Shown: positions 1 to 42,579 of the stretch, in pieces
Layout: each line of letters begins with the position of its first letter
Numbering within the stretch: position 1 is the first letter of the stretch
DNA from: Candidatus Falkowbacteria bacterium CG10_big_fil_rev_8_21_14_0_10_37_14
GTDB taxonomy: Bacteria > Patescibacteriota > Patescibacteriia > Patescibacteriales > Patescibacteriaceae
DNA: 42,579 bases
Direction of reading: 5' to 3'
Assembly (NCBI GenBank): GCA_002778705.1
Contig: PFAM01000012.1
Span: 1 to 42,579, forward strand
Made by a program: the position numbers and the translations under genes
Notes under the pieces: generated by a model
Database searches by the model: none
Told to the model about the DNA's origin: nothing
Seen by the model: the letters and a program-made list of their open reading frames with translations, nothing else

Positions 1-180
1 CAATTAAGCAGTTGTTTCAGGTTTATTGTGGGGCTAGACAAGCGATTTTATGAATATTTTTGGGTGGACAGGAAGATGAGTAAAGTGGGGGTTAGAAAAG
101 TAAATAAAATAATCTCGGTCTTTTTAAAAAAGCTGGCTTGTAAAAAAGCTTGGAATAAGGTAAGCTATAGTTGTTATTAA
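1..180 (+). CDS. Possible 3' end of an upstream gene (partial)
   Basis: Frame 1 is open from the window edge to a TAA at 178-180, giving 59 residues rich in Lys, Val and aromatic residues (it includes KMSKVGVRKVNKII). No family is recognised. The stop lies 11 bases before the ATG of the next gene. The open frame could be chance in this AT-rich sequence. A shorter open stretch in frame 3 stops near base 53 and is an equally unproven alternative for the true end of the upstream gene. Confidence 0.25.
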   Translation, partial: QLSSCFRFIVGLDKRFYEYFWVDRKMSKVGVRKVNKIISVFLKKLACKKAWNKVSYSCY

Positions 181-191
181 CTAACAATTAT

Positions 192-1115
192 ATGAACAAT
201 GCCAAGTTTACGTTTTATTATCTCCTGTCTTTAGTAGCTTTGCTGTTCACGGCCATCGGCACAGGGATAATTTTGTTTCAAATTATCAATAGCGTGATTG
301 CGGATGCTGGCACTTTTAATGGCTATACTGATGAGGCAATGCGTTTTGGTATCGCGGCGTTATTAGTGGCGGCACCTTTGTATTTCTTTACCGCGCGTGC
401 TATTAACGATAATTTAGTTAAGGGTCTGTTATCTAAAGACGGACCAGTTCGTCGTTGGCTGACTTATTTAATTTTGTTTGCTGCTTCGGTGACAGTTTTG
501 GGTTGGGTTATCGGTACAATCAATATGTTTTTGAGTGGCGATTTAACTATTAAATTTGCTTTGAAATTATTAACAGTTTTGGTGATTGCCGGAGTAATTT
601 TTGGATTTTATTTGTATGATATTCGTCGTGGTTTACCGAAGGCTAAGGATTTGGGTGTGCGGTTATTTTTAGCCGGTGGCTTATTGTTAGTGATTGGCGT
701 CTTTGTTGCTAGTTGGTTTTTTGTGGATAGCCCTAAAGAGGCACGCGCTAAAAGACTAGATAATACTACTATCAATGAGTTATTGTCGCTTAATTCTTCT
801 ATTAATGAGTATTATAGTACTAAAAAAGTTTTGCCAACGACTTTAGCGGAGGTTTTGAAATCTGGTGGATATATATCTGAAGATTATTTAAAAGATGATA
901 ATGACCAAGCTTATGAATATAAAATTATCGATGATAGAAAATATGAGTTGTGTGCCAATTTTTTAGCGGACTCTAAATTAGATAAAAACAGTGATCAATA
1001 TAAATATAGCAGACCTTACCCTGAACAAAATTGGAATCATGGTATTGGTCGTACTTGTTTTGAATTAGAGGTGCCAGTTATTTCTGAGATGCCAGTGATA
1101 AAAACCATTCAATAA
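192..1115 (+). CDS. DUF5671-type multi-pass membrane protein
   Basis: A 307-residue protein from ATG 192. A TTG at 171 would add seven polar residues and is less likely. About five hydrophobic segments are visible (near residues 9-32, 52-70, 90-113, 122-146 and 160-182). A soluble C-terminal part of about 120 residues follows. The layout and the DNLVKGLL/GPVRRWLTY region resemble DUF5671 proteins, common in Patescibacteria and of unknown function. The C-terminal part has the pattern of a short helix, a Tyr-Tyr pair, Leu-Pro-Thr-Thr-Leu and a compact beta region seen in pseudopilin-like head domains; that likeness is my inference. It stops nine bases before scpA and may be cotranscribed with scpA-scpB. 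Confidence 0.7.
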   Translation: MNNAKFTFYYLLSLVALLFTAIGTGIILFQIINSVIADAGTFNGYTDEAMRFGIAALLVAAPLYFFTARAINDNLVKGLLSKDGPVRRWLTYLILFAASVTVLGWVIGTINMFLSGDLTIKFALKLLTVLVIAGVIFGFYLYDIRRGLPKAKDLGVRLFLAGGLLLVIGVFVASWFFVDSPKEARAKRLDNTTINELLSLNSSINEYYSTKKVLPTTLAEVLKSGGYISEDYLKDDNDQAYEYKIIDDRKYELCANFLADSKLDKNSDQYKYSRPYPEQNWNHGIGRTCFELEVPVISEMPVIKTIQ

Positions 1116-1124
1116 AAATTACTA

Positions 1125-1826
1125 ATGCTGATTCAGTTAGAAAAATTTGAAGGTCCGTTAGCGCTCCTGCTTAAAATGATTGAGGGCGAAGAATTGGATA
1201 TTACTACAATTAGCTTGGCCAAAATTGCTGACGAATACGTGGCTTATATTAAAAATCATCCAGAAATCGATCCGGAAGAAATTGCTGATTTTTTAGTGGT
1301 GGCGGCGAAGTTACTCTTGATTAAATCACGAGCTTTGTTGCCTTATTTGTATCCAGCCGAAGATAGTGAGGTGGATGATTTTGCGACACAGGTGCGGATG
1401 TATAAGGAGTATTTACGAGCTTCAAAACTGATTGAAAAATTAGTGGCCACTAATCAGCGTTCTTATTTAAGGGAGTTCAGTAAACAGTCTTGGAGTGAGG
1501 CGATACCGAAGTTTACAGCGCCTACGAGCATAACGGCGGATCGATTAAGAATGATCGCTGAAGATATCGTGGCGCGTTGGTCGCCGGCTCAAAAGCTCGA
1601 CAATTCTACGCTTCATGATCATATGAATATCGAAGACAAGATTGAGCATATTCGCCAACTTTTGTCTAAGAATAGTTATTTTTATTTTAATAATTTTATC
1701 AAAAACGCTAAATCAAAAACGGAAGTGATTGTTGGGTTTTTAGCAGTCTTGGAATTAATGAAGCAACGTGATATTTTAATTGAGCAGGTGGCTCTATTCG
1801 GTGAGATTGAAGTTAAGTTAAAATAA
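1125..1826 (+). CDS. scpA: Segregation and condensation protein A
   Basis: A 233-residue ScpA kleisin. It begins with the characteristic LEKFEGPLALLLKMIE segment, which fits the family opening FxGPLDLLLxLI, followed by ELDITTISLAKIADEYV and the helical IADFLVVAAKLLLIKSR stretch that binds the SMC neck. The C-terminal part (about residues 165-233) fits the winged-helix that contacts the SMC head. In the SMC-ScpAB complex it bridges the two SMC heads and supports chromosome compaction and segregation. scpB follows after three bases, the usual arrangement, so the two are surely one transcript. Length is slightly short but normal for reduced genomes. Confidence 0.93.
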   Translation: MLIQLEKFEGPLALLLKMIEGEELDITTISLAKIADEYVAYIKNHPEIDPEEIADFLVVAAKLLLIKSRALLPYLYPAEDSEVDDFATQVRMYKEYLRASKLIEKLVATNQRSYLREFSKQSWSEAIPKFTAPTSITADRLRMIAEDIVARWSPAQKLDNSTLHDHMNIEDKIEHIRQLLSKNSYFYFNNFIKNAKSKTEVIVGFLAVLELMKQRDILIEQVALFGEIEVKLK

Positions 1827-1829
1827 TTT

Positions 1830-2372
1830 ATGACTTTAAACAGTTTACTAGAGGCTTTGTTATTTGTTTCGTCTAAGCCACTCACTGCCAAAAGATTAGC
1901 CGAATTAAGTGAAAGCGAAGAAACAGCTTGCGAAACGGCTTTGGTGGAATTAGAAGAATATTATAAAACAGCTGAGCGCGGTTTAATTTTAGTGAACAAC
2001 CAAGGTAAATGGCAGTTAGCCAGTAATCCGGAAGCGGCAGAAATGGCGACTAAACTCGTAAAAGCCGAGGTGGCTAGCGAATTAACTCGCCCCAGCTTAG
2101 AAGCATTAACGATTATAGCTTATCGCGGACCACTGGTTAAAGCAGAATTGGATAAAATTCGTGGGGTGAATTGTGCTTTGATTTTACGCAATTTGCTATT
2201 GCGAGGTTTGATTGAAAGCAAAGAAGATAAAGCGACTAATGAGATTTTTTATAATGTGACTTTTGATTTCTTGCGTTTCTTGGGCTTAGCATCGTTAACA
2301 GAGTTGCCGGATTATGAAAGATTAAATATGGAGCCGGCACTGAGAGGAGAGAGGGAAGAAGATACGGAATAA
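1830..2372 (+). CDS. scpB: Segregation and condensation protein B
   Basis: A 180-residue ScpB with two winged-helix domains. The family hallmark is LTRPSLEALTIIAYRGPLVKAELDKIRGVN at about residues 89-118, containing the conserved LEALAIIAYxQPVTRxEIxxIRGV pattern; here the usual Gln before Pro is Gly. The following NLLLRGLIE and FLGLASLTELPD stretches are also typical. As a dimer it binds ScpA and regulates the SMC condensin. It starts three bases after scpA stops. Directly after its stop comes an AT-rich repeat (copy R1a). Confidence 0.93.
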   Translation: MTLNSLLEALLFVSSKPLTAKRLAELSESEETACETALVELEEYYKTAERGLILVNNQGKWQLASNPEAAEMATKLVKAEVASELTRPSLEALTIIAYRGPLVKAELDKIRGVNCALILRNLLLRGLIESKEDKATNEIFYNVTFDFLRFLGLASLTELPDYERLNMEPALRGEREEDTE

Positions 2373-2374
2373 AA

Positions 2375-2460
2375 ATGTCAAATTTCCAATTTCCAATGTC
2401 AAAATAATGCTTTAATTATTTAAAAAATTATTTTGAAATTAAAAATTATAAAATTAAAAA
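2375..2460. repeat. Intergenic repeat family R1, copy a
   Basis: Opens with ATGTCAAATTTCCAATTTCC and continues through an AT-only stretch to a right arm rich in TTTGAAATTAAAAATT. The left arm is partly complementary to the right arm (TTCCAATTTC against GAAATTAAAAATT), so the element is an imperfect inverted repeat. Related copies lie at 5159-5245 and 19271-19410. It fills almost the whole gap between scpB and dacA. Confidence 0.6.
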
Positions 2461-3453
2461 TTGTTATATAGCATGCCTTGGATAATCTTATTTTTGCAAA
2501 TATTTCTGTTGAATTTTAATGCACTGTTGCCTAATGGTCAGCAGTCTTGGTTAATCACACAAGATGTTTCTGAAAAAACCTATGAGCTGGTTATAAAAAT
2601 AGCTAGTCGTCAACTGGCGATGTGGCGACCAAATGAGGGGCAAACGCAATTGATTACGGTTATACCGCGTTCGGCACCACGTTTAAGGCCTAATGCTATA
2701 GGCTTAACGGTGGGAGCTGTAGCAGGAACGGCGATTGACGCGCTGAGTGGTGAAAAATTATTTATTCAAAAAGAAACTGAAGTTAGACCGATTGCCAGTA
2801 TCACTAAATTGATGACAGCTTTGGTTTTTTTGGATCATAATCCCGGTTGGGATAAAGTCTATAAGGTGCAGGCTAGTGATCAGCGAGATGGAGGTCGAGT
2901 AAGTTTTTTTGAGGGCGATGAAGTAAAGGTGCGAGATTTATTTTCTTCGATGCTTGTCGCCTCGGACAATGCGGCAGTGGTGGCTTTAGTGCATAGCACC
3001 GGTTTGTCGTTGACAGAGTTTGTTGATAAAATGAATGAACGAGCTAAGCGATTAGGGCTGAATAATACCAGTTTTGCCGATCCAACGGGCCTAGATAATC
3101 GTAATGTATCGACGGTTTATGAGGTGACACTATTAGCTCGTGAAGCGTGGCTTAGACCAGAAATTCAGGAAACAGCACTTTTAGATAATTACAGTTTTAA
3201 AACAATGCAGGGTGATACTAGACGGATAGTCAGCACTGATAATTTGTTAGCTGATCGTGGAGATTACTTGAGAATTCAGGGAGGTAAGACGGGTTATTTG
3301 GACGCGGCTGGATATTGTTTTGTTGGACAGTTTTCTAAAGATGGACGAGTGGTGATTGGAGCGGTATTAGGGGCGCCTACTAAAGAGGCTCGATTTAGAG
3401 AGGTACGAAGAATGGCAGAATGGGTCTATAATAATTATCGGTGGGTGAATTAA
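2461..3453 (+). CDS. D-alanyl-D-alanine carboxypeptidase (peptidase S11)
   Basis: A serine-type penicillin-binding protein that trims the terminal D-Ala from peptidoglycan stem peptides outside the membrane. The three catalytic motifs are present: SITK (residues 113-116 counting from the TTG), SDN (168-170) and KTG (276-278), with the S11 contexts ASITKLMTALVFLD and GGKTGYLDAAGYC. A hydrophobic N-terminal segment (about residues 5-24) is a signal peptide or anchor. The start may be TTG 2461 or ATG 2473; neither has a clear ribosome-binding site, and the ATG gives a more standard signal sequence. The DacA C-terminal beta domain is absent, so this is a minimal enzyme of about 330 residues. Confidence 0.88.
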   Translation: MLYSMPWIILFLQIFLLNFNALLPNGQQSWLITQDVSEKTYELVIKIASRQLAMWRPNEGQTQLITVIPRSAPRLRPNAIGLTVGAVAGTAIDALSGEKLFIQKETEVRPIASITKLMTALVFLDHNPGWDKVYKVQASDQRDGGRVSFFEGDEVKVRDLFSSMLVASDNAAVVALVHSTGLSLTEFVDKMNERAKRLGLNNTSFADPTGLDNRNVSTVYEVTLLAREAWLRPEIQETALLDNYSFKTMQGDTRRIVSTDNLLADRGDYLRIQGGKTGYLDAAGYCFVGQFSKDGRVVIGAVLGAPTKEARFREVRRMAEWVYNNYRWVN

Positions 3454-3488
3454 GTTTATAAAGTTTTTAAAGTTCATAAAGTTCGTAA
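3453..3488. repeat. Repeat family R2, copy 1 (9-bp period, four units)
   Basis: Four consecutive 9-bp units: AGTTTATAA, AGTTTTTAA, AGTTCATAA, AGTTCGTAA. The array begins on the last base of the dacA stop codon and ends 16 bases before the tpiA ATG. The consensus AGTTYRTAA recurs at 6471-6488 and 20626-20661. Confidence 0.8.
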
Positions 3489-3504
3489 AGCTGAATGCAA
3501 AATT

Positions 3505-4254
3505 ATGAAAAAAATTATCATTGGCAACTGGAAAATGAATTTGGGGCTCAAGGCTAGCTTGAAGCTTGCCATGGAGTATAAAAAAAATCTCAAAGGGACA
3601 AATTCTGTAGTGGTGGCCGGTCCATCAGAATTTGCTTTAGCTGATGTGGTCAATATTTTAAAAGGCTCGGGGGTGCTTTTAGCAGCTCAAAATGTTTTTT
3701 GGCAGAATGAGGGGGCTTATACCGGAGAGGTCTCAGTTAAGACTTTAGAAGAAATAGGTTGTCGTTATGTGTTGATTGGACACAGTGAGAGGCGACAATA
3801 TTTAGGTGAATCTTGTCGAATAGTTAATCAAAAAATTAAAGCTGTTTTAATTTTAACTCAAAAAATTAGCCCAGTATTATGTGTAGGAGAATCTTTATCA
3901 ACTAAACAGGCTGGTAAATCAAAAATATTTGTCAGTGGCCAATTACAAAGAGCTTTGGTTAATGTAAAGTCATTTGAGGCAGCACGTTTAGTAATCGCCT
4001 ATGAACCAATCTGGGCGATTGGCACCGGTAAAACGGCTACCGAAAAAGATGTTTTGGAGATGCACGGGCATATCAGGGTTTGGTTGTCGAAGCGTTTTGG
4101 AGTGGTAGCTGGGAAAATACCTATTTTGTATGGTGGAAGTGTAAAAGCTACGGTAGCTATTGAATTATTGGCTACGCCTGATGTGGATGGGCTGTTAGTG
4201 GGTGGGGCTAGTTTACTAGCTTCTGAAATGAAAAAAATAGCTAATATTAAATAA
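3505..4254 (+). CDS. tpiA: Triosephosphate isomerase
   Basis: A 249-residue TIM-barrel enzyme that interconverts dihydroxyacetone phosphate and glyceraldehyde 3-phosphate. Visible signatures are NWKMN with catalytic Lys10, IGHSERR with catalytic His93, the YEPIWAIGTG signature with catalytic Glu167, and the phosphate-binding YGGSVK and LLVGGASL loops. Length is normal. The 9-bp repeat R2 fills the gap from dacA; no clear Shine-Dalgarno is seen upstream of the ATG, so the start rests on the conserved N-terminus. A separate promoter for the next gene follows its stop. Confidence 0.97.
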   Translation: MKKIIIGNWKMNLGLKASLKLAMEYKKNLKGTNSVVVAGPSEFALADVVNILKGSGVLLAAQNVFWQNEGAYTGEVSVKTLEEIGCRYVLIGHSERRQYLGESCRIVNQKIKAVLILTQKISPVLCVGESLSTKQAGKSKIFVSGQLQRALVNVKSFEAARLVIAYEPIWAIGTGKTATEKDVLEMHGHIRVWLSKRFGVVAGKIPILYGGSVKATVAIELLATPDVDGLLVGGASLLASEMKKIANIK

Positions 4255-4268
4255 AAAATATTAAAAAC

Positions 4269-4297
4269 TTGCCTTTTTTGTTAGCCTGCTTTATAAT
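4269..4297 (+). promoter_or_regulatory. Sigma70-type promoter for the TPR gene
   Basis: TTGCCT (4269-4274), a 17-base spacer, then a perfect TATAAT (4292-4297). Predicted transcription start is near 4304, about 11 bases before the ATG at 4315, which would leave almost no leader. Confidence 0.75.
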
Positions 4298-4314
4298 TCT
4301 CGATTGTCAATAGT

Positions 4315-5151
4315 ATGTTAATATTTATCGCTATTTTGTTTTTTATTAGCGGCCTAGGTTTGGTTGCTATGATTATTGGTCGCAAATTTTCTTTGCTGTC
4401 TAATATTGATATAGCACAAATTACTGCTGAAAAACAAGCTGATGTAAAAAAACGTATTATTCATGAGAAATTTAAGCGTAACTTGTTGGTGTGGAGTCGC
4501 AGAACAGAAGTTTTTTTGAAACCGATAATTGGAACTATTTACAAAGGAGGGTCTTTTTTGTATAATCGTTTAATAAACTTAAAAGATAATTATGAGCAAG
4601 TTGATCGTCAAGAAAGTGGCGATTTAAAACATACTGAAAGTTTATTAGCTGAAGCTGATGACTGTCGTCACAAAGGAGATACTGCTAAAGCTGAGTCTTT
4701 GTTGATTGAAGCTATTGGGATAGATGCTAAAAATTATAAAGCATTTCAGATGTTGGGTGAGTTATATTTAGATCGTAATAATCACCAAGAAGCTGAGGAA
4801 ACATTGCAGCACGCTATTAGATTGTTGGAGCAACATAAAAAATTGAATCCAGAATTAGTAAAGGATAGTGAGTTATCTAAGGCTTATTTTTCTTTATGTG
4901 CTGTGGCTGATGTATTAAGCGATCAAGTAAAAGCCTTGTCTTCAGTACAAAAAGCTTTAGATTTAGAACCTAACAGTCCGCGTTATTTGGATAAAGCTTG
5001 TGAGATTTGTTTAAATTTAAAGAACGGCCCGGAGGCTTTAAATTATTGTCGTCGTTTGGAACGCGTTAATCCTGGAAATAAAAAATTAAAAGAAATTAAA
5101 GATAAGATTCGGGAGATGGTGAGCGGTGAACAATTGGTTTTGGAGGAATAG
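4315..5151 (+). CDS. Membrane-anchored TPR-repeat protein
   Basis: A 278-residue protein with one N-terminal transmembrane segment (about residues 2-21) and then a soluble part. From about residue 105 there are helical pairs with tetratricopeptide spacing: AEADDCRHKGDTAKAESLLIEA, then KAFQMLGELYLDRNNHQEAEETLQHA, and a third and fourth around KAYFSLCAVADVLSDQVKALSSV and GPEALNYCRRLERVNP, each given here only as landmarks. TPR proteins scaffold protein complexes; the partner cannot be read from the sequence. It has its own strong promoter and is followed by repeats and a tRNA gene, so it is probably monocistronic. Confidence 0.75.
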   Translation: MLIFIAILFFISGLGLVAMIIGRKFSLLSNIDIAQITAEKQADVKKRIIHEKFKRNLLVWSRRTEVFLKPIIGTIYKGGSFLYNRLINLKDNYEQVDRQESGDLKHTESLLAEADDCRHKGDTAKAESLLIEAIGIDAKNYKAFQMLGELYLDRNNHQEAEETLQHAIRLLEQHKKLNPELVKDSELSKAYFSLCAVADVLSDQVKALSSVQKALDLEPNSPRYLDKACEICLNLKNGPEALNYCRRLERVNPGNKKLKEIKDKIREMVSGEQLVLEE

Positions 5152-5158
5152 AAGACAG

Positions 5159-5245
5159 AATGTCAAATTTTAAATTTTTAAATAATGTGTTAATTTTTTA
5201 AGACATTGAGAAATTATTTGGAAATTAAAAATTAGAAATTTTGAT
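5159..5245. repeat. Intergenic repeat family R1, copy b
   Basis: Begins AATGTCAAATTTTAAATTTT and ends with TTATTTGGAAATTAAAAATT, matching the arms of the copy at 2375-2460. It lies directly after the TPR gene and before tRNA-Thr. Divergence from the other copies is considerable in the middle. Confidence 0.55.
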
Positions 5246-5265
5246 TAGATTGGTCGCGATAGATA

Positions 5266-5306
5266 TATTACTACTGCTTGGAGAGATCTCCGTGCTTAAG
5301 AAGATA
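5266..5306. repeat. Repeat family R3, copy c (short form)
   Basis: TTACTACTGCTTGGAGAGAT followed by CTCCGTGCTTAAG. The start matches the R3 copies at 20732-20790 and 24540-24606, but the central hairpin is missing; what remains contains the palindrome GGAGATCTCC-like core GGAGAGATCTCC. It ends about 15 bases before tRNA-Thr and could include its promoter, though no convincing -10 is seen. Confidence 0.45.
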
Positions 5307-5320
5307 AAACATAAAATATT

Positions 5321-5392
<72 letters not shown>

Positions 5393-5400
5393 CATAAAAG

Positions 5401-5435
5401 AGAACTTTGTTGTTAGCAAAGTTCTTTTATTTTTT
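5401..5435 (+). terminator. Rho-independent terminator after tRNA-Thr
   Basis: A perfect 9-bp stem AGAACTTTG/CAAAGTTCT with a 7-base loop, followed by a T-rich tail (TTTATTTTTT). Confidence 0.9.
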
Positions 5436-5462
5436 AATGAAAGTTATTTTAAAATAAGTTAT

Positions 5463-5492
5463 TTGTTAAATTTTTGAGATTAGTGTTATACT
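5463..5492 (+). promoter_or_regulatory. Promoter for the Gmad2/GerMN gene
   Basis: TTGTTA (5463-5468), 18-base spacer, TATACT (5487-5492). Predicted start near 5499, just upstream of the coding region. The remaining part of the 365-base gap 5152-5516 is accounted for by repeats R1b and R3c, the tRNA and its terminator. Confidence 0.6.
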
Positions 5493-5525
5493 ATGTATTG
5501 ATAGCGACAATTTGATTTGAATAGT

Positions 5526-6467
5526 ATGGTTAATCAAAAAAAGTTTAATAAACTTGGTAAAAATTTTTTATTGATAACTTTGTATGGTGGGTTAATTTTA
5601 ATGATTGGCGTGATATTAGCAACTAGATTTTTAAACCCAACAAATACTTGGTTATGTGATGGTGGTAAGTGGATAAAGCTTGGTAATCCAAGTTCTCCTA
5701 TGCCAACATTGGGTTGTGGTCAACAAATTGTTGTGATACCACCTTCAGTGGACCAGATAAATGGTGATTTAATAATCACTAAGCCGGTGCTGAATGCGGA
5801 AGTCAGTTCGACAATTGACATTGCCGGTCAAGCTTTGGGTTCTTGGTTTTTTGAAGCGTCTTTCCCTATTAAAGCAATGACTGAAGCTGGAGAAGAAATT
5901 GGTCTTTGCGTAGCTCAGGCCGGTAGGGATTGGATGACTAATGAATTAGTGCCTTTTACTTGCCAATTAAAGTTAACTAAACTGATTAATGGTAAAGGTT
6001 TTCTGCTTTTTAAAAAAGATAATCCGTCTGGTGATTCCGTTAAAGACGCAAGTTTTAAATATCCGATAAGTTTTAAAGTCGGTGAAACGATGGGGGTTAA
6101 AACTTATTGGTTGAATGCAGAGTCGGCTAACGATTGTCAATTAGTTATCGCAACTGAAAGAACAGTTCCTAAAAGTCAAGAGCCAGCTCGTGCTGCCTTA
6201 GAAGCTTTACTTACTGGACCAAATCAAGAAGAAAGAAATACTGGTTTAAGGTCTGCTATTAACAATGGAGTAGCAATAAAGAGATTGGTTATTGTGAGTG
6301 GTGTGGCAGAAGTTGATTTTGATAAACAGATACAAGATTCAGTGAGTGGGTCTTGTCGAGTAATGGCTATTAGATCGCAAATTACTAAAACTTTAATGCA
6401 ATTTGCTAGTGTTAAAAAAGTGGTGATTAGTGTGGATGGTAATGTGGAAGAAGCTTTGCAACCGTGA
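5526..6467 (+). CDS. Membrane-anchored protein with Gmad2 and GerMN domains
   Basis: About 313 residues from ATG 5526 (a TTG at 5517 would add three residues). An N-terminal transmembrane segment (FLLITLYGGLILMIGVILAT) anchors it outside the membrane. The middle (about residues 78-165) has the immunoglobulin-like Gmad2 pattern: ITKPVLNAEVSSTIDIAG, then GSWFFEASFPI and a C-terminal Cys. The last 120 residues are a GerMN (sporulation/germination) domain with the signatures ARAALEALLTGP and VDFDKQIQ. In Firmicutes the pair occurs in GerM and LpqB-like envelope proteins; here the role is unknown but an extracytoplasmic binding function is likely. Eight Cys-containing positions are scattered, with no lipobox seen. 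Confidence 0.8.
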   Translation: MVNQKKFNKLGKNFLLITLYGGLILMIGVILATRFLNPTNTWLCDGGKWIKLGNPSSPMPTLGCGQQIVVIPPSVDQINGDLIITKPVLNAEVSSTIDIAGQALGSWFFEASFPIKAMTEAGEEIGLCVAQAGRDWMTNELVPFTCQLKLTKLINGKGFLLFKKDNPSGDSVKDASFKYPISFKVGETMGVKTYWLNAESANDCQLVIATERTVPKSQEPARAALEALLTGPNQEERNTGLRSAINNGVAIKRLVIVSGVAEVDFDKQIQDSVSGSCRVMAIRSQITKTLMQFASVKKVVISVDGNVEEALQP

Positions 6468-6470
6468 ATA

Positions 6471-6488
6471 AGTTTATAAAGTTTATAA
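6471..6488. repeat. Repeat family R2, copy 2 (two units)
   Basis: Two perfect AGTTTATAA units in the short gap between the GerMN gene and the SIMPL gene, ending ten bases before the next ATG. Same 9-bp period as at 3453-3488. Confidence 0.7.
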
Positions 6489-6498
6489 AATTAAAAAT

Positions 6499-7251
6499 AT
6501 GAATAAAATTTGGGAGCCAAAATATTTATTAATTTTAGTCGCTATATTGGCTGCGACTGGTATTTCAGTGGTGTCTATTTTGCGTGATAAAATTACTAAT
6601 CAACAATATCGTCAAATCACGGTTGTAGGTAGAGGAACGGTTAGTTATCAACCAGATATGGCGACAGTGCTTTTGGGTGTACAAGTGGACAAATCAGCCA
6701 AACCAGAAGAAGCTTTAGGAGTTTTAAATAGGAAAATTACAGCTATTAAAGCAGGGTTAATGAAATTGGGTATTAAAGATGAAGCGATTGATACTCGTAA
6801 TTATGTTTTAAATCAGCAATACGATTATGTTAACGGGATTCAGCAACCGGCTGGTTATAGTGCTAATCAACAGTTAGCTGTGAAGATTGATAATTTGGCG
6901 GTTAATAAGGATTTGGTAAATAAAGTGGTGGCAGCAGCTTCTGGGGCTGGAGCTAATCAAATTAGTGGCGTTAGTTTTGGTGTAAATAATTTAGAAGATT
7001 TAAAGCAACAAGCCAGGGTGTTAGCAATCGCTGATGCTAAGAATAAAGCAGTTAATTTATCACAAACAGCCGGAGTCAGTTTAACCGGAATTGCTGGTTG
7101 GTATGAAAATATGCCAGTCGATATGAATGGTTATGTTGATGGTAAGGGAGGGATGGGAGGTTCTGGCGGTATAATTAGCCCAATAATTAGTGCTGGATCT
7201 AATGAAGTGGTAATGGAAATTGGCCTATCTTATAATATTAAAGATAAGTAA
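6499..7251 (+). CDS. SIMPL (DUF541) domain protein
   Basis: A 250-residue protein with an N-terminal membrane anchor (about residues 8-27) and a SIMPL/DUF541 domain. Family features visible are ITVVGRGTVSYQPDMATVLLGV, the VNKVVAAASGAGANQISGVSFG region and the ARVLAIADAKNKAVNLSQTAGV helix, cited as landmarks only. SIMPL proteins are periplasmic or outer-surface in other bacteria; the biochemical role is poorly defined. A Gly/Met-rich stretch (GKGGMGGSGGI, about residues 214-224) is a flexible loop before the last strand. It follows the GerMN gene closely, so one transcript is likely, ended by the terminator at 7270-7307. Confidence 0.85.
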   Translation: MNKIWEPKYLLILVAILAATGISVVSILRDKITNQQYRQITVVGRGTVSYQPDMATVLLGVQVDKSAKPEEALGVLNRKITAIKAGLMKLGIKDEAIDTRNYVLNQQYDYVNGIQQPAGYSANQQLAVKIDNLAVNKDLVNKVVAAASGAGANQISGVSFGVNNLEDLKQQARVLAIADAKNKAVNLSQTAGVSLTGIAGWYENMPVDMNGYVDGKGGMGGSGGIISPIISAGSNEVVMEIGLSYNIKDK

Positions 7252-7269
7252 TTTTAGTTAAAAATATAC

Positions 7270-7307
7270 AAAAAGTGATCTAAGAATACTTTTTAGACCA
7301 CTTTTTT
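7270..7307 (+). terminator. Terminator after the SIMPL gene
   Basis: Stem of 14 positions with one A-C mismatch (AAAAAGTGATCTAA against TTAGACCACTTTTT), then Ts. Its T tail overlaps the -35 box of the tRNA-Gln promoter. Confidence 0.8.
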
Positions 7308-7335
7308 GACAAAATAAGCCTTTTGGGTTTAAGAT
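7306..7335 (+). promoter_or_regulatory. Promoter for tRNA-Gln
   Basis: A consensus TTGACA (7306-7311), 18-base spacer and TAAGAT (7330-7335). Predicted start near 7342, about 11 bases before the mature tRNA. Confidence 0.75.
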
Positions 7336-7352
7336 GAGTTGTGTCTTGATTT

Positions 7353-7423
7353 TCGGGGATCGTCTAAAGGTAGGACAGTGGCCTTTGAAGCCATCAATCC
7401 TGGTTCGAGTCCAGGTCCCCGAG
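7353..7423 (+). tRNA. tRNA-Gln (anticodon TTG)
   Basis: Acceptor TCGGGGA pairs with TCCCCGA, D-arm GTC/GAC, anticodon arm GTGGC-CTTTGAA-GCCAT (U33, anticodon TTG), T-arm CCTGG-TTCGAGT-CCAGG, discriminator G. CCA is not encoded. No terminator separates it from the small gene at 7456, so the two may share a transcript. Confidence 0.95.
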
Positions 7424-7455
7424 CTGATATTTATTACATAAATTAAAAAAATTAT

Positions 7456-7578
7456 ATGGCTAAACGTGAAACAGGAGTCGGTAAAGGTAAAAAATCACAT
7501 TCTCATAAAACCGCCAAAAGATTGGAAATTAAGAAAGTGAGATTGGAAGAATTGGCTGCGAAAAGAAGTCATCGTTAA
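7456..7578 (+). CDS. 40-residue highly basic protein (small gene)
   Basis: ATG to TAA gives 40 residues, starting MAKRETGVGKGKK and ending LEELAAKRSHR. About a third of the residues are Lys or Arg, with three His. The N-terminal half is Gly/Lys-rich and probably flexible; the second half (from about residue 18) reads as a charged amphipathic helix. It lacks Cys and aromatic residues. I do not recognise a named family; basic proteins of this size are often ribosomal or nucleic-acid binding, so RNA or DNA binding is a guess. Support for being real: it sits alone between tRNA-Gln and a 19-bp terminator that ends 17 bases after its stop, and no other gene needs that terminator. Confidence 0.6.
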   Translation: MAKRETGVGKGKKSHSHKTAKRLEIKKVRLEELAAKRSHR

Positions 7579-7595
7579 ATGATAAAAATATTAAG

Positions 7596-7645
7596 ACAAA
7601 TAAACACGGAACAGAAGTAAGCTGTTTCGTGTTTATTTGTTTATT
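7596..7645 (+). terminator. Strong terminator after the small basic gene
   Basis: A 19-bp stem (7596-7614 with 7622-7640, one G-T pair) around a 7-base loop, followed by TTATTAAT. It is the longest stem among the terminators in the window. Confidence 0.88.
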
Positions 7646-7736
7646 AATAAAAAAAACGATGTTTGTTTTTTTGGTGAAGCATTTAGTTTATTGCTTCTGG
7701 GAAAGATATTGATGTTTGCAGATATAAAGACAGTTA

Positions 7737-7765
7737 TTGTTAAAAATAGAAAATTGTTATATAAT
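7737..7765 (+). promoter_or_regulatory. Promoter for the HtrA-like protease
   Basis: TTGTTA (7737-7742), 17-base spacer, perfect TATAAT (7760-7765). The predicted start near 7772 lies downstream of the in-frame codons before ATG 7802 and so decides the protein start. Confidence 0.75.
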
Positions 7766-7801
7766 ATCAAAACTGGAGGTTTTGCAATTAACTTTAAACC
7801 T

Positions 7802-8914
7802 ATGACCAAAAATTATAGAAATTTTTTGTGGTTATTGACCATTTTGGTTGTGGCTAGTTTTGGCGTTTGGCAATGGTCAAAAAAAACGGTGTCGGCTGAA
7901 GATTTACGTTTCGATGAGCAAACCTTAACTGTTCAAGCTATCGCTAAAGCAATGCCGTCAGTGGTTAGTATTAATGTTTATAATGATCAAGAAATAATTT
8001 TGGACACCAACGGTCAGGTTCAGAAAAAAATTGTTAAAACTTATCAAGGTGCTGGAACGGGTTTTTTAATTAGTGCTGATGGGTTAATTTTAACTAATAA
8101 ACATGTGGTAGGAGTTGCCACCAAAACAGCTCAATATCAGGTAGTATTATCTAGTGGTTCTAAACAGAATGCTCAGTTAATTGGAATTGATCCTTTAAAT
8201 GATTTGGCGGTGTTGCGTATTCTTGGTAATCAATTACCATTTTTAGAAATAGGTTCAAGTAAGATGATGCCTTTAGGCACTACAGTAATTGCCGTGGGTA
8301 ATGTTTTAGGGAAATATCCAAACAGTGTATCTAAGGGGATTATTAGTGGGAAAGGGCGAGCTTTAGCGGCGGTGACAGATGGATCTAGTTTAGTAGAGGA
8401 TTTAGATAATATTTTGCAGACAGATGCTAATATCAGCTCGGGGCATTCTGGTGGGCCACTAATTAATTTGAAGGGTCAGGTAGTTGGTGTCAATGTGGCA
8501 ACCGATAAAGCTGGCTCGGCTGTTGGTTTTGCAATTCCAATTGATGATGCTAAGCCGATTATTAACAGTGTTATTAAACATGGTCGTGTTATTCGCACTC
8601 GTTTAGGGGTGCGTTATATTGCTTTAACCCCACAAAATGCTATTAAATTGGAAGCTATTAGAGATCGTGGAGCATTAATAATAAAGAGTGAGCCAGGTTT
8701 AATGGCCATTGCCCCTAATTCTCCAGCAGCTAAAGCTGGTTTAACTGAGGGTGATATTATTACTGAAGTTAACGGTATTGATGTGGGTGATGAAAATTCT
8801 TTATCGTCTTTAGTTCAAGAATATCAACCTGGTGATAAACTAAAACTACGAGTGGTACGCGGTTTTCAAACATTATTTATAGAAGTTATTTTAGATGAGT
8901 TTATAGCTAATTAA
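7802..8914 (+). CDS. HtrA/DegP-like membrane serine protease with PDZ domain
   Basis: From ATG 7802 the protein has 370 residues. The frame is open further upstream but that part overlaps the terminator and promoter, so it is excluded. An N-terminal transmembrane segment (about residues 8-25) precedes a trypsin-like domain with the triad His101 (LTNKHVVG), Asp134 (NDLAVLRI) and Ser216 (SGHSGGPL; the family usually has GNSGGPL). A single PDZ domain follows (about residues 290-365, with SPAAKAGLTEGDIITEVNG). Such proteases degrade or refold damaged envelope proteins. The next gene follows after 27 bases. Confidence 0.93.
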   Translation: MTKNYRNFLWLLTILVVASFGVWQWSKKTVSAEDLRFDEQTLTVQAIAKAMPSVVSINVYNDQEIILDTNGQVQKKIVKTYQGAGTGFLISADGLILTNKHVVGVATKTAQYQVVLSSGSKQNAQLIGIDPLNDLAVLRILGNQLPFLEIGSSKMMPLGTTVIAVGNVLGKYPNSVSKGIISGKGRALAAVTDGSSLVEDLDNILQTDANISSGHSGGPLINLKGQVVGVNVATDKAGSAVGFAIPIDDAKPIINSVIKHGRVIRTRLGVRYIALTPQNAIKLEAIRDRGALIIKSEPGLMAIAPNSPAAKAGLTEGDIITEVNGIDVGDENSLSSLVQEYQPGDKLKLRVVRGFQTLFIEVILDEFIAN

Positions 8915-8941
8915 TTAATCCGCTCGGGCGGAAGCAAACAT

Positions 8942-10462
8942 ATGAAAAAAATATTTATTGTGTTGGCCGGAGTATTAATAGCCCAGGCAGTTAGTGCTAG
9001 TATGACAACTGGTGTGATGAATGGTTTGGAACGTTATGCTTGGAGTGAAAAATTAGGTCGCTTAGATATGGCAGCTGTTGTTGTTGAGGACGCCGGGTTA
9101 TCTGGTTACGCTATGGCAGGTAGTGATCGTATTGATTTTAAGACAGCTGATTTCCAGGTTAAAAATGATGGTACTGGGCGCTTATCGGGTTCAGCTCGAA
9201 GTCAGACTTACGGAGTTTTTAATTTTTCCGGAGTCCAGATTACCGTGGATGGAACTTTTCAGGGGGTGGCTGATGGTGGGGTGATTGGTGGTAAGATTAT
9301 TTTTGATTGTCCTCGTAACACAGCTTGTGCCAGTGGTGCGGAAGGTAAAGCAAAAACAGATTGGCGACCAGTATCTTATCGAATTAAAAATCCGGAGGTT
9401 GCAACTCCAGTAATGATAACTCCGCAACCTCCAGTAGTTATTACTACTCCAAGTGTGAATACTTCGGCAATCACCATGCAGACGCCTAGTGATTATAAAT
9501 CTTGCGATACTATTAATGATTATGTTAATTATGTAAAATGTATTGCTGCTGTGGATGCACAAAACAATCGACCGGTAGTGCCAGCGATAACTGAAAATTT
9601 TAATCAAAACTCTTCAACAACCTCAGGTAGTTCAGAGCAAGTCGCCACAAATGTTGTGAATGAAGTTGATAAGGCGGCTGAATTATGGGCGCAAGGGGAA
9701 TTTGCTAAATTAGAAAATCGTTTGCCAACTAATTCTACCGGCGATAAATTAATGGTAAGTATTTTAGCTTATGGTTTAAATAAAACTCAGAAGAGAGATT
9801 TAGCTCTGGAAGCAACTGGTTTAACAAAATTTATTAAAGAATATAAGCGGACACCTCAAGATGGTCGAGATTGGAAAATTGCTAACGCTTTGGCTTATGG
9901 TAAACCGGAAGCTGGTGTGGAGATAGTTGGGACAGTTGTTAGCGGTACTTTGGCTGATTGTCAAATGGCAAAAGCCTTTACAGCTTCTTTGGGGCTTGGC
10001 GCTAAAACCAACGATGTTAAATTGTTACAATATAAATTAAAATGTTTGGGGTATTTACCGGTTGACTTTGTAGTAGTGGCTGATTTTAATGAAGCTACGG
10101 AAAAAGCTGTTAAAGATTTTCAAGTTAAGAATAAATTGATTTGTAGCGATGGAACATCTTGTGGTTATGTTGGTCCTGGAACACGTAAGGCTTTAAGCCA
10201 GGCTGTCATACCAACCACAAAATCTGAGACTGTAGCTAAAAAAACTTTAACACTAAGTATGACTATTGGTTCTAAAGGAGATGAGGTGAAGTTATTACAA
10301 CAATGGTTGGATGTGGAAGCAGGAGGAGTTTTTGATAGTGCGACAGAAAAGGCGGTTAGCGCTTTTCAGGAAAAAAATAAACTAGCTTGTAATGATGGAA
10401 CTTACTGTGGATATGTGGGACCGCGGACACGTAAGATGTTGAATCAAGCTTTTTCTAAATAG
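8942..10462 (+). CDS. Secreted protein with two peptidoglycan-binding domains
   Basis: A 506-residue protein with an N-terminal signal peptide (MKKIFIVLAGVLIAQAVSAS). Residues about 20-155 form a beta-rich domain of unknown type with CPRNTACASGAEG. A Pro/Thr linker follows (about 158-180). The C-terminal third holds two PG_binding_1 repeats: one around TNDVKLLQYKLKCLGYLP and ATEKAVKDFQVKN (about 345-425), the other around GDEVKLLQQWLD and ATEKAVSAFQEKN (about 435-503). Both end in nearly the same C(S/N)DGTxCGYVGPxTRK segment, so they are an internal duplication. It is probably cell-wall attached. A CCGCTCGGGCGG mini-hairpin lies just before the start. Confidence 0.8.
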   Translation: MKKIFIVLAGVLIAQAVSASMTTGVMNGLERYAWSEKLGRLDMAAVVVEDAGLSGYAMAGSDRIDFKTADFQVKNDGTGRLSGSARSQTYGVFNFSGVQITVDGTFQGVADGGVIGGKIIFDCPRNTACASGAEGKAKTDWRPVSYRIKNPEVATPVMITPQPPVVITTPSVNTSAITMQTPSDYKSCDTINDYVNYVKCIAAVDAQNNRPVVPAITENFNQNSSTTSGSSEQVATNVVNEVDKAAELWAQGEFAKLENRLPTNSTGDKLMVSILAYGLNKTQKRDLALEATGLTKFIKEYKRTPQDGRDWKIANALAYGKPEAGVEIVGTVVSGTLADCQMAKAFTASLGLGAKTNDVKLLQYKLKCLGYLPVDFVVVADFNEATEKAVKDFQVKNKLICSDGTSCGYVGPGTRKALSQAVIPTTKSETVAKKTLTLSMTIGSKGDEVKLLQQWLDVEAGGVFDSATEKAVSAFQEKNKLACNDGTYCGYVGPRTRKMLNQAFSK

Positions 10463-10654
10463 TTTTAACTATAATATAAATTTTTTCAACTAAATTAAAA
10501 TTTGGTAATTTAATATTTTTTTGATATCAACTTTACTAAATCGTCGAGAAATCTAGCAATTTTGTCATAAAATTTACGGCACTAAGCCAGAATTCACAAA
10601 AAATTTTAATTAATTTTTAGAAGAAGATTATTAAAACATAGGTTAAAAAATAAA
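10463..10654. other. Convergent intergenic region, AT-rich
   Basis: A 192-base gap between the converging peptidoglycan-binding gene and radA. It contains A/T-only dyads such as AAAAATTTTAATTAATTTTT (10600-10619) and TAAATTAAAATTTGGTAATT followed by a T run, which might end transcription from both sides. No convincing GC-containing terminator, RNA gene or ORF is seen. Confidence 0.4.
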
Positions 10655-11986
10655 TTAATAAAGTTTTAGAGCTTCTTCAAGGTGGGAGACTTGAGTGATT
10701 TTTAGGTTTTTAATAGTATTTTTAAAAGGTGGGGTGATAGCCGAGGTAAAGCCTAATTGGGCGGCGGCATTAAGCTTAGCTTCGAGTCTTGGGACAGGTC
10801 TAATCTCTCCAGCTAGACCAACTTCGCCAATAACTAAACAGTCGGCTGGGTAAGCCGTATCTTTAAGTGATGAAGTAATACTTAAACAAACTGGCAGGTC
10901 TAAGCCTGGATCGTTAAATTTGAAACCACCAGCAATATTAATGATGATATCGTGAGAACTTAAATTTAATTTTCCGCGTTTACCTAAGACAGCAGTGAGA
11001 ACTTGTAAACGATTTAAATCAAAGCCGGCTGAGCGACGCTGTGGATAACCGAAAACGGTTTTAGCGGTTAGGGCTTGAACTTCAGTTAAAATAGCACGAG
11101 CACCTTCGGAAACAGCTGAAATAATACTTCCACTACGACTTAAACGTTCATCGCCTAAAAATAAGCCACTGGGATTGTGGATAGGTAATAATCCGGTAGA
11201 AGACATTTCAAAAATACCAACTTCGTCAGTGGAACCAAAACGATTTTTACTACTACGAAGCAAGCGATAGGTTTGGCTGGCGTCGGTTTCTAAATATAAG
11301 ACGGCATCAACTAAGTGCTCTAGAGTTTTTGGTCCAGCTAATTGACCGTCTTTAGTGATGTGACCAATGATTAGTACGGCACAGTTTTTTTGTTTAGCAA
11401 AAGTTAGTAAGCGAACAGTGGCCGCTCGAATTTGATTGAGTCCGCCGGCTTCACCATTTTCTTCTGTAACTCGCATGGTCTGAATGGAGTCGATGATTAA
11501 AATATCTGGAACTTGTTGTTCTAAAGATTTTAAAATGGCTGATAAATTAGTGTTGGCAATAAAGCGTAATTTTTCTGGTTGACAATTTAAACGTCTAAGT
11601 CTTAATCCGATTTGTGCGGCTGATTCTTCCCCAGAAGCGTAGATGACTTGTTTGTCGGTAGCCCAAGCATCGGCCAGTTGAGCGACTAAAGTTGATTTAC
11701 CTACGCCAGGTTCTCCACCAAGAAGTAAAAGACAGCCTGGGACTAAGCCTCCGCCTAAAACGCGATCAATCTCGATATTGCCTGATGGCCAACGCATTAC
11801 GGTTTGGTTTTCGTCAATTTGTTTGCCATCGATGATGGTGGCAGAAAGCTCGTTATTACCATTTGAGGTTGTTAGGGAAATTTCTAAGACAGTACCCCAT
11901 TGTCCGCATTCTGAACAACGCCCTTGCCACTTAAGGTATTGGGCGTCGCAATTGGAGCAAGCGAAAGTTGGCAGATTTTTTGACAT
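10655..11986 (-). CDS. radA: DNA repair protein RadA
   Basis: A 443-residue RadA, a RecA-like DnaB-type branch-migration ATPase active in recombination intermediates. Visible parts in order: zinc finger with Cys10, Cys13, Cys24 and Cys27 (CSNC and CSEC); Walker A GGEPGVGKST (about 90-99); Walker B ILIIDSIQT (162-170); the RadA-specific KNRFG motif (247-251); and a C-terminal Lon-protease-like domain with the DLPVCLSI segment. Length is normal. It begins immediately after the stop of the beta-propeller gene, with no intervening base, so the two are cotranscribed and probably translationally coupled. Confidence 0.97.
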   Translation of the reverse strand: MSKNLPTFACSNCDAQYLKWQGRCSECGQWGTVLEISLTTSNGNNELSATIIDGKQIDENQTVMRWPSGNIEIDRVLGGGLVPGCLLLLGGEPGVGKSTLVAQLADAWATDKQVIYASGEESAAQIGLRLRRLNCQPEKLRFIANTNLSAILKSLEQQVPDILIIDSIQTMRVTEENGEAGGLNQIRAATVRLLTFAKQKNCAVLIIGHITKDGQLAGPKTLEHLVDAVLYLETDASQTYRLLRSSKNRFGSTDEVGIFEMSSTGLLPIHNPSGLFLGDERLSRSGSIISAVSEGARAILTEVQALTAKTVFGYPQRRSAGFDLNRLQVLTAVLGKRGKLNLSSHDIIINIAGGFKFNDPGLDLPVCLSITSSLKDTAYPADCLVIGEVGLAGEIRPVPRLEAKLNAAAQLGFTSAITPPFKNTIKNLKITQVSHLEEALKLY

Positions 11987-13225
11987 TTAAATAAGACTTA
12001 GTCGGTGCATTTGGTTATCTCGGCTGTCCATGAAGTATAAAGCTTTTTCGGTCTCAGAGTAAAGTAAATTATTGATATTATAGTTACCGCCGATATCAAT
12101 GACTTGTTTTTCACCAGTTATGGTATTGATTAAATAAAGATTATCTAAAGAATCCTTACTTAAAGACTCGATTAAGCCAGCCCCTTCAGGCAAAGAGCGG
12201 GGGACAGCACAGTAAATATTAGAGTTATCCACAAAGGTACATTTTTTGGCATAGGTATTTAAATTAAGTGGACGGTTGCTATTACCGATGTCTTCTCCTG
12301 AGGCATTGGTAATCCAGAGAGAAGGTTTATATTGATTAGCCGAAGAATAAATGCTGTACAACAGTTGACTACCAGAGGGAGACCAAAGTGGTTGAAAACC
12401 GCGGCCTTCTATATTTAAAGAACGAAAATTTTCTTTATTAAGCCCCATGAAATAGACGGTTTTGCCGTCAAAAGAGTCTCCTTCGGTGAGCATGGCTATA
12501 ACTTGTCCACTAGGTGACCAACTAATAATAACTTTATCGGCGTTATTGCCAATTTTTTCTACAGATCTGGCTCCGCTACCATCGGCATTAACTATTCCAA
12601 CATAGATGTTATCGGCGTTATTGCCCATACTTTTAAAGGCTAGACGATTGGAGTCTGGTGAAAATTTTATTTCTTCCCAGTGACTAGGTAGAGTAACTTG
12701 TCGGTTACTAGAAAAATCATAAATTATTTTACTGCCATCAGGGAAAGACATAACAGCTTTAGTTTTGTCAGTTGCCCAGTCAATGGTTTGAACATTAGGG
12801 AAGGTTTTGTCAACAAGCTCTTGAGTTTCTCCGCTGGTGTCTAGGCGATAAAATTTTTCGCTATAACGATCATAATATTGTAGTCCGCCATCAGGTGCTA
12901 TAGTAGGATTGAGAGTGTTATTGGAACTACGCTGGGTAATTTTATTGTCTCTAATAGTTTCTGGTGTTGTAATGGTGTTATCAGTGATGTCGGTAGTGTT
13001 TTCTGTTCCGGCTGTGGGTAATTCTTCAGGATTAATAATAATATTTGGCTGCCCTCCTGTTTCAGCTGTTGGAAAAGTAGAAGTTGAGTTGTTAGTGTCA
13101 GAGGTTGGAGGAACGGTGGTGGAAGAGGGTTGCCACATCAATCTGTATATAAGCCAACCAACACCAAAAGCAACTAAAACAAGTAGCGCGAAAAGCACCC
13201 AGCGTTTGATATTAGTATTAAACAT
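11987..13225 (-). CDS. Membrane-anchored TolB/WD40-like beta-propeller protein
   Basis: A 412-residue protein. One transmembrane segment lies at about residues 9-26 (WVLFALLVLVAFGVGWLIY). A Thr/Ser/Asn-rich low-complexity linker follows (about 33-105). After that come repeated beta blades of PD40/TolB type, with motifs such as FSPDSNRLAFKS, WSPSGQVIAML and WSPSGSQLLYS. The propeller is most likely outside the cell. No enzymatic motif is seen; such proteins usually bind proteins or glycans. It is the first gene of a two-gene unit with radA, an association without an obvious functional reason. A minus-strand promoter is predicted at 13359-13387. Confidence 0.78.
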   Translation of the reverse strand: MFNTNIKRWVLFALLVLVAFGVGWLIYRLMWQPSSTTVPPTSDTNNSTSTFPTAETGGQPNIIINPEELPTAGTENTTDITDNTITTPETIRDNKITQRSSNNTLNPTIAPDGGLQYYDRYSEKFYRLDTSGETQELVDKTFPNVQTIDWATDKTKAVMSFPDGSKIIYDFSSNRQVTLPSHWEEIKFSPDSNRLAFKSMGNNADNIYVGIVNADGSGARSVEKIGNNADKVIISWSPSGQVIAMLTEGDSFDGKTVYFMGLNKENFRSLNIEGRGFQPLWSPSGSQLLYSIYSSANQYKPSLWITNASGEDIGNSNRPLNLNTYAKKCTFVDNSNIYCAVPRSLPEGAGLIESLSKDSLDNLYLINTITGEKQVIDIGGNYNINNLLYSETEKALYFMDSRDNQMHRLSLI

Positions 13226-13300
13226 AAATTATTAGTCCGCTAATTGCGGTACTTCTTTACTTTTTAAAAGTGTGTTATAATTAATTTGTGCTGTGGTCTA

Positions 13301-13329
13301 TTAACAGCTCAGATGGAATCTGTTATAAT
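13301..13329 (+). promoter_or_regulatory. Promoter for the pil operon
   Basis: TTAACA (13301-13306), 17-base spacer and a perfect TATAAT (13324-13329). Predicted start near 13336, giving a leader of about 70 bases before pilM. A second, weaker plus-strand TATAAT lies at 13276-13281 (with TTCTTT 17 bases upstream). Confidence 0.7.
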
Positions 13330-13358
13330 CAATATGTACAGAATAATCTCATTTAATT

Positions 13359-13387
13359 ATTATACACTAGCAGTCGTTTTTCTGCAA
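13359..13387 (-). promoter_or_regulatory. Promoter for the beta-propeller-radA unit
   Basis: Read on the minus strand: TTGCAG (13387-13382), 17-base spacer, TATAAT (13364-13359). Predicted start near 13352. It lies beyond the pilM promoter, so the two promoters point at each other and their transcripts overlap. Confidence 0.6.
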
Positions 13388-13406
13388 AAAAATATTTAAT
13401 TTATTT

Positions 13407-14468
13407 ATGAGCTTCTTAAGCCCTTCCAATTTAAGTTATATTGGTGTTGATATTGGTAGTTCCAGTATCAAGATGGTAGAGTTAAAAAAAGTCCAGAATA
13501 AAGTAGCTTTAGTTAGTTATGGTTTTTCTGATAAATTGGCGTCGATTTATCCTGATGCCAATCGTTTAGATATTAAAGCGGTTGGTTCGGTGATAGAAAG
13601 TATTGTTCGTAAGGCTAACTTTTCTCAATCACGTAATGCAATATCTTCTTTGCCAACCTTTACGGTGTTTTCGTCTATTATAAATCTTAGTTCCAAATTA
13701 TCAGATAAGGATTTGGACTCTTCTATTATTTGGGAAGCTAAAAAAGTTATTCCATTGCCACTTCAGGATATCGTTTTAGAATGGCAGAAGATTGCTAATG
13801 ATGTTAAACTGAGTGATAAAACGCTGGCCACTAATAGTGCCGGGCAAAAAGTATTGCTTATCGGTGCACCTAAGAACTTGATTAAAAGTTATGCTTATAC
13901 TTTTAAATCTTTAGGTTTTAATTTAGTAAGTTTAGAAACTGAAATCTTGGGATTGATTAGATCATTGATTGGCAGTGATAAAAGCACTTCTATGATGGTC
14001 CAAATTGGCGCTAGTTCCACTAATATTTTTGTGGTGGCTGGCGGAGTGCCGGTTTTAAGTCGTTCAATTGATATTGGAGGGTTAGCTATCACTAAAGCAA
14101 TTTCTAAAAATTTACAAATGGATTTAGAAAAAGCGGAACAGTTTAAATATGATTTATCTGGACAATCTGAAAAAGGTTTACCGAAAATGATTATTGATAC
14201 TATGGGTCCGGTTTTTAATGAGATTAAATATATTATGGAAGTTTATGGCCACAAAGACACCAATGATATTCAAAAAATTATTTTAACCGGTGGTTCAGCG
14301 ATGCTTTCAGGTTTAGCTGAAAGCATTATGGAGTTGACTAATATTAATGTAGTAGTAGGTGATCCTTGGTATAGAGTTTCTTATCCAGTAGAACTAAAAC
14401 CTATTTTGGAGCAAGTTGGACCGCGGATGGCTGTAGCCATCGGCTTAGCTATGAGAGAATATGATTAA
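13407..14468 (+). CDS. pilM: Type IV pilus assembly protein PilM
   Basis: A 353-residue actin-like cytoplasmic ATPase. The N-terminal phosphate-1 motif is IGVDIGSSSIKMVELK; IGASSTNIFVV and ILTGGSAMLSGL supply the phosphate-2 and adenosine motifs. In type IV pilus systems PilM binds the cytoplasmic tail of PilN and couples it to the motor. It is the first gene of the operon and overlaps the next gene by eight bases. Confidence 0.93.
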   Translation: MSFLSPSNLSYIGVDIGSSSIKMVELKKVQNKVALVSYGFSDKLASIYPDANRLDIKAVGSVIESIVRKANFSQSRNAISSLPTFTVFSSIINLSSKLSDKDLDSSIIWEAKKVIPLPLQDIVLEWQKIANDVKLSDKTLATNSAGQKVLLIGAPKNLIKSYAYTFKSLGFNLVSLETEILGLIRSLIGSDKSTSMMVQIGASSTNIFVVAGGVPVLSRSIDIGGLAITKAISKNLQMDLEKAEQFKYDLSGQSEKGLPKMIIDTMGPVFNEIKYIMEVYGHKDTNDIQKIILTGGSAMLSGLAESIMELTNINVVVGDPWYRVSYPVELKPILEQVGPRMAVAIGLAMREYD

Positions 14469-16269
14469 TAATCAACCAGACAAAGATCAGCGATCGGTTG
14501 ATCAAGTTAATAAACTGTTAACAGTAGAACCAAAGCCGGTTAAGATCGGTTGGTGGCATAAGTTGTTGCATTTTGGCCGATTATTTGGTGATGTTGGCCA
14601 TTATGTTTTTGACGAAGACCAACATTCGGAAAAAATTAAGCAGGATATTTTAAAAATAGAAACAGAGCGTGAGGTAGAGAGAAAGCGTTTAGATGCTGAA
14701 CGTGATCGTTTAGAACAGTTAGCAAAAAAACAGCACTTAAAAAATCAAGATACTATTAAAAAAGATTTTCAAAATTTGGTGAAGGAGGACCCTTTGACTT
14801 CTGTGGTGAATTCTAAACAGATTGTTACGGAGTCTAAAATAGATATAAATAAACAAACGCCAAGAGCTCCTATTATGGTTCCTCCAGTAAGTTTTGCTAA
14901 AGCGACAGATAGCACAGCGATTGTTGAAAAATCTGTGGAGATTAAAACGGTTCCGATTAAAACAGATAAAACGCCTAAAAAACCAAGTGCTTTTGTAACT
15001 TGGTTAAAGGGTTTGTTTTCTTCAAAGCCAAAGAGCGCTTCTCAGGCAATGAATTTTAATAAGTCGTTGGAAGCGGATTCAAAGTCAATGTATGAAAAGT
15101 CTCAAAATAATATTAAAACAATACCAGAGGTAAAAAATATGCCGCCTAGTTCGGTTATAAAAGTGATTAATCCGATTAAAGAAGCACCAAAGTCTGAGTC
15201 TAGTTTGTTTGCTCCTTTTGGTCAATCTGATGTTAAAACTACACCAACGGCTGGGCAAACTCCAAATAATAAGCAGGTCCCACTTCAGACAACTAGCCTT
15301 GTGAAACAAGCTCCAAAGGCTGGACAGGTTAGCGTGACGAATAGTCAACAATTAGCTACGCCTTATTTAGCTTCTGATAAAAAAAAATCTTCGTTTTATT
15401 TAGCTTCTGATAAAAAAAAATCTTCGTTTTTTGAACATAAAAATAAGCTGGTTAAGCACTTTGCGGAAGAATATGCTCGTGAAGCTAAATTGTTTGCTAA
15501 AAATGAAGTAGAAAATCGTTATTGGCACTCAATGAGTTTGGTCAGGGCCAATCTAGTAAAAGACCAACGCAGTTTATTTTTTAACTGGCATCGCAAATTT
15601 TTAACATTATTATTTTTTACAACTTGTGCGATTTTAATCTCATTGTTAATTTTTGGCGGACTTTTAATTTGGGAAAATAGCAAAAAAGAAGCTAATAGAT
15701 ATATTTTTGACAACCTAGATTCTATTAATAAGCAAATTGTGGCCGAACATGATTTTACTAGGGAAATAGATGGATTTAATAGTCGTTTGATGTATGTTAA
15801 TTATTTATTAGATAACCATGTTTATTGGACACGCTTCTTTATTATGTTGGAAAATAGAACCGTAGCTAATGTTTATTATCGTGGATTATCAGCTGATTTA
15901 TCTGGACAATATAAAATTCCAGCTGTCTCTAAGAATTTTGCAGATATTACTAATCAAATTAATGTCATGATGGCTAACGAGGATCAGAAATATCAAGGAC
16001 TAGCCTTTAATGGCTGGGTTAATAAAGCAGACTCTTTGAATGCGGTAATTGTAGATGATAAAACTAAAGTTGGAATAGCGGCGGCTGGTTTAGCTCAAGG
16101 AATAGAAAATTCAGCCCCGGGTACAGAACAAATAAAGACAGATGATTCTGGACAAACTATTTCAGAAGTTGGTACTAAGCCTGCAGATCTTAATGCCCCT
16201 AAGCCTGGACAAGTTTCGTTTATTTTAGATTTGCAAATAAATCCACAGGCTGTGTTTATCAAACAATAA
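14461..16269 (+). CDS. PilN-like pilus assembly protein with a very long cytoplasmic region
   Basis: A 602-residue protein. PilN is usually about 200 residues. The first 378 or so residues are hydrophilic: an N-terminal segment with aromatic WWHKLLHFGRLFGD, a charged coiled-coil stretch (about residues 58-100), then a Lys/Pro/Ser/Gln-rich low-complexity region. Only then comes a single transmembrane helix (about 379-403) and an extracytoplasmic part of about 200 residues with PilN character. Position directly after pilM (8-base overlap) and before a pilO-like gene supports the PilN role. Residues 301-322 are a tandem duplication of YLASDKKKSSF encoded by a perfect 33-bp repeat. I see no catalytic motif. 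Confidence 0.7.
   Translation: MINNQPDKDQRSVDQVNKLLTVEPKPVKIGWWHKLLHFGRLFGDVGHYVFDEDQHSEKIKQDILKIETEREVERKRLDAERDRLEQLAKKQHLKNQDTIKKDFQNLVKEDPLTSVVNSKQIVTESKIDINKQTPRAPIMVPPVSFAKATDSTAIVEKSVEIKTVPIKTDKTPKKPSAFVTWLKGLFSSKPKSASQAMNFNKSLEADSKSMYEKSQNNIKTIPEVKNMPPSSVIKVINPIKEAPKSESSLFAPFGQSDVKTTPTAGQTPNNKQVPLQTTSLVKQAPKAGQVSVTNSQQLATPYLASDKKKSSFYLASDKKKSSFFEHKNKLVKHFAEEYAREAKLFAKNEVENRYWHSMSLVRANLVKDQRSLFFNWHRKFLTLLFFTTCAILISLLIFGGLLIWENSKKEANRYIFDNLDSINKQIVAEHDFTREIDGFNSRLMYVNYLLDNHVYWTRFFIMLENRTVANVYYRGLSADLSGQYKIPAVSKNFADITNQINVMMANEDQKYQGLAFNGWVNKADSLNAVIVDDKTKVGIAAAGLAQGIENSAPGTEQIKTDDSGQTISEVGTKPADLNAPKPGQVSFILDLQINPQAVFIKQ
15363..15430. repeat. Perfect 33-bp tandem duplication inside the pilN-like gene
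   Basis: Two adjacent 33-bp units (15363-15395 and 15396-15428), identical and continuing to 15430, each with a run of nine A residues. Being a multiple of three it keeps the frame and adds 11 residues. The perfect identity points to a recent event or to copy-number variation. Confidence 0.92.
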
Positions 16270-16278
16270 AATTCTTGT

Positions 16279-16926
16279 ATGTTTAGTAATAAAGTAAAAA
16301 CTAAAAAACCAGCCAAAGTAGGTGATGAGGCTGCGGATGTTATGACCAACCAAATGTTGGGTTATGTGTATCGTTTTTTTTGGTTAATAAATTTAATAGT
16401 GATAATAATTGTGTTTGTGGTGGCCTATTTATTCTTTTTACGACCGCAATATCTTAACATTGTTAGTAATGCTAAAGTAAATCGGGCGGCTGATAGTTAT
16501 TTGGAGCAGCTTATGTACTATAAACAACTATTGGAACTAAAACAGGTTTATCTGAAAATTGATCAAACTGATAGGGAAAAGATTAATAGCATTGTTAGTG
16601 TGGCTAATGAGAAAAATGAATTATTTAGAGAGTTCCAATATATTATTTTCTCCAAAGGAATGACAACCGTATCGATTGAACCAGTAGAAATGGATGATAA
16701 TTTTGTGCCCCCGGCGTTATCAATAAATAGTCGAGGCGGTAATTTATTAGCTAGTAGGCGATCTATTAAAACTACCATTAAGATTGCTGATGCTAATTAT
16801 ACTAATTTATTAGACATGCTAAAGGTTTTAGAATTAAATCAGCGTATTATGGATGTTAGTAAAATAAATTATGATCCAGCTAAACACACTGCTGAATTAG
16901 AAGTTTTGACTTATAAACAAAGATAG
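16279..16926 (+). CDS. PilO-like pilus assembly protein
   Basis: A 215-residue protein with a short cytoplasmic N-terminus, one transmembrane helix (about residues 34-55, with IIIVFVVAYLFFLRP), a coiled-coil-like stretch (about 64-110) and a small alpha/beta C-terminal domain ending in a strand pattern (MDVSKINYDPAKHTAELEVL). This is the PilO layout; PilO dimerises with PilN across the membrane to align the pilus machine. Assignment rests on topology and gene order, since sequence conservation in this family is low. It starts nine bases after the pilN-like gene. Confidence 0.7.
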   Translation: MFSNKVKTKKPAKVGDEAADVMTNQMLGYVYRFFWLINLIVIIIVFVVAYLFFLRPQYLNIVSNAKVNRAADSYLEQLMYYKQLLELKQVYLKIDQTDREKINSIVSVANEKNELFREFQYIIFSKGMTTVSIEPVEMDDNFVPPALSINSRGGNLLASRRSIKTTIKIADANYTNLLDMLKVLELNQRIMDVSKINYDPAKHTAELEVLTYKQR

Positions 16927-16930
16927 CTTT

Positions 16931-17296
16931 ATGAATTTTTTTAAGGAACAACAAATTAGAATTTTACTGTATTCAATTTTAATAATAATTTTGACTATTG
17001 GTAGTTTTTTTGTTTATTTGTTATGGAAAGATGCTAAGGAGTTTAATATTGTTGATTCTACTGTGGCCACGGCTAAAAGTAATCGCCCTTATGATGGTTT
17101 AAAAATTGACACTACAGTTTTAGATAGTATTAAATTTAAAGAATTAACTCCGATACAAGTATCTAATGTGCCAGCGGCAACCAGCACGATTGGCACTACT
17201 ACGCCAGCAACTGGTTCTACTAGTAGTGCGGCTTTAACTCAAGAGCAGTTACGTCAAATCCCTCGTCGTAACGGTAATCCGTTTTCACCTTTTTAA
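16931..17296 (+). CDS. Small membrane protein in the pil operon (PilP-like candidate)
   Basis: A 121-residue protein with an N-terminal transmembrane helix (about residues 9-29), a Thr/Ala/Ser-rich stretch (about 75-100) and the ending RRNGNPFSPF. PilP and GspC-type proteins carry a conserved R-x-PF-x-P motif in the segment that contacts PilN/PilO; together with the position after pilO this makes a minimal PilP-like role plausible. No beta domain is present, which fits a cell without a secretin. Four bases separate it from the pilO-like gene. Confidence 0.5.
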   Translation: MNFFKEQQIRILLYSILIIILTIGSFFVYLLWKDAKEFNIVDSTVATAKSNRPYDGLKIDTTVLDSIKFKELTPIQVSNVPAATSTIGTTTPATGSTSSAALTQEQLRQIPRRNGNPFSPF

Positions 17297-17338
17297 GTTC
17301 AGTTGATAGGGGTAGTAATTTAATATAAAATAAAAAAC

Positions 17339-19261
17339 ATGGAACGAGATAATCAAAATTCAATAGCTAACTCAAATAGCTTAGAGTCTGTAAATGAATT
17401 GCCTACGCAAGGCTTATCTGTTACTCCAGATACTTCGGGCTCAATGACAGAACAGGCTCCTGTGCAAGTTGAACAAGTAAAAACAGCTAGTTCGACGCAC
17501 ACGGGGAATATTAGTAAGAAGCAAGAGAGATTCTTAGCTTTTTTGCTGTCTAAAAACTTATTAACTACAGAACAGTGGCAAACTTTAACTACTGAAATAA
17601 GTGGTCCAGAGGCTAAGGACTTAGAATTACTTTTAGTCAAAGGGGAGTATATAAAAGGTGAAAATTTAACTAAGGCTAAGGCGGAATTTTTAAATCTGCC
17701 ATATGTTAATTTGGGAGAAATTGAAATTAAAGAAGATATTTTAAATAATATTTCTTCAGAGGTGGCTGAAAATTATAAGGTGATTTGTTTTGATAAGCAG
17801 GCTAAACGGCTATCGATTGGTTTGGTTGATCCAGAAAATTATCATGCGATTGAGGCTATAGATTTTTTGGCGATTAAAAATTCTTTGCAGGTTGAATACT
17901 ATTTAATTTCTTCAGCTAGCTTTGCGAATGCTTTTCGTCAGTACCAAAAATTTAATAAGGAGGTGGCTGGTGCCTTGAAACAAAAAGAAGAAGAAGAGCG
18001 TTTAGAAATTAACGAAGGAGAAAGTGACGACTCTTCTTTTGAAGATATTGTTAGAAACGCTCCAGTAGCTAAAATTGTTAACGAAATTATTAAACACGCA
18101 GTAGATTCAGGAGCTAGTGATGTACATATTGAACCAATGGAAAAAGATACTAGAGTGCGTTATCGGGTTGATGGTATTTTACAAGCAACCTTAACTTTAC
18201 CAAAAAATATTCATGATTCGGTAATTGCCCGTATTAAGGTGATGTCTAAATTAAAACTAGATGAAACTCGTGTGCCACAGGGTGGACGTATTCGTTTGTT
18301 AGTTGATGGTAAAGATATTGATTTTCGTGTTTCGGTAATGCCTTTAATGGGTGAAGAGAAAGTTGTAATGCGTGTTTTGGATACCACTAAAGGGGTTTTA
18401 ACTTTAGATCAACTGGGTTTTACTGGTTCTGGTAGAGAGGTTATTGAAACTAATATTAAAAAAACGGTTGGTATTTTATTAATTACTGGTCCGACTGGTT
18501 CTGGTAAATCTACAACCTTGTATTCTATTCTTAATAGCTTAAACGCTGATGGTGTAAATATTGTGACACTGGAAGATCCGGTGGAATACTTTGTACATGG
18601 AGTAAATCAATCACAAATTCGTCCAGAAATTGGTTTTACTTTTGCTTCTGGTTTAAGATCTTTGCTTAGACAAGATCCTGATGTGATGATGGTTGGAGAA
18701 ATTCGTGATGCAGAAACAGCTGAATTAGCTATTCATGCAGCTTTGACAGGTCATTTGGTGTTGTCTACTTTGCATACTAATGACGCTATTGGTGCGGTGC
18801 CGAGGCTTTTAGACATGGGCATTGAACCATTTTTGTTGGGTTCTGTGTTAAATGTGGTAGTAGCGCAACGCTTAGCTCGTCGTCTCTGCCCTTATTGTCG
18901 TAAAGCCATGAATCAAAATGATAAAATTGTAACAGATCTTGCTGCTCAGATAGCGGCAATAAAAATTGAAATTGTTAAAAAAAGTTGGCCGGAGTATGAT
19001 CCAGCTAAGCCATTAAATATTTATGAACCAGTGGGTTGTTTGCGTTGTGGCCATAGTGGTTACAAATCACGGGTTTGTATTAATGAGGTTTTAGATATCG
19101 AAGATCATGTTAAAGAAGCTATTATTAATAAGCACGGAGTAATAACAGAAGAAGATGTTAAGGCTAATCAGCCATTTTTAAATGTAAATGAGGATGGCTT
19201 AATTAAAGTGTGTCAAGGTATTACAAGTTTACAAGAAATTATGAGAGTTATGAACGAGTAA
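17339..19261 (+). CDS. pilB: Type IV pilus extension ATPase PilB
   Basis: A 640-residue GspE/PilB-family hexameric ATPase that drives pilin polymerisation. In order: a disordered N-terminus (about 1-58), an N-terminal MshEN-like domain (about 60-205), then the motor with Walker A GPTGSGKST (384-392), the Asp box LEDPVEY, Walker B LLRQDPDVMMVGEIRD, and the His box LTGHLVLSTLHTN. Near the C-terminus two CxxC pairs (CPYC and CLRC) bind zinc, as in true PilB/GspE and unlike retraction ATPases. It follows the PilP-like gene by 42 bases. No pilT retraction gene is present in the window. Confidence 0.95.
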   Translation: MERDNQNSIANSNSLESVNELPTQGLSVTPDTSGSMTEQAPVQVEQVKTASSTHTGNISKKQERFLAFLLSKNLLTTEQWQTLTTEISGPEAKDLELLLVKGEYIKGENLTKAKAEFLNLPYVNLGEIEIKEDILNNISSEVAENYKVICFDKQAKRLSIGLVDPENYHAIEAIDFLAIKNSLQVEYYLISSASFANAFRQYQKFNKEVAGALKQKEEEERLEINEGESDDSSFEDIVRNAPVAKIVNEIIKHAVDSGASDVHIEPMEKDTRVRYRVDGILQATLTLPKNIHDSVIARIKVMSKLKLDETRVPQGGRIRLLVDGKDIDFRVSVMPLMGEEKVVMRVLDTTKGVLTLDQLGFTGSGREVIETNIKKTVGILLITGPTGSGKSTTLYSILNSLNADGVNIVTLEDPVEYFVHGVNQSQIRPEIGFTFASGLRSLLRQDPDVMMVGEIRDAETAELAIHAALTGHLVLSTLHTNDAIGAVPRLLDMGIEPFLLGSVLNVVVAQRLARRLCPYCRKAMNQNDKIVTDLAAQIAAIKIEIVKKSWPEYDPAKPLNIYEPVGCLRCGHSGYKSRVCINEVLDIEDHVKEAIINKHGVITEEDVKANQPFLNVNEDGLIKVCQGITSLQEIMRVMNE

Positions 19262-19270
19262 GATACATAC

Positions 19271-19410
19271 AATGTCAAATATCCAATTCCCAATTTCCAA
19301 AAAATAACAAAAGCTTAAATGTTAAAAAATAAAACCAAAGAGACATTTTGATATTTGAAATTTAGATTTGATTTGACATTGGATATTGGAAATTTGAAAT
19401 TATTATACTA
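19271..19410. repeat. Intergenic repeat family R1, copy c (full-length inverted repeat)
   Basis: Begins ATGTCAAATATCCAATTCCC and ends with TTGACATTGGATATTGGAAA followed by TTTGAAATT. The ends are inverted complements (left ATGTCAAATATCCAAT, right ATTTGACATTGGATATTG), so the element could fold into a long imperfect hairpin. It separates pilB from pilC, which are otherwise in one operon, and fills the whole gap. Confidence 0.7.
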
Positions 19411-19412
19411 TT

Positions 19413-20624
19413 ATGCCATTTTTTAGCTATAAAGTAATCAACAAAAATTTTGAGAAAGAGGCTGGATCTATGGAGGCTGCCAATGAGAAACAAGTGGAAG
19501 CTATTTTGTTGTCCAAAGGCTTGCAAATAGTTAGTATCAGTAAAACTATTTCTTTAGATTCTTTAGCCTATGCTTTGCGTGGAGTGATGAATTCTATTAA
19601 ACCAAAAGATTTAGTGGTTTTCTTTCGTCAGTTTGCTGTATTGATTTCTGCTAGTATTAATTTGAGTGAGGCTCTTAGAATTTTAGCTGATCAAACAACT
19701 AAACCTTTATTTAAAGCTATTTTAGTAGAAGTTTCTAATGATGTAGACACTGGCGTGCGGTTGTCTGATGCTTTTGGTAGGCACAAAGAAATTTTTTCTG
19801 ATTTTCATACCAGTGTGGTGCGCTCCGGTGAAACATCAGGTAAACTGGACGAGTCTTTAATTTATTTAGCTGATGAAGAAGAAAAATCTTTTGAGATGAT
19901 GCGTAAAGTTCGTGGTGCTATGATTTATCCGGCGGTGGTGGTAACAGCCATGACGATTGTTGGTATTTTGATGATGATTTTTGTGGTACCAAAATTAGTG
20001 TCTATCTTTGATGAGGTTGGTGGAGAGTTACCACTAGCCACTAAAGTATTAATAGCCACTTCTGATTTTTTGGTTAACTACTGGTATGTAGTATTTGGAA
20101 TAATGATTGTGGCTGTAATCTTTATCCGTTTCTATTTACACCAACCGCTCGGGAAAAAACAATTTGATAATATGGTATTGTACGTGCCGGTGTTTGGTAA
20201 AATTGTACGGTTAGCCTCTATTGTGCGTTTTTGTCGTTCGATGAGTACTTTAATTATTGGCGGAGTGACAATTTCCAATAGCTTAAAAATTTCTAGAGGT
20301 ATTGTAGGCAACGAGGTGTATAAAGATTTAATTAATAAAACTTTAATTGAGGTAGAGGAGGGTAATTCTATTTCCAGTGTTTTTTTACACGCCAAGGAAG
20401 TTCCGATGATGGTGCCGAGAATGATGATGGTTGGTGAACGCACTGGTAAGTTAGATTTTGTGTTACAGAAAATAGCAGAATTTTATGCTAAAGAACTTAA
20501 TGCTATTTTAGATAATTTAATGGTACTTTTGGAGCCGGTAATCATGATTGTAATGGGTGTAGCTGTTGGTTTGATGGCCGCGGCAATTATTATGCCGATG
20601 TATAACTTGACCAGTCAGTTTTAA
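19413..20624 (+). CDS. pilC: Type IV pilus inner-membrane platform protein PilC
   Basis: A 403-residue GspF/PilC protein with two T2SSF domains. Each begins with the family pattern: FFRQFAVLISASINLSEALRIL and then RFCRSMSTLIIGGVTISNSLKI. Transmembrane segments are near residues 170-193, 213-237 and 372-395. PilC is the rotor-like platform between PilB and the growing pilus. Repeat R1c lies immediately before its start (ATG two bases beyond), and R2 copy 3 begins right after its stop. The usual Gly-Glu-x-Ser/Thr-Gly motif is seen twice (SGETSGKLD and GERTGKLD). Confidence 0.95.
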   Translation: MPFFSYKVINKNFEKEAGSMEAANEKQVEAILLSKGLQIVSISKTISLDSLAYALRGVMNSIKPKDLVVFFRQFAVLISASINLSEALRILADQTTKPLFKAILVEVSNDVDTGVRLSDAFGRHKEIFSDFHTSVVRSGETSGKLDESLIYLADEEEKSFEMMRKVRGAMIYPAVVVTAMTIVGILMMIFVVPKLVSIFDEVGGELPLATKVLIATSDFLVNYWYVVFGIMIVAVIFIRFYLHQPLGKKQFDNMVLYVPVFGKIVRLASIVRFCRSMSTLIIGGVTISNSLKISRGIVGNEVYKDLINKTLIEVEEGNSISSVFLHAKEVPMMVPRMMMVGERTGKLDFVLQKIAEFYAKELNAILDNLMVLLEPVIMIVMGVAVGLMAAAIIMPMYNLTSQF

Positions 20625-20625
20625 A

Positions 20626-20661
20626 AGTTCGTAAAATTTATTAAGTTCATAAAGTTTATAA
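20626..20661. repeat. Repeat family R2, copy 3 (four units)
   Basis: AGTTCGTAA, AATTTATTA, AGTTCATAA, AGTTTATAA in strict 9-bp register, followed by AGTAAAAAG. It starts within two bases of the pilC stop codon, as copy 1 does at the dacA stop. Confidence 0.8.
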
Positions 20662-20731
20662 AGTAAAAAGAGGAAAGAGAAAATCGGTGGCGAGAGATGA
20701 TTTTTAATTTCAGAGAGTGTGGGAGGGGCGT

Positions 20732-20790
20732 GATTACTGTTTGCCAAGATTTCTAAACTCAGATACCTGCCTGCACAGGGATAAACATAA
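20732..20790. repeat. Repeat family R3, copy a
   Basis: GATTACTGTTTGCCAAGATT, then TCTAAACTCAGA, a small CCTGCCTGCACAGG dyad and GGGATAAACATAAAT. It aligns with the copy at 24540-24606 over the TTACTRYTTGSCRAGATYTC and TAAACRCAG parts. Confidence 0.55.
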
Positions 20791-20813
20791 ATGATGTGGA
20801 CTGATACAAATGA

Positions 20814-20842
20814 TTGCGGTGTTATAATAAAAATGCTATACT
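20814..20842 (+). promoter_or_regulatory. Distal pilin promoter P1
   Basis: TTGCGG (20814-20819), 17-base spacer, TATACT (20837-20842) with the extended TGC directly before it. Predicted start near 20849, giving a leader of about 175 bases. Confidence 0.6.
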
Positions 20843-20866
20843 GTGGATAAGTTTAGATAATATTAA

Positions 20867-20993
20867 AAGGGTTTTTTATGCCAGCGGATTTATTGACTTG
20901 TGGTGTTGGTTTTAAAATGGTATAATGTAAACAAGTTGAGAACATTTCAGAAACCAGATGTGAAAGTTTCGTTTAAAATATTAAAAAACCCTT
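20867..20993 (+). promoter_or_regulatory. Inverted repeat flanking promoter P2 (possible leader switch)
   Basis: AAGGGTTTTTTA (20867-20878) is the exact reverse complement of TAAAAAACCCTT (20982-20993). The right arm can instead pair with the Shine-Dalgarno region: CCCTTC (20989-20994) with GGAGGG (21005-21010), 10-base loop. Only a transcript from P1 carries the left arm. Confidence 0.4.
20898..20926 (+). promoter_or_regulatory. Proximal pilin promoter P2
   Basis: TTGTGG (20898-20903), 17-base spacer, perfect TATAAT (20921-20926) with extended -10 TGG. Predicted start near 20933, about 92 bases before the pilin ATG. Confidence 0.7.
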
Positions 20994-21024
20994 CAGATAA
21001 GTGAGGAGGGTAGGAAATAAAATT

Positions 21025-21504
21025 ATGTTAAAAACAAAACACCTGAAGGCAGGTGAGGGCGCAAACTCAGGATTTACTCTCATAGAACTCTTAGTCGTCA
21101 TTGTTATTATCGGAGTCTTAGCAACTTTAGCGACCGTGGCTTTAAGTTCGGCCAGAGAGAAAGCAAGAGACGCCAGAAGAGTTTCTGACATTAAACAAAT
21201 TATGACGGCTTTAGAGTTGTATTATAGTGATGCTAGTAGTTATCCAAATACCATTACTATAAACAGCCCAATTGCTTACTCGGGTGTTACTTACATGGCT
21301 AAGGTACCAGGTAATCCTTCGCCTCAATCTGATTGTACTGCGACAAATCCTGGGCCAATAGGTACTGCACTAAGTTATCTTTATCAAACATACACCCAAA
21401 CTAATCCGACATCTTATACTTTAACCTATTGTTTGAAGGGAGCAACTGGGCAGATTTTAGCTGGTGTGAATACGGCCTCTCAAAGTGGTATAACATTAAG
21501 GTAA
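21025..21504 (+). CDS. Type IV pilin 1 (prepilin)
   Basis: About 159 residues from ATG 21025. A GTG at 21001 lies inside the Shine-Dalgarno region (GAGGAGG, 21003-21009; AGGAA at 21012-21016) and is rejected. A 15-residue basic leader ends in NSG, then the class III signal FTLIELLVV with Glu at mature position +5; PilD is expected to cut after the Gly. The hydrophobic helix is followed by a charged helix (SAREKARDARRVSD) and a small head domain with two Cys (in SDC and TYCLKG). The head ends in VNTASQSGIT. It is paired with a second pilin 52 residues' worth of bases downstream; see the mosaic finding. Confidence 0.93.
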   Translation: MLKTKHLKAGEGANSGFTLIELLVVIVIIGVLATLATVALSSAREKARDARRVSDIKQIMTALELYYSDASSYPNTITINSPIAYSGVTYMAKVPGNPSPQSDCTATNPGPIGTALSYLYQTYTQTNPTSYTLTYCLKGATGQILAGVNTASQSGITLR

Positions 21505-21578
21505 CAATTAAAAAATAACAAAAAATCTCTTATTGAGAAAAATATAAAGAAAATTTATGAGACAAACATGCAAACGGG

Positions 21579-21588
21579 AAGGAGGTGA
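21579..21588 (+). promoter_or_regulatory. Near-perfect Shine-Dalgarno for pilin 2
   Basis: AAGGAGGTGA, complementary to the 3' end of 16S rRNA over ten bases, four bases before ATG 21593. Most other genes here have weak or no such site. It fixes the start at 21593 rather than the upstream ATG at 21557. A weak promoter-like pair TTGAGA/TATGAG with 17-base spacing lies at 21533-21561. Confidence 0.9.
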
Positions 21589-21592
21589 CAAT

Positions 21593-22030
21593 ATGAAAAA
21601 AAATAATAAAGGTTTTACTTTGATCGAATTGTTAGTGGTTATTGTGATCATCGGTGTCTTAGCGACGCTGGCTACTGTGGCGTTGTCATCGGCTAGAGAA
21701 AAAGCGAGAGACGCTAGACGTGTGTCTGATGTCAAGCAAATTATGACCGCGTTAGAATTGTATTATAGCGATGCTGGTAGTTATCCGACTACTATTGCAA
21801 CTAACAGCCCAATTGCTTACTCGGGTGTTACTTATATGGCTAAGGTACCAGGGAATCCTACTCCTACTACTGATTGCGCTACTTCAGCTAATGCTGTTGA
21901 TTATTATAGATACATTACAGGTAGTGGTTCTGCACCCGCAACTTATACTTTAACTTACTGTTTAAAGGGTTCAACCGGGCAGATTGCAGCTGGTGTGAAT
22001 ACGGCCTCTCAAAGTGGTATAACTCAATAG
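21593..22030 (+). CDS. Type IV pilin 2 (prepilin)
   Basis: A 145-residue prepilin from ATG 21593. The leader is short (MKKNNKG), followed by FTLIELLVV with Glu +5. The first 50 or so mature residues match pilin 1 at all but one position, and the middle (NSPIAYSGVTYMAKVPGN) and end (GVNTASQSGIT) are also shared; the variable part lies around residues 92-115, with Cys residues in TDC and TYCLKG. The outstanding ribosome-binding site suggests that this is the major pilin. A 14-bp terminator follows its stop, so the pilin transcript ends here. Confidence 0.94.
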   Translation: MKKNNKGFTLIELLVVIVIIGVLATLATVALSSAREKARDARRVSDVKQIMTALELYYSDAGSYPTTIATNSPIAYSGVTYMAKVPGNPTPTTDCATSANAVDYYRYITGSGSAPATYTLTYCLKGSTGQIAAGVNTASQSGITQ

Positions 22031-22055
22031 TTTTTATAGAAAATTGTTAGCTTTT

Positions 22056-22092
22056 AAATACGGACTGCCTCAGGCGGTTCGTATTTGCTTTT
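22056..22092 (+). terminator. Strong terminator after the pilin pair
   Basis: A 14-bp stem (22056-22069 with 22073-22086, two G-T pairs) closed by a 3-base loop TCA, followed by GCTTTT. The right half contains GGCGGTTCGTATTT. Confidence 0.85.
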
Positions 22093-22119
22093 GCATCGAC
22101 AATGTTTTAAGATAAAGAG

Positions 22120-24414
22120 ATGAATTTTGGTTTAAGAAATAAAATTAAAAATATTAACTGGGCCAATTTGGTGATTAGCTTAGTGATTTTTTTAGTCCCG
22201 CTTTATTTTGCTTTTTTCATGGAAAATTTTCAGCCCTTTGATATTGTTAAGCAGTTTATTTTTCGCTTAGGGGTTTTGGCTTTGGCCGGCATTTGGCTTT
22301 ACAGAATTATTAAGAAAAAACAGGTAGTGCCGATCGGGAAAATATTAGTAGTATGGCTGGCGGTTGTCGGTTATTTATTATTAAGCTTAACTTGGTCGTT
22401 ATTTCCTGGTTTAAGTTGGCTTGGGAATTATTTTAGGCAACAAGGTGTATTTAGTTTATTGTTTTATTGGTTGTTTGGCTTGCTAGTTTTTTGGAGCATA
22501 ACCGATATTAAACAAATAAATAAGTGGCTAGGCGTGGTGGTAATAACAGGAGCTTTCGCAGCTGGCTATGGGCTAATTCAACATGTTGGTTTAGACCCAA
22601 TGCCGTGGAACGGGGATACCTCTCGAATTTTTTCTACTTTTGGACAGGTTAATTTTTTTGCGCACTGGCTAGCAATGGCGATACCGTTAACAGTGTATTG
22701 GTTATTAATACCAATAAATAAGCCATGGCAGAGAATTGCCGGAGCCGTGGTTTTGGTAGCTGAATTATTAACTTTATTATATACAAATAGTCGTGGTGGC
22801 TGGATAGGTTGCGCTTTTTCGGCTTTAGTGGCTTCTGCTATTTATGTTTATTTTAATCGTCGTTATTTGTCTTATTATTTAGGTCTTTTGTTGTTTGGCT
22901 GTGTTTTTGTTATAGTGACCATTTGGCAGCTTCCACAGTTAAAACAGATTAACTATGGTTTTATGAATAGTTATGTCCATAGAGCCTTAAGTATTGTGGA
23001 GATAAAGTCGTTACCTAATATGGTGCGTTTTAATTATTGGAATAATGCCAAGGATGAATTTGTTAATACTGGTTGGAATCGCAGGTTGTTTGGCTATGGT
23101 AAGGATAGCCAAGAAATGGTTTACAGAAAATATTATCGACCAGAGTGGGCGATTTTTGAAGAGATTAATTCTTATCCAGATCGAGCGCACAATGTGGTAA
23201 TAGACACTTGGCTGGAGTTTGGTTTAATAGGCTTACTATTATTTGGCGGACTGCCACTTTATATTATTTGGTCGGCAATTAAAAGGACTAGAAAAGCAGA
23301 CTGGGAAATTAAATGGCTAGTGATAGCTCTCGGAGCAAGCGTGGCTGGATATTTTGGTGCGGGTTTTGTTGGTTTTCAAATGGTGGGGGTTTATGTTTAT
23401 TATTTTTTTGTCTTAGGGTTATTAACTTGGTTAGCTTGGTCAGAGGCGCCACGCCAGCAAGTATTTATCAATAGCCCTAAAAATTTCAGGGCGCTAATAT
23501 TAATAGGTGGGACCTTAATGATACTGCTTATCGCCTATGGATTTGTGTGGCGTTTTTATTTTGCGGATTATAAGCTAATGAAAGCGGAAAAGGGGCTGGC
23601 TAATAATAATTTACAGCAAGCCTTGGATGGGGCGGAAGATATGTTGGCTATTATGCCGGAACATGTTTATTTTAAAGAAAAATATTTGTTTTATTATGCC
23701 AATGCTTTGCCGATGATTGGCTCCGAGGAGGCCAGAAAGCAGGCTGAGCGTAATATTATAGATGAGGTGGCGTCTTTGAGCGAAAAAGACGTTAGAATGT
23801 TTTCTGTCGGTAATGGGGTGGCTAGGGCTTACTCAATGCTTGGGTATTATAATGATAAAAAGTATTACAACGATGCCGAAATGGCTTATGAAAATATTTT
23901 AACCAGCGCTAGTTACTTTACTTCGCCACGCTTAGACTATGGCCGGATGGAGATGTGGCGTAAGGATTATAATAAGGCTAGACAAGTTTTTCAGACTGGT
24001 ATAGATTTGCTACCACTTCAAGACCCGCGACTAGAGACCGGTCACAAAGCCTCGGTAATGAAGACAGCCTTTGAATTTGAAAATCTGATTTGTTCCGCCT
24101 ATGTTTATGAAAAGAAATACGCAGAAGCTTTGCCGCATTGTTTTAAAGCTGATGAGCATTTACCAGATCAATCGCAAAATTTGAAAGATATTGCTGATAT
24201 TTATTATCAATTAAAAAATATAGAAAAAACGATAGAGTATAATCGACGAGGATATATTCTGTATCCAGATGACCCCACTTGGGCTTTTTCACTAGCAACA
24301 CTTTACAAAGAAAAGGGGGACAAAAAAACAGCACTGAGATATGCAGAATGGGTAAAGAAATTGGACAGCACCTATAAAGACCTTGACAAACTGATGAAAG
24401 AATTGGGGAGGTAA
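22120..24414 (+). CDS. O-antigen ligase/polymerase family protein with C-terminal TPR domain
   Basis: A 764-residue protein. The first 500 residues hold about 12 transmembrane segments. Wzy_C signatures are visible: NSRGGWIG in the middle loop and RAHNVVIDTWLEFGLIGLLL near residues 350-370. These enzymes transfer or join lipid-linked glycans outside the membrane. From about residue 505 to the end a cytoplasm- or outside-facing helical domain has TPR spacing (for example AEMAYENILTSASYF, EALPHCFKADEHLPDQ, KTIEYNRRGYILYPDDP). Fusions of this kind occur in PglL/PilO-type pilin glycosyltransferases and in WaaL-like proteins. Its place directly after the pilins favours pilin or surface-protein glycosylation, but this is inference. 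Confidence 0.8.
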   Translation: MNFGLRNKIKNINWANLVISLVIFLVPLYFAFFMENFQPFDIVKQFIFRLGVLALAGIWLYRIIKKKQVVPIGKILVVWLAVVGYLLLSLTWSLFPGLSWLGNYFRQQGVFSLLFYWLFGLLVFWSITDIKQINKWLGVVVITGAFAAGYGLIQHVGLDPMPWNGDTSRIFSTFGQVNFFAHWLAMAIPLTVYWLLIPINKPWQRIAGAVVLVAELLTLLYTNSRGGWIGCAFSALVASAIYVYFNRRYLSYYLGLLLFGCVFVIVTIWQLPQLKQINYGFMNSYVHRALSIVEIKSLPNMVRFNYWNNAKDEFVNTGWNRRLFGYGKDSQEMVYRKYYRPEWAIFEEINSYPDRAHNVVIDTWLEFGLIGLLLFGGLPLYIIWSAIKRTRKADWEIKWLVIALGASVAGYFGAGFVGFQMVGVYVYYFFVLGLLTWLAWSEAPRQQVFINSPKNFRALILIGGTLMILLIAYGFVWRFYFADYKLMKAEKGLANNNLQQALDGAEDMLAIMPEHVYFKEKYLFYYANALPMIGSEEARKQAERNIIDEVASLSEKDVRMFSVGNGVARAYSMLGYYNDKKYYNDAEMAYENILTSASYFTSPRLDYGRMEMWRKDYNKARQVFQTGIDLLPLQDPRLETGHKASVMKTAFEFENLICSAYVYEKKYAEALPHCFKADEHLPDQSQNLKDIADIYYQLKNIEKTIEYNRRGYILYPDDPTWAFSLATLYKEKGDKKTALRYAEWVKKLDSTYKDLDKLMKELGR

Positions 24415-24421
24415 GTTTAGC

Positions 24422-24449
24422 TTGTTTTTTGCCTCAAGCTTGCTATACT
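24422..24449 (+). promoter_or_regulatory. Promoter for the ABC exporter genes
   Basis: TTGTTT (24422-24427), 16-base spacer, TATACT (24444-24449) with extended TGC. Predicted start near 24456, so the transcript would have a leader of about 160 bases that includes repeat R3b. Confidence 0.55.
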
Positions 24450-24539
24450 TGAAAGGTTGGGTGGTAGATATTAGTATAAATTTTTTAATTAGTAGTAAGA
24501 AAGTGAGGTTTTTTGCCTTTACTTCAGGATTGCAATCTT

Positions 24540-24606
24540 GTTACTACTTGGCGAGATCTCTAAACGCAGGCCCCAGTCTTCACTGGGGTAAATGTTCACG
24601 GAGATA
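24540..24606. repeat. Repeat family R3, copy b (with perfect hairpin)
   Basis: GTTACTACTTGGCGAGATCT, CTAAACGCAGG, the perfect hairpin CCCCAGT-CTTC-ACTGGGG (24571-24588), then TAAATGTTCACGGAGATAAA. The ends also pair (GATCTC with GGAGAT), giving a nested structure. It sits in the leader of the exporter operon. Confidence 0.65.
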
Positions 24607-24616
24607 AATACATAAC

Positions 24617-25444
24617 ATGCAAAATATCACTATTATTAGGCCTAAAGATCACTTCCGTTGGAGTGATTTATCTAAATTGTGGGAATACCACGAGCTTTTG
24701 TATTACTTAACTTGGCGAGATTTAAAAGTTCGCTATAAGCAAACGATTGTCGGTGTGGCCTGGGTGGTGTTTCAGCCCTTTGTGTCTATGGTGGTATTTA
24801 GCGTAATTTTTGGCCAATTAGCTGGTATTCCTTCGGATGGCGTGCCTTATCCTATTTTTGTGTTTATTGGTTTGTTATTTTGGCAATTCTTCGCTTCGGC
24901 ATTATCGGATATATCTAATTGTTTGATTAATAACCAGCATATCATTAGCAAGGTTTATTTTCCTAGGGTATTGTTGCCTATTTCTTTGATTTTAACGCGC
25001 TTGGTAGACTTCGCTGTAGCAGCTTTGATTTTAGTAGGCTTAATGATATATTATCGCTTTATGCCTAATATTTGGGTAGGGCTAGCTATTTTCCCGTTGC
25101 TGTTGGCTATGACTTTTGCTGCCTGTTTAGGTTTTGGGCTGTTTTTAGCGGCATTGAATGTAAAATATCGGGACGTGAGGTTTATTTTGCCATTTTTTAT
25201 ACAGATAATGATGTATTTGACGCCGGTGGTGTATTCCACTACGATTGTGGGACACAAACACGCTTGGATTTTTGCTTTTAATCCGATGTCTAGTGTAATT
25301 AAGAATGCACGCTCGGCTTTTTTGGGTGTCTGGCAGGTTAATTGGTTGGAGCTTGGACTATCCACGGCGGTGTGCTTGGTGGCCTTGGCGATTGGTTGGG
25401 CGTATTTTAGAAAAGTAGAGAAAGATAGTGTAGACTTGATGTGA
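24617..25444 (+). CDS. wzm: Polysaccharide ABC transporter permease (Wzm-like)
   Basis: A 275-residue ABC-2 permease with six hydrophobic segments. The N-terminal cytoplasmic helix LLYYLTWRDLKVRYKQTIVG and the segment WVVFQPFVSMVVFSVIFG are characteristic of RfbA/Wzm/TagG exporters of lipid-linked glycans. It moves a finished polysaccharide across the cytoplasmic membrane together with the ATPase encoded directly downstream (one base apart). The gene symbol follows the family; no local name is known. Confidence 0.92.
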   Translation: MQNITIIRPKDHFRWSDLSKLWEYHELLYYLTWRDLKVRYKQTIVGVAWVVFQPFVSMVVFSVIFGQLAGIPSDGVPYPIFVFIGLLFWQFFASALSDISNCLINNQHIISKVYFPRVLLPISLILTRLVDFAVAALILVGLMIYYRFMPNIWVGLAIFPLLLAMTFAACLGFGLFLAALNVKYRDVRFILPFFIQIMMYLTPVVYSTTIVGHKHAWIFAFNPMSSVIKNARSAFLGVWQVNWLELGLSTAVCLVALAIGWAYFRKVEKDSVDLM

Positions 25445-25445
25445 T

Positions 25446-26201
25446 ATGACAAAAACAATAGAAGTAAAAAATATTGGAAAAAAATATAGAATTTCTCATG
25501 AAAGTCAGTTTTTTAATACCTTTCGTGATAAATTGGCGCACCCGATACAATCTATAAAGCAAATAAAAATACCTAAAGAGGACTTTTGGGCATTAACGGA
25601 TGTTAGTTTTGAGGTGGAAGAGGGTGATGTTTTAGGAATTATCGGGTCTAATGGGTCAGGTAAGTCCACACTTTTGAAAATATTATCACGCATCACTCCG
25701 CCAACCAAAGGCGAAGCAGTGATGAAAGGGCGGGTGGCTAGTCTTTTAGAAGTGGGCACCGGCTTTCATCCGGAACTTACTGGTCGAGAAAATATTTATT
25801 TATCGGGCATTATTTTAGGCATGAAAAAGGTGGAGATTAAAAAGCATTTTGATGAGATTGTAGAGTTTGCTGGAGTCGAGAAGTTTTTGGACACGCCGGT
25901 CAAAAGGTATTCTAGCGGGATGCTGGTACGTCTCGGTTTTGCGGTCGCGGCGCATCTGGACTCAGAAATCTTAATCGTGGATGAAGTGCTAGCTGTCGGT
26001 GATGCCGAATTTCAAAAAAAGTGTCTGGGGAAGATGGATGATTTGTCAAAAAGCGGGGATAGGACTATATTATTCGTAAGCCATGATATTAATGCTGTCC
26101 AGACTATTTGTAATAAAGGAGTGTGTTTGAAATCAGGCTTAGTTATGAAACAGGGCCTTGTTAATGAGGTTGCGGAGTTTTATAGAAATATCAAAAATTA
26201 G
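25446..26201 (+). CDS. wzt: Polysaccharide ABC transporter ATPase (Wzt-like, short form)
   Basis: A 251-residue ATPase. Walker [10 protein letters not shown], the family-typical [20 protein letters not shown], signature [15 protein letters not shown], Walker [14 protein letters not shown] and the H-loop LFVSHD are all present. The C-terminal carbohydrate-binding domain of long Wzt proteins is missing, so export is not expected to depend on recognition of a capped chain end. It is paired with the Wzm-like permease. Sixteen bases separate it from gmd. Confidence 0.93.
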
Positions 26202-26217
26202 ATTTATCAATAAGTGT

Positions 26218-27294
26218 ATGCAGAAAAAAGCTTTAATAACTGGCGTGACCGGACAAGACGGCTCTTATTTAGCGGAGTTATTATTAGAAAAGGGTTACCA
26301 GGTCTACGGAATACAAAGACGATCAAGTACTCCCAATTCAATCCGCGTGGATCATTTATACGATGATGAGTATAACAAAAATTTTATCACCATTTATGGA
26401 GATCTTGGTGATAGCGCTAGTATTTATCGTATATTACAAGAGGTTAGGCCTGATGAGGTGTATAATCTTGGAGCGCAAAGTCATGTGGGTGTTAGTTTTG
26501 ATGTACCTGAATACACCGCCGACATAACAGGGTTAGGTTCTTTAAGAATATTAGAAGCTTTGCGTAATTTAAAGTTGCCAGCTCGATATTATCAAGCAAG
26601 TTCTTCGGAAATGTTTGGTAAGGTTTTAGCGACTCCACAAAACTTAAACACTCCTTTTAATCCGCAATCACCTTATGGTGCTTCAAAAATGTTTGCTTTT
26701 TATATGACAAAGGTATATCGCCAGAGTTACGGTATTTTTGCGTCCAACGGCATACTATTTAATCACGAATCTCCTAGAAGAGGAATAAATTTTGTGACTC
26801 GTAAAATAAGTTTAGGTCTCGCTCGGGTAAAATTAGGTATCCAAAAAGAATTGAGACTGGGTAATTTGGACTCTAAAAGAGATTGGGGGTATTCCAAGGA
26901 TTATGTTGAGGGTATTTGGAGAATTCTCCAACATCATGAGGCTGATGATTTTTTATTGGCTACTGGTGAAACCAGAACGGTGAGAGAATTTGTAGAGGAG
27001 GTGGCTAAACATTTAGATATGAATATCGTATGGAGTGGTAAAGGCACAGAAGAACAGGGCATTGACTATAATACTGGGCAAGTTATCGTGGCTATAGACC
27101 CAGCTTATTTTAGGCCATCTGAGGTTGATTTATTGTTAGGTAATTCGGAAAAAGCACGTGAAGTTTTAGGCTGGCAACCTAAGGTAACGTTTAAAGCGCT
27201 AGCACAGTTGATGGCAGAAGAGGATTTTAAAATTGCTCAAGCTGAGGTTGTAGCTGGGAAAAAAATAAATTTAAGCAAATATCAGATAAAATAG
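26218..27294 (+). CDS. gmd: GDP-mannose 4,6-dehydratase
   Basis: A 358-residue short-chain dehydratase that turns GDP-D-mannose into GDP-4-keto-6-deoxy-D-mannose. From ATG 26218 the N-terminus is the NADP-binding [19 protein letters not shown]; longer in-frame starts overlap the exporter gene and are not needed. Catalytic residues are in SSSEMFG (128-134) and the Tyr153-x3-Lys157 pair in [15 protein letters not shown] is a gmd hallmark. The product feeds either GDP-L-fucose, GDP-rhamnose or GDP-perosamine. The next genes (cupin, aminotransferase, acyltransferase) suggest an amino sugar such as perosamine. Confidence 0.96.
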
Positions 27295-27311
27295 AAAATT
27301 TTTAGAATTAT

Positions 27312-27692
27312 ATGGATAAAATATTTTATAATCAGGAACTCGTTGGTTTTAAGTTGGAATCTGTTGCCCCAGGATCAGTCCCCATAACTGAAGAAAATCA
27401 ACCTCTGCAGATTGTGTCCCTAAAACATCCTAAGGGAACATACTTGAAGGCTCATAGGCATGCTCCCAAGCATCGAGAGACTGAATGTCTGCAAGAATGT
27501 TTAGTGGTCAGAAAAGGTAATGTGCGTATTGATGTTTATAGTTCTGACGGTGTGTTTATTAAGGCTATAGAGCTTTCCGCGGGTCAGATTTATGTGTCTG
27601 TGTCTGGCGGAATCGGTATAAATATTTTGGAAGATGCTGAAATTTTTGAATTTAAAAATGGACCCTTTGTTGAGGATAAAGTGCTAATATGA
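27312..27692 (+). CDS. Small cupin protein of the sugar-modification cluster
   Basis: A 126-residue single-domain cupin. The metal-site motif is seen in HRHAPKHRETECLQECLVV with His residues and Glu, followed by a small Gly-rich strand pattern GNVRIDVYSSDG and GGIGINILEDAEIFEFKNGPF. Such proteins recur next to nucleotide-sugar genes; some relatives are sugar 3,4-ketoisomerases (FdtA/WxcM), others have no proven function. The last base of its stop codon region overlaps the start of the aminotransferase (ATGA overlap), so translation is coupled. I do not assign a reaction. Confidence 0.65.
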   Translation: MDKIFYNQELVGFKLESVAPGSVPITEENQPLQIVSLKHPKGTYLKAHRHAPKHRETECLQECLVVRKGNVRIDVYSSDGVFIKAIELSAGQIYVSVSGGIGINILEDAEIFEFKNGPFVEDKVLI

Positions 27693-28780
27693 CAGAGCAG
27701 AGTTTTATTAATCAAATGGAGCCTTGGTATGGAGATGAAGAGATTGAGGCTATAAATAACTACCTAAAAGAAGGCGGTTGGTTGATGGAGTTTAAAAAAA
27801 CTCAGGAACTTGAAAAAATAATTGCGAATTTTGTTGGTTCAAAGTACTGCAGTATTTTGCCGAATGGCACTATTAGTTTGTTCCTTGCTCTAAAAGCTTT
27901 AAATATTGGGATTGGTGATGAGGTTATTGTTCCAGACTATACTATGATTGCTACACCAAACGCTGTTGTTTGGTCAGGTGCAACGCCAGTTTTTGTGGAT
28001 ATTGATGATTCGATGTGTTTAGATATTGAAAGAGTGCGAGATGCTATTACTGATCGGACTAGGGCCGTGATGCATGTTAGTATTAATGGGAGAGCTGGAG
28101 AATTAATTAATTTAAAAAAGCTATGTGAAGAAAAGGGTTTATTTTTAATCGAAGACGCAGCGCAATCACTAGGCTCTTTTTTTGCAGGTAAACATTTGGG
28201 TACATATGGACATATTGGTAGCTTTTCTTTCAGTGTGCCGAAGATTATTACGATGGGCCAGGGAGGGGCGTTAGTGACTGATGATCGGCATTTGTATGAG
28301 AAAATTTGTAAAATAAAAGACTTTGGAAGAATTACTTCTGGCGTTGATATTCATGATGAAATGGGTTGGAATTTTAAATACACTGATTTGCAAGCTGTAT
28401 TTGGTATTGAACAAATGAAAAAGCTTGATTGTAGAATAATCCGTAAGAAAGAAATAGCTAAACTGTATCATGAGTTATTGAGCGGAGTCGTTGAAGTTAA
28501 GTTTATCCCAACAAATTTAGACATGGTTGCGCCGTGGTTTTTTGAAATATTAGTGCCTAATCCCACGGAGCTAAAAGAATACTTAAAAACTCAAAATATT
28601 GGATCGAGGTTGTTTTATCCAGCTGTGCACACTCAGAAAATATATAAGTGGGTTAAGGGCGACTTTCCGCAGGCAATTGATTTTGCAGCACATGGGTTAT
28701 GGTTGCCGTCAGCCAGCCAGTTGGCTAATAGTCAAATTGAGTATGTCTGCGCAAGAATCATTGAATTTTATCATAAATAA
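27689..28780 (+). CDS. DegT/DnrJ/EryC1-type sugar aminotransferase
   Basis: A 363-residue PLP-dependent aminotransferase acting on a keto sugar nucleotide. PLP-site features are Asp156 and Gln159 in IEDAAQSLG and the Schiff-base Lys185 in FSVPKIITMGQGG; NGTISLFLALKAL binds the phosphate. With gmd two genes upstream, GDP-perosamine synthase (4-amination of GDP-4-keto-6-deoxymannose) is the likeliest role. The active-site loop HVSINGRAG differs from the usual HxYG in perosamine synthases, so the substrate could be another. It ends the gmd-cupin-aminotransferase unit. Confidence 0.85.
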   Translation: MTEQSFINQMEPWYGDEEIEAINNYLKEGGWLMEFKKTQELEKIIANFVGSKYCSILPNGTISLFLALKALNIGIGDEVIVPDYTMIATPNAVVWSGATPVFVDIDDSMCLDIERVRDAITDRTRAVMHVSINGRAGELINLKKLCEEKGLFLIEDAAQSLGSFFAGKHLGTYGHIGSFSFSVPKIITMGQGGALVTDDRHLYEKICKIKDFGRITSGVDIHDEMGWNFKYTDLQAVFGIEQMKKLDCRIIRKKEIAKLYHELLSGVVEVKFIPTNLDMVAPWFFEILVPNPTELKEYLKTQNIGSRLFYPAVHTQKIYKWVKGDFPQAIDFAAHGLWLPSASQLANSQIEYVCARIIEFYHK

Positions 28781-28801
28781 TCTTAAAATTCACAAATATT
28801 A

Positions 28802-28830
28802 TTGACTTTTTGAGAAAATAGGTGTAGATT
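28802..28830 (+). promoter_or_regulatory. Promoter for the acyltransferase gene
   Basis: TTGACT (28802-28807), 17-base spacer, TAGATT (28825-28830). Predicted start near 28837. The leader contains a perfect 7-bp hairpin TCATTTG-CAA-CAAATGA (28861-28877) that overlaps the first two bases of the Shine-Dalgarno GAGGTGA (28876-28882). Confidence 0.55.
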
Positions 28831-28886
28831 TTTTTAATGTTCTTTACAGTGTTTTTTTGTTCATTTGCAACAAATGAGGTGATTTC

Positions 28887-29444
28887 ATGAATTTAATGGA
28901 AACTGATTTTAAGTATTTATTGAAGTCATTTGGGGAAGACGTCTTTATTAGTGATAAAGCTGAGATAAAGCGTCCGCATTTGGTTTCTGTTGGTAGCCAC
29001 GTTGCTATAGATAGTGGGTTTTATATGACGACTGGCGCAAGTATAGGTGATTACATTCACATTGCTCCTCAAATTACCGTGATTGGTGGCCAAAAAGTTA
29101 AATTGATTATGAATCATTTTACAACCATTGCTGCCGGTAGTAGGATTATATGTGGCAGTGACAATCACCTAGGAGCAGGTCTTGTGGGGCCAACTATACC
29201 AGAAGAGTACAAGGATGAGATTACTTTTGCTGATGTAGTTTTTGAAATGTTTGCAAGTGTTGGAACTAATGCCGTGATTTTACCCGGAGTTATTTTGGGT
29301 GAAGGATCTGTGGTTGGGGCTTGTTCTCTGATTTCTAAAAATACTGAGCCTTGGACTATTTACGTTGGTGTGCCGGCTCGCCCATTTAAAGAAAGAAAAA
29401 GGGACAAAATGTTGGAATATGCTAAAAAAATGGGCTATTTATAA
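28887..29444 (+). CDS. Hexapeptide-repeat sugar acyltransferase
   Basis: A 185-residue left-handed beta-helix protein. The isoleucine-patch pattern repeats through ISDKAEIKRPHLVSVGSHVAID, IGDYIHIAPQITVIG and VGTNAVILPGVILGEGSVVGA, ending in the typical YVGVPARPFKERKRD. It resembles O- or N-acetyltransferases of deoxy-sugar metabolism; in this cluster it may acetylate the amino sugar made by the aminotransferase upstream. Unlike its neighbours it has its own promoter, a good Shine-Dalgarno and a terminator, and so seems to be a single-gene unit. Confidence 0.82.
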   Translation: MNLMETDFKYLLKSFGEDVFISDKAEIKRPHLVSVGSHVAIDSGFYMTTGASIGDYIHIAPQITVIGGQKVKLIMNHFTTIAAGSRIICGSDNHLGAGLVGPTIPEEYKDEITFADVVFEMFASVGTNAVILPGVILGEGSVVGACSLISKNTEPWTIYVGVPARPFKERKRDKMLEYAKKMGYL

Positions 29445-29462
29445 TTAGTTTGTACGAGATTT

Positions 29463-29492
29463 ACGAGATTGATGTTTACAATCTCGTTTTTT
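29463..29492 (+). terminator. Terminator after the acyltransferase gene
   Basis: Perfect 9-bp stem ACGAGATTG/CAATCTCGT with a 7-base loop and a run of six T residues. An extra ACGAGAT lies just upstream (29454-29460). Confidence 0.9.
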
Positions 29493-29535
29493 ATTAGTAA
29501 TATTAAATAAGGAGTGTTAATTTTATTTTGAGGGT

Positions 29536-30690
29536 ATGAAAAAATATAAGATATTCTTAGTTGTTGATGGTCGTGCTACCCCTAAGGATGATAATAGAAT
29601 GTGGCTTAAAAATTTATATGAGCCTTTAGTTGCTCTTGGTCATAAAGTTGTGCTATTTGATATAGCTGATTTTGAGAACAAACATGAGGTCTCGTGTATG
29701 TCTCCCGAAGCTAAGGAGTTATTATCTAATGAGTTACCTATTTATTTTGACCAAGCTAATCAAGAGTATGAGTTTGATATTTTTTTGTCATATTTGCACA
29801 CCAAGCAAATACATCCCGATGCCTACGGTCAAATAGCTAAGCAATTGTATACAATAAATTATTCAACAAATTTTCACCAGTTCGATATTTATAAAGATAT
29901 CTCTAAGCACGCTAATTTAAATTTGTTTGCCACTAAGATAGCTAAGGACGGTTATGATAAACTAGGTGTTAAAAGTTATTGGATGCCTTTTGCCGCTAAT
30001 GAGGAATTTTGTGCCAGCTCCGAAGTTAAAAATGATAAAGTCGTGTTTATAGGATCTGCTTATGGCTATAGACCTTATTTGTTTTGGAGAGCGTTACAAC
30101 TAGGTGTAGATTTAAATATTTATGGCGTCGGCTGGTTAAAGGACTTTAAAAGTATCAAAGAAAAGCTGGTCAATAAAAAGGGTTTATTACGGCTTATCGT
30201 TGACTTGCCGAGTATCACCTCTATAAATAGACGTTTGATTAAATTTGATCAGTATAATAGAGAGGCAATTATAAGGAAGATTAATTTAGATTTTCCTGAA
30301 GCGATCAATAATGCCGTTAGTGATGTTGATTATTTTAAAATTATTTCGGAAGCCGCTATTGTGCTGAATATCCAATCAGCTCGCTATAATTTTGATGTAT
30401 TGAATCCGCACGTTCTCTTTGGCACAAACTTAAGAGATTTTGAAATTACAGCTCGAGGATCTTTTTTGTTGTCGCAACACTCTGAAGAGATGGGAGAATT
30501 ATTTAATGTTGGTAGTGAAGTAGTAACTTATCATGATGAATTTGATTTAGCCGAAAAGGCTAAGTACTATTTAAAGCATGGCTCAGAAAGAGAGGAAATT
30601 GCTAAACGTGGTCACGAAAGATGTTTAAGGGATCATACGTGGAAAAAAAGATTTGATGATCTATTTTTTTACATTGATAAATTAGTTTAG
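29536..30690 (+). CDS. CgeB-like glycosyltransferase
   Basis: A 384-residue protein of GT-B type. The N-terminal part (KIFLVVDGRA; LYEPLVALGHKVVLFD) and the C-terminal half (IVLNIQSA; FEITARGSFLLS; LAEKAKYYLKHGSEREEIAKRGHER, given as landmarks) match the CgeB / glycosyltransferase-1-type proteins that add sugars to surface glycans or proteins. The donor cannot be read. It stands first in an AT-rich run of glycan genes. The GAGGG just upstream of the ATG is too close for a normal ribosome-binding site. Confidence 0.8.
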   Translation: MKKYKIFLVVDGRATPKDDNRMWLKNLYEPLVALGHKVVLFDIADFENKHEVSCMSPEAKELLSNELPIYFDQANQEYEFDIFLSYLHTKQIHPDAYGQIAKQLYTINYSTNFHQFDIYKDISKHANLNLFATKIAKDGYDKLGVKSYWMPFAANEEFCASSEVKNDKVVFIGSAYGYRPYLFWRALQLGVDLNIYGVGWLKDFKSIKEKLVNKKGLLRLIVDLPSITSINRRLIKFDQYNREAIIRKINLDFPEAINNAVSDVDYFKIISEAAIVLNIQSARYNFDVLNPHVLFGTNLRDFEITARGSFLLSQHSEEMGELFNVGSEVVTYHDEFDLAEKAKYYLKHGSEREEIAKRGHERCLRDHTWKKRFDDLFFYIDKLV

Positions 30691-30720
30691 TGAAATATTT
30701 TGTATTTAGATATATTTCAC
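30690..30720 (+). terminator. Possible weak terminator or leader hairpin
   Basis: A 9-bp stem GTGAAATAT/ATATTTCAC with a 13-base loop, directly at the stop codon of the CgeB-like gene. It is AT-rich and has no good T run, so it may not terminate. Confidence 0.3.
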
Positions 30721-30792
30721 CTGTTATTTTGCGGATAATTCTATTAATGAATGGTTATAAAGTGTTTGTGAAAGTTCTATTAATAAAAAAAT

Positions 30793-31617
30793 ATGTATTC
30801 TTGCTCTGGTGACCTTGAAAGAAATAATCGTATTTTAGTGTCAGTTATTATACCGACATACAATTCGGCTAAGTATATAAAAAATGCGATTAATTCAGCA
30901 TTGGAGCAGACCACACCTCCTTGTGAAATTGTGGTGATTGATGACGGGTCTGTTGATAACACCGATTACGTTGTGAAGTCTTATGTTGAATCAAAAAAAA
31001 TAATATATATAAAAAAACAAAATGGTGGCGCGGCTTCAGCTAGAAATCTTGGGCTGTTAGTTACTAGAGGTGATTTAATAGCGTTTTTAGATGCTGATGA
31101 TATTTGGGTTAGGGAAAAATTAGAAAAACAAATAAAGTTATTTAAAAATAAAAATGTGGGATTGGTTTATTCTGGAAGATTTTTTTTAGCATCGGAGCGG
31201 TCATTAGATAGTACGCCTTTATTTAGTGGAAAAGTTACAGGATTGTTGATAAAAAATAATTTCATTACTAATTCCAGCGTTGTTGTGTGTAAGGATATTA
31301 TTAGTTTGGCGGGGGTTTTTCGTGAAGAAGATAGGTTTAAAGCTATTGAAGATTATGATCTATGGCTTAGAATCTCTCTTTTGTGTGATATCGCTTATGT
31401 AAACGATGCTTTGGTAGGTTATAGAATTCATGATGAACAAATATCAAATATTAATTATGCAGCCATTGTAAAAAACGTAATAAAGTTTTATTTTTATATG
31501 TTTTTGGATGTAAATTATAGAAATTTTCGTTTTTTGATTTTTGTTAAGATTTTGCAGAATCTTAAAGAATATATTATGAGACTAATAAAATTTAACACCC
31601 CTTATGTTAAAAGATAA
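30793..31617 (+). CDS. Family 2 glycosyltransferase
   Basis: A 274-residue GT-A enzyme. The family opening VSVIIPTYNSAKYIKNAI (from about residue 16) is followed by IVVIDDGSVDNT, the GGAASARNLG motif and the metal-binding FLDADD (98-103), with ED at EDYDLWLR as the likely catalytic base. It transfers a sugar from a nucleotide donor. The gene is strongly AT-rich with long A runs, unlike the flanking housekeeping genes. Its stop overlaps the probable start of the next gene by 14 bases. Confidence 0.88.
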   Translation: MYSCSGDLERNNRILVSVIIPTYNSAKYIKNAINSALEQTTPPCEIVVIDDGSVDNTDYVVKSYVESKKIIYIKKQNGGAASARNLGLLVTRGDLIAFLDADDIWVREKLEKQIKLFKNKNVGLVYSGRFFLASERSLDSTPLFSGKVTGLLIKNNFITNSSVVVCKDIISLAGVFREEDRFKAIEDYDLWLRISLLCDIAYVNDALVGYRIHDEQISNINYAAIVKNVIKFYFYMFLDVNYRNFRFLIFVKILQNLKEYIMRLIKFNTPYVKR

Positions 31618-32286
31618 ATTAAGGTATTTTTTTAATAATAATGATTTGATAAAAAGTCATAGCACTGGTTTATTTGAAGTTGACACTTGGAAACTTTCCT
31701 GGTTTGTTACAAAAAAATATTACCAATTTCAGGTTTTCATCCTTACCCTTTGGACGAATTAATGTTGATGACCGCTTCCGTTGTGTATTTTAAGCCAACT
31801 CATATTTTTGATTGGGGAACGTATGTTGGAAAGTCGGCGAGAATTTTTTATGAAATTGTTAGATTTTATAAATTAAAATCTGAAATTCATTCTATTGATT
31901 TGCCAGATGATATTTTACGTGTTGAAAACCCAGGTAAAAATAGAGGACGGATGGTTAGAGGCAAAAAAAATGTTTTTTTACATCAAGGTGATGGGGTGCA
32001 AAAATCTTTAGAAATACTTAATAATAAAAACGTGGATGCTAGGCCTTTATTTTTCGTTGACGGTGATCATTCTTTTCGGGTTGTCTCTTCAGAGTTGAGT
32101 GTAATTAAAAAATCTTTTCCTAATGCTCCAATTTTAGTTCATGACACTTTTTATCAATTACCGGTCGCGGGCTATAATACGGGACCATATTCAGCTGTTA
32201 AAGAGCTGATTTCTGATGGTTATATAAATATTTCAACTCAGATGGGGTTGCCAGGAATGACCTTGTTGTATAAATTAACTGATTAA
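31604..32286 (+). pseudogene. Methyltransferase-like gene split across two frames at an A7 run (programmed frameshift, slippage or frameshift mutation)
   Basis: ATG 31604 overlaps the previous gene and gives a plausible N-terminus (MLKDKLRYFFNNND, later LFEVDTWKLSWFVTKK) that stops at 31760-31762. The conserved part lies in the -1 frame (ILPISGFHPYPLDELMLM onward) and has no ATG near its beginning. The switch fits the run of seven A at 31711-31717, which in the zero frame is exactly A_AAA_AAA. A -1 shift yields a continuous 227-residue protein. That product looks like a class I SAM-dependent methyltransferase of Methyltransf_24 type: DWGTYVGKSARIF (SAM-binding loop) and FFVDGDHSF with later VHDTFY. 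A TTG-initiated version from 31687 is less convincing. Confidence 0.65.
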
Positions 32287-32288
32287 AA

Positions 32289-33542
32289 ATGAAAATAGCG
32301 CATATTGTTCAAAATTATTATCCATCTGTGGGTGGTATGCAAAGTGTTGTTAAGGAAATTTCTCAACGTCTGGTTGATTTTGGTCATGAAGTAACTGTTT
32401 TAACGTCATTGAATATGGCTAGAAGTAGTAATTATATTAATGGTGTAAAAATTAATAGCTTTAATTTAAAGGGCAATCTTGTTAAGGGTATTGGTGGTTC
32501 CAAGAATGATAAAAACAGATTTATTGATGATATATGTGGAGATTTTGATATTCTGACTATCTTTGCTTCGCAGTACTGGGGAAGTGATATGGCGTTGATG
32601 AATATTGAAAAAATAAAAGCTAAAAAGGTTTTTGTTCCGACTGGTTTTTCCAAGTTAAATGATCCTCTATATCAAAAAAAATATTTTTCTTTAATGCCGG
32701 AATGGTTGAGTAAAATGGATTTAAATATTTTTTTGTCTGTAACTAATCAGGATTATTTGTTTGCCAAAAAATTTAAACTAAACAATAACATTGTTATTCC
32801 CAACGGAGCAAGTGAGTCTGAGTTTAATGGTTTAAAATTGATGGATATGAGACGTGAATTTAATATCACTCCTAATGCTGTGGTTATTTTGCATGTAGGC
32901 GGCCATACTGGTGAAAAGGGGCACAACGAACTTTTTAGGATTTTTGATAAAGCTGAGTTTGGTAGTGATGCGGTGTTAGTTGTTAATGGCAATGATTTTA
33001 ATGATGGATGTAAGATTCAATGTCAAAAGTTTGCTAGCAGAATAAATAAAAGTTTTAAAAACAAAAGAGTTGTTCTGTGTGATTTGCCACGTGAAAAATT
33101 GTTGGCAATGTATCATCAAGCAGATATCTTTTGTTTTCCTAGTAATTTGGAGTGCTCGCCATTGGTTTTGATGGAAGCTATGGCTGCGGGCTTGCCTTTT
33201 TTAAGCTCCGCTTCTGGTAATGCAGAAGAGTTGGTTCGCAATGGTGGCGGAGGTATGATTTTACCAACCCACCCCCGATTATTTGTTAGAAATCAAATCT
33301 CGAATTTTATAAAAATAATAATAAAAAAAATTATTATATTAAACTTAAAGTCTCTGGGTAGTCATGCTAATTATGTATCTGTAGATATTAAAAAGTCTGT
33401 TAAAATATTAAACTATTTCGCCGAAAATTTAGATTTAAGAAGAAAGCTGGGCCTTCAAGGTCGTAGTTATTGGCAGCAATTTTGTACGTGGAATGTTATA
33501 TCTAAGATGTATGAAGAGGCATATTTAAAACTTCTTAAATAG
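32289..33542 (+). CDS. Family 4 glycosyltransferase
   Basis: A 417-residue GT-B enzyme. The N-terminal HIVQNYYPSVGGMQSVVKEIS, the acceptor-domain VFVPTGFS, the donor-domain start VVILHVGGHTGEKGHNELFRIF and the C-terminal ADIFCFPSNLECSPLVLMEAMAAGLPFL (E-x7-E) are all GT4 features; only landmarks are given. Between ILPTHPRLF and VDIKKSVKIL there are some 35 Ile/Lys/Asn-rich residues that GT4 enzymes normally lack. It starts two bases after the split methyltransferase gene. Confidence 0.88.
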   Translation: MKIAHIVQNYYPSVGGMQSVVKEISQRLVDFGHEVTVLTSLNMARSSNYINGVKINSFNLKGNLVKGIGGSKNDKNRFIDDICGDFDILTIFASQYWGSDMALMNIEKIKAKKVFVPTGFSKLNDPLYQKKYFSLMPEWLSKMDLNIFLSVTNQDYLFAKKFKLNNNIVIPNGASESEFNGLKLMDMRREFNITPNAVVILHVGGHTGEKGHNELFRIFDKAEFGSDAVLVVNGNDFNDGCKIQCQKFASRINKSFKNKRVVLCDLPREKLLAMYHQADIFCFPSNLECSPLVLMEAMAAGLPFLSSASGNAEELVRNGGGGMILPTHPRLFVRNQISNFIKIIIKKIIILNLKSLGSHANYVSVDIKKSVKILNYFAENLDLRRKLGLQGRSYWQQFCTWNVISKMYEEAYLKLLK

Positions 33543-33547
33543 CTAAT

Positions 33548-34321
33548 ATGAAAGATTGGCAAAGTTACATTAATTTTCCAATAATAAAGGAAAATTTTAA
33601 TAGACAAAGTAATTGTGGATTGCTAGTTGTAACCATAGCTTTTAATAATCTTAAAACCATTGATTTACAAAATAAATTTTTGAAAAAATATTTAAGTGAT
33701 GATTATGTATATTTAATTGTTGATAATTCAAATAATTCTAGTGTGTCGTCTCGAATTAGGAGTTATTGTAGAGATAATAATATATCTTATCTCAGGCCCT
33801 TTTTTAGATTATATAGAAATGCTAGTAAATCACACGGATCTGCTTTAAATTTTATTTATCGTAGTTTTGTGAAAAAAAGCACATTTAGTTATTTTGGTTT
33901 TATTGATCATGATTTATATCCTGTGAAAAACACAAGCGTTGTTAAATATTTAACGAAGCAGCCTGTTTATGGAGCATTGCAAGAAAGGGCTGAAAAATGG
34001 TACTTGTGGGCAGGTTTTTGTTTTTTTGTTAAAGATTATTTAGATGACAAATTAATTGATTTTTCCCCCCCCCAAGCAGATGTTTTGGATACTGGCGGAA
34101 TGAACTATTACAGCTTATATGTTGGTTTAGATAAGAGTAGTCTAATGTTTCCTAATCATAAATATTTAAAAATTTGTGAAGGGGGTAGCGTTCAAGAATC
34201 TAATGTGGAATTTGCCGATGATTGGTTGCACACATTCAACGCTTCCGGATGGTTAAATTTTACTAATACTACGGAGAGAGAAAAGGCTGTTTCTAAAATA
34301 TTAGATGATTTATTAAAATAA
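33548..34321 (+). CDS. GT-A-like glycosyltransferase with a poly-C tract
   Basis: A 257-residue protein. It has a GT2-like N-terminal fold (LLVVTIAFNNLKTIDLQ; YLIVDNSNNSS), FIDHDLYPV in the place of the DxD metal motif, and a C-terminal DDWLHTF that may hold the catalytic base. No exact family match is recognised. At residues 172-175 the codons TCC CCC CCC are part of nine consecutive C residues (34065-34073), very unusual in this AT-rich sequence. Loss or gain of one C leads to a stop within about 14-25 codons, so the gene could be switched on and off. Five bases follow the GT4 gene. Confidence 0.7.
   Translation: MKDWQSYINFPIIKENFNRQSNCGLLVVTIAFNNLKTIDLQNKFLKKYLSDDYVYLIVDNSNNSSVSSRIRSYCRDNNISYLRPFFRLYRNASKSHGSALNFIYRSFVKKSTFSYFGFIDHDLYPVKNTSVVKYLTKQPVYGALQERAEKWYLWAGFCFFVKDYLDDKLIDFSPPQADVLDTGGMNYYSLYVGLDKSSLMFPNHKYLKICEGGSVQESNVEFADDWLHTFNASGWLNFTNTTEREKAVSKILDDLLK
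34065..34073 (+). repeat. Run of nine C residues (candidate contingency tract)
   Basis: CCCCCCCCC preceded by TTTT inside the glycosyltransferase-like gene at about two thirds of its length. It is by far the longest G or C homopolymer in the window. Confidence 0.95.
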
Positions 34322-34325
34322 TTTT

Positions 34326-34958
34326 ATGCAAAATAATTATAAAGAGATTACTAGCGATAAAATAGTCAGCGATCAATTAATGAAAGGTGCTTATATAAGA
34401 CATGATTTCCCTGGTTTTAAAGATGATTTTGCTGTGATCCACTGTCTTGTAAAAATGTTTACCCCAAAAACAATATTGGAAGTTGGAACTAGCCATGGTT
34501 ATGGGACTAGGGTGTTGTGTGTCGCTTTTGGAGTTAAGCCTTTTTTTTCCTTTTTTAGCCCTGTTTATTCTATTGACGTACCTCCGAAAACCGACCCTGA
34601 TATTATTTATCCTGATCACGAGGATGGTCACCCTAGGCTGACTGGTAAGCATTGTCGTTTCATTTATCGTTATCATCAATTGTATGGTGATTCTAGGTTT
34701 TTTGATTACTCCCCTTATTATCCCTTAGAGGCTTGGTTTATTGACGGCAAGCATGATTATGAATTTTGTACCGCTGATACTTTACAAGCCCTAAAGTCTA
34801 AGCCTAAACTGATTATATGGCATGATATGCAAATTGAAGAGGTGTGTCGAGCTGTGATAGATGGAATGAGTAAGGAGAAGGAAAATTATGTTTTGTATCG
34901 AGTTGTAGATACTAGAATCGGCTTTGCGGTACGTAAAGATGTTTTATGTTTGTTATAA
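34326..34958 (+). CDS. Class I methyltransferase-like protein (Methyltransf_24 type)
   Basis: A 210-residue protein. TILEVGTSHGYGTRVL is a glycine-containing SAM-binding loop; WFIDGKHDYEF and IIWHDMQ match the DG-x-H and HD pattern of Methyltransf_24-type proteins. The gene at 31604-32286 has the same three landmarks, so the two are paralogues or share a family. The substrate is probably a glycan sugar, from context. Its stop overlaps the start of the fucosyltransferase gene by 13 bases. Confidence 0.75.
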   Translation: MQNNYKEITSDKIVSDQLMKGAYIRHDFPGFKDDFAVIHCLVKMFTPKTILEVGTSHGYGTRVLCVAFGVKPFFSFFSPVYSIDVPPKTDPDIIYPDHEDGHPRLTGKHCRFIYRYHQLYGDSRFFDYSPYYPLEAWFIDGKHDYEFCTADTLQALKSKPKLIIWHDMQIEEVCRAVIDGMSKEKENYVLYRVVDTRIGFAVRKDVLCLL

Positions 34959-35833
34959 AACTTAAAGACGGATTAGGTAATCAAATGTTTCAATATGCTT
35001 TAGCTAAAAGCCTGTTTTTAAGTATTGATCAAGGTGTTTTTATGGACATAGCATTTTCTCAATATAAGGAGGATACGAAACGTCAATATGCTCTTGATTG
35101 CTTTTGTGTTGATGATAGAATTAAATTTATAGATGTTTTGAGAATACCTTGGATTTTTAGAGATCCTGCTAGCGATTTGCTAAAGAAAATTTTTATACAA
35201 TTACGTTTAAAGGGGCTGTTTGTTAAGGGGTGGAAATATTGTTTGGAAACTAAGTGCGATAAAGTTTTTAATAGGTTGTCATCAAATCGATTGGTGTATT
35301 TTGATGGTTATTGGCAAAGTGAAAAATATTTTAGCGGCTATCGTCAAGATATTTTGAAGGATTTCACTTTAGTTAAAACATCTAGGGATTTTGATAAAAG
35401 GGCTCATAATATCAAAGGTGATAATTCCGTTAGTATTCATATACGTCGCGGTGATTACTTAACTAATCGGTTCGCTAGTGCTGTGCATCCTTTATGTTCT
35501 TTGGATTATTATTCTCAAGCTATTGAATTAATAAAATCAAAAATTAGCAATCCTAAGTTTTTTGTATTTTCTGATGATCCTGATTGGGTAAAAAATAATT
35601 TACCACTAAACAAAGATGAGTCTGTAATTGTTTCTGGTAGTAATTTAAAAGATTGTGAGGAGTTAATATTGATGTCATACTGTGAACATCAGATTATAGC
35701 CAATAGTACTTTTAGTTGGTGGGGAGCTTGGTTAAATAAAAATGCTGAAAAAATTGTCATCGCCCCTAAGCAGTGGCTCAAGTGTGATGTTCAACCAAAA
35801 GACCTTATTCCTGATAATTGGATACAATTATGA
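34946..35833 (+). CDS. Alpha-1,2-fucosyltransferase (GT11)
   Basis: A 295-residue GT11 enzyme. The N-terminal IKLKDGLGNQMFQYALAKSL, the donor-binding HIRRGDYL (165-172), and the C-terminal NSTFSWWGAWLN are the three conserved GT11 motifs. It moves L-fucose from GDP-L-fucose to galactose-type acceptors. GDP-L-fucose would need gmd (present at 26218) and a GDP-fucose synthase (not in this window). Start ATG 34946 overlaps the previous gene; the stop shares ATGA with the next start. Confidence 0.92.
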   Translation: MFVIKLKDGLGNQMFQYALAKSLFLSIDQGVFMDIAFSQYKEDTKRQYALDCFCVDDRIKFIDVLRIPWIFRDPASDLLKKIFIQLRLKGLFVKGWKYCLETKCDKVFNRLSSNRLVYFDGYWQSEKYFSGYRQDILKDFTLVKTSRDFDKRAHNIKGDNSVSIHIRRGDYLTNRFASAVHPLCSLDYYSQAIELIKSKISNPKFFVFSDDPDWVKNNLPLNKDESVIVSGSNLKDCEELILMSYCEHQIIANSTFSWWGAWLNKNAEKIVIAPKQWLKCDVQPKDLIPDNWIQL

Positions 35834-36693
35834 AAATGCAGTCACCAAAGTTCTCTTTGTTAATGGCTAATTATAACAACGGTTTGTATTTGGATGAAGC
35901 TATTCAATCGGTCTTAAAGCAAACTTTTGTTGATTGGGAACTTTTGATTGTTGATGATCGTAGTAATGACAATTCTGTCGGTATTATCAAAAAATATTTA
36001 CAAGATTCAAGAATTAGACTGTTTCGTAATGTTAAAAATGCTGGCTACACAAACAATTTAATTAAAATGGTTGGTGAAGCTAATGCTGAAATAGTTGGTA
36101 TTATAGATAGTGATGATGTCTTAGACGAGCTTGCTGTGGAGGTGATGTGTGATGTTTATGATCGTAATAAAAATATAGGATTTGCGTGGTCTCAATTTTT
36201 AGTGTGTGATGAAAAAATGAATCATTTGCAAGTGGGTTTTTGTGCGGCCACTTCTAGTGGTAAGTCTAATCTTCATTTTCATCATATGAATCATTTTAAG
36301 ACGTTTAGAAAATCAGCTTATTTTTTAACTAGCGGTTATGATAATGAGATTATTTATGCGGAAGATATTGACCTATGGTTAAAGCTAGAGGAGGTTTCCT
36401 GTGGTTTATTTGTAGATAAATGCCTGTATTATTATAGGATGTTGCCCAACTCACAATCACACGGCAAAAAGAAGAACATATCTGGTCTTTTTGCGAAGGT
36501 AGCGAAATATAATGCGTATGCTAGGAGATTGAATGATCCCTCTGTGCTTGCTCCGAACGTGTCTTTATGTAAAATTTTATGGGAATTATCTAAAGGTTTG
36601 TATTTGTCGATTATTACCTTAAACTGTGAATATTTTATTTGGTTTTTAGGTAAAATTTATTCTATTTTTTTGCAGATGTTTCGTGATAAATAA
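35830..36693 (+). CDS. Family 2 glycosyltransferase
   Basis: A 287-residue GT-A enzyme from ATG 35830, which overlaps the fucosyltransferase stop as ATGA. GT2 motifs are FSLLMANYNNGLYLDEAI, LLIVDDRSNDNS, the metal-binding IIDSDD and EDIDLWLKL as the likely base. The C-terminal 40 residues are hydrophobic (WFLGKIYSIFLQMF) and may attach the enzyme to the membrane. It closes the most AT-rich part of the glycan block. Confidence 0.88.
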   Translation: MKMQSPKFSLLMANYNNGLYLDEAIQSVLKQTFVDWELLIVDDRSNDNSVGIIKKYLQDSRIRLFRNVKNAGYTNNLIKMVGEANAEIVGIIDSDDVLDELAVEVMCDVYDRNKNIGFAWSQFLVCDEKMNHLQVGFCAATSSGKSNLHFHHMNHFKTFRKSAYFLTSGYDNEIIYAEDIDLWLKLEEVSCGLFVDKCLYYYRMLPNSQSHGKKKNISGLFAKVAKYNAYARRLNDPSVLAPNVSLCKILWELSKGLYLSIITLNCEYFIWFLGKIYSIFLQMFRDK

Positions 36694-36698
36694 TTTGT

Positions 36699-37343
36699 AT
36701 GTTTCAAGCGACGATTTGGCCAGAATTTTTCTATAGCATCAATAACTTCACAGCTGGGATGTCTGCTTTGCCGTGGTTGGGAGCTACTTTTATCTTGTGG
36801 ATAATTGTCGCCAAGTCTTTTTGTTATGTACAAAACATCAAGTTTAAAACTATTAGTTTTTTCTGGTTGCCGTTGCTTGCTATTTGGCTGGCCGGTTTTG
36901 CTTTGGCGGATATGACGGCTTACGCTAAAGAGCTAAAAGCCAATCAACAGCTTCTGGTTTATAACTCTTTAGAACGGCAAGATTATCGTGTTTGTGAGGT
37001 GATTTTTGGCGGACCAGAAAAAGCCATGGAAGCTTGTCCGCTTGGAGTCTTATTTGAAAAAATTAAAGATAATGTAGGGCCAGAAGATAAGATTTATATT
37101 GCTTATCCGCCGGAAATCTTTAATTTTTATTTTCGTCTGCGTTTATTGCCTTATTACCAGTTAACCAATAAACCAGAAGAGGCTCAAGCAATTTTGTTTT
37201 TTATGCCTAATCAGCAACTTGATTGTTCTGGCGAAACTAAAGAAAAATTAATTTGCCGAAATAACGATGGAAAAATTTGGGGGACTTTTGATTTGGTAGC
37301 TAATTTTGGTGATGCGGCCGGGCTATTAATTAGGCAAGAATAA
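36699..37343 (+). CDS. Membrane protein of unknown function
   Basis: A 214-residue protein. Two hydrophobic segments (about residues 18-40 and 49-70) are followed by a soluble domain of about 140 residues with Cys pairs (CEVIFGGPEKAMEAC; CSGETKEKLIC) and an aromatic stretch FNFYFRLRLLPYYQL. The repeated short Cys spacing suggests disulphides outside the membrane. I know no family. It begins a different-looking gene set, less AT-rich than its left neighbours, and abuts the GT-C gene with a single base between, so it may be an accessory subunit of that enzyme. Confidence 0.65.
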   Translation: MFQATIWPEFFYSINNFTAGMSALPWLGATFILWIIVAKSFCYVQNIKFKTISFFWLPLLAIWLAGFALADMTAYAKELKANQQLLVYNSLERQDYRVCEVIFGGPEKAMEACPLGVLFEKIKDNVGPEDKIYIAYPPEIFNFYFRLRLLPYYQLTNKPEEAQAILFFMPNQQLDCSGETKEKLICRNNDGKIWGTFDLVANFGDAAGLLIRQE

Positions 37344-37344
37344 T

Positions 37345-38661
37345 ATGTTGAGTATTTTAATTTTTATTGCATTGATGCTGACGAGTGGCTATCCGCTCTT
37401 GCTCAGGCTCTGGCCTGAAAGCGACAAATTGTCGCGCTGGCCTTTAGCTTTTTTGCTCGGATCTTCTTTGATTACTTTAGAATTATTTTTCTGGATATTC
37501 CTTTTCCGCTGGCCTAGTAATTATTGGTTATTGTTATTTTTTATAACGCAAATTATTGTCTTGTGGTGGTGGTTTGATTGCTGGCATTTTAATTGGTGGG
37601 TTTCTATCCAGCAATTAAGCACATCTTTAAAATCTTGGCGCCGGGGAAATATTCTAGTTTATTTTTTAGGTCTTTTATTGTTAGCCCAAATAGTTATAGG
37701 TGCGAGCGTGGCTTGGATGAAGCCGGTGGTGCATTATGATTCTTTAACGATGTGGACATTAAAGCCGGCGTTGTTATTGGCCGACCCGGCTGGATTTTTT
37801 GATGGTTCTAGTCCTCATTTTCAGGGGCTAGCTGGTCAGCCTAATTATCCTTGGCAAATACCATTATCTGTGTGGCTACAAGCCAAAATTAATGGAGAAT
37901 TAGACCCGGCTTATTTGAATTATATTTATTATGCTTATTTTTTAAGCGCTTTAATTTTAATTTATTCAGCTTTGAAAAATCAGGGTCGATTAAAGGCGTT
38001 GATTATAACTAATCTGCTCGCTACCACTCCGTTATTTTTTTATCACAGTTGGAATGCTTATGCTGATTTACCCTTGGCGGTTTACGCCTTAGCTGGCTTA
38101 ATCGCTTGGTTGGCTTATCAAAGAGGGAAAATATCGCCTTGGCCGGCTTTAATATTTTGGGGTTTAGCTTTTTGGGTAAAAAACGAAGGGGCGTTATTTT
38201 TGGCGGTGGCTTTAATAATTTTAGCGGTTCAATTACTACAAAATGGGCAGTGGCGTAAAAAATGGCAATATGCGCTAATGGCCTTGCCTGTGTTAGTGTG
38301 GTTGATTTGGTTGAAATTAACTGGCCTAGGCTTGGCACAAACTTCCGGATCTTTAGGTTGGCACCCTGAGGTGTTAATGGCTTTTTTTAGCGCTTTTTGG
38401 AGCTTTACTTCTTGGAATATTTTATGGTATGTTGCGCCGGTATTTTTATTGCTATACTATAAAGAGATCTGGAGAAATCAAGCTTGGCGACTGGCTTGGT
38501 TATGGTGGGTTGGTGTATTATTAAGCTTTCTAGTTGTTTATCTGTTTACGCCGGCCTATTTGTATGCAGTGGAGTTTACTGCTATTCAGCGCAATATAAT
38601 AATTTTAGTGCCAGTTTTATTTTTGTTAATAGGCTTGGAGGAAGAAAAAAAAGATGAATAA
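37345..38661 (+). CDS. GT-C-type multi-pass membrane protein (putative glycosyltransferase)
   Basis: A 438-residue protein with about ten transmembrane segments and many Trp residues. The first outer loop carries HYDSLTMWTLKPALLL, an acidic motif after the first part of the membrane domain as in PMT/ArnT-like GT-C enzymes, and FWVKNEGALFLAV lies further on. Such enzymes use polyprenyl-phosphate sugars outside the membrane. No close family name can be given. It overlaps the following methyltransferase gene by eight bases. Confidence 0.65.
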   Translation: MLSILIFIALMLTSGYPLLLRLWPESDKLSRWPLAFLLGSSLITLELFFWIFLFRWPSNYWLLLFFITQIIVLWWWFDCWHFNWWVSIQQLSTSLKSWRRGNILVYFLGLLLLAQIVIGASVAWMKPVVHYDSLTMWTLKPALLLADPAGFFDGSSPHFQGLAGQPNYPWQIPLSVWLQAKINGELDPAYLNYIYYAYFLSALILIYSALKNQGRLKALIITNLLATTPLFFYHSWNAYADLPLAVYALAGLIAWLAYQRGKISPWPALIFWGLAFWVKNEGALFLAVALIILAVQLLQNGQWRKKWQYALMALPVLVWLIWLKLTGLGLAQTSGSLGWHPEVLMAFFSAFWSFTSWNILWYVAPVFLLLYYKEIWRNQAWRLAWLWWVGVLLSFLVVYLFTPAYLYAVEFTAIQRNIIILVPVLFLLIGLEEEKKDE

Positions 38662-39256
38662 AAAAAATAATCCAACTCGCGGTTATTATTTGGCGGAAAT
38701 GTTTTTAGCAAAACAACGAGCCAAAATTGCCAGCGTTGCTTTGCTAAAAACTAAAAAACATGAAAAGCTTTTAGATATTGGCTGTGGCTCTTATCCTTAT
38801 TTTTTGGAGCAGAGCTATTTTAAAAGGAGATACGGTCTTGATCCAATGGTGGATTTGTCAGCTAGGCAAGCTACTTTAAATTTGTATAAACAAAGTTTTG
38901 TTGGCAGGTCATTACCTTTTACAGATGATTATTTTGATGCTATATCGTTGCTGGCTGTGGCTGAGCATTTATATGAAGCTGATGATAGGTTGCTATTTAA
39001 AGAAGCGCACAGAGTTTTAAATAATGGTGGGGTTTTTGTGCTAACTACACCAGCGCCTTGGACTGAGGGCTTGTTAAGTTTTTTAGCTAAAATTAATATT
39101 GTCAGTAAGGAGGAGGAAGCGGAGCATAAATCTTTATTGTCAATTAAATTATTAAAAAATATGCTGGTAGATGCTGGCTTTTCTGAAAATCAAATAACAT
39201 CTGGTTATTTTGAGTTAGGAATGAATCAGTGGGTGAGCGCTATTAAAACTATATGA
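38654..39256 (+). CDS. SAM-dependent methyltransferase (Methyltransf_11 type)
   Basis: A 200-residue class I methyltransferase: [12 protein letters not shown] (motif I), GLDPMVDLS (motif II acidic residue), [20 protein letters not shown] (motif IV region) and [15 protein letters not shown] (post-II). The substrate is not evident; small-molecule or lipid-linked glycan methylation is likely from context. The start overlaps the GT-C gene and the stop overlaps the next start as ATGA, so the set is translated in a coupled manner. Confidence 0.87.
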
Positions 39257-39960
39257 AACTAAGCATTGTCATCCCTGTTTATAATGAACAAAAAACTATT
39301 TTAACTGTTGTAAATAGTGTTTTAGAGGTGGGTCTACCAGAAAACTGTGAACGAGAAATAATTATTGTAGACGATTGCTCTTTGGATGGTACTAAAGAAA
39401 TATTAGCTGGTTTGATTGATGATCGTGTCAAAATATTTTATCAAGAAAAAAATGCCGGTAAGGGAGCGGCTATTACCAGGGGTTTTTCTGAAACTTCTGG
39501 GGATATTATTATTATCCAAGACGCTGACTTAGAATATGACCCGACGGACTATGGCAAAATATTGGCACCAATTATGGCTGGCAAAGCTGATGTGGTTTAT
39601 GGCTCGCGTTTTACTGGCGCGGAAGCTCGCCGAGTGCTGTTTTTTTGGCACTCTATCGGCAATATAGCCTTAACAGCTTTTTCTAATCTGTTGACCAATT
39701 TGAATTTAACTGACATGGAAACTTGTTATAAGTGTTTTACTAAAGAAGTCTTAAAAAATATTTTACCAAAACTAAGTGCCCAGAGATTTGGAATTGAACC
39801 GGAATTAACAGCTTTGTTTGCTAAGGGCAAATTTAGAATTTATGAAGTGGGTATCAGCTATAACGGCCGGACATATCAAGAGGGTAAAAAGATAAATTGG
39901 CGGGATGGGGTGGCAGCTTTATGGTACATTGTTCGATCTAATTTGTTTTTCAAAAGGTAA
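39253..39960 (+). CDS. DPM1-like family 2 glycosyltransferase
   Basis: A 235-residue GT2 enzyme of the dolichol-phosphate mannose synthase type. Visible are [44 protein letters not shown], the metal-binding [11 protein letters not shown] and VVYGSRF. It makes a polyprenyl-phosphate sugar on the inner side of the membrane. No membrane segment is present. The GT-C gene that follows three bases later is a natural user of its product. Confidence 0.9.
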
Positions 39961-39963
39961 ACT

Positions 39964-41433
39964 ATGAAAATACAAAATAAATTTTGGTGGGCGCTAATCG
40001 GCTTGTCTTTAGTGATGTTTGGTTTTGCTGTTTGGCGAGCGATTAATTTATCCGTGGCTCATGATGAAGCGGTGACTTATTTATTACATGTCCCCAAAAG
40101 TTATACTGGTATTTTTACCTACAAATCAACAGATTTTATTCCGGAAAACAATCATCCGCTAAGTACCGCTTTGGCTAAGTTTTTTACCAGTAGCTTTGTT
40201 GATAATATTTTGTTTTTTAGATTAGGCTCTTTACTGGGTCTGTTATTTTATCTCGGAGGTTTGTTTATTATAGCTACTGGATTAAAAGATAATTGGCAGA
40301 AATTTATTCTGTTTATTTTAATGCTGTTTAATCCCTTCGTTTTTGATTTTATGTCGGTAGCTCGGGGTTACGGACTGGGCGCCGGATTACTAGTTTTAGG
40401 TTTGTCATTATTGCTTATTAGTATTAAAAACAGCAAAACTGTTTTTTTGTTAGCCGGATTCTTATTGTTGTCTTTGGCGGTACTGGCTCATGCTTCTTTT
40501 TTGTATGCTTATTTAGCTGTGCTGGTTGCTTGGTTAAGCATTATTTTAGTTGATGTATTAAAGAATAAAAGTGATTTAAAAACTATTAGTGATAGGTTTG
40601 TAGAAAAGTTTATTGTGCCGGTGACGCCAAGTTTGTTTGTGGTTTATTTTTTAGCCATGCCGTTTATTAATGGTTTGGCTAATAATAAAAATATTTACTT
40701 TGGTGGCGCTGATAACTGGTGGTCATCGATGGTAATGAGTTTAATTAACGCGGTTTTGTTTAACGCTAATTATCCAGCTTGGCTGGCTCAGGTTTTAGGT
40801 GTTTTAATTTTGTTTATAGTGTTTTGTCCGGTGTTAGTGGTTTTAATTAAACGCGAAAAATTTAAGAATAAAGATTTGTTGTGGTTTTGGTTTTCTTGGC
40901 TAACTTTAATAATTTCAGTTGCAATTGTTATTACGAACGTTAAATTCAATCATTCGTTGTATCCAATTGAAAGAGCCGGCTTATTTTTGTTAATCGAATT
41001 TTTAGTTTATATGACTTGTTTGATCTTGAATTTTAGTTATTTATTAAAAGATAAGATTAAGAAAATATTTTTATCAGTTTTATCTATAATAATTATTAGT
41101 CATTTTGTTTATGTTTTTACACCTTTAATGACCTATGTGTGGCCTTATGATAAGCACACTAAAGAGGTTATGGAGTATATTAAACGAGATAGTGGTGGAA
41201 AAAGGATTAATATTGGCATTGATTGGTTGTTTGAACCTAGTATTAATTATTATATAGTACGTGATAAACTAAATATTGATTTTGTTGATAGAGGCGGTAT
41301 TAATGAAAGAAAATTTGATTATTATGTTTTGTTTGATAATTCAGAATATACTAAAGCAATCAAAGATTTGAATTTGTCGGTGATAAAGGAGTATACTGAT
41401 AGTAAGGTAATAATAGCTAAGCCTAATAAGTAA
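39964..41433 (+). CDS. GT-C-type membrane glycosyltransferase (PMT-like)
   Basis: A 489-residue protein with about 11 transmembrane segments. The first outer loop has AHDEAVTYLLH, the acidic pair expected as the catalytic/metal site of GT-C enzymes, followed by NNHPLSTALAKFF and the loop VARGYGLGAGLL. A C-terminal soluble stretch of about 90 residues (IDWLFEPSINYYIV) lies outside. Proteins of this kind move a sugar from a polyprenyl-phosphate carrier to lipids or proteins. Pairing with the DPM1-like enzyme upstream supports this; the acceptor is unknown, but pilD lies five bases downstream. Confidence 0.75.
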   Translation: MKIQNKFWWALIGLSLVMFGFAVWRAINLSVAHDEAVTYLLHVPKSYTGIFTYKSTDFIPENNHPLSTALAKFFTSSFVDNILFFRLGSLLGLLFYLGGLFIIATGLKDNWQKFILFILMLFNPFVFDFMSVARGYGLGAGLLVLGLSLLLISIKNSKTVFLLAGFLLLSLAVLAHASFLYAYLAVLVAWLSIILVDVLKNKSDLKTISDRFVEKFIVPVTPSLFVVYFLAMPFINGLANNKNIYFGGADNWWSSMVMSLINAVLFNANYPAWLAQVLGVLILFIVFCPVLVVLIKREKFKNKDLLWFWFSWLTLIISVAIVITNVKFNHSLYPIERAGLFLLIEFLVYMTCLILNFSYLLKDKIKKIFLSVLSIIIISHFVYVFTPLMTYVWPYDKHTKEVMEYIKRDSGGKRINIGIDWLFEPSINYYIVRDKLNIDFVDRGGINERKFDYYVLFDNSEYTKAIKDLNLSVIKEYTDSKVIIAKPNK

Positions 41434-41438
41434 AATCT

Positions 41439-42299
41439 ATGATTCTTTATTTCTTCTGTATCGTGTTTATTTTGGGGGCGGCTATCGGCAGTTTTATTAA
41501 CTGCCTAGTTTGGCGACTGTATCATGGTGAAAGCTTAATGAGTCGTTCGCATTGTCCGAACTGTCTTGAAAAAATTTCTTGGTACGACAATATTCCAGTG
41601 TTAAGCTATATTATCCTGAACGCGAAATGCCGACATTGTCGCAAGCCAATCAGCTCGCAATATTATTGGCTGGAGGTGGTTAGTGGTTTGCTGTTTGTTT
41701 TAGTCTTAGTGTTAAATCTGCAAGGCAAGCCGGCAAATTTAGAACAGATTATTTGGGCGGTTAATTTTGACTGGCACTGGTTTTTAACTTTAATTCGAGA
41801 TTGGGTTTTGGTGTCCACTTTGATGGCTATATTTTTAGGTGATTTGAAATGGTTTGTGGTGTTTGATGTGGTGTGTTTAACCGGCGCCGGAGCCATGATT
41901 ATTTTAAACTTAGCTCTCGGTATGCCGTGGTGGTCGATAGCCTTAGGGGCCCTGGTTGGCGCTGGCATCTTCATTATACAGTCGCTAGCTTCTAAAGGGG
42001 CTTGGGTGGGTGGTGGTGATATCTACATTGGCTTTTTAATGGGGGTGGCTGTCGGCTGGCCTAACATCTTAGTAGCTTTATTTGGTGGATATATTTTGGG
42101 CGCTATTTGGGGCTTAATTTTGGTGGCAAGAGGTAAGAAAAAATTGGACTGGAAAAGAATTTTTAAAAAAGGTGATCCAAGTGATGTGGAGATTGCCGAA
42201 GCGGGCTTGCCATTTGGCACCGTCTTAGCTCTCGGAACTTTTATTGCATTATATTGGGGACAAAACATAATAAGTTGGTACTTGGGTAGAATTTTATAG
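41439..42299 (+). CDS. pilD: Type IV prepilin peptidase
   Basis: A 286-residue aspartic membrane protease with about seven transmembrane segments. The N-terminal [15 protein letters not shown] is followed by two CxxC pairs (Cys39/Cys42 in CPNC, Cys64/Cys67 in CRHC), the zinc-binding domain of bifunctional PilD. Catalytic aspartates are Asp194 in the conserved GGGDIYIG and, in the other loop, Asp135 (LGDLKW) or Asp143. It cleaves the leader of prepilins after Gly and methylates the new N-terminus. It is far (19 kb) from the pilins and adjoins GT-C genes. Confidence 0.93.
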
Positions 42300-42316
42300 A
42301 TTTTAATATAACAACT

Positions 42317-42579
42317 ATGTCACAAACAACTTCTCTAAACAAAAAAGTCCGCTACATCTTTGTGGTCGGTGGCGTCATGTCTGGCGTAGGTAAAGGGATT
42401 ACAGCAGCTTCGATTGGCCGTATTTTAATTGGTAAGGGTTTTAAAGTTAGCGCTGTAAAGATTGATCCTTATATCAATGTGGATGCTGGCACCATGAACC
42501 CAATTGAACACGGTGAAGTTTTTGTGACGGAAGATGGTGATGAGACTGACCAAGATATTGGTAACTATGAACGTTTTTT
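42317..42579 (+). CDS. pyrG: CTP synthase (N-terminal part, cut by the window edge)
   Basis: The first 87 residues of an amidoligase-type CTP synthase, which makes CTP from UTP with glutamine nitrogen. Conserved parts are [18 protein letters not shown] (ATP-binding loop), [23 protein letters not shown] and the [15 protein letters not shown] stretch, cited as landmarks. The loop reads MSGVGKG where most bacteria have VSSLGKG, a variant also found in Patescibacteria and archaea. The start ATG 42317 is 17 bases after the pilD stop. Confidence 0.96.

Follow-up and report, generated by a model that had tools for sequence, protein, structure and literature searches.

A nine-cytosine tract within a predicted glycosyltransferase gene as a candidate phase-variable site in a Falkowbacteria genome

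Having analyzed a run of nine C residues at positions 34065-34073 (forward strand) of the window, by which we mean the whole 42,579-base stretch of DNA, one contig of a 26-contig draft genome (910 kb, 89.6% complete), we find its best single explanation, and on balance a probable one, to be a slippage-prone on/off site in a gene for a surface-glycan glycosyltransferase, assembled here in the ON state. That the tract actually slips, and that slippage is of selective advantage, we infer from the length of the tract, the missing repair genes and a set of pilin loci in the same genome.

Results

The tract and its gene

An earlier note on this DNA had reported a nine-C run lying in frame within a glycosyltransferase-like gene, and both the run and its frame were confirmed: within an ORF of 257 amino acids (33548-34321, forward strand), the tract is read TCC CCC CCC CAA, encoding Ser-Pro-Pro-Gln. 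The AT-rich setting was likewise as described; the window has a GC content of 35.9% and contains no other C/G run of at least six, the runner-up having a length of five. Among 300 window-sized sequences generated by a second-order Markov model, two had a longest C/G run of nine, and under the codon usage of the window the probability of TCC CCC CCC given Ser-Pro-Pro is 1.5e-4. With nine residues inside an ORF, the tract falls within the PhasomeIt cut-off for C/G tracts (at least nine); a G tract of at least nine is a published phasome cut-off, and nine is also the modal poly-G length in Neisseria (PMC5953494).

Searches of Pfam, NCBIfam and PDB by sequence did not, by themselves, identify the gene, and it was the predicted fold that gave its identity. 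As the Pfam GT2 score (PF00535, 12.8 bits) lies below the gathering cut-off of 23.3, we list the gene under the GT-A fold rather than as a member of Pfam GT2. The best Foldseek matches of the AlphaFold model (pLDDT 87, pTM 0.87) are all GT-A enzymes, among them WrtF (9omh), TarP (6h1j) and SpsA (1qg8), with E-values of about 1e-6 to 1e-5, a probability of 1.00, modest TM-scores of about 0.4 and sequence identities of 12-16%. By its predicted fold, then, the ORF is a GT-A-fold glycosyltransferase, which bears out the naming in the earlier note. It also contains a DXD-like acidic motif following a beta strand (residues 115-120): DHD (D120-H121-D122, 33905-33913), upstream of the tract, is part of the FIDHD sequence (residues 118-122) within a YFGFIDHD stretch that is invariant in 18 aligned sequences.

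A scan of a species-level genome collection yielded 19 homologues (29-42% identity) from Bacteroidota, a Nomurabacteria genome, an archaeon and others. Their alignment runs through the tract: ahead of it stands the invariant FIDHD, and beyond it come DTGG-type residues and the near-invariant W226 and H228; since homologues thus align, with conserved residues on both sides, C9 is the length that makes the full-length protein. The tract itself sits in a region of variable length in the alignment, the two prolines are not conserved, and none of the 19 homologues has a C/G run of at least six at this position. Given the missing tract in all 19 and the improbable choice of codons, C9 is not forced by the protein, and a conserved, CCC-encoded PPQ, which would have spoken against phase variation, was rejected as its cause. 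No close orthologue was found in 12 relatives of the family, and only one of 60 relatives has a match to the gene, a weak one with the tract outside it; missing from nearly all relatives, the gene is probably accessory.

The same-strand neighbors encode, according to Pfam, glycosyltransferases (Glyco_trans_1_2, GT2, Glycos_transf_1, GT11) and methyltransferases (29536-39960, forward strand), so that the genes around the tract likely form a glycan cluster. The product to which the gene contributes would be a cell-surface glycan. A type IV prepilin peptidase (A24) is encoded directly downstream of this cluster, at window positions 41439-42299.

Consequences of tract length

We computed products of 257 residues for C9, 184 for C8 and 195 for C10, so that gain or loss of one C shifts the frame and removes about one third of the protein. 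With one C fewer, nine sense codons lie between the tract and a TGA at 34101-34103; with one C more, 19 full codons follow the tract-ending codon before a TAA at 34132-34134. The earlier note had correctly anticipated the types of stop codon (TGA, TAA) and the removal of the C-terminal third, DDWLHTF region included; its distances of about 14 and 25 codons were too long. Both shortened products lack DTGG (D181-G184, 34088-34099), which lies just past the tract and in which D181, G183 and G184 are invariant, and DDWLH (residues 224-228, 34217-34231), in which W226 and H228 are at least 90% conserved. The truncated enzymes would presumably be inactive.

Long C/G runs in the same genome

Of the 20 C/G runs of at least seven residues in the genome, ten have a length of 7, three of 8 and six of 9, and a single one reaches 10. 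These statistics were obtained from fetched stretches and pattern counts; extrapolation from shorter runs puts the expected numbers at about 7.3 for exactly 7, 1.65 for at least 8 and 0.30 for at least 9, an expectation that carries a mild bias from having been built on stretches chosen for containing runs of at least 7. Runs of 7 match the expectation and long runs are in excess. Seven runs of at least 9 were observed where about 0.3 would be expected (Poisson p about 4e-8; p about 2e-5 when a repeated promoter is counted once). Seven of the ten runs of at least 8 are tied to a pilin-type promoter or to pilin-LamG genes, and the window tract is the only run of this length in the genome that lies inside an intact gene of recognized fold. 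An intergenic C8 occurs at L046. At L043:2527-2535, a G9 is found in what appears to be a C-terminal pilin-LamG remnant (MAQPEITALYNTWVNQ, resembling the end of the L042 pilin), adjoining a surface-like ORF of 805 amino acids.

Tracts in putative pilin-LamG promoters and in a pilin leader

The putative pilin promoters and one pilin leader of this genome are stronger candidate contingency loci than the window tract. A promoter-like element composed of TTTG, C7 to C9, an ATTCAT-like sequence, GTG and a TATAAT-like sequence, with the poly-C preceding an extended -10, has a spacer of 16-19 nucleotides if TTGCCC is taken as the -35. Its copies, with C7-C9 in the spacer (L033:5894-5902, L034:4061-4067, L038:4897-4905, L039:4675-4682, L040:91-98 and L048:4786-4794), hold five of the ten runs of at least 8 in the genome as well as one run of 7. 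Those at L034 and L039 lie upstream of genes for pilins that combine an N-methyl leader with a Laminin_G_3 domain, and at L048 the tail of a pilin-LamG gene is found beyond an N gap. At L038 and L040 the contigs end within the same leader sequence, as would be expected if the assembly broke where pilin genes are repeated. No pilin was found near the L033 copy.

A G9 also occupies the spacer from a TTG-type -35 to an extended -10 upstream of pilin-LamG genes, at L042:5131-5139 in this genome and at L131:2540-2548 in another genus of the same family; the L042 site, whose -35 matches the consensus at three of six positions, was not called by a consensus promoter scan. Across the order, -10 boxes downstream of long tracts show only a weak bump as a general excess, and extended -10 elements were seen solely at the pilin-type sites. 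The L034 pilin-LamG gene has, in addition, a C7 directly after its ATG (L034:4006-4012), so that in the assembled sequence the leader is not in frame; among lengths 5 to 10 the leader opens only at 6 and 9. This gene is either in an OFF-like state or a pseudogene.

Mismatch repair

Neither MutS domain V nor the MutL domain was detected in this genome. A search for MutS domain V in 61 genomes of the order, of which 40 reach a completeness of at least 90%, found it in none, with the control positive in 11 of 14 known genomes. Absence of MutS should raise slippage in homopolymer tracts. This apparent lack favors real instability of the C9 tract and, equally, the neutral growth of such tracts.

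Long tracts across the order

In the 61 genomes we counted 126 runs of at least 9, of which 125 were fetched and classified. Across the order, long C runs are common and many of them are intergenic, so that tract length alone is no proof of selection. We counted a tract as coding if 30 codons or more separated it from both ends of an open frame in which a domain or fold was recognized. The 12 coding tracts lie in the window gene and in genes for an O-antigen ligase (L200), a membrane GT2 (L216), a UDP-sugar dehydrogenase (L264), a D-Ala-D-Ala carboxypeptidase (L279), a T4SS pilin (L220), an Lcl_C protein (L241), a DUF2341 protein (L253), a methyltransferase (L278), a reverse transcriptase (RT; L276), a bAvd protein (L212) and an HTH protein (L210).

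The idea that tracts of at least 9 single out surface genes did not reach significance: surface or envelope genes account for 8 of the 12, versus 7 of 14 among control runs of exactly 7 (p = 0.45). We assigned the surface-related label by our own judgement, liberally for tracts and controls alike, and the controls are few. Domain-bearing ORFs are, however, depleted in runs of at least 9 relative to runs of 7 (12/125 versus 14/46, p = 0.0015), indicating that such runs are usually selected against within genes. Two frameshift candidates, L217 and L256, revealed no convincing broken gene.

Two further kinds of locus were observed. In this genome, a C10 (L049:4939-4948) lies between the genes for a reverse transcriptase and a bAvd-like four-helix protein, and a long C tract occurs at such a junction at L129, L135, L138, L140, L212, L223, L243, L257 and L276 as well; these loci, present in several genomes of the order, resemble diversity-generating retroelements. 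In a relative, a G9 (L280:2093-2101) separates a long LamG-type adhesin frame from a glycine-rich frame in another phase, possibly an adhesin in its OFF state.

Discussion

The suggestion of the earlier note that the tract marks a phase-variable locus is plausible and supported in part: the predicted GT-A fold, the glycan cluster, the frames, the excess of long tracts, the pilin tracts, the failure to detect MutS or MutL and a length at the published cut-off all agree with it, while the enrichment in surface genes is not significant. The small size of the genome is consistent with the episymbiotic CPR bacterium assumed in that note. In the mechanism that we propose, replication slippage, favored by the apparent absence of MutS and MutL, would add or delete a C; the resulting C10 and C8 alleles would yield products of 195 and 184 residues without DTGG and DDWLH, presumably inactive; and part of the population, with the enzyme off, would lack one sugar or glycan branch. 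The window tract would then be one of a few such C/G tracts in this genome, the clearest of which lie in the promoter-like spacers of pilin-LamG genes and in one leader.

The main rival, which we regard as less likely, is neutral drift: in a lineage lacking mismatch repair, slippage would lengthen C runs at any site that tolerates them, and the C9 would be a by-product without adaptive value, lying in a loop encoded by an accessory gene that the cell can do without, even if it mutates often. Such drift would account for the abundance of long runs throughout the order, many of them intergenic, for MutS not being found in any of the 61 genomes, for a probably accessory gene missing from nearly all relatives, for the position of the tract in a region of variable alignment length and for a surface enrichment short of significance. 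Drift fits less well with the depletion of runs of at least 9 from domain-bearing ORFs, and with most long tracts of this genome being placed at precise regulatory positions of pilin genes.

A chance run, in which a fixed Ser-Pro-Pro-Gln happens to be encoded by coincidental codons that mutate at an ordinary rate, seems improbable to us: with about 0.3 runs of at least 9 expected per genome a single one is conceivable, but seven are present, the codon probability is very low, and a pure C9 is unlikely to be stable without mismatch repair. Most improbable is an error of assembly or sequencing in the tract length. Some platforms are prone to homopolymer errors, and the draft from which the window comes is split into 26 contigs; yet C9 keeps a conserved protein in frame, which a random length would do one third of the time, and many independent genomes across the order have long tracts too.

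Beyond the preferred reading of the C9 tract as an on/off site, we tentatively suggest, regarding it as less likely than not, that C/G homopolymers serve as a contingency system throughout an order of small-genome bacteria without MutS, acting at pilin-LamG promoter spacers, a pilin leader, the frames of glycan genes and possibly the RT/Avd junctions. If the on/off reading is correct, a surface-glycan gene, and probably pilins too, would undergo homopolymer phase variation in a lineage for which we found no such report in the literature searched, and bacteria with tiny genomes that are probably host-dependent would have a cheap means of surface variation without mismatch repair.

In the literature searched, homopolymer phase variation in CPR bacteria (Patescibacteria) was not reported. 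The nearest report that we found of repeat-based hypervariation in a CPR genome is that of a Gracilibacterium (BD1-5), which has a hypervariable gene of 9-mer repeats for which its authors suggested slipped-strand mispairing (PMC6851277). Those repeats are nine bases long and in frame, changing both composition and length, whereas the window tract is a candidate homopolymer frame switch.

The closest counterparts of the window tract are the poly-G and poly-C tracts that govern phase variation of glycosyltransferase genes in Neisseria and Campylobacter (LOS, capsule and pilin-glycan genes), which are likewise pure C or G runs inside a glycosyltransferase ORF, and in which, as computed here, a change of one base truncates the product by translational phase variation. 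The present case differs from these systems in that no mismatch repair was found, that members of the gene family elsewhere lack the tract, and that the tract is known from one assembled length. In the opc, porA and fetA genes of Neisseria, phase variation is transcriptional and operates through poly-C or poly-G promoter spacers. The pilin-LamG genes of this genome resemble that arrangement in having a TTG-type -35 set apart from an extended -10 by a spacer of 16-19 nucleotides that includes C7-C9 or G9; the likeness fits the putative pilin promoters and not the window tract, which lies inside an ORF and has its parallel in the translational systems.
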